This document shows, in pieces, positions 1 through 35,363 of a DNA stretch of 35,363 nucleotides. The first letter of the stretch is position 1. The number at the start of each line of letters is the position of its first letter. Source of the DNA: Bacteroidales bacterium (GTDB lineage: Bacteria > Bacteroidota > Bacteroidia > Bacteroidales > UBA1556); assembly GCA_016937295.1 (NCBI GenBank), contig JAFGWF010000005.1, positions 1-35,363 of the forward strand. The letters are read 5' to 3'. The position numbers were made by a program, and so were the translations under genes. The notes below the pieces were generated by a model that made no database searches, was not told where the DNA came from, and was given only the letters and a program-made list of their open reading frames with translations.

Positions 1-6
1 AAGTTT

Positions 7-258
7 ATGGAAACGAAATTAACATTGAGACTTAATGATAATGTCATTGAAAGAGCTAAAAATTATGCTCGTAATCATAAGATAAGTCTTTCAAAGATGA
101 TTGAATCTTATCTCGACAATATCACTAAACCGAAAGGAGAAGAGAAAAAAATTTCGATTACTCCCCTTGTTGAGAGTTTGAGTGGTGTAATTGAACTACC
201 AAACGACTTTGATTACAAAAAAGAGTATCGGAATTTTATAGAAAAGAAGTACAAATGA
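7..258 (+). CDS. Type II antitoxin, DUF6364-like / ribbon-helix-helix-type
   Basis: 83 aa, 'METKLTLRLNDNVIERAKNYARNHKISLSKMIESYLDNI' resembles RHH-like antitoxin N-termini; stop overlaps the start of the downstream PIN gene (ATGA). Confidence 0.85.
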   Translation: METKLTLRLNDNVIERAKNYARNHKISLSKMIESYLDNITKPKGEEKKISITPLVESLSGVIELPNDFDYKKEYRNFIEKKYK

Positions 259-671
259 AAAGGATATTCGTTGATACAAATATTGTAATTGATTTATTAT
301 CAAGGCGAGAGCCATTTTTTGAAGAAGCTGCGGAATTATTTTCCCTTGCAGACAAAAAACGAGTCGAATTATCGGTTTCGTCTTTAACTTTTGCAAATAC
401 CGGTTATGTATTATTGCAACAAATGGATTCCATAAAAGCAAAATCTGTACTTAGAAAGCTTAAATTGATTTTGAAAATATTGCCTTTGGACGATAAGATT
501 ATTGGATTGGCTTTAAATGACGACAATTTTTCAGATTTTGAAGATGGTCTTCAATATTTTACAGCCATTGAGCATGAGCAAGAAGTAATTATAACGCGAA
601 ACCTAAAGGATTTTAAAAATTCGAAGATACCGACAGTAACGGCTAAACAATTTATTGAAACAATTAAATAA
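255..671 (+). CDS. PIN-domain toxin (putative ribonuclease)
   Basis: 'MKRIFVDTNIVIDLLSRREPF' N-terminal PIN motif, 'DFEDGLQYFTAIEHEQEVIITRNLKDF' C-terminal acidic motif; 4-nt overlap with antitoxin. Confidence 0.9.
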   Translation: MKRIFVDTNIVIDLLSRREPFFEEAAELFSLADKKRVELSVSSLTFANTGYVLLQQMDSIKAKSVLRKLKLILKILPLDDKIIGLALNDDNFSDFEDGLQYFTAIEHEQEVIITRNLKDFKNSKIPTVTAKQFIETIK

Positions 672-1068
672 GCCGGTTGCTCAAAACACAAAACATAAAG
701 TGCTATAATTAAACGATTTACACATAAGTACCAACCTATCTGCCGATAGAAAAGTGCTTCTCCCAAAGGGATAAAATCACACAGGTATAATCTAATGATT
801 GCAAATAGTTATACAAAAACCTTCCAGCATCGAAGTTGTGATTTAGAATACATCAGACTTTCATTAGCCTATATGATATTAATCAGAAATCTGAGGGGCC
901 TTTAAAAAGTGATATTATTTTTGCCTTAGTAAATCTGAATATAAGCAGACTTATTCAACCCAAATGATTCGAATAGCGCTGATAAGGTCAGATTTAAAAA
1001 GTAGTTATGGTGCATGGTGAAAGAATACAGTTTTGAGCAAGAACACTTTTTTTGGATATTTGATAAAT

Positions 1069-1469
1069 GGAAAACGAAAGAATTGATATCGAACTAATAA
1101 AAAAATCATTGGATAATGAGGTCAGATTCTGACTTTGAAACGATGAATAACTTAAAGAAATCAAAGGATTTCCACTGGGCATTATTCATCGGACATCTAA
1201 TAATTGAAAGATTACTTAAAGCGATTGTTGTAAGAAAAACAGGTACACACGCTCCATTAACGCATGACTTAAGAAGACTCCTGTTTCTTTCTCCTATTGG
1301 GCAAAGTACATGTGGTGCTCATTTTTCTTTCGACAGTGCACAAGATGGCAGCCACTTCTCGCTTTTGCAAGCTCTCTACTTCGACTTAATTGCCGTTTGC
1401 TTTTTATTCATAAAAATCAAATATTTGCATTCGTTTTCTTTTAGCGCTAAAATCCTTCAATGTGCTTAA
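1069..1469 (+). pseudogene. HEPN-domain protein remnant, frameshifted, with replaced C-terminus
   Basis: 'DFETMNNLKKSKDFHWALFIGHLIIERLLKAIVVRKTGTHAPLTHDLRRLL' is HEPN-like, but the N-terminal part (MENERIDIELIKKSLDNEV, from 1069) lies in another frame and the sequence after LRRLL is not HEPN-like. Confidence 0.6.
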
Positions 1470-1498
1470 TATCAATAATATAACTCAAATAACTGATT

Positions 1499-4384
1499 AT
1501 GAATAACCGCTTTTTTCTTTTATTAGTCGTTTTCGTAACTTTTAATTTTCAACTATTGGCTCAACTTCCTGTTGCTTTTCCTGAAAGTCGAGTTTTTCCG
1601 GAAGATTCTACAATGCTCGAAACGTTGAACCAAGAGGTAAAAAATGGTAACTTAGACTCTTTGCTAATCACAGCGGACATCTATGCGCAACGCCTTTTGG
1701 CTCAGAAAAATATTCCGGCATATTTGTTCTTGATGAACCAAACTTCGGTCAATCTCATTGGCATTTTTCGCAATCTGAATCTTGCCGACTCGATTCAGGA
1801 AGTCGCTATGCACACAGCCATCAAATCGACTGATACTTTGAATATAGAATTTGCAATGCTGATGAAATTTCGTGGCACCAATTTTTTCTATCAATACAAA
1901 GACCAAGAAAGTGTAAACTACTTTATGCGAGGACATAACATTATGAAATCCTTGAAAGATACCACCAGGGTTTTCACCGATTTTAAAGCTAATGTTGGAA
2001 ACGGGCTGCTGAATCTCGGACGGCCTTATGAAGCTTTGCCATTTATGGAAGAAGCACTCGCAGAGTCGAAATATTTTGGTGACGGACTATTGTATATGAT
2101 TGTCAGTCAAGGTCTTGCTCATATCGCTTTTAAAACGGATGTGCGTCTCGGAATCGAAATTATGACTAAGGTTGAACGGGATGTGAAACAGGTGAATTTA
2201 GACAGTAATATGTTGAATAAATTTCTGGCTAATATAAATTATATGCTTTCAGGCTATTACGGAAAACTCGGAGATAAGGAAATGGAAACTGCCCTGGTAC
2301 AAAAATCAAGACAGTATATCAATAATTCCTTAGTTCCGGATTTGTACTTAAGAATGAATATCTTACGTCAGAACCTTTATGATGCAATGGATGCCGGAGA
2401 TGTGGAACTCCAAAAATCAGTAATGACAGACATTGAGCATTCTATAAAAAAATATGAAATTGAGGATCCTTTGCTTTTGGCTCCGGTTTATTACACGTAT
2501 TACCAGTCGTATCATAGCCGAAATATGACTGAAGAAGCTGCTATGTACAAAAAAATGGTGATTGAAGCTGTGGGAGACAAACCTTCCCGTGAGCGCATCG
2601 AAGCATATAGCTTATTGATGACTTATTCTGAAATTCCGGAGGAAAAACTCCGCTATGCTTATCGCACCATAGAAAACTTTTTGGATAGTTTTAACATCGA
2701 AAATCTCAAAAATGACTCTCTGATCCTCAACACAATAGACATTTATAATATCTATCAAACCATGATTCCTTCGTTGATGGTAATTGGAAATTATTATCGC
2801 GATTTTGCCGCTGGTGATGCTCATGAGAACTTAGAAAAATCCATCAAAGTTTACAATTTATTGGCAGAGGTTGTTCTAAGAAGTTCCAATGGTGTGATTG
2901 AGGATGCCTCCGGGTTACGATATTCCAAAATTTACGAAAACATTGTCAATCAGCAATTAAGAGCTCTTTTTTCTTTAAATTCTTTGGAAAACAAGTCGAA
3001 AACTCAAGAGCAGATAGTTGACGCAATCGCTTCATCCCAATCGTTTTTCCTTCAAAAGCAAATGGCCTTCAGGAAGCGAAATACTTCCGAAGAGTCCGAA
3101 TCCCTTTGGAACGATTATTTTGAGCAACTCCTGAAAAAACGACACCTTAAGACCAAATTTGATCAGTCGCAACTAACGGATAATCCGATGAGTAAAATTG
3201 CTTATGAAGATTCGGCAATGAAAATTTCTACAGAGCTTATCAAGTTGCAAATCAGGATGAATAATGAAAATTTGCTTTATGCTCCAAAAATTTTGGCATA
3301 CAATGCCTCTGAAATTCGTCAGCAATTGAAGCCGGATGAAGCATTGCTTAATTATTATGTCGATGGCGATTCTCTTTGGTATTCGGTTTTGATTACCAGC
3401 GAAAACATCGTTGTGAAATCTTACACAAGTTTTTCAGTCGTAAAAACTTTGATTGCCGCAGTTTCCCGAAAATTGAAAAGTGGGGAGACAGTTTTATCTG
3501 CAGAAAATCAGCAGCTTAGCAAGTTGTTGATTGGAGATATTCCTAACGGAATACATCGTCTGATAATCATTCCCCATAAAGACTTATGGAAAATCCCTTT
3601 TGAGATTTTGAGCTTGGATGGAAGCAAGTTGTTAGTGGAAACTCACAGCATCGTCTATCATAACTCTCTGAATCTATGGATGGAATCGGCAATGAAAAAG
3701 CAGAATCTCACGCCATCGTTTGCCGGTTTCGCACCTGTTTTTAATGGAAAGTCTAACGACCTTACGATGCGCAGTGGCAATGTGGACTATTTTGCAGAGC
3801 TTTATAATGCCAAACGTGCTGAGTTAGACCATCTTCCTTATTCCAAACTTGAGGTTGAAAAAATTGCTAAGTTGTTTAAAAACAATGATGTAGAAGCTCT
3901 TTCGGCCTATGGAAAAGACGCCACAGAAGATGCATTTCGACATTCGATCAACAAATATGCTATCATTCATATCGCCACACATGGCTATGTTTCTAAAACT
4001 AATCCAGAGTTTACCGGCATTTTCTTCGCAGAAAATTCCACTAAAATAGATGACGCGTATCTCTTTTCGGATGAAATCAGTAATCTAACCCCAAAAGCTC
4101 ATCTGATTGTTTTAAGTTCTTGTAATTCAGGTAGTGGGCGTATTGAAGGAAGCGAAGGTATCAACTCTCTACAGCGCTATTTTATTCTTGCAGGCGTGCC
4201 AAATGTGATGGCTTCACTTTGGAAAGTGCACGACCAAAAAACGATGCTTTTGATGAATGACTTTTACAGTTACTATCTCAACGGTAATGATTATGCGACA
4301 AGTTTGCAGAAAGCCAAGCAAGAAGCCATAAAACGTGGGGAGTTGCCGTTAGACTGGGCAGGATTTATTCTCATTGGCCGATAA
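1499..4384 (+). CDS. Exported TPR-repeat CHAT-domain protease-like protein
   Basis: 961 aa; Sec-type signal peptide 'MNNRFFLLLVVFVTFNFQLLAQ'; helical TPR-like middle; C-terminal CHAT domain with 'IIHIATHGYVS' (His828) and 'LIVLSSCNSGSGRIEGSEGINSLQRYFILAGVPNVMASLWKV' (Cys875). Confidence 0.92.
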   Translation: MNNRFFLLLVVFVTFNFQLLAQLPVAFPESRVFPEDSTMLETLNQEVKNGNLDSLLITADIYAQRLLAQKNIPAYLFLMNQTSVNLIGIFRNLNLADSIQEVAMHTAIKSTDTLNIEFAMLMKFRGTNFFYQYKDQESVNYFMRGHNIMKSLKDTTRVFTDFKANVGNGLLNLGRPYEALPFMEEALAESKYFGDGLLYMIVSQGLAHIAFKTDVRLGIEIMTKVERDVKQVNLDSNMLNKFLANINYMLSGYYGKLGDKEMETALVQKSRQYINNSLVPDLYLRMNILRQNLYDAMDAGDVELQKSVMTDIEHSIKKYEIEDPLLLAPVYYTYYQSYHSRNMTEEAAMYKKMVIEAVGDKPSRERIEAYSLLMTYSEIPEEKLRYAYRTIENFLDSFNIENLKNDSLILNTIDIYNIYQTMIPSLMVIGNYYRDFAAGDAHENLEKSIKVYNLLAEVVLRSSNGVIEDASGLRYSKIYENIVNQQLRALFSLNSLENKSKTQEQIVDAIASSQSFFLQKQMAFRKRNTSEESESLWNDYFEQLLKKRHLKTKFDQSQLTDNPMSKIAYEDSAMKISTELIKLQIRMNNENLLYAPKILAYNASEIRQQLKPDEALLNYYVDGDSLWYSVLITSENIVVKSYTSFSVVKTLIAAVSRKLKSGETVLSAENQQLSKLLIGDIPNGIHRLIIIPHKDLWKIPFEILSLDGSKLLVETHSIVYHNSLNLWMESAMKKQNLTPSFAGFAPVFNGKSNDLTMRSGNVDYFAELYNAKRAELDHLPYSKLEVEKIAKLFKNNDVEALSAYGKDATEDAFRHSINKYAIIHIATHGYVSKTNPEFTGIFFAENSTKIDDAYLFSDEISNLTPKAHLIVLSSCNSGSGRIEGSEGINSLQRYFILAGVPNVMASLWKVHDQKTMLLMNDFYSYYLNGNDYATSLQKAKQEAIKRGELPLDWAGFILIGR

Positions 4385-4412
4385 AAAAAGCCGACTAGTT
4401 GCATAGCCGGCC
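4383..4412 (-). terminator. Rho-independent terminator for the minus-strand lipoprotein gene
   Basis: Minus strand reads GCCGGCTA-TGCAAC-TAGTCGGC followed by TTTTTTT; 8-bp stem with one G-U pair. Confidence 0.65.
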
Positions 4413-4458
4413 TAAATGAAAAAAGAATGAGTAATTGCTTACCCGGGAATAATTTGGT

Positions 4459-4908
4459 TTAATTTGCGATATAGGTATTAAATATTGGTTTATAACCTTG
4501 TAAAATATCCCCAACTTCAACCTTCAAGATAAACTTGTCGCTGTCTTCGCTGTCGGACCACTCTTCAGTTCCTAAATCAGCAGTTTCAGTGCGATCAAAC
4601 TCCCATTGAAAGGTGTTTGCATCATATAAATAAATATCATAAGTAATTGATACAGCGTACTCTGTGTCGCTCTCAATATCCTTATATTCTGAATCTTCAC
4701 CTTTTGCAACGGCTCCAAACTTAATATCACCAAGAGAAAAATCTTTGATATTGTACTTCATAAATGGAAGGCCTAAAAGCGTAATTTCGCAGGAATTCCT
4801 CACCTTAGCTTGATAGGTTTTTTTATCTTTCTTACAACTTGTTGAAACCATTACCATAGCCACAACCATCAACATTACTAATCCTTTTACATAGTTAATT
4901 CTTTTCAT
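4459..4908 (-). CDS. Small lipoprotein, unknown function
   Basis: 149 aa; N-terminal hydrophobic stretch ending in lipobox-like 'VSTSCKKDKK'. Confidence 0.75.
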   Translation of the reverse strand: MKRINYVKGLVMLMVVAMVMVSTSCKKDKKTYQAKVRNSCEITLLGLPFMKYNIKDFSLGDIKFGAVAKGEDSEYKDIESDTEYAVSITYDIYLYDANTFQWEFDRTETADLGTEEWSDSEDSDKFILKVEVGDILQGYKPIFNTYIAN

Positions 4909-5218
4909 ATTCTTACAATTTAGGTTTAAATTAAAAATTTATTGTCGCTTATTGGTTGCATCTGTAATGAGTTTTTGAAAAGAAAAATGAAGAATTTTAT
5001 AACAAATATTAATTTGATTTTTGATAATCTATTATTTTCTACGCGTCTTTATTTCAAAACGACAACCAACCTGCAACTAATGAGTTGAATAGACCAAGTT
5101 TGGAGTTATTGATTCTTGGCTGATTTGTTCTTTGAAACTTTGTTCTTTATCTAAAAGCTCAAAACTCTCCACTGCCTGAAAGAGTTTTTGTGTAATTTTG
5201 GAGTTTTAGAATTACAGA

Positions 5219-6025
5219 ATGCCAATGTTTGGAATCGGGAAATCAAAGAGTCATCAAATCAGGCGTTTAGAGCATGACAAGCTTATGGAGCTTGCTCAAA
5301 AAGTGGTCAAACGGTACGTAAATCGTGGCTCTGTTCCTCGCAGAGAAGAGGAAGACATGACCATGACTGTAATTGAAAAATTTTTACAGAAAGAAGAGAC
5401 CATTTACGCTTCCTTTCAAGGCCAATCTCAAATTTCCACTTATTGCATTGCCATCCTAAACCGCATGACTTGTGAGGTAATTCGCAAAGAAATGAAACAT
5501 TGGTCGCTTACGGAAGGCGAGGAAGATTTGACTTCAACTAAAGAATCGCTGAGCCAAACCGACTATTTGATGATTAAAGATGAGGTGCTAAATCTGACCC
5601 GACTTTTGCTTTTCTTTGGTGATGAACGCCATAAAATTAAACTGTTTTTCGCATTTTACTATCGCCTTTCTATAACTCATACAGATTTAGAAGCTTACGA
5701 TTTCGACTATTTAGCACATTCTCTCGATAAACTTTTTACAACCAACGAATCCATGTCGAAAGGTGAAATATTCACCATCCTTTCGGAAGTAGTGCGGCGT
5801 GTAGAAAGTCGCCAAGCCCAACCAGATGCGATTCGGATGTGGCTCAACAAAGTTCGAAACTCACTCATTACCAGACTTAACCTCGGTTGTGGAAGTTCAG
5901 GCTACGATAAAGAAAGTTTTCAAGCATTATTTGAATTTTATTACAACGACTCGATTGAGAAAGAAACTCAACATATAGATTATCAGGATTTTAGCTCCTT
6001 GAACCAATCTTTGGAAATAGTATAA
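5219..6025 (+). CDS. Atypical sigma-70 family (ECF-like) RNA polymerase sigma factor
   Basis: 268 aa; region-2-like 'EEDMTMTVIEKFLQKEETIYASFQGQSQISTYCIAILNRMTCEVIRKEMKHW'; only a degenerate region-4-like end 'AIRMWLNKVRNSLITRLN'; followed directly by an anti-sigma-like gene. Confidence 0.75.
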   Translation: MPMFGIGKSKSHQIRRLEHDKLMELAQKVVKRYVNRGSVPRREEEDMTMTVIEKFLQKEETIYASFQGQSQISTYCIAILNRMTCEVIRKEMKHWSLTEGEEDLTSTKESLSQTDYLMIKDEVLNLTRLLLFFGDERHKIKLFFAFYYRLSITHTDLEAYDFDYLAHSLDKLFTTNESMSKGEIFTILSEVVRRVESRQAQPDAIRMWLNKVRNSLITRLNLGCGSSGYDKESFQALFEFYYNDSIEKETQHIDYQDFSSLNQSLEIV

Positions 6026-6041
6026 ACCTAAATAGCCATCT

Positions 6042-6806
6042 ATGGACGAAATAAATCATCTAAACGAAGAAGCTTTGGCGCAAGCAGCCGATGCTGTGGC
6101 TTCTAACAACTATGATCATTTGCCTAATGAGATTAAAACCCATTTGGCCGAATGCGATCAATGTGCTGCTGAAGTAGTGGCTATTTCTCAGATATTGGAT
6201 GAAACTCATTCCGAAACGATAAGCATTCCCTTCTATAAAACTTCCTTATTCCGTGCAACTATTGGTGTGGCTGCTCTTCTCGCCATAGTTTTTGGTTTCT
6301 ATTTTATCTTTAATTCTTCTCCCGATAATTCCACTCGTTTTGCCGATCAAACGGATACTAATCAAGTGATTGCACCAAATGAAAAGGAAAACCAAACCTC
6401 ACCGAATTTCGACACCATTCAAAATAATGAGCCTGCACCAAAAGCAAATCAAAGAACTAATCCTGCTAACGATAATCTTTTAGCATTCAACACTAATGAA
6501 GATTTAGAAAAAGTTTATCTCCGCCACCAAGACGGTGTTATGCGTAGCAATGATGTGAAAATTTCGGCAGACTCAGTTATTTCTATTTCAAAAGGGAAAA
6601 GGCTATCTATCGCCTGGGAAGCAGATGGTTCTGAGTTGATTTTTGAAATATGGAATAATAAAAATCAGAAAGTTGTTGAAAAATCGACCAACGCAACTAC
6701 CGGACTTAATCTTCCTGCTCCCGAATCTGCCGGACTCTACTACTGGAAACTGCTCAATGCTGATTTTGAGTTGGTTTACTGTGGAAAAATTAGAGTGGAG
6801 GAGTGA
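6042..6806 (+). CDS. Membrane anti-sigma factor with zinc-binding motif and extracytoplasmic C-terminal domain
   Basis: 'HLAECDQCAAEV' = H-x3-C-x2-C; one TM segment 'ATIGVAALLAIVFGFYFIF'; beta-rich C-terminal domain; 16 nt downstream of the sigma gene. Confidence 0.8.
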   Translation: MDEINHLNEEALAQAADAVASNNYDHLPNEIKTHLAECDQCAAEVVAISQILDETHSETISIPFYKTSLFRATIGVAALLAIVFGFYFIFNSSPDNSTRFADQTDTNQVIAPNEKENQTSPNFDTIQNNEPAPKANQRTNPANDNLLAFNTNEDLEKVYLRHQDGVMRSNDVKISADSVISISKGKRLSIAWEADGSELIFEIWNNKNQKVVEKSTNATTGLNLPAPESAGLYYWKLLNADFELVYCGKIRVEE

Positions 6807-6812
6807 GAAGCC

Positions 6813-7919
6813 TCATCTCTTCCCGTCAGGATTTCCTAATAATTCCAATGGATTTTGTTTCTTGCCAAAGAATTTGCCATAGACGGAAAGGATGTGCGAA
6901 GGCATTTCATCCTGGGTATTTTTGATTTTTCCCAATTTAAAATCCTCTAAAATCTTCTCGATGATAAGTGCAGAATTATCCGGAAAATCTAACGTAACGG
7001 GGTTGGCATTCTGAACCCAATCATTAATTAGAGGTATATGTTTCGTTTTTAGCGATTTCAAGCTATGAATTCCAATTTGGTTGAGTGCAGCCACATTGCA
7101 TTGCTGCTCATATTGACCTTTCATGGGAATTACCATCAGCTTTTTCTCAAGAAATAACGCTTCGGAAGGAGTTGCAAATCCACCACCGGTAAGCACTCCC
7201 GTGCAGGCAGCCATCGAATGCAGAAATTCGGCGGCATCAATGGGTTTGAATAGAATATTTCCAACTTCCTGCGGTGTAACGTGTTCTTTGGAGAAAACTT
7301 CCCAGCGAACTTGCGAAATTTGGCTCAGAATTTTAATCACTTTTTGCTCTGAGTAAGCCGGTAAGTAAACTGTGTAATGTCCTTTATTCGTGGGAGTTAA
7401 ATCACGAACAATGGATCGAATAGTTGGAGTGAAAATATTAGTGTCGTAAGGGCGGAAGTGAAAACCATACCAAGTTGCAGTGGGAGCATACCACTTAATG
7501 ACCATCTCCCCAATAGGATAGCGTTTTGCAGCTTTCGGACTTTTGTCGCTCAAGAGGCTATGTTGATTGCCAAAGCCCACAATAGGTCGCCTCCGTTGGT
7601 AAGCTGCCCAAGCTGACACCGGTTCAAAGTCGTTGATAATCAAATCGTAATCCTCAATGGGGACGGATTTAATTTCCTCTAAAAGGGTTTTGATTTTATT
7701 CTTGCGATAGGTGGCCAAAAGGTCTATTCCGCCATTTTTCCCAAAAACAAAACCCAATCCATGATAGCGATACTTCACCGGAAAAGGCAATTTCAAGTCC
7801 GAGTCAATGCCACTGACTAAAAGGTCCGTTTCGGCATATTGTTTTAAAACCGGAGCAATCTCCATGGCTCGGCTTAAATGTCCGTTTCCGGTGCCCTGAA
7901 CTGCATATAGAATTTTCAT
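6813..7919 (-). CDS. Glycosyltransferase family protein (GT28/MJ1255-like)
   Basis: 'MKILYAVQGTGNGHLSRAMEIAPVL' and 'GVLTGGGFATPSEALFLEKKLMVIPMKGQYEQQCNVAAL' donor-binding-like motif. Confidence 0.85.
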   Translation of the reverse strand: MKILYAVQGTGNGHLSRAMEIAPVLKQYAETDLLVSGIDSDLKLPFPVKYRYHGLGFVFGKNGGIDLLATYRKNKIKTLLEEIKSVPIEDYDLIINDFEPVSAWAAYQRRRPIVGFGNQHSLLSDKSPKAAKRYPIGEMVIKWYAPTATWYGFHFRPYDTNIFTPTIRSIVRDLTPTNKGHYTVYLPAYSEQKVIKILSQISQVRWEVFSKEHVTPQEVGNILFKPIDAAEFLHSMAACTGVLTGGGFATPSEALFLEKKLMVIPMKGQYEQQCNVAALNQIGIHSLKSLKTKHIPLINDWVQNANPVTLDFPDNSALIIEKILEDFKLGKIKNTQDEMPSHILSVYGKFFGKKQNPLELLGNPDGKR

Positions 7920-7931
7920 TTTGGTATTTGA

Positions 7932-8789
7932 TTAAACGCTTTTCATTTTGTTAAAATCTTGAAGCATAGTTCCAAACAGCTCGTGATAGTTTAGCTTGCG
8001 GTCTTCCTCCACATCTTCCAAACTGCTCAAGGTTTCTTTTTCATTGAACTTGTAAATACTCCATTGCCCATCGACATACTCCAATGCCGAAAGGTTCTCA
8101 ATCCAGTCGCCGGAATTCATGTAGATTATGCTTCCTTGGTCCTTTTTTATTTCACGAATCACTGGCTGATGTATATGACCACAAACCACATATTCATATT
8201 TGTTGGTTATGCCAATATCTGCTGTAACTTCTTCAAATTGATTGATATATGAAACCGCTCTTTTCACGCTGTCTTTGATTTTTTTCGACAAGGAAAGTTT
8301 TCCTTTTTTCAAAATCTTTTGAGAAATGAAGTTCACAAAGCGATTTATCAATATCAGCAAATCGTAACCAATGCTTCCCAATCGCACTAACCACTTGGAA
8401 TGTTGCATCGTTACATCAAAAACATCTCCGTGAAAAAACCACGCTTTTTTGCCATCATCCAGCTCTAAAACCACTTTGTTGACTATTTTTAATGAGCCCA
8501 ATTTAAGGCCTTCAAACCGTCTGAAAAGTTCATCGTGATTGCCGGTTACATAATAGGTTTTCACGCCTTTGCCAATCCAGCCGATAAGATGTTTGATAAC
8601 CTTGAAATGACTCTTAGGGAAATACCTTTTGCTAAACTGCCAAATGTCGATAATATCGCCGTTCAGAATCACCGTTTTAGGTTTGACAGTCCTTAAATAT
8701 TGCAGGAGCTCCTTTGCATGACAACCATAAGTGCCGAGATGAATGTCAGAAAGTACTAAGATGTCTAATCTTCTTCTTGTTTCCTTCAT
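7932..8789 (-). CDS. Metallophosphoesterase, UDP-2,3-diacylglucosamine diphosphatase-like
   Basis: 'ILVLSDIHLGTYGCHA', 'NGDIIDIWQF', 'VTGNHDELFRR', 'FHGDVFD', 'CGHIHQPVIREI' calcineurin-like motifs. Confidence 0.85.
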   Translation of the reverse strand: MKETRRRLDILVLSDIHLGTYGCHAKELLQYLRTVKPKTVILNGDIIDIWQFSKRYFPKSHFKVIKHLIGWIGKGVKTYYVTGNHDELFRRFEGLKLGSLKIVNKVVLELDDGKKAWFFHGDVFDVTMQHSKWLVRLGSIGYDLLILINRFVNFISQKILKKGKLSLSKKIKDSVKRAVSYINQFEEVTADIGITNKYEYVVCGHIHQPVIREIKKDQGSIIYMNSGDWIENLSALEYVDGQWSIYKFNEKETLSSLEDVEEDRKLNYHELFGTMLQDFNKMKSV

Positions 8790-9277
8790 GCTTTAATTTC
8801 ATAAAACTTTACGAAAGTATAAACAAGGCGTTCCCCGAAAATTACCGGAGAGTTATGAAAATATTATGAAATACAATTTGCTTTATCATAGCCTTCATAA
8901 ATGAAAATTATTAACCATAAATTGATTTAAGATAATTAAGAAACGAGTGTAACTGTCAGATAGACAGATTTCGCGCAATTTCTAAGGCGAGTTTTGTTTT
9001 TAAAACTTACAAATCCGTATTTTTCATAAGAATTTTATGAGAAATCAAGGTAGGTTGCAATAGTTTTAAAACTAATTGCTAAATCATCTACTTGAAATTG
9101 ACGTGACTTAAAATTTTAGAAATAATTATTGTTCATTTATCTCGAACTCCTATTTTTGAGGATTGTTTTATTTGATTAAATAAATGTGGGTTTCAAAAGG
9201 GAAAACGAAAATTGGGTCAACTTTGAAGATTTTTGTACTTTACGTCTTTGATGAACTTTTTAAATTTTATATCGATA

Positions 9278-10033
9278 ATGAAAATTCAGTACGCATCAGA
9301 TTTACATTTAGAGTTTCCTGAAAACAAGGATTTTCTTAAAAATAAGCCATTAAAGAAGATTGGTGATATTTTACTTTTAGCCGGTGATATTGTGCCCTTT
9401 GCTGTTTTGGAGAAACATAAAGATTTCTTTAGCTACTTATCCGATAATTTCGAAGATATTTATTGGATACCTGGAAATCACGAATATTACTATTTCGATT
9501 TAAAAGATAGAAGTAGTGTATTTCATGAAAATTTGTTCAGTAATGTTCATCTTCTTAACCAAACTGTAGTTCATTATAATGATTTTGAGCTTATTTGTTC
9601 AACTCTATGGTCAAACATTAATCCGACTAATGAATGGAAGATTTTTAGTGGACTAAACGATTTTCGCCTGATAAAAGATAATGGCAATGATTTTTCCATT
9701 ATGAGATATAATCAACTTCATCAAGAGAACGTTAGTTTTATTTCAAATGCTCTTGATACGGCCGACAAAAAATCTATAGTACTTACGCATCATGCCCCAA
9801 CACTTTATAACTATCCTGACAAATATAAAGGAAGTGCTTTAAATGATGCTTTTGCTGTTGAATTATTTGACCTGATTGATAGTAAAAAACCTTCTGCTTG
9901 GGTTTACGGACATACACACTCAAATACAGATGATTTTTCGCTTGGTGAAACTCGAGTTGTTACAAATCAATTGGGTTATGTTAAATATAACGAACATCAT
10001 AGTTTTAGTAATATTGCAACAGTTGATATATAA
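9278..10033 (+). CDS. Metallophosphoesterase (calcineurin-like)
   Basis: 'MKIQYASDLHLEFPENKDF', 'LLAGDIVPF', 'WIPGNHEYYYF', 'VLTHHAP', 'WVYGHTHSNTDD'; internal start at 9278 preferred over 9233 because the conserved motif begins there. Confidence 0.88.
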   Translation: MKIQYASDLHLEFPENKDFLKNKPLKKIGDILLLAGDIVPFAVLEKHKDFFSYLSDNFEDIYWIPGNHEYYYFDLKDRSSVFHENLFSNVHLLNQTVVHYNDFELICSTLWSNINPTNEWKIFSGLNDFRLIKDNGNDFSIMRYNQLHQENVSFISNALDTADKKSIVLTHHAPTLYNYPDKYKGSALNDAFAVELFDLIDSKKPSAWVYGHTHSNTDDFSLGETRVVTNQLGYVKYNEHHSFSNIATVDI

Positions 10034-10040
10034 ATAAGTG

Positions 10041-10070
10041 TTGTATATGAATATATTATCATTAATTTTG
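10041..10070 (+). promoter_or_regulatory. Bacteroidetes-type promoter for the AbiE-like pair
   Basis: TTG (10041-10043), 19-bp spacer, TAATTTTG (10063-10070), matching the -33/-7 TTTG ... TAnnTTTG consensus; ATG at 10088. Confidence 0.6.
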
Positions 10071-10087
10071 CATTATATCAATTTACT

Positions 10088-11119
10088 ATGATAATATGCA
10101 ATTTTAAAGATATTAAAAACTTGAATGAAGACCTAATCTTAAAACTTATGAAAAAGATAGTAACTTATTTGCAAGAAACATTAAGTGAAAAGCTGATAGT
10201 CCAAAAGGCCGATAAAAAACTATTAGATATTCTACCGTTATATATTATTAATATCTATGATATTTGGATGACAAAGGTTTTTGATCGAGAAGTTTTATTA
10301 TTATCTATGGCAAAGAATGAACATCTCACCCCCATGCAATACCAAAAACATAAAGAACAAATTGAAAAGAAGACCAATAAGGTAGTGATATTTGTTCTTG
10401 CCAATATGAAATCTTACAACCGTAACCGTCTGATTCAAAAGAAGGTTAACTTTATAATAGAGGATAAACAAATTTTTATTCCTCAATTATTAATTGATTT
10501 AAAGGAGTATATGCCAAATAAAATCACTAACAACGGTGGACTTCAACCGGCAGCTCAGGTTATTTTGCTCTATCATATCCTTTATCAGAATCTGTCCAAC
10601 AAAACGTATAAGGATTTAGAAACCTTATTGGGCTACTCTTATCTAACATTAAGTCGAGCGATTGACAACCTGTCGAAGCTTGGCCTATGCGAAACTGTCG
10701 GCTCCAAAACAAAGACAGTTTTATTCAAAATAAATAAAAGAGATTTATGGGAAAAAGCTCTAAATTTTTTTAAGAACCCTGTTAAGAAGACTTTGTATAT
10801 TAACGAACCTTTACCTGAGGAGCTCACCCGCATTACCAACATCAATGCACTTTCATTCTATACTGATTTAAATGGCGAAAACAAGAATCATATAGCAATT
10901 TCGCACGCAGAGTTTATAGCCCTTGAACAAAAAGGCTTAATAAAGCAAACCAGTTCATACGATGGCGACTATCATATTGAACTTTGGAGATATAACCCAT
11001 GTAAACTAAGTAGAAATAATGTGGTTGACCCGCTTTCCTTATACATAATATTCAAAGATTCTGATGACGAAAGAATTGAAATGGCTTTAAAACAAATAAT
11101 GGAACAAATACAATGGTAA
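10088..11119 (+). CDS. Winged-HTH protein, putative AbiEi-like antitoxin/regulator
   Basis: 343 aa; 'YKDLETLLGYSYLTLSRAIDNLSKLGLCETVGSKTKTVLFK' winged-HTH; 7-nt overlap with downstream nucleotidyltransferase. Confidence 0.7.
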   Translation: MIICNFKDIKNLNEDLILKLMKKIVTYLQETLSEKLIVQKADKKLLDILPLYIINIYDIWMTKVFDREVLLLSMAKNEHLTPMQYQKHKEQIEKKTNKVVIFVLANMKSYNRNRLIQKKVNFIIEDKQIFIPQLLIDLKEYMPNKITNNGGLQPAAQVILLYHILYQNLSNKTYKDLETLLGYSYLTLSRAIDNLSKLGLCETVGSKTKTVLFKINKRDLWEKALNFFKNPVKKTLYINEPLPEELTRITNINALSFYTDLNGENKNHIAISHAEFIALEQKGLIKQTSSYDGDYHIELWRYNPCKLSRNNVVDPLSLYIIFKDSDDERIEMALKQIMEQIQW

Positions 11120-11889
11120 AAGGATTAGAAAAATTTAAGGAATATTTTACTGAATTTACAGATAATTATGTGATTATTGGAGGCACTGCATGTGATATTA
11201 TTATAGAAGATGCAGGTTTTAATCCCCGAGCCACCAAGGATATAGACATGATTATAATAGTGGAAGCTAAAAGTGAAGAATTCATAAAGAATTTCTGGTT
11301 ATTTATAAAAGACGGTAAATATGAAAAGAAGGAAATAAGTGCAGATAATCGTCAATATTATCGCTTTGTGAAGCCGGAAATAACAGACTTTCCCTATCAA
11401 ATTGAGCTTTTTTCACGAAATCCGGATTTAAAAGGTTTAGGGGAGGAAACGCATTTAACACCCATTCCTGTAGATGAAGGATTGAGTAGTTTGTCTGCTA
11501 TTTTGTTAGAAGATGAATATTATCATTATCTAATAAAACATAGTTGTATAGTAAATGGGATACATATAGCTAACAATGAGGCTCTTATCGTACTTAAAGC
11601 GAAGGCCTGGATAGATATTAATGAACGGCTTTCTCAGGGATTTTTTGTTGAAAGAAGACAACTTAGTAAGCACAAAAATGATATTTTCCGTTTAACTTTG
11701 ATGCTTGATAGTGGCAGTTACTTCAATCTACATGGTAAAATAAAGCAAGATATGCAGAAATTTATAAAAGCCGTTGCCCATGAGTTGCCAGCCAAGGATA
11801 TTTTTAAGACCATGGGGATTGAAGGCGTAAATCCGGCAAGCATTTTTAAACAATTAAAGGAAAGCTATAAAATTGATAAAGAATCGTAA
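11113..11889 (+). CDS. Nucleotidyltransferase, AbiEii-like putative toxin
   Basis: 'YVIIGGTACDIIIEDAGFNPRATKDIDMIIIVE': GG motif and DxD (Asp43/Asp45) of the DNA polymerase beta-like NTase fold. Confidence 0.78.
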   Translation: MVKGLEKFKEYFTEFTDNYVIIGGTACDIIIEDAGFNPRATKDIDMIIIVEAKSEEFIKNFWLFIKDGKYEKKEISADNRQYYRFVKPEITDFPYQIELFSRNPDLKGLGEETHLTPIPVDEGLSSLSAILLEDEYYHYLIKHSCIVNGIHIANNEALIVLKAKAWIDINERLSQGFFVERRQLSKHKNDIFRLTLMLDSGSYFNLHGKIKQDMQKFIKAVAHELPAKDIFKTMGIEGVNPASIFKQLKESYKIDKES

Positions 11890-11984
11890 CAGTATTCTAA
11901 TGCGTCCGAAAAAATGGAATTAGGTTTTACGATTATATCCGCGTTAAAGCTTTTTTCAATTCAAATTTCTCATCCAAATCCGTC

Positions 11985-12551
11985 CTAAAAGCCAATTTTT
12001 TTCGCCTCTTTGCAGAGTTTATCGTACCAAGCACGGCCATATTTGCGCTTGAGCGGCTCTTCTAAAAACTTATAAACCGGCACTCCAAGTGCTTTTCCGT
12101 TTTGTACTGCCGGCTTACATATTGGCCAACGGTGATAGTTAACGGCATCGTAATCTGGATATTTGGTAATTCGGATGGGATATAAATGACAAGAAATCGG
12201 CTTTTGAAATTTGATTTTACCTTCATTAAAGGCCTTTTCAATGGCACAAAAAGCAATTTTGTTTTCAAAATAAACAAAGGCACATTCCTTGTCATTAACT
12301 AATGGAGTTACGTATTCACCGGAAATTCCGTAGTCGAAAACGCCATTTTTTCTGACCACTTCCTTTCCTGCTTCGGTCATAAAAGGCATAATTTCATCCA
12401 AGTCGTCCTCAATCACACCAATTTCATCCTCTTCGAGCGGAGCTCCCTCGTCGCCTTCAACGCAGCAACTTCCATGACAAGCGGCAAGATTGCAAACAAA
12501 TTTTTCGGACACTATTTCGTCCGAAACTATCACATTATCAATAACTATCAT
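11985..12551 (-). CDS. DUF3109 family Cys-rich protein
   Basis: Starts at 'MIVIDNVIVSDEIVSEKFVCNLAACHGSCCVEGDEGAPL'; the longer ORF to 12695 overlaps tdk and is an artefact. Confidence 0.88.
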   Translation of the reverse strand: MIVIDNVIVSDEIVSEKFVCNLAACHGSCCVEGDEGAPLEEDEIGVIEDDLDEIMPFMTEAGKEVVRKNGVFDYGISGEYVTPLVNDKECAFVYFENKIAFCAIEKAFNEGKIKFQKPISCHLYPIRITKYPDYDAVNYHRWPICKPAVQNGKALGVPVYKFLEEPLKRKYGRAWYDKLCKEAKKIGF

Positions 12552-12552
12552 G

Positions 12553-13134
12553 CTATTTCTTTTTATTAGCTTCCAAAAAACAACTTCGACAAAGAGGCTC
12601 ATAGCTTTCGGTTTCGCCAAGCACAACGAGTTTTTGGTTGTCGATGGTACGATGCGAAATATGCGCCAGCTCGCCACAACGCATACATATTGCATGCACT
12701 TTTGTTACGTACTCGGCTGTAGCTAAAAGTGCGGGCATTGGACCAAAAGGTTTGCCTGTAAAATCCATATCCAATCCTGCAACAATAACTCTTATGCCTC
12801 TGTTTGCCAATTCATTACACACGAAAGGCAATTCCAAATCGAAAAATTGCGCCTCGTCAATTCCGACTACGTCAACGTCGTCGGCCAAAAGCAAAATGGT
12901 ATTACTATTGGGCACCGGAGTACTACGAATTTTGTTGGCATCGTGCGATACAACGTCTTGCTCATCATATCGTGTATCAATGGCTGGTTTGAAAATCTCG
13001 ACCCGCTGTTTTGCAATTTTTGCCCTTTTCAGCCTCCGAATCAACTCCTCGGTTTTGCCCGAAAACATTGATCCACAAACCACTTCAATCCATCCTGCGC
13101 GCTGTTGATTATTTGTTGAATTTTCCAGAAACAT
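12553..13134 (-). CDS. tdk: Thymidine kinase
   Basis: '[25 protein letters not shown]' P-loop, '[11 protein letters not shown]', '[13 protein letters not shown]' zinc ligands. Confidence 0.95.
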
Positions 13135-13279
13135 TTGTCTATCCTGTATAAATACTTTACTAATTTTACGACCGCCGTTGGAGGTTTTTTTTTCCTCACT
13201 TTGGCTCTGAATTCATTCAGTAAAAGTATAAACAAAATCCTTTTTTTGACATAAGGATTTATCAAAATACAGGAATCTT

Positions 13280-14086
13280 ATGGAATTAACTAAAGTTCAA
13301 ACATTAGAAAAACTATCTGATGATCTGAAAAGACAACTGAAACCATTGTTAAACAGTGCCGAAACATGGTATAATATCGAAGTGGATATCGTTAGAGACA
13401 CCCTGCGAAAAATGTATGACTTGCTTAGCTTACAGGAGGAAGTTGTTGAAGAAATCCCTAAAAATGAGCCTGAAAAGGAACCGACCATCGAGGAAGTGGC
13501 CGAAAAAGTGGATCGAGAAACAGAAGAGTTGCTTGAGAAAAGCACCCAAGATTTTGGACTTCTCTTCGACTCCAAACCGAAAACCGAATCACAGGTCATG
13601 GCTAAAAAATCCAAATCGCAACAGCCTAAACTGCACTTTGAAGTGGTTGAGGATAAGCCAAAAAGCACAACCGCTAACCTCCATCCTCCAAAGTCGAACC
13701 TCGAACCTCAAATCGCTCCCGAAGGAATACCTTTGGCAAATACTCCAACTTCTCACCCTAAGCTTGACGAAGGGTTAAAACTTGAATCTGAAACAAAACC
13801 CATTACACCTAAAACACCGGATCGAACCCTTGGCGAAAATCTACTCAGCAAACCCATCGACAGCCTGAAAAGAAATATTGGCATTAATGATAAATTTCAG
13901 TTTATCAACGAATTGTTCCACGGTAAAATGAAGATTTACAGTGAAAAAATTACCCAAATTGACGAGTTATCTTCTTTGGATGATGCGCTGAAAATAGTCG
14001 CTGAATTGCTGGAGGAACTCAATTGGGACGAAGAATCGACTGTTTATATGCAATTTTTGACATATATCAAACGGCGTTTTGCTTAA
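13280..14086 (+). CDS. Conserved hypothetical protein with low-complexity linker
   Basis: 268 aa; helical N-terminus, charged/proline-rich middle, conserved-looking C-terminus 'IGINDKFQFINELFHGKMKIYSEKITQIDELSSLDDALKIVAELLEELNWDEES'. Confidence 0.75.
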   Translation: MELTKVQTLEKLSDDLKRQLKPLLNSAETWYNIEVDIVRDTLRKMYDLLSLQEEVVEEIPKNEPEKEPTIEEVAEKVDRETEELLEKSTQDFGLLFDSKPKTESQVMAKKSKSQQPKLHFEVVEDKPKSTTANLHPPKSNLEPQIAPEGIPLANTPTSHPKLDEGLKLESETKPITPKTPDRTLGENLLSKPIDSLKRNIGINDKFQFINELFHGKMKIYSEKITQIDELSSLDDALKIVAELLEELNWDEESTVYMQFLTYIKRRFA

Positions 14087-14239
14087 ACTCAATTAAATCT
14101 ATTTTTTAGTTATTCTTTCAGAAACCCAATAAATACACGATATTTAAATTATTTTTTGAGTATTTTATTGCAATAATAATTTTTTAACCAATAATTAAGA
14201 ATTTGTCTATTTTAGCTCAAATTTTAAACTTATTAGCTT

Positions 14240-15052
14240 ATGAAAAAGAACATTATTTTGGTTTTTATGCTTTTAACAGCAATGGGCTTATCGGCTCAAC
14301 AAATGTATTTTGGCTTTAGCGCAGGTTACCATATAGGAGCTGCTAAGACTGTTTTGGGAACTGAAACCGCCACAGATGGTACCATGACTAACATTTATGG
14401 AACTAATGGCAAAGGAATTCTACCCGAATTGCGCTTTGGTTATATGTTTGACGACAATTGGGGTCTTGAGCTCGGATTATCTTATTTATTAGGCTCCAAA
14501 CAATTAGTTGATGCTGATTATTCTTTTGGCGCTCCAATTACGGCCTTTTCTGATGAGTCCTATTCCAAATCGACTATGATTCGCTTTGCTCCGCAGTTGG
14601 TTTTCAAAACAGAAATGGGTGTTTATTCACGTGTTGGTCTTTACATTCCTTTAACAGGTAAAACTATTGGAACAAGAACTGTCGATGTAACAGCGATGGG
14701 AGTTCAATCTGTTACCGAACAAGAAGTTACCTACAAAGGAAGATATGCTGTTGGCTTTACAGGAGCTCTTGGATATAGCTTCGAGATGAGCGATCAAATT
14801 CATCTTTTTGGTGAACTTCAGTACATTTCTTTGAGAATTTACAGAAATACTGCTGAGCTTACTGTTTACACAATTGATGGCAAAGATCAAATGGGAACAT
14901 TAACAAACACCATTCAAAAAGAATTTGAATACGTTGATGAATTGCCTGCAAATGCGAATACAGATGTTTCAAAACCTATGCAATTACTTACCTCCGCAAC
15001 TCCTTATCATTCCTTTGGTATCAATATCGGAGTGAAATATATCTTGAATTAA
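14240..15052 (+). CDS. Outer membrane beta-barrel protein
   Basis: Signal peptide 'MKKNIILVFMLLTAMGLSAQQ', alternating hydrophobic strands, C-terminal 'FGINIGVKYILN'. Confidence 0.85.
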   Translation: MKKNIILVFMLLTAMGLSAQQMYFGFSAGYHIGAAKTVLGTETATDGTMTNIYGTNGKGILPELRFGYMFDDNWGLELGLSYLLGSKQLVDADYSFGAPITAFSDESYSKSTMIRFAPQLVFKTEMGVYSRVGLYIPLTGKTIGTRTVDVTAMGVQSVTEQEVTYKGRYAVGFTGALGYSFEMSDQIHLFGELQYISLRIYRNTAELTVYTIDGKDQMGTLTNTIQKEFEYVDELPANANTDVSKPMQLLTSATPYHSFGINIGVKYILN

Positions 15053-15087
15053 ACGGAGATTCTAAAGAGAGATTCTCTTTTATAATG

Positions 15088-15122
15088 AAAATCCCTGTAG
15101 GTTTCTTGCAGGGATTTTTTTT
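15088..15122 (+). terminator. Rho-independent terminator
   Basis: AATCCCTGTAGGTTTCTTGCAGGGATTTTTTTT hairpin with T-run directly downstream of the barrel gene. Confidence 0.8.
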
Positions 15123-15633
15123 ATGGTGTTTTGTCGATGATAATCTCCGGAGTTTCAATCACATTGCTTTGATTTAAAGCACGATCGTAAATATAGGCTG
15201 AAAACATTATTGTGTCGTAATTCGACAAAATATTATTGATATACAACTCAACCTCAATGATTCCTTTAATTCCTTTCTCCGGCAAATCTGCATCAATATA
15301 GGGTATGCGGCTATTATTGGAAATGGGCAAATCAATTTTTTCAAATACGCCGTTTTTCTTTTCAAAATAATCGATGTAGATATTGTAGTAATATGGACTG
15401 GCATAGTTATAAGGTGGGAGCGTGTCTTCGGTTTTTAAGCCAATATCCCCGTCCCCGTCGGTGAATGAAATGCTCAAAATTCCTTGGTCATCAATGCCGG
15501 TGCCGTTGTCAATCTTCGAAAAAGAGTGAAATGCTATTGCGGGTTCAGGAGGATATTCATCCTTTTTTTCGCAGCCGGCTAATGATGCGATAATTAATAA
15601 AGCGAAAAAAACAGTCAATAATTTCCAATTCAT
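15121..15633 (-). CDS. Lipoprotein, unknown function
   Basis: 'MNWKLLTVFFALLIIASLAGCEKKDEYPPEPAI' lipobox; 'SFTDGDGDIGLKTED' motif. Confidence 0.8.
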   Translation of the reverse strand: MNWKLLTVFFALLIIASLAGCEKKDEYPPEPAIAFHSFSKIDNGTGIDDQGILSISFTDGDGDIGLKTEDTLPPYNYASPYYYNIYIDYFEKKNGVFEKIDLPISNNSRIPYIDADLPEKGIKGIIEVELYINNILSNYDTIMFSAYIYDRALNQSNVIETPEIIIDKTP

Positions 15634-15811
15634 TCTAACAAATGTTTTGCATTGAGGTTTATAATTTAATTTTGCAAAAGAACATATTTTTTAGTAGTTC
15701 GCATAGTTCTTAATCTCATTTTTCTGCCTTATTCCGATGGAAAAATGGAAATGATAAACCAGACTAACGTTTTAATTCTCTAAAAAGTGTGTTGATTTTT
15801 TAAAACCGATT

Positions 15812-16819
15812 ATGAATTTCTTGAAACAACGTAACGACATTGAATTAAAATTGAAATCAAAATCGTATAACGATTCTTTTGATGAAGAATTTGCCATGCA
15901 AATATTTCATTATCAGTTTTATAACAATAAAATTTACCAAGAGTTTTGCAACTATCTCCACCGAAATCCTTCATCTGTAAAAGCTATTGAGGAAATTCCC
16001 TTTCTGCCTATTAGTTTGTTCAAAACCCACAAAATCATTACCGGAAACCCAACCATTGCCCACACATTTTTAAGTAGCGCTACCACGGGAATGGAGCGAA
16101 GCAAGCATTTTTTGGCTGATGAAGAATTATATAAGCTCAACGCAGTCAAGACCTTTGAGCGGTTTTATGGTTCTCTTAATGAATTTGTAATTCTCGCTCT
16201 TCTGCCTTCCTATCTGGAACAAGGAAACTCCTCCCTCGTTTTTATGATTGATGAGTTTATACGATTGACTAATAATTCATTAAGTGGTTTCTTTTTGGAA
16301 GATTTTAGTCTGATTTCTACAAATATTCAGCGTGCTCAACAAGAAAACAAAAAGGTGATTTTGTGGGGAGTTAGCTATGCGTTACTCGACTACGCTGAAG
16401 TGTTTGATTTAAAGAATGTTGATAATTTGATTGTTTTAGAAACCGGTGGTATGAAAGGTCGCCGCCGCGAAATGTTGAAAGAGGAATTACATCTCATTCT
16501 TACACAGGCTTTTAGTGTAGAAACCATTCATTCGGAATATGGTATGACGGAGCTACTAAGTCAGGCTTACAGCAAAGGTTATGGCCTTTTTGAGCCTGCT
16601 GCCACTATGAAAATCCTCATTCGCGACATCAACGACCCTTTGACTTTAGAGTCGCTTGGCAAAACCGGTGGACTCAATGTGATTGATTTGGCAAACATAG
16701 ACTCCTGCGCTTTCATTGCTACGCAAGATTTGGGAAAACGACACCAAAATGGCAACTTTGAAGTTCAGGGGCGATTCGATAATAGTGATGTCAGAGGCTG
16801 CAACCTTTTAGTTGGTTAA
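15812..16819 (+). CDS. LuxE-like acyl-protein synthetase / acyltransferase
   Basis: 'IPFLPISLFKTHKI', 'FLSSATTGMERSKHF', 'VLETGGMKGRRREM', 'HSEYGMTELLSQAYS' adenylate-forming/LuxE motifs. Confidence 0.85.
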   Translation: MNFLKQRNDIELKLKSKSYNDSFDEEFAMQIFHYQFYNNKIYQEFCNYLHRNPSSVKAIEEIPFLPISLFKTHKIITGNPTIAHTFLSSATTGMERSKHFLADEELYKLNAVKTFERFYGSLNEFVILALLPSYLEQGNSSLVFMIDEFIRLTNNSLSGFFLEDFSLISTNIQRAQQENKKVILWGVSYALLDYAEVFDLKNVDNLIVLETGGMKGRRREMLKEELHLILTQAFSVETIHSEYGMTELLSQAYSKGYGLFEPAATMKILIRDINDPLTLESLGKTGGLNVIDLANIDSCAFIATQDLGKRHQNGNFEVQGRFDNSDVRGCNLLVG

Positions 16820-16840
16820 ATCTAATTATTTGTATTTTTG
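16812..16840 (+). promoter_or_regulatory. Bacteroidetes-type promoter for the GH20 operon
   Basis: TTG (16812-16814), 18-bp spacer, TATTTTTG (16833-16840). Confidence 0.5.
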
Positions 16841-16895
16841 ATTCATTAACCAGTTCAAACTGAGGATTACTTTTTACGCAACCTAAACCAACAAA

Positions 16896-18473
16896 ATGAA
16901 AACGTATTTATTGATTGTCATTCTTTCATTTGGCTTTTTTCAGATTTCCTTTTCGCAAATGAATCTTATTCCAAAACCTGTTCAACTTACAGTAGATGAA
17001 GGTTTTATTGAAATTGTAAATATACAAGAAGTCGTATCTGAAAACGGAAGTTTCGAGTTTGAACAAGAACTAATTATTCGAACTATCCATCAAATCACCG
17101 GAAAGAAGCCTAATCCCGATAAGCAGAATGATAATAAATTAACCATTCTTTTGCGCCAATTGGATGAAGGTGACAGCGCTGCGTATAAGTTTTTTATCGA
17201 CAACAAGCAGATTGTGATTGAGTCATCAGGCAAAGTGGGAATTTATTATGGTGTACAAACTCTGCTTCAAATTTTACAACATTATAAAAATGAACCGATT
17301 CCGCAATTGGCGATTAGCGACTATCCCCGTTTTTCTTGGCGAGGAATGCACTTAGATTGCAGCCGTCATTTTTTTAGCGTGGAAGAAATAAAACGTTATC
17401 TCGACTATTTGGCACTTTATAAAATGAATGTTTTTCATTGGCATTTGACCGATGACCAAGGCTGGAGAATAGAAATCAAAGCGTATCCCGAACTTACAAA
17501 AACCGGAGCTTGGCGAAGTGGCACCATGGTTGGACCATACAGCAATCATCAATACGACAACCTCAATTATGGTGGTTATTACACTCAGGATCAAATACAT
17601 GAAATAGTGCACTACGCCTCACAGCGCCATATTACCGTTGTTCCGGAAATTGAAATGCCCGGACATTCGTTGGCTGTGTTGGCTTCCTATCCGCGTTTAG
17701 CTTGTCGCGATACGTTTTTTGAAGTGGGCAAAAGATGGGGCGTTTATGAGGACGTTTTTTGTGCGGGAAACGATAGTGTCTTTTTGTTCTTAGAAAATGT
17801 TTTGAAAGAAATAATGGGTTTGTTTCCTGGAGAATATATCCATATCGGAGGAGATGAATGCCCGAAAACTCGATGGAAAGAATGTGCCCTTTGTCAACGG
17901 CGGATGCAGCAGGAGCAGCTTGTTGATGAGCATCAGTTGCAAAGTTATTTCATCCAAAGAATCGAAAAGTATCTCAATGCAAACGGTCGGCGCATTATTG
18001 GCTGGGACGAAATTTTGGAAGGCGGCTTAGCTCCAAATGCGGCGGTGATGAGTTGGCGCGGCACAGAGGGCGGCATTGAGGCTGCACGCATGCAACATCC
18101 GGTGGTGATGACTCCTGGAAAACCATGCTATTTTGATCATTATCAGTCTGTTAAAAAGGATACGGAACCTCTTGCCATCGGTGGTTTGAACACGTTGGAA
18201 GACGTATATCACTATAATCCCTTACCGCAAGATTTATCGGAAGAAGAAAAAGCGTATATTCTTGGTGCTCAGGGAAATGTGTGGACAGAGTATATGAAAA
18301 CATTTAGTCAAGTCGAATATATGGCTTTGCCCCGCATGGCCGCACTTTCAGAGGTTTTATGGTCGGCAGAAGAAACTAAAGACTATGGTGAATTTTTAAC
18401 AAGGCTTCGAGAAAACGTCAAAATTTTGGATACAAAAAAAACGAACTATGCCAAACATTTTTTACAAGAATAA
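16896..18473 (+). CDS. Beta-N-acetylhexosaminidase, GH20
   Basis: Signal peptide; 'SDYPRFSWRGMHLDCSRHFF', 'FHWHLTDDQGWRIEIKAYPEL', 'EIEMPGH', 'YIHIGGDECPKTRW' catalytic D-E pair. Confidence 0.97.
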   Translation: MKTYLLIVILSFGFFQISFSQMNLIPKPVQLTVDEGFIEIVNIQEVVSENGSFEFEQELIIRTIHQITGKKPNPDKQNDNKLTILLRQLDEGDSAAYKFFIDNKQIVIESSGKVGIYYGVQTLLQILQHYKNEPIPQLAISDYPRFSWRGMHLDCSRHFFSVEEIKRYLDYLALYKMNVFHWHLTDDQGWRIEIKAYPELTKTGAWRSGTMVGPYSNHQYDNLNYGGYYTQDQIHEIVHYASQRHITVVPEIEMPGHSLAVLASYPRLACRDTFFEVGKRWGVYEDVFCAGNDSVFLFLENVLKEIMGLFPGEYIHIGGDECPKTRWKECALCQRRMQQEQLVDEHQLQSYFIQRIEKYLNANGRRIIGWDEILEGGLAPNAAVMSWRGTEGGIEAARMQHPVVMTPGKPCYFDHYQSVKKDTEPLAIGGLNTLEDVYHYNPLPQDLSEEEKAYILGAQGNVWTEYMKTFSQVEYMALPRMAALSEVLWSAEETKDYGEFLTRLRENVKILDTKKTNYAKHFLQE

Positions 18474-18474
18474 C

Positions 18475-19467
18475 ATGATTGCACGAAGAAATTTCTTAAA
18501 AGCAGGAGCGCTGCTTTTTGCAGGTTTTACTTTGAAACCGCAAACGCTTTTCGCTAAAAGCGACCCAAGGGAACAGCGAAAGATGCAGAAACCGGTAGTT
18601 TTATCCACCTGGAATTTTGGAGTTAAAGCCAATGAAATTGCCTGGCCAATGCTTCAAGAAAAGGCAACAGCCCTTGATGTCGTTGAGGCGGGTGTACGCG
18701 TGGTAGAATCCGACCCGGAAGAGCGCAGTGTAGGTTTTGGTGGCCGCCCCGACCGTGATGGTCATGTTACTTTGGATGCCTGCATTATGGATCAAGATGC
18801 TAATGTTGGTTCGGTGGCTTTTTTAGAACATATTAAAAATCCGATTTCTGTGGCAAGAGCCGTGATGGAGAAAACTCCTCATGCGATGCTTGTTGGTGAG
18901 GGAGCTCTGCAATTTGCTATGGATCAGGGTTTTGAAAAAGAAAACCTGCTTACTCCTGAATCTGAGGCGGAATGGCGCGAGTGGTTAATTGAGTCGCAAT
19001 ATGAGCCAAAAGTGAATATCGAAAACCACGATACTATCGGGATGATAGCGCTCGACAGTTTTGGAAATCTTTCAGGGGCATGCACCACTTCAGGTTTAGC
19101 CTATAAAATGCACGGTCGAGTAGGGGATTCGCCAATCATCGGTGCCGGACTTTTTGTGGATAATGAGGTTGGCGCTGCAGTGGCTACAGGTCATGGCGAG
19201 GAGGTGATTCGGGTTGTGGGCAGTCATTTGGTGGTGGAGCTTATGCGACAAGGAAAATCGCCTGCTGAAGCTTGCCAAGAAGCTGTTGCACTGATTCGAA
19301 AAAAAATAGAAGCTCGTGGTAAAAAACCTTCCGACTATCAAATTGGATTCTTGGCACTCAATAAATTTGGTGAAACAGGTGCCTTTGCACTTCAAAAGGG
19401 CTTTAACTATGCTTTAAGTCAACCTGATAGTGAAACGAAATTGGTAGATGCCAATAGTTTGCTTTGA
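18475..19467 (+). CDS. N4-(beta-N-acetylglucosaminyl)-L-asparaginase (glycosylasparaginase), TAT-type signal
   Basis: 'MIARRNFLKAGALLFAGFTLKPQ' twin-Arg signal; 'NHDTIGMIALD' with candidate nucleophile Thr187; 1 nt after the GH20 stop. Confidence 0.9.
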   Translation: MIARRNFLKAGALLFAGFTLKPQTLFAKSDPREQRKMQKPVVLSTWNFGVKANEIAWPMLQEKATALDVVEAGVRVVESDPEERSVGFGGRPDRDGHVTLDACIMDQDANVGSVAFLEHIKNPISVARAVMEKTPHAMLVGEGALQFAMDQGFEKENLLTPESEAEWREWLIESQYEPKVNIENHDTIGMIALDSFGNLSGACTTSGLAYKMHGRVGDSPIIGAGLFVDNEVGAAVATGHGEEVIRVVGSHLVVELMRQGKSPAEACQEAVALIRKKIEARGKKPSDYQIGFLALNKFGETGAFALQKGFNYALSQPDSETKLVDANSLL

Positions 19468-19593
19468 GTTCAGATTTACTTTTTATGATGTTAATCATAA
19501 TCGCAGGCTCTTAATATTTTTTGAGATTTACATAGTTAAACCTTTCTTTGATTTGTAGTTTTCACTCAACAAGTTTCATTTTATTCTAAACAA

Positions 19594-20400
19594 ATGATTG
19601 ATAAGATTTTAGACCAGCTTTGGAGAGTTTATATTGAGCAAAATCCTCAAGTAAAAGCCGTTTATGATGCCTTTATCGAACGCGGCGAACAAGTAGTTAA
19701 CGACCATATCGCTTTTCGTACTTTCGATTTGCCAGAAATAAACATAAGTCGATTAGCGTCCGTTTTTCAGCGCAATGGATATGAAATGCGTGGGGAATAT
19801 CTCTTTCCTGAGAAAAAACTCTATGCCAGACATTATGTTCACAAAAATCCTAATTATCCTAAGGTTTTCATTAGTCAATTGGAATTGGATTCCTTTTCAG
19901 ATAATTTTAAGAATATCGTAAAAGAAACAGTGAGTAAGATGGATTTAAATTCCTTGATGTCAGATGATTTCATTTATTCGGGCGTTCTTTGGGGTGATAT
20001 TTCAATGGAAACTTATAACCTATTAAGAAGAGAGTCGGAATATGCGGCATGGCTTTATGCCAATGGTTTTGTGGCTAATCACTTCACTGTGAGCATCAAT
20101 CATCTGAAAACCTTCAACCACGGAATTAGAGAAGTGAATGCGTTTTTAAAGGAAAAAGGCTTTTTGATGAATGCCAATCCCGATGAAATTCAAGGGTCGG
20201 CAGAAAAACTTTTGGAGCAGTCGAGCATTAAAGCCGGCATTCAGACGAAGCATTTTAGGGAAGGAAGTTTTGAGATTCCGGGAGCTTATTACGAATTTGC
20301 ACAGCGTTATTACGATGCAGACGGAAAACTATTTGAAAGTTTTATTGCTGATTCGGCAAACAAAATTTTTGAAAGCACAGATTTTTATGCTCCATCGTAA
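19594..20400 (+). CDS. DUF1338 domain protein (2-oxoadipate dioxygenase/decarboxylase-like)
   Basis: 'VNDHIAFRTFDLP' and 'GFVANHFTVSINHLKTF' family-like motifs with His ligands. Confidence 0.85.
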   Translation: MIDKILDQLWRVYIEQNPQVKAVYDAFIERGEQVVNDHIAFRTFDLPEINISRLASVFQRNGYEMRGEYLFPEKKLYARHYVHKNPNYPKVFISQLELDSFSDNFKNIVKETVSKMDLNSLMSDDFIYSGVLWGDISMETYNLLRRESEYAAWLYANGFVANHFTVSINHLKTFNHGIREVNAFLKEKGFLMNANPDEIQGSAEKLLEQSSIKAGIQTKHFREGSFEIPGAYYEFAQRYYDADGKLFESFIADSANKIFESTDFYAPS

Positions 20401-20508
20401 AAATCAAAAGTATGCTGGTTGATTTATGGTAAAAAACCTTAATGGGACTTAATAAATTAAACCCTCCTGACAGTTTTTAACTAATTTTGTCGGCTGAACC
20501 CTTCGATT

Positions 20509-21237
20509 ATGAACCCAGAGATTATTAAAATAACGGAGCTCCGAAAATACTTCAAGGTTGGTACTCAGGTAGTTAAAGCCCTGCAAGGTGTTGATTTGGT
20601 TGTTAGAAAAAACGAATACGTAGCCATAATGGGAGCCAGTGGAAGCGGAAAATCAACCTTAATGAATATCATCGGTTGCCTCGATACACCAACTTCCGGC
20701 ACATATTTTCTTAATGGACAAGATGTTAGCGGAATGAATGATAACCAATTGGCGGAAGTTCGCAATAAGGAGATTGGCTTTATTTTTCAAACATTCAATC
20801 TTTTGCCCCGCTCTACTGCCTTAGATAATGTGATTTTACCTATGGTTTATGCCGGAAAGAATAAAAAGGAGCGAGAACAAAGAGGCATAGAAGTGCTTCG
20901 GCAAGTGGCCTTGAGCGATAGAATGGAGCATCGACCCAATGAGCTTTCAGGAGGTCAACGACAGCGTGTTGCGGTTGCAAGAGCTTTAGTCAACAAACCT
21001 TCGATAATTTTAGCCGATGAGCCTACCGGAAATCTTGACTCCAAAACATCCATCGAAATCATGGCTCTCTTCAACGACATTCACAAAAATGGTAACACGG
21101 TTATTGTGGTTACTCACGAAGAAGATATTGCTTTGCACGCGCATCGGATTATCCGACTCAGGGATGGTTTGATTGAATCCGACATTTTAAATAATAACAT
21201 TTTAGTTCCAGATTTAACCACAATTGTAAATGAGTAG
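20509..21237 (+). CDS. ABC transporter ATP-binding protein (MacB/LolD-like)
   Basis: '[24 protein letters not shown]' Walker A, '[16 protein letters not shown]' signature, '[15 protein letters not shown]' Walker B. Confidence 0.96.
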
Positions 21238-21793
21238 TAAATTTAAAATATATACTCGCAGCGGCGACCAAGGAATGACATCCTTAATTGGTGGTAAACG
21301 AGTTACAAAAGCCGACTTGCAAGTAGAGGCCTATGGCAGCATTGATGAGGCCAAATCATATATTGCCTTATTAATGGATATGATTGATATGCAAGATATT
21401 AAGGAAGAGTTAACACAAATTATTGTGAATATGTTCGTGGCAGAGAGTCTTGTGGCAGCAGTAAGCACCGATGCGGCTCTACGTATGCCTCAGCTCGTTG
21501 AAAAGGACATTGACATACTTGAAAAAGCCATTGACCGAATGGACGAAGATTTACCGGCCCTAACTGCCTTTGTTTTACCGGGTGGCCATCCCATCAATTC
21601 TTATTGTCATATTGCCCGAACAGTATGCAGACGCGCTGAAAGAGATGTGCTCAGACTCTGGAATTTACAACCTGATTTGTATAATCCTTTGGTAGAGAAA
21701 TTTTTAAATAGACTGTCCGATTACCTCTTCACATTGTCGAGATTTTGTAGTGTTAAGATGAACATTCCTGAAGTCCTTTGGGTCTCTAAATAA
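21230..21793 (+). CDS. PduO-type ATP:cob(I)alamin adenosyltransferase
   Basis: '[40 protein letters not shown]', '[30 protein letters not shown]'; overlaps ABC ATPase by 8 nt. Confidence 0.93.
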
Positions 21794-21859
21794 TAGGATT
21801 CGTTGAAAAATATACTGCAATAAATTGATATTCAATTATATATATTGTTTAAAAAAATA

Positions 21860-21889
21860 TTGCTTTTTATAGAAAAAAGTTTACTTTTG
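21860..21889 (+). promoter_or_regulatory. Bacteroidetes-type promoter for the DUF2795 gene
   Basis: TTG (21860-21862), 19-bp spacer, TACTTTTG (21882-21889). Confidence 0.6.
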
Positions 21890-21916
21890 CAAAATAACCC
21901 TAAGAATTCGTGAATT

Positions 21917-22138
21917 ATGTATTGGACTTTAGAACTGGCTTCAAAACTTGAAGATGCCCCCTGGCCGGCTACAAAGGAAGAGCTTATCGACTATGCTCTC
22001 AGGTCAGGAGCTCCAATGGAGGTAATTGAAAATTTGCGTGAAATTGAAGACGAAGGCGATCAGTACGACAGTATTGAAGACCTTTGGCCCGACTATCCCA
22101 CTAAGGAGGACTTCTTCTTCCATGAAGATGAATATTAA
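21917..22138 (+). CDS. DUF2795 family small acidic protein
   Basis: 73 aa 'MYWTLELASKLEDAPWPATKEELIDYALRSGAPMEVIENLREIEDEG'; own promoter and terminator. Confidence 0.85.
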   Translation: MYWTLELASKLEDAPWPATKEELIDYALRSGAPMEVIENLREIEDEGDQYDSIEDLWPDYPTKEDFFFHEDEY

Positions 22139-22144
22139 AGAATA

Positions 22145-22172
22145 GAAGCTGCTTTCGCAGCTTTTTTTTTGC
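22145..22172 (+). terminator. Rho-independent terminator
   Basis: AAGCTGC-TTTC-GCAGCTT followed by T-run. Confidence 0.85.
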
Positions 22173-22173
22173 A

Positions 22174-22731
22174 TTATTCTGTCATTTGCTTCTTTACCTC
22201 TTCGATATCTTTAAGCGATATCACCACGTTGGAATTGAGCTGAGTAAGTTGAACGACAATACTATTCTTACCTCTGATTTCGGCTACATTTCCCTTAAAA
22301 CCTTTAAAAGGACCGGTTTTTAGGGTAACCTCCTTACCTACTTCCATTTGACCGCTTACTATTTCAAAAGACGTTTGGGTGATGAGCATTCTTTTGATAA
22401 ACAATAAATCCTCTTCCCTAACAGTTGCCGGCTCCCCTTGAAACTTCACATAAGTGGTCACATAAGTCGATTGCAAAACATCGTAAAGTTGATATTTCTT
22501 TATTTTGACGAAAATATAACTTTTAAAAAGAGGCTCCTCGACCCAACGTTTGCGGTTTTTGGTTTCTTTAAGCTTTTTTTCTAAAGGAAGATAGGTTCTG
22601 TATCCGGCTTGGTTAAGCAAATCATTGGCGATTTTTTCCTTACGACCATGCACGTACAGCACAAACCACTTAGATGGTTCAGAGGTTTTGGGAGCAAAAA
22701 TACCGCTTGACGCTTTTGGTTGAACCGACAT
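22174..22731 (-). CDS. UpxY-like NusG-family transcription antiterminator
   Basis: 'KWFVLYVHGRKEKIANDLLNQAGYRTYLPLEKKLKETKNRKRWVEEPLFKSYIFVKI' NGN domain; 'VTLKTGPFKGFKGNVAEIRGKNSIVVQL' KOW domain. Confidence 0.88.
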   Translation of the reverse strand: MSVQPKASSGIFAPKTSEPSKWFVLYVHGRKEKIANDLLNQAGYRTYLPLEKKLKETKNRKRWVEEPLFKSYIFVKIKKYQLYDVLQSTYVTTYVKFQGEPATVREEDLLFIKRMLITQTSFEIVSGQMEVGKEVTLKTGPFKGFKGNVAEIRGKNSIVVQLTQLNSNVVISLKDIEEVKKQMTE

Positions 22732-22734
22732 GGT

Positions 22735-24573
22735 TTATTCTACCGTAACAGATTTTGCCAAGTTTCGAGGCTGATCCACATTACAGTTGCGTTTAACAGC
22801 AATATGATAAGCCAACAATTGTAGAGGTACAGTCGCTAAAAGTGGTGTAAAAATCTCGTCTGTTTCAGGTATTTCAATAATATAATCAGCAAGATATCTT
22901 ACTTGACTATCGCCTTTAGTTACCACTGCTATGATTTTACCTTTACGCGCTTTTACTTCTTCAATATTGCTTACTACTTTCTCGTAATTTCCTTTGCGAG
23001 GGGCAATCACCACAACCGGCATTTCCTCATCAATAAGTGCAATCGGGCCATGCTTCATTTCAGCAGCAGGATAACCTTCTGCATGTATATAACTGATTTC
23101 CTTCAGTTTAAGTGCTCCTTCCAAAGCAACCGGAAAATTGATTCCACGACCAAGATATAGGAAATTGCGGGCATTTTTATATACATCTGCTATTTTCTCC
23201 ACGAGGTCATTGGTCAACAAAGCTTCTTCGATTTTTGCAGGAATTTTTCCTAATTCATCTAAAAAGAGCTGATGTTCTGTATTGCTGATGGTGCCTTTTA
23301 CGAAAGCTAAACGGATAGCCATCATTGTTAGTACGGTTACTTGAGCCGTAAAGGCTTTAGTGCTTGCAACGCCAATTTCAGGACCGGCATGTGTATAGCT
23401 GCCGGCATGAGTTTCGCGGGCAATGCTTGAGCCCACAACATTGCAAATTCCCAGAACCGTAGCTCCTTTGCTTTTTGCCATTTTTATCGCAGCAAGAGTA
23501 TCAGCAGTTTCGCCACTTTGTGAAATGGCAATCACAACATCATCTTCATAAATTACCGGATTGCGATAGCGAAATTCGGAAGCATACTCTACTTCCACCG
23601 GCACTCGCATCAATTCTTCCAAGAGATATTCTCCAACTAATGCAGCGTGCCAACTTGTTCCGCAAGCAATCATAATGATTCTGCGTGCGTTCAGAATTTT
23701 TTGTTCATAATTAAAAATGCCTCCAAGCGTTACGATACCTTTTTGAGGATAAAGCCGCCCGCGCATACTTTCGCTCACGCTATGAGGTTGTTCGAAAATT
23801 TCTTTAAGCATAAAGTGGTCGAATCCACCTTTTTCTAATGCGTCTAAGCTAATCTCCAACTCCTGTATATAAGGTGTGATGTTGATGTTTTTTATGGTCT
23901 TGAGTTCAATTTCCTTTCCACGGCGCAGGATGGCCATTTCTTCATCTTCAAGATAAATCACCTTTTTGGTATGTTCCACAATGGGAGTTGCATCGGAAGC
24001 TACCAAAAATTCATCTTTACCAATTCCAACTACTAACGGGCTGCCTTTACGTGCGGCTATCATCAGGTCACGATTGTCTTTGGCAATAACTGCAATGGCA
24101 TAAGCTCCAACTACTTGATTGAGAGCAATTCGCACAGCTTCTATCAAATCCACCTCTTCGTTTTTCATAATATCTTCGATAAGGTGAATCAGAACCTCGG
24201 TATCCGTTTGGCTATTAAAAACGTAGCCACGACGAATAAGCTCCTCTTTCAGAGTTTTATAGTTTTCGATGATTCCGTTGTGAATAATAGAAAGATTATG
24301 CGATTGAGAAAAATGCGGGTGCGCATTTTCATCGGTTGGCTCCCCATGAGTAGCCCATCGCGTGTGAGCTATTCCAATAGTACCTTTTATGTCTTTGCCT
24401 TTTACAAATTCTTCTAAATCAGATACTTTTCCTTTTCTTTTATATAAATTAAGATTGCCATTGATGATAGCAATTCCGGCACTGTCGTAACCACGATATT
24501 CAAGTCGGTATAATCCGTTAATGAGTATTGGATATGCTTGCCGCTCCCCTAAATAAGCTACAATTCCACACAT
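22735..24573 (-). CDS. glmS: Glutamine--fructose-6-phosphate aminotransferase (isomerizing)
   Basis: 'MCGIVAYLGERQAYPILINGLYRLEYRGYDSAGIA', 'ACGTSWHAALVGEYLLEEL', C-terminal 'NVDQPRNLAKSVTVE'. Confidence 0.98.
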   Translation of the reverse strand: MCGIVAYLGERQAYPILINGLYRLEYRGYDSAGIAIINGNLNLYKRKGKVSDLEEFVKGKDIKGTIGIAHTRWATHGEPTDENAHPHFSQSHNLSIIHNGIIENYKTLKEELIRRGYVFNSQTDTEVLIHLIEDIMKNEEVDLIEAVRIALNQVVGAYAIAVIAKDNRDLMIAARKGSPLVVGIGKDEFLVASDATPIVEHTKKVIYLEDEEMAILRRGKEIELKTIKNINITPYIQELEISLDALEKGGFDHFMLKEIFEQPHSVSESMRGRLYPQKGIVTLGGIFNYEQKILNARRIIMIACGTSWHAALVGEYLLEELMRVPVEVEYASEFRYRNPVIYEDDVVIAISQSGETADTLAAIKMAKSKGATVLGICNVVGSSIARETHAGSYTHAGPEIGVASTKAFTAQVTVLTMMAIRLAFVKGTISNTEHQLFLDELGKIPAKIEEALLTNDLVEKIADVYKNARNFLYLGRGINFPVALEGALKLKEISYIHAEGYPAAEMKHGPIALIDEEMPVVVIAPRKGNYEKVVSNIEEVKARKGKIIAVVTKGDSQVRYLADYIIEIPETDEIFTPLLATVPLQLLAYHIAVKRNCNVDQPRNLAKSVTVE

Positions 24574-24596
24574 AATCTGCTTGATTTTACTATTAA

Positions 24597-25895
24597 TTAT
24601 TTGACTTTAGTATAAGTAAGCCTCAATTTCAATCGTTGTTCGGTTGACTTTGGGCCGGCAAATATAAGCCTATTTCCATATATCGATGAACCTTTTGCTA
24701 TTAATTCTAATCCATATTGGTTTTCTTTACCTAAGAGCAGGGATTGAATATAGCGGTTTATGTTAAAGCTGTAGGATTTATAAGTCTCGTTGTAGTCACC
24801 GCCAAAATAGGCAGAGCCTTCGTAATAGTCGTTAATAAACTGTTGTATGCCGGTCGAATCCAATTTTACGGCAGCCAAACCATAAATAGGTGTGTATTCG
24901 TCTGTTGTTCCCGACTTAGCCGTAATCACCAGCTCAGCATTTTGAATTGCTATGGAACCATCTGCAATAAGTTGTTTCAAATGAGGGAAATAAAGTTTCG
25001 TTTTTATTCCACCCATCGACTGCACATATAAAGTTTGGTTGCCAAAGCTACTGTCTTTAAGCACAACTTGGTTTTTAAATTCCGGACTGGCATCCACATA
25101 ATCATAATGATTGAAATTGCTAAAATAGCTACACGATTCGTTTATGCTGAATTTATAATTCAAGGTATCGGTGTCGTTGTGATAGTATAACGTGATGACC
25201 GATAAACTGGACATAAGGTCGAGATAAGCCAGTCCTCCTTTATTCGTGGCTTTATCGGCTGTGATGTGAATGCCTTTAATAAACTGCAAAAAAGCATCAT
25301 TATCAGCCAATTCAGAACTGCCTGATTTTGATATTATTTTATCACCAAAACTATTATTAAGCTTAATTACTAAATGAGGTTCGGCGAGTGAGCCATCGAA
25401 CAATAAAGAATCTGTCAGGTTAAATGCACCTGTATAGTTTCCCAATTCTATGGGGTCGGTTTGCAGAGTTTTGTTGGAATAATAGGTAGTGTCGTAAAAC
25501 ATATCCTCCGTTACTTCAAATACGCGAACAGTTTGCATTTGATTGGAATCGCCATAAAAGCCGGCATAGTCGAGAGTGAGAATGATGGAGTCGCAAACGG
25601 CAGATGTGCCAAAATCAACATTGTTTTCGGATAACCGGATTTGGGTGTAGATGCTGGCCGTAGTAGTACCAAAAACAGGGTCGTATTGACTTCCTAAAAT
25701 GTTGTAGCTCAATTTACTTGCAGTCACAGAGTCAACCGGAAGGCTATACGCCACTATGGAAACGGTATCAGTGAAAACAACATTAAGTTTTTGGTCCTGA
25801 AGGTTGATAATATCTTCCCCAATATTGAGGTCTTTTTTACAACCAAGGGCTATAGTTAATAGCAACAACAAAGAAAAAACAGCTAATTTATTCAC
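24597..25895 (-). CDS. DUF4270 family lipoprotein
   Basis: 'MNKLAVFSLLLLLTIALGCKKDLNIGEDI' lipobox; long beta-rich protein with DUF4270-like layout; adjacent to glmS. Confidence 0.85.
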   Translation of the reverse strand: MNKLAVFSLLLLLTIALGCKKDLNIGEDIINLQDQKLNVVFTDTVSIVAYSLPVDSVTASKLSYNILGSQYDPVFGTTTASIYTQIRLSENNVDFGTSAVCDSIILTLDYAGFYGDSNQMQTVRVFEVTEDMFYDTTYYSNKTLQTDPIELGNYTGAFNLTDSLLFDGSLAEPHLVIKLNNSFGDKIISKSGSSELADNDAFLQFIKGIHITADKATNKGGLAYLDLMSSLSVITLYYHNDTDTLNYKFSINESCSYFSNFNHYDYVDASPEFKNQVVLKDSSFGNQTLYVQSMGGIKTKLYFPHLKQLIADGSIAIQNAELVITAKSGTTDEYTPIYGLAAVKLDSTGIQQFINDYYEGSAYFGGDYNETYKSYSFNINRYIQSLLLGKENQYGLELIAKGSSIYGNRLIFAGPKSTEQRLKLRLTYTKVK

Positions 25896-25913
25896 AATAA
25901 TTTAAATATCAAA

Positions 25914-26738
25914 TTAATCTTCAAAACTTTGACCTTCTAACAAAGTATCGTAGAAATTATTGTACGCTTGCAAATAATCGTTGCCGGAAATATAATCAAG
26001 CATAGGTTTACCTGAGGCTTTAGCGTATTCAACTAATTCAGGTTTAATGTTTTCGGAGCCCATTATGATAGCATGACCAAAATCAATGGCAGATTTCATC
26101 ATGCCAATGAAAGAATTATCTTTATAATGCGTCAAGTCGGAATCTTTTAATCCTTCCATTTTCAACTGTTCGATAAATTTTTCGTCAAATTTTTCACTAA
26201 AATCATCATCATAAAGTGAAATAACGATTTTGGCATCGTTAAAAAGTGGATTTGAGTTGAAAATACGCTGCATATACATTGCTACAAGACTTCCAAACCA
26301 ACCGTGGATATGAACTAAGTTTGGCGCCCAATTCAACTTTTTAACCGTTTCTAAAACTCCTCTGGCATAAAATATAGCGCGCTCGTCGTTGTCGTTGAAA
26401 AAGAGTCCGTGGGCATCACGAAATACATGCTTCCGATGAAAATAATCATCGTTGTCGATAAAATAAACCTGCATTCGAGCCAATTGAATAGAGGCAACTT
26501 TGATGATGAGTGGGTGATCTAAATCGTTTATTATCAAATTCATACCTGATAATCTGATAACTTCATGAAGCTGATTCCGTCTTTCGTTGATATTTCCAAA
26601 GCGGGGCAAAAAGACTCTGATTTCCTTGCCGTTTTCCTGAACGAATTGGGGTAAATGTCTTCCAATCTCACTGATATGGGTTTTCTTTAAATAGGGGAAA
26701 ATTTCTTCACAAACAAATAGTACTTTTGGTTTGGCCAT
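25914..26738 (-). CDS. Glycogen/starch synthase-like protein, N-terminal GT5 domain only
   Basis: 'MAKPKVLFVCEEIFPYLKKTHISEIGRHLPQFVQENGKEIRVFLPRFG', 'PNLVHIHGWFGSLVAMYMQRIF'; only 274 aa. Confidence 0.85.
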   Translation of the reverse strand: MAKPKVLFVCEEIFPYLKKTHISEIGRHLPQFVQENGKEIRVFLPRFGNINERRNQLHEVIRLSGMNLIINDLDHPLIIKVASIQLARMQVYFIDNDDYFHRKHVFRDAHGLFFNDNDERAIFYARGVLETVKKLNWAPNLVHIHGWFGSLVAMYMQRIFNSNPLFNDAKIVISLYDDDFSEKFDEKFIEQLKMEGLKDSDLTHYKDNSFIGMMKSAIDFGHAIIMGSENIKPELVEYAKASGKPMLDYISGNDYLQAYNNFYDTLLEGQSFED

Positions 26739-26916
26739 TTCTCTGTTGCTTTTAATTTAAAACGAGGCGCAAAATTACGAAAAAATGTCTTATATACTTC
26801 ATAATGATATAATTTTGTCCGTTCATCTTGTTTTTTACCTAATCCTTGGTTGAATAATCCTATCTTCCGGGGGTGGATGAAAAGGACGTAATTAAATTTT
26901 CAACGAAATTCTTCAA

Positions 26917-27762
26917 ATGGAAATAATTAGAAGTTTTTTGCGAATGCAAGAAAAAACAGCCTCTATAAAAAATGCGGGTCAAACTATTGGATTTGTTCCA
27001 ACAATGGGTGCTTTGCACTTAGGTCATCTGGCATTGTTAGAACAATCGAAAACAGAGAACGACTTTTCTGTGGTGTCTATTTTCGTTAACCCTACCCAGT
27101 TTAATAATCCCGAGGACCTTATTAACTATCCCCGAACTATCGATTCTGATTTGGAAAAATTGGAGACAGCCGGATGTGATTTTGTTTTTTTACCTTCGGT
27201 TGATGAAATGTATCCCACTGAGGTAGTTTCGGAAAAATGGAATTTTGGTTTTTTGGAAATGGTCATGGAAGGGAAAAATCGCCCGGGTCATTTTCAAGGT
27301 GTTGCAACAGTCGTTAAGCGGCTTTTTGAAGCAGTGCCCTCCCATAAAGCCTATTTCGGTATGAAAGATTATCAACAATTGCTTATCATCAAAGAAATGG
27401 TGAAGCAACTTGGTTTAGACATCAAAATCGTACCGGTTTCGATTGTGAGAGAAGCTGATGGTCTGGCTATGAGTAGTCGAAATTTACGCCTTTCGGCCAA
27501 GAATCGACAAATTGCTCCACATATCTATCAAACTATTAAACAAGTAGTTACTCTTGCAAAACAATTATCTGTTGAAGAGTTGAAACAGTTTGTAAATGAG
27601 CAAATTAACCAAAAACCACCTATGGTTTTAGAGTATTTTGAATTGGCTGACGGAGCTGATTTACAACCTGTTACGAACATAGTTGATCATCAGTCAGTAA
27701 TGGCATTCATTGTGGTCGATTTAGGAGGTGTTAGGCTTATAGATAATATTTCAATTTTTTAA
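26917..27762 (+). CDS. panC: Pantoate--beta-alanine ligase
   Basis: 'IGFVPTMGALHLGHLALL', 'FVNPTQFNNPEDLINYPRT', 'FGMKDYQQLLIIKEMV', 'IVREADGLAMSSRN'. Confidence 0.98.
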   Translation: MEIIRSFLRMQEKTASIKNAGQTIGFVPTMGALHLGHLALLEQSKTENDFSVVSIFVNPTQFNNPEDLINYPRTIDSDLEKLETAGCDFVFLPSVDEMYPTEVVSEKWNFGFLEMVMEGKNRPGHFQGVATVVKRLFEAVPSHKAYFGMKDYQQLLIIKEMVKQLGLDIKIVPVSIVREADGLAMSSRNLRLSAKNRQIAPHIYQTIKQVVTLAKQLSVEELKQFVNEQINQKPPMVLEYFELADGADLQPVTNIVDHQSVMAFIVVDLGGVRLIDNISIF

Positions 27763-27861
27763 GTACTTTTGCCGACCGAATCAGAACTTATTTTTTTCTA
27801 AAAAACACTGCAAGAGAATGAGTTTTATTTCGACCTTTGATATTAGAAATACTAAAGAATC

Positions 27862-28206
27862 ATGAACATAGAAATTTTAAAATCAAAGATTCATCGAGCT
27901 ACCATTACAGAGGCCAATCTCAACTATATTGGCAGCATCACCATCGATGAAGACTTGATGGATGCTTCAGGAATCATTGAAAACGAGCGAGTTTACATTT
28001 ACAATATTAACAACGGAGAGCGCTTTGATACGTATGTGATTAAAGGCAAAAGAGGCTCCGGTGTGATTGGGGTAAACGGAGCTGCGGCACGAAAAGTACA
28101 ACAAGGCGATTTGGTTATCATTGTAGCCTATTGTTCGATGGAAGCCACTGAAGCTAAGGCGTTTGTGCCGGATATTATTTTCCCAAATCCTCACAATAAA
28201 TTGTAA
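27862..28206 (+). CDS. panD: Aspartate 1-decarboxylase
   Basis: '[32 protein letters not shown]' including Gly-Ser self-cleavage site; '[18 protein letters not shown]'. Confidence 0.98.
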
Positions 28207-28210
28207 CACA

Positions 28211-29230
28211 TTGAATAAAACATTCTCCAATATCATCAAGCTGTCCTTAGCTTTAGGTCTCGGAATATTTATAATTTGGGTTTCGTTAAAAGACCTAACA
28301 ACATTGGAGAAGGATAATATCATCAACTCCTTTAAGGTTGCGGATTACAGTTGGGTCATTTACTCCATCATTATTGGCATTTTTTCGCATTTAACCCGAG
28401 CGATTCGTTGGCGAATGTTGTTGAAACCCATGGGCTATGAAACTTCCATCTATAACTCGTTTCTGGCTGTGATGATTGGCTATTTTGCCAATTTGGGTAT
28501 TCCCCGTTCGGGTGAACTTGCCCGCTGCACAGTTCTTTATCGACAAAGTAAAATCCCCGTGGATAAATCCTTTGGCACTGTGATTCTCGAAAGAGCGATA
28601 GATATGTTGATGTTTTTTCTTTTGTTTGTTTTCGCTTTCTTTTTAGAATACAAGCGAATTCAGGAATATGTCGAAACGCGAATTTTGTCGAAAATTTCCA
28701 ATAAAATGGACGGACTTTTTGCCGACTATTTCATTTTGAAGGTGTTGATTGTCATCGGAATAGTTATGGTTATTGGCTATTTCTTGTTCCGAGGCAAGAT
28801 AAAGGAATCTGCAATTGTCAATAAAATTGTTGGAGTTTTTAAGGGTATTTGGGAAGGATTAATATCCATTAGAAAAGTTGAAAAACCGGGGTTATTCGTT
28901 TTTTACAGCCTTTTAATCTGGTTTTTCTACTACTTAATGGTTTATCTGACCCTGTATTCCTTAGATGAAACAGCTCATTTAGGACCGGGTGCCGGCTTGT
29001 CGATTTTAGTTTTGGGAAGCATTGGAATAATGGTAACTCCCGGCGGCATAGGTCTTTATCCTGTAATTGTGGCCGAAACATTAACCCTCTACGGCATTGC
29101 ATCGAACACAGGCATCGGTTTGGCAATGGGTTGGATAACATGGTCGGCTCAAACTTTTATGATTTTGGCCTTAGGTGGCATTTCACTGATTATTGTTTCT
29201 ATTCAAAATAAGGCTCATGTTAAAACCTGA
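28211..29230 (+). CDS. Lysylphosphatidylglycerol synthase TM region / flippase-like integral membrane protein
   Basis: Multiple TM helices; '[24 protein letters not shown]' and '[18 protein letters not shown]' motifs; likely TTG start at 28211 just after panD. Confidence 0.85.
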
Positions 29231-29717
29231 TTATATTTCCGGTAAGTTGTTTGAATCCAAGGAATTGGTTAAAAGAATAGAACTTTGGCGAAGCGAAAAG
29301 GAAACCATTGTTTTTACTAATGGCTGCTTTGATATTTTGCATCCCGGTCATATCGACTATCTCTTCAAGGCTCGACTTTTGGGAGATAAATTAGTAATTG
29401 GGCTCAATAGCGACGATTCTGTAAGCCGATTGAAAGGACCAACCAGGCCTATTAATTCCGAAACTTTTCGCGCTACCATGCTTGCCGCTTTTGCCTTTGT
29501 TGACGCCATAGTTATCTTTAACGAAGACACTCCTTATCAACTGATTTCTAATTTATTGCCCGATATTTTAGTAAAAGGGGGCGATTATTCTAAAGAAACT
29601 ATTGTGGGAGCCGATGTGGTCGAAAATAATGGAGGAAAAGTTGTAGTTTTGCCATTTCTCGAAGGTTTCTCAACATCAAATATCATCAATAAAATCAAGG
29701 AAAATTATGAAAGATAA
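29217..29717 (+). CDS. rfaE2: D-glycero-beta-D-manno-heptose 1-phosphate adenylyltransferase
   Basis: '[49 protein letters not shown]' nucleotidyltransferase motifs. Confidence 0.92.
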
Positions 29718-30399
29718 GAAAACGAAAATTCTGTGTATAGACGATGACGACGACATCTTAGAAATTCTATCCTATAATTTCACGAAGGAAGGTTATAAAG
29801 TTTATACGGCTAAAAATGGTCGTGAAGGAATTGAATTAGCCAAAGCTAAAATACCTGACTTGATTATCTTAGATGTGATGATGCCGGAAATGGACGGCGT
29901 TGAAACCTGCACAAGGCTTAACGAAGATCCTATCTTGCGAAATTCTATCAAACTCTTTCTGACAGCGCGTAACGAAGATTATAGTCAAATCGCCGGATTC
30001 GATAGCGGTGCCGATGACTATGTGACCAAACCTATTAAACCTAAAGTATTGGTTAGTAGGGTAAAAGCCTTGCTTCGCCGAAAAAAGGATGATATGTTTG
30101 ACAATCATGACCAACAGATTAGCTTTCCAAATCTAATAATCAATGTTGAGAAATATATGGTGATTCGCGATGAAGTGGAAGTTACGCTGCCCCGCAAAGA
30201 GTTCGAGCTGCTAAAACTTCTTACTACTCGACCTGGAAAAGTATTTAAACGGGAAGAAATATTGTACAAAGTGTGGGGAGATGATGTGGTTGTCAACGAT
30301 AGAACCATTGATGTTCACATCCGTAAATTGCGCGAAAAACTCAATCTTACCGAAATCAAAACGATTAAAGGAATTGGTTATAAAATTGAATTTGATTAG
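29707..30399 (+). CDS. OmpR/PhoB-family response regulator
   Basis: '[15 protein letters not shown]', '[15 protein letters not shown]', C-terminal winged helix '[16 protein letters not shown]...[11 protein letters not shown]'. Confidence 0.97.
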
Positions 30400-30540
30400 T
30401 TTATTTATTGATTAATAGTCTTTTATGTAATAAATCAGATCAAAATTATTAATACACCCACTGTAATGATTATTTTAATCATGGATTCCTCCCGATAGCT
30501 ATGTGGATATAATTGGTGCAAAATCATTAAATAATAACAG

Positions 30541-31596
30541 ATGAAATATTCAGGAAATCCCCGAATTCTTAGCGTTCAACTCACGATAATCATCATATTA
30601 GTGCTGGTTGTAATTGATGTGATAACGTATTTGCTGTATCCGGTGATTGGAAAATATGTGGTTCTTTTTAATATTTTGGTATCAGCACCTATCTTTTATT
30701 GGATTTTTTATCAGATAATCGGGAATTTTATCTATAAGAAAATCAGAGTTATTTATAAAAATATACATAGTTTTAAGGTTGGAAAAAAGTCCGTAAATGA
30801 TGCTTTAGAAAAGAAAGACGTTCTCGAATCGGTAAACCGCGATGTGGTGGAATGGATGGAGAAACAAAAGGAAGAAATCACTCAGCTTAAGGCTAATGCG
30901 GTTTTTAGGCGTGAGTTTATCGGTAATCTTTCTCACGAGTTGAAGACTCCCATTTTTAATATTCAAGGTTATGTTCTTACCCTGCTTGATGGCGGAATGG
31001 ACGATAAACGAATACGTAGAAAATATTTGGAGCGAACAGCAAAAAGTATCGACCGAATTATTGCAATGGTTAAAGACTTGGACACTATTTCCGCACTTGA
31101 GTCCGGCAACTTGGAGCTTAGATTGGAACAGTTTAATCTCGAAGATTTCGCTACAGAAATCATTGAATTTTTTGAACTGAAAGCTGAAGAGAAAAAGATA
31201 GATATTTTTATCGTAAACCGTTATAAAACAAATCTTAACGTTGTTGCAGATAAAGAAAAAATTCGACAGGTGTTTACTAATCTTATCGACAACGCGATTA
31301 AATATATGATCGAACGTCCTAACCCACATATTAAAATCAGTTTTTTCGACATGCACGACAATATTCTCATCGAAGTAACCGACAATGGCGGCGGAATTGA
31401 AGAGCAATATTTGCCACGACTGTTCGAGCGGTTTTTTCGGGTAGATAAAGCTCGATCTCGTGAACAAGGAGGCACCGGACTTGGCCTTTCCATTGTGAAG
31501 CATATCATTGACGCACACAACCAAACCATTTCTGTTCGCTCTACGGTTGGAGTAGGGACTACTTTTGCTTTCACTTTGCAGAAAGGGGCTAATTAA
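30541..31596 (+). CDS. Sensor histidine kinase, PhoR-like
   Basis: N-terminal TM helices, H-box 'FIGNLSHELKTPIFNIQGY', N-box 'FTNLIDNAIKYM', G-box 'GTGLGLSIVKHII'. Confidence 0.97.
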   Translation: MKYSGNPRILSVQLTIIIILVLVVIDVITYLLYPVIGKYVVLFNILVSAPIFYWIFYQIIGNFIYKKIRVIYKNIHSFKVGKKSVNDALEKKDVLESVNRDVVEWMEKQKEEITQLKANAVFRREFIGNLSHELKTPIFNIQGYVLTLLDGGMDDKRIRRKYLERTAKSIDRIIAMVKDLDTISALESGNLELRLEQFNLEDFATEIIEFFELKAEEKKIDIFIVNRYKTNLNVVADKEKIRQVFTNLIDNAIKYMIERPNPHIKISFFDMHDNILIEVTDNGGGIEEQYLPRLFERFFRVDKARSREQGGTGLGLSIVKHIIDAHNQTISVRSTVGVGTTFAFTLQKGAN

Positions 31597-31746
31597 AATT
31601 TCCTGATTTCTTGATAATTAATCCTTAAATTTTGTTCCGTGTTTTTTCTTCAATAAGGTTTTTCTTTTTTAAATCGTATCCCACTTAATCCTCTAAATTT
31701 ATTGGTTTTGCGCAATGCAATTTGTTTTATTTTTGCCTCTCTTTAA

Positions 31747-31771
31747 ATAGCCCCTTATGAGGGCTTTTTAA
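31747..31771. terminator. Hairpin with T-run (candidate bidirectional terminator)
   Basis: AAATAGCCCCTTATGAGGGCTTTTT: AGCCC/GGGCT stem, T-run on + strand and shorter run on - strand. Confidence 0.5.
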
Positions 31772-32031
31772 TTATGAAATCTTCAAAAATTTCGCTCTCC
31801 GAATGCAACCACTTTTCTGTTGCAGCTATGGATTCATGGGGCTGTTCAGAGAAATTCGATAATTGCTTGAAAAAGAATTTCACCTCAAGAATTACCGTGA
31901 ATTTTTGAAGTTTCAAATCATCATAAAATTGATCCAATCAAGTGAAAAAGTTTACCAAAAGTCATTTGTTGGAAGCAATTTAATTATTTTGTTTATTTTG
32001 CCTTAATTGGCTGACATCAAGACAGTTGTAT

Positions 32032-35000
32032 ATGAATTATAGAAATTACAAAAATCTAAACCTTCCTGAAATCACGGAAGAAATTTTAAGTTTTTGGGAA
32101 AGCGAATCGGTTTTTGATAAGTCTCTCGAAGCCCGCAAAGAACATACACCGTACATTTTTTACGAAGGACCTCCGAGTGCCAACGGAGTTCCCGGCATTC
32201 ATCATGTGATGGCCAGAGCCATTAAAGATTTGTTTTGCCGATACAAAACTTTGAAAGGTTTTCGTGTAGATCGAAAAGGCGGATGGGATACGCATGGACT
32301 TCCGGTGGAAATTGGCGTAGAAAAAACTTTAGGTATCACCAAAGAAGATATTGGCAAGACAATATCGGTCGAAGAGTATAATTTGGCGTGCCGAAAAGAG
32401 GTGATGAAATATAAAAACCTTTGGGACGATTTGACTGTTAAAATGGGCTATTGGGTCGATCTCGAAAATCCATATATCACTTTTGATAATAAATATATTG
32501 AGTCGGTTTGGTATCTTCTTAAGCAACTGTACGACAAACAATTGCTTTATAAAGGCTACACTATTCAACCCTATTCTCCCGCAGCAGGAACCGGACTTTC
32601 GACCCATGAGCTCAACCAACCGGGCTGCTATCGCGATGTGAAAGATCACACAGTTGTAGCTCAATTTGAGGTCGTTCGCAATACTAATTCGGAGTTTTTA
32701 TTCCGAAAAATTTCTGACCCGCTGTATTTCTTAGCCTGGACCACAACACCTTGGACTCTTCCCTCCAACACCGCTCTCGCTGTTGGTCGAAAAATAAAAT
32801 ACTCGCAAATCGCCACTTTTAATCCCTATACCGGCCAAAGAATAGTGGTTATTTTGGCTTCTGATTTAGTCAAAAATTATTTCTCCGAAGAGAATCGTGA
32901 TTTGACCGAAGAATATCAGGTTGGCGACAAAAAACTTCCTTGGCGTTTCCTTGCAGAATATAGCGGTGAAGATATAATAGATGTTCGCTATCAGCAACTT
33001 ATAGACTTTGTGAAACCCATGGGCGATGCTTTTAGAGTGATTGGAGGCGATTTTGTGACAACTGAAGACGGAACGGGTATCGTGCATATTGCACCTACTT
33101 TTGGTGCCGACGACGACCGCGCCGCTAAAGCCGCCGGAATTGTTCCCCTTATTCTGCTCGACTCCGAAGGTGAACGCCGACCAATGGTCGATTTTCAAGG
33201 ACGCTTTTATCGCATCGAAGATTTAGATACCGATTTTGTGGCAGGTTTTGTCAATGCCGATTTCTACGCCGAATATGCCGGACGCTTTGTGAAAAATGCT
33301 TATGATGAGTCACTTACCGAGAAAGATGCAAGCCTGGATTTGGATTTGACCGTGATGCTGAAAAAAACCAATAAAGCTTTTAAGGTCGAAAAACATGTGC
33401 ACAACTACCCACATTGTTGGCGCACCGATAAACCGGTGCTTTATTATCCCTTAGATTCTTGGTTTATCAAAACTACGGCATTCAAATCGCGCATGATGGA
33501 TTTGAATAAAACCATCAATTGGAAACCCAAAGCCACAGGTGAAGGTCGATTTGGCAACTGGTTAGAAAATTTAGTGGACTGGAATCTAAGCCGTTCAAGA
33601 TTCTGGGGAATTCCACTTCCGGTTTGGGCAACTGCCGACCGAAAAGAACTTGTTTGCATTGGTTCGGCTGCCGAACTCAAAGAGGCCATCGACAAAAGTG
33701 TTGATGCCGGTTTAATGGAATCGAACCCTTTAGCCAATTTCGACCCGCAAGATATGTCAGATGAAAATTATAAAACCTTTGATTTTCACCGACCTTATGT
33801 CGATAAAATTGTTTTGGTTAGCAAATCCGGACAACCTATGTTCCGTGAGTCCGACCTGATTGATGTGTGGTTCGACTCCGGCTCTATGCCTTATGCTCAA
33901 TTCCACTATCCTTTTGAAAACAAAGAAACTATTGACCAATATTTTCCGGCCGATTTTATTGCCGAAGGAGTAGATCAAACGCGTGGTTGGTTTTTTACTC
34001 TCCATGCAATTGCTACCATGGTTTTCAACAATGTGGCTTATAAAAATGTGGTTTCCAACGGTTTAGTTTTGGACAAAAACGGCAATAAAATGTCGAAGCG
34101 ACTTGGAAATGCGGTAGATCCCTTTGAGATTTTAAAGAAATATGGTCCCGATGCAACCCGATGGTATATGATTACTAATGCGCAGCCTTGGGACAATTTG
34201 AAATTTGATGAGGAGGGAATTGCCGAAGTTCAGCGGAAATTTTTTGGGACACTTTATAATACCTATTCATTCTTCGCTTTATATGCCAACATAGACGGCT
34301 TCAATTATCAAGAAGAAAATATTGAATTTGAAAAAAGACCGGAGTTGGATCGGTGGATTTTATCCGAATTAAATTCGTTGATTCAAACCGTTGACGAAAG
34401 CTACGAATCGTATGAACCTACAAAAGCCGGACGGGCGATACAGTATTTTGTGGATGAATATTTGAGCAATTGGTATGTGCGTTTATCGCGCCGCCGTTTT
34501 TGGAAAGGAGATTATTCGGAAGATAAAATATCGGCATATCAAACGCTATATCAATGTCTTACCACATTATCCCAACTGATGGCGCCAATAGCTCCTTTCT
34601 ATGCCGATCGGTTGTTTAAAGATTTGAATACCGTGGCCGGAAAAAGCGAGTCAATATCAGTTCATCTAACTGATTTTCCGACATATAATCCTGAATTTGT
34701 GGATTCCGCATTAGAGGAGCGGATGCAACTTTCGCAAAAATACGCTTCTATGGTTTTGTCGCTGCGTAAAAGAGCCAAAATCAGGGTGCGCCAACCACTA
34801 AACAAGATAATGATTCCTCTGACATCCAATCATCTGCGTGAGCAGTTGCAATTGGTTAGCGACATTATTTTGGCAGAGGTAAATGTGAAAGAGTTGGAAT
34901 TTGTTGGTGAAGATGCCGGAATATTGGTTAAAAAGGTTAAACCTAATTTCAAAACACTCGGTCCGCGTTACGGGAAACTTATGGGAAAAATCGCAGCTGC

Positions 35001-35363
35001 TGTTTCCGGTTTAACCCAAGAACAAATCTCATCATACGAACAAAACCGATTAGAATTAACCATTGAAAATCAACTGATTTACCTTAAAGAAGGAGACCTG
35101 GAAATCATGACCGAAGACATTCCCGGTTGGGCGGTAATGACTATGGGCTCGTTAACGGTAGCCTTGGATGTAACGCTAACTGATGAGTTAATCAATGAGG
35201 GATTGGCAAGAGAATTTATCAACCGAATCCAAAACTTGCGCAAAGACCTTGAATTTGACGTAGTTGATAAGATTAAAATAGTTGTTGAAAAACAAACTAA
35301 AATTGAAGAAATTGTTAACTATTATTTTGAATATATTTGCTCAGAGACTCTGGCAACAGAAAT
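32032..35363 (+). CDS. ileS: Isoleucyl-tRNA synthetase (eukaryote-like/IleRS2-type), 3' truncated by window end
   Basis: Open frame from ATG 32032: 'MNYRNYKNLNLPEITEEILSFWESESVFDKS', 'FYEGPPSANGVPGIHHVMARAIKDLFCRYKTLKGFRVDRKGGWDTHGLPVE', KMSKR at 34087-34101. Missing from ORF track because no stop occurs in the window. Confidence 0.96.
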   Translation, partial: MNYRNYKNLNLPEITEEILSFWESESVFDKSLEARKEHTPYIFYEGPPSANGVPGIHHVMARAIKDLFCRYKTLKGFRVDRKGGWDTHGLPVEIGVEKTLGITKEDIGKTISVEEYNLACRKEVMKYKNLWDDLTVKMGYWVDLENPYITFDNKYIESVWYLLKQLYDKQLLYKGYTIQPYSPAAGTGLSTHELNQPGCYRDVKDHTVVAQFEVVRNTNSEFLFRKISDPLYFLAWTTTPWTLPSNTALAVGRKIKYSQIATFNPYTGQRIVVILASDLVKNYFSEENRDLTEEYQVGDKKLPWRFLAEYSGEDIIDVRYQQLIDFVKPMGDAFRVIGGDFVTTEDGTGIVHIAPTFGADDDRAAKAAGIVPLILLDSEGERRPMVDFQGRFYRIEDLDTDFVAGFVNADFYAEYAGRFVKNAYDESLTEKDASLDLDLTVMLKKTNKAFKVEKHVHNYPHCWRTDKPVLYYPLDSWFIKTTAFKSRMMDLNKTINWKPKATGEGRFGNWLENLVDWNLSRSRFWGIPLPVWATADRKELVCIGSAAELKEAIDKSVDAGLMESNPLANFDPQDMSDENYKTFDFHRPYVDKIVLVSKSGQPMFRESDLIDVWFDSGSMPYAQFHYPFENKETIDQYFPADFIAEGVDQTRGWFFTLHAIATMVFNNVAYKNVVSNGLVLDKNGNKMSKRLGNAVDPFEILKKYGPDATRWYMITNAQPWDNLKFDEEGIAEVQRKFFGTLYNTYSFFALYANIDGFNYQEENIEFEKRPELDRWILSELNSLIQTVDESYESYEPTKAGRAIQYFVDEYLSNWYVRLSRRRFWKGDYSEDKISAYQTLYQCLTTLSQLMAPIAPFYADRLFKDLNTVAGKSESISVHLTDFPTYNPEFVDSALEERMQLSQKYASMVLSLRKRAKIRVRQPLNKIMIPLTSNHLREQLQLVSDIILAEVNVKELEFVGEDAGILVKKVKPNFKTLGPRYGKLMGKIAAAVSGLTQEQISSYEQNRLELTIENQLIYLKEGDLEIMTEDIPGWAVMTMGSLTVALDVTLTDELINEGLAREFINRIQNLRKDLEFDVVDKIKIVVEKQTKIEEIVNYYFEYICSETLATE

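Follow-up and report, generated by a model that had tools for sequence, protein, structure and literature searches.

In the RseA-sigmaE-DegS-RseP and RsiW-sigmaW systems, an anti-sigma factor with one transmembrane (TM) helix is cut by a protease on the periplasmic side (site 1) and subsequently by an M50 protease (site 2). The site-1 protease is DegS or PrsW in these RseA/RsiW systems, whereas the candidate in the locus described here is a caspase-like CHAT protease. The DegS-dependent proteolysis of RseA is summarised in PMC10028731, where cleavage of Csx30 by Csx29 is also proposed, with supporting data, to lift sigma-factor inhibition in type III-E CRISPR.

The locus lies in a 35,363-nucleotide stretch of DNA from a Bacteroidales bacterium, analyzed as a whole and hereafter called the window. 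As in the type III-E CASP/Craspase system (Csx29, Csx30 and CASP-sigma; PMC10028731), a CHAT protease gene adjoins the genes for a sigma factor and its inhibitor. Craspase, however, is cytoplasmic and guided by Cas7-11/RNA, and Csx30 does not belong to the one-TM zinc-motif anti-sigma factors, whereas here the protease is predicted to be exported and the anti-sigma factor to span the membrane. A three-part switch of protease, anti-sigma factor and ECF sigma factor is also found in the CalpL/CalpT/CalpS type III CRISPR system (PMC11417357), although the protease there is a cytoplasmic, cA4-activated Lon protease and the candidate here is of the CHAT type. Caspase-fold protease genes beside sigma factors occur, furthermore, in metacaspase/sigma-70 operons (PMC3501461) and in caspase-ECF sigma neighborhoods with EACC2 (PMC8195603). 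These differ in involving other caspase types and other phyla, and in the available parts of the two papers an exported CHAT protein is not paired with a one-TM anti-sigma factor. The searchable literature, mostly without subscription papers, yielded no coupling of CHAT with a sigma/anti-sigma pair outside CRISPR, the analogues being cytoplasmic CRISPR systems only. The fixed-spacing promoter-like signature reported below is new here; the novelty of the CHAT-sigma coupling is provisional.

Gene set and protein architecture

The four open reading frames (ORFs) called in the first-pass annotation, for a CHAT, a lipoprotein, a sigma-like and an anti-sigma-like protein, were all confirmed in place. 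The CHAT gene (1499..4384, plus strand) is a separate transcription unit, beyond a convergent gene from the sigma pair. It encodes a 961-aa caspase-like protein, proposed to be an exported site-1-type protease and sensor, with orthologues in the same-genus MAGs that are 87%, 48% and 48% identical. The Pfam CHAT domain (PF12770, E=5.9e-51) covers residues 671-961 (3509..4381). The catalytic dyad first read from the sequence, His828 (codon 3980-3982) and Cys875 (codon 4121-4123), was borne out by this match and by the alignment, where both residues fall on the CHAT catalytic columns, with H in 72 and C in 72 of the 78 aligned rows and the rest being fragments or split matches. A PDB sequence search with the protein gave no match. 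CHAT proteins were found in 134 of the 247 genomes sampled from the order, with around 14-18 matches per genome in G026, G036 and G057. At one locus (L104) two CHAT proteins lie side by side, and their His-containing and Cys-containing parts align as separate segments.

Of the earlier designation TPR-CHAT, the CHAT part held; for the TPR part, Pfam found no such repeat in the window protein, although TPRs precede the CHAT domain in relatives at L015, L149, L157, L163 and L066. The CHAT proteins of L012 and L147 also gave no TPR match at E<=0.001. By hydropathy and inspection, the N-terminus of the window protein (MNNRFFLLLVVFVTFNFQLLAQ; roughly residues 1-21, ending in LLA before Q; 1499..1561, plus strand) resembles a signal peptide. 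The same approach identified hydrophobic N-termini in 57 of 71 CHAT proteins, and signal-like ones recur among the relatives. A C-terminal TM helix, mostly with a basic tail, is present in 18 of the 71; 14 of these 18 are ECF-linked and belong largely to one clade, where such a helix would hold the CHAT domain close to the inner membrane. The predicted export draws support from the conservation of the signal-like N-termini and, in the other CHAT clade, from the C-terminal helix and tail.

Upstream (5') of the CHAT gene, the window holds a PIN-domain protein and a HEPN-matching ORF (255-671 and 1116-1469). The lipoprotein gene (4459..4908, minus strand) encodes 149 aa with the lipobox VSTSC and has orthologues in three MAGs (G005, G006 and G001).

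The sigma-like protein (5219..6025, plus strand; 268 aa) had no match to a sigma family in Pfam, and by itself it matches TIGR02937 at E=3.6e-5, under the curated cut-off; 23 of the 27 members of its family match this model. Profile comparison placed a sigma2 region at residues 17-95 (hhalign probability 96.9%, E=1.8e-10) and found no sigma4 match in the C-terminal half (160 residues), which may harbor a diverged, insertion-bearing sigma4. The sigma-like label stands as far as sigma2 is concerned, with no detectable sigma4, and activity as a sigma factor is putative. The AlphaFold2 (AF2) model is helical along its whole length; a Foldseek search with it against the PDB gave nothing significant, listing sigmaE region 2 entries at low rank only, and PDB sequence searches with the sigma and anti-sigma profiles were likewise without significant matches.

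The anti-sigma-like protein (6042..6806, plus strand; 254 aa) has no Pfam match at E<=0.01. It carries the features of ZAS-type anti-sigma factors: an N-terminal helical domain with an HxxxCxxC zinc motif (H34, C38 and C41; 6141..6164), a single TM helix and a predicted extracytoplasmic domain. The motif is at least 90% conserved across 24 relatives, and the AF2 model consists of a three-helix N-terminal domain, predicted to be cytoplasmic, a TM helix at residues 68-91 (6243..6314; hydropathy peak at 72-90) and an Ig-like beta-sandwich at residues 179-253 (6576..6800). Conservation and model thereby agree with the original description of this protein, its topology being predicted. A low-confidence linker (residues 96-139), N-terminal to the Ig-like domain, could in the model be the place of a cleavage site. 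Por_Secre_tail was matched by three of the 24 relatives (best E=4.6e-5), and the ectodomain at 6576-6800 may for that reason share the fold of the T9SS sorting domain. An M50 (RseP-type) protease is encoded in the genome of the window (G000:C34), which lends weak support to regulated intramembrane proteolysis since M50 proteases were found in 14 of 14 control genomes too.

Linkage of CHAT genes to sigma factors

Two MAGs of the same genus, Bacteroidales bacterium UBA6267 (G005; L010/L011) and G006 (L012), share the window's arrangement of CHAT, divergent lipoprotein, sigma and anti-sigma genes in this order. In a third, G001, the CHAT and lipoprotein genes are present at a contig edge, and the contig stops just beyond both. 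A close-relative scan of the genome contigs returned one locus. Within the order, a profile of the sigma family matched 22 of 247 genomes; across the phylum, it matched 2 of approximately 300 sampled genomes besides that of the window. Of the approximately 26 sigma-family loci, 11 had a CHAT gene within 5 kb of the sigma/anti-sigma family, distributed over several families and beyond the order: the window, G005, G006, G030, G137, G223, G208, G190, G376 (twice) and G467, with f21, f91 and f111 represented as well as two genomes that do not belong to the order. Under a rough density assumption, uncorrected for kinship, only 0.29 such loci would be expected. Gene order at these loci varies between divergent, convergent and, in G190, a same-strand operon. 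CHAT proteins were carried by 20 of the 22 genomes with the sigma family vs 114 of the 225 others (Fisher p=2e-4, uncorrected for kinship). In a CHAT tree made by a quick method, and again without kinship correction, the 11 linked CHAT proteins fall in one 19-row part (SH-aLRT 95). Linkage of CHAT with the sigma pair, on which the earlier proposal hinged, is hence conserved in relatives and strongly enriched. Roughly half of the sigma-family loci have no adjacent CHAT gene. At three loci of this kind, L016, L150 and L153 (in G032, G139 and G225), the sigma/anti-sigma pair is found beside tandem FtsZ-like genes.

Linkage also extends to ordinary ECF sigma factors. Of 40 CHAT loci, chosen by score and one per genome, 14 lay within 2.5 kb of a sigma gene; given the 13-17 Sigma70_r2 genes that a genome carries, about 1.0 would be expected (kinship uncorrected). 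The CHAT proteins linked to ordinary ECF sigma factors and to one-TM anti-sigma factors with TPRs form a second clade. The product of the gene paired with the sigma gene is usually about 250 aa long and has one TM helix, and C-terminal TPR matches were found in all four such partners tested. As ECF-linked and window-type CHAT proteins occupy different parts of the quick tree, CHAT-sigma linkage has been maintained in at least two lineages.

Promoter-like signature and putative regulon

In the genome of the window, a fixed-spacing signature, TTTCAAA-N13-TGCAACnAAT, was found upstream of the sigma gene, the lipoprotein gene and an unlinked operon for a 741-aa secreted protein. The copies in the window are TTTCAAA-N13-TGCAACCAAT before the lipoprotein gene (4951..4980, minus strand; at -51/-54) and TTTCAAA-N13-TGCAACTAAT before the sigma gene (5052..5081, plus strand). 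Upstream regions were aligned, the shared word was used for a 12-mer scan of four genomes, and the bipartite pattern was derived from the result. The 12-mer itself, GCAACYAATRRG, was too loose, its reversed control matching too, and was replaced by the bipartite pattern. Besides the sigma and lipoprotein genes, its scan had returned a match upstream of the gene for the 741-aa exported protein. The same spacing was found before the sigma gene in two genomes (G000 and G005), the lipoprotein gene in three and the 741-aa gene in four. With matches ordered by mismatches within each genome, the exact copies among the matches listed were three in G000 and three in G005 (sigma, lipoprotein and 741-aa gene in each) and one in G001 (741-aa gene). 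No clear match was found upstream of the G006 sigma gene.

The 741-aa gene was present in four of the eight genomes searched, these being only the genus members with a CHAT orthologue. It is part of an operon encoding exported proteins of 741, 175 and 316 aa (L012:13714-17488, L097:4009-7775 and L182), two of which match TPRs weakly; the motif lies upstream of it. This operon is unlinked to CHAT in G000 and G005 and adjoins it in G006 and G001, where the orthologue of the 741-aa gene is the divergent neighbor of CHAT.

Because the motif was recognised post hoc, its evidential weight comes from the held-out loci. With a matrix built from the training genomes, the upstream regions of 8 out of 22 held-out sigma loci were strongly positive (L013, L014, L015, L147, L148, L149, L151 and L152), a score that none of 300 shuffles reached, and control loci gave two equally strong matches in 887 kb. 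The L013 genome belongs to the same genus and was not part of the training set. The L014 match is situated about 580 bases upstream of the sigma gene with another ORF between, and that of L149 falls within the start called for the sigma ORF, a start whose position is uncertain. Further matches precede lipoprotein or secreted-protein genes in L013, L015, L147, L148 and L149. The other 14 held-out sigma genes, mostly more distant and including those of the CHAT-linked L157 and L163-L165, had no match. None of eight CHAT genes tested with the matrix had the motif upstream. In G009, G050, G182 and G090 the motif is kept with no CHAT gene adjacent, which means that the switch can also occur where CHAT is not linked to it.

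The motif would be recognised by the sigma factor of the window. Its distribution supports, as far as sequence can indicate, a sigma factor that is autoregulated and has CHAT as its input. The lipoprotein, previously suggested as either a co-sensor or a regulon member, is by virtue of the common motif a likely member of the putative regulon.

A candidate protease-gated switch and its alternatives

A protease-gated envelope-response switch is, in our judgement and with moderate confidence, the best explanation of the features found by computation, i.e. the gene set and its conservation, the linkage of CHAT to two sigma/anti-sigma classes, the catalytic residues, the anti-sigma architecture and the common motif. 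Through its cytoplasmic zinc-motif domain, the membrane anti-sigma factor would tether the divergent sigma factor to the inner membrane. The exported CHAT protease, transcribed from its own promoter, would sense an envelope signal and cut the anti-sigma factor on the periplasmic side, within the linker or the Ig-like domain, after which the RseP-type M50 protease and cytoplasmic proteases would release the sigma factor. Once released, it would transcribe its own gene pair, the lipoprotein gene and the secreted-protein operon from TTTCAAA-N13-TGCAACnAAT promoters. We infer the cleavage by CHAT from linkage, topology and analogy with Csx29/Csx30/CASP-sigma and CalpL/T/S; the envelope signal and the direction of the pathway are presumed.

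The same gene neighbors would be expected if the genes served a common envelope response in which CHAT is itself an output or acts on another exported substrate, such as the 741-aa protein or the lipoprotein, the anti-sigma factor being freed by other proteases or by a ligand on its Ig-like domain. The many loci with sigma pair and motif and no adjacent CHAT fit this account, which we regard as unlikely, though a serious contender. The motif precedes sigma and secreted-protein or lipoprotein genes and is absent before all eight CHAT genes tested, which speaks against CHAT as a regulon output, a reading that was rejected; moreover, two unrelated anti-sigma ectodomains, Ig-like and TPR, recur beside CHAT. 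That CHAT is a scaffold or sensor, binding the anti-sigma factor and altering its stability without cutting, would agree with protease activity in this family being putative, yet the catalytic His and Cys are retained in nearly all aligned CHAT domains save fragments and split matches, which makes such a role highly improbable.

The cleavage of Csx30 by the TPR-CHAT protein Csx29, which is proposed to relieve sigma inhibition in type III-E (PMC10028731), could also point to an anti-phage version of Craspase signaling, and the first-pass annotation had left the choice between envelope stress and defense. PADLOC had no match for the six proteins tested, and Cas7-11, Csx30 and Csx31 were not found among the ten annotated ORFs of the first 11 kb. 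A predicted exported protease, a membrane anti-sigma factor and a putative regulon of lipoproteins and secreted proteins fit an envelope response better, and we consider defense quite doubtful. Part of the conservation lies within one genus and the statistics are uncorrected for kinship, as would suit a neighborhood that is due to chance or inheritance and has no functional meaning; recurrence across several families and beyond the order, with varied gene orders and two sigma classes, leaves this the barest of prospects, and it was rejected on conservation and enrichment.

The protease-gated switch suggests, at the sequence level, that a caspase-type protease at the Bacteroidales cell envelope is used for switching genes on. 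We tentatively extend it, with reservations that outweigh our confidence, to exported CHAT proteins acting as site-1 proteases for widespread Bacteroidota anti-sigma factors in two parallel lineages, with Ig-like and TPR ectodomains, so that a caspase-type protease would turn envelope events into transcription; the lineage of the window would have a replaced or heavily remodelled sigma4 and the TTTCAAA-N13-TGCAACnAAT promoter. If true, gating sigma factors at the envelope would be a general role of CHAT, and caspase-type proteolysis would be part of ordinary bacterial transcription control. The linkage is directly testable, as the promoter signature names the genes expected under control.

Other genes also occur at the ECF-linked CHAT loci. 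Genes for exported C14 caspases (L082:2944-3837 and L110:5988-6860) share an operon with an ECF sigma factor, a one-TM anti-sigma factor and CHAT. An exported protein about 400 aa long is repeatedly encoded next to ECF-linked CHAT genes, at L064, L066, L071, L092, L094 and L107, with a Por_Secre_tail on the L094 copy.
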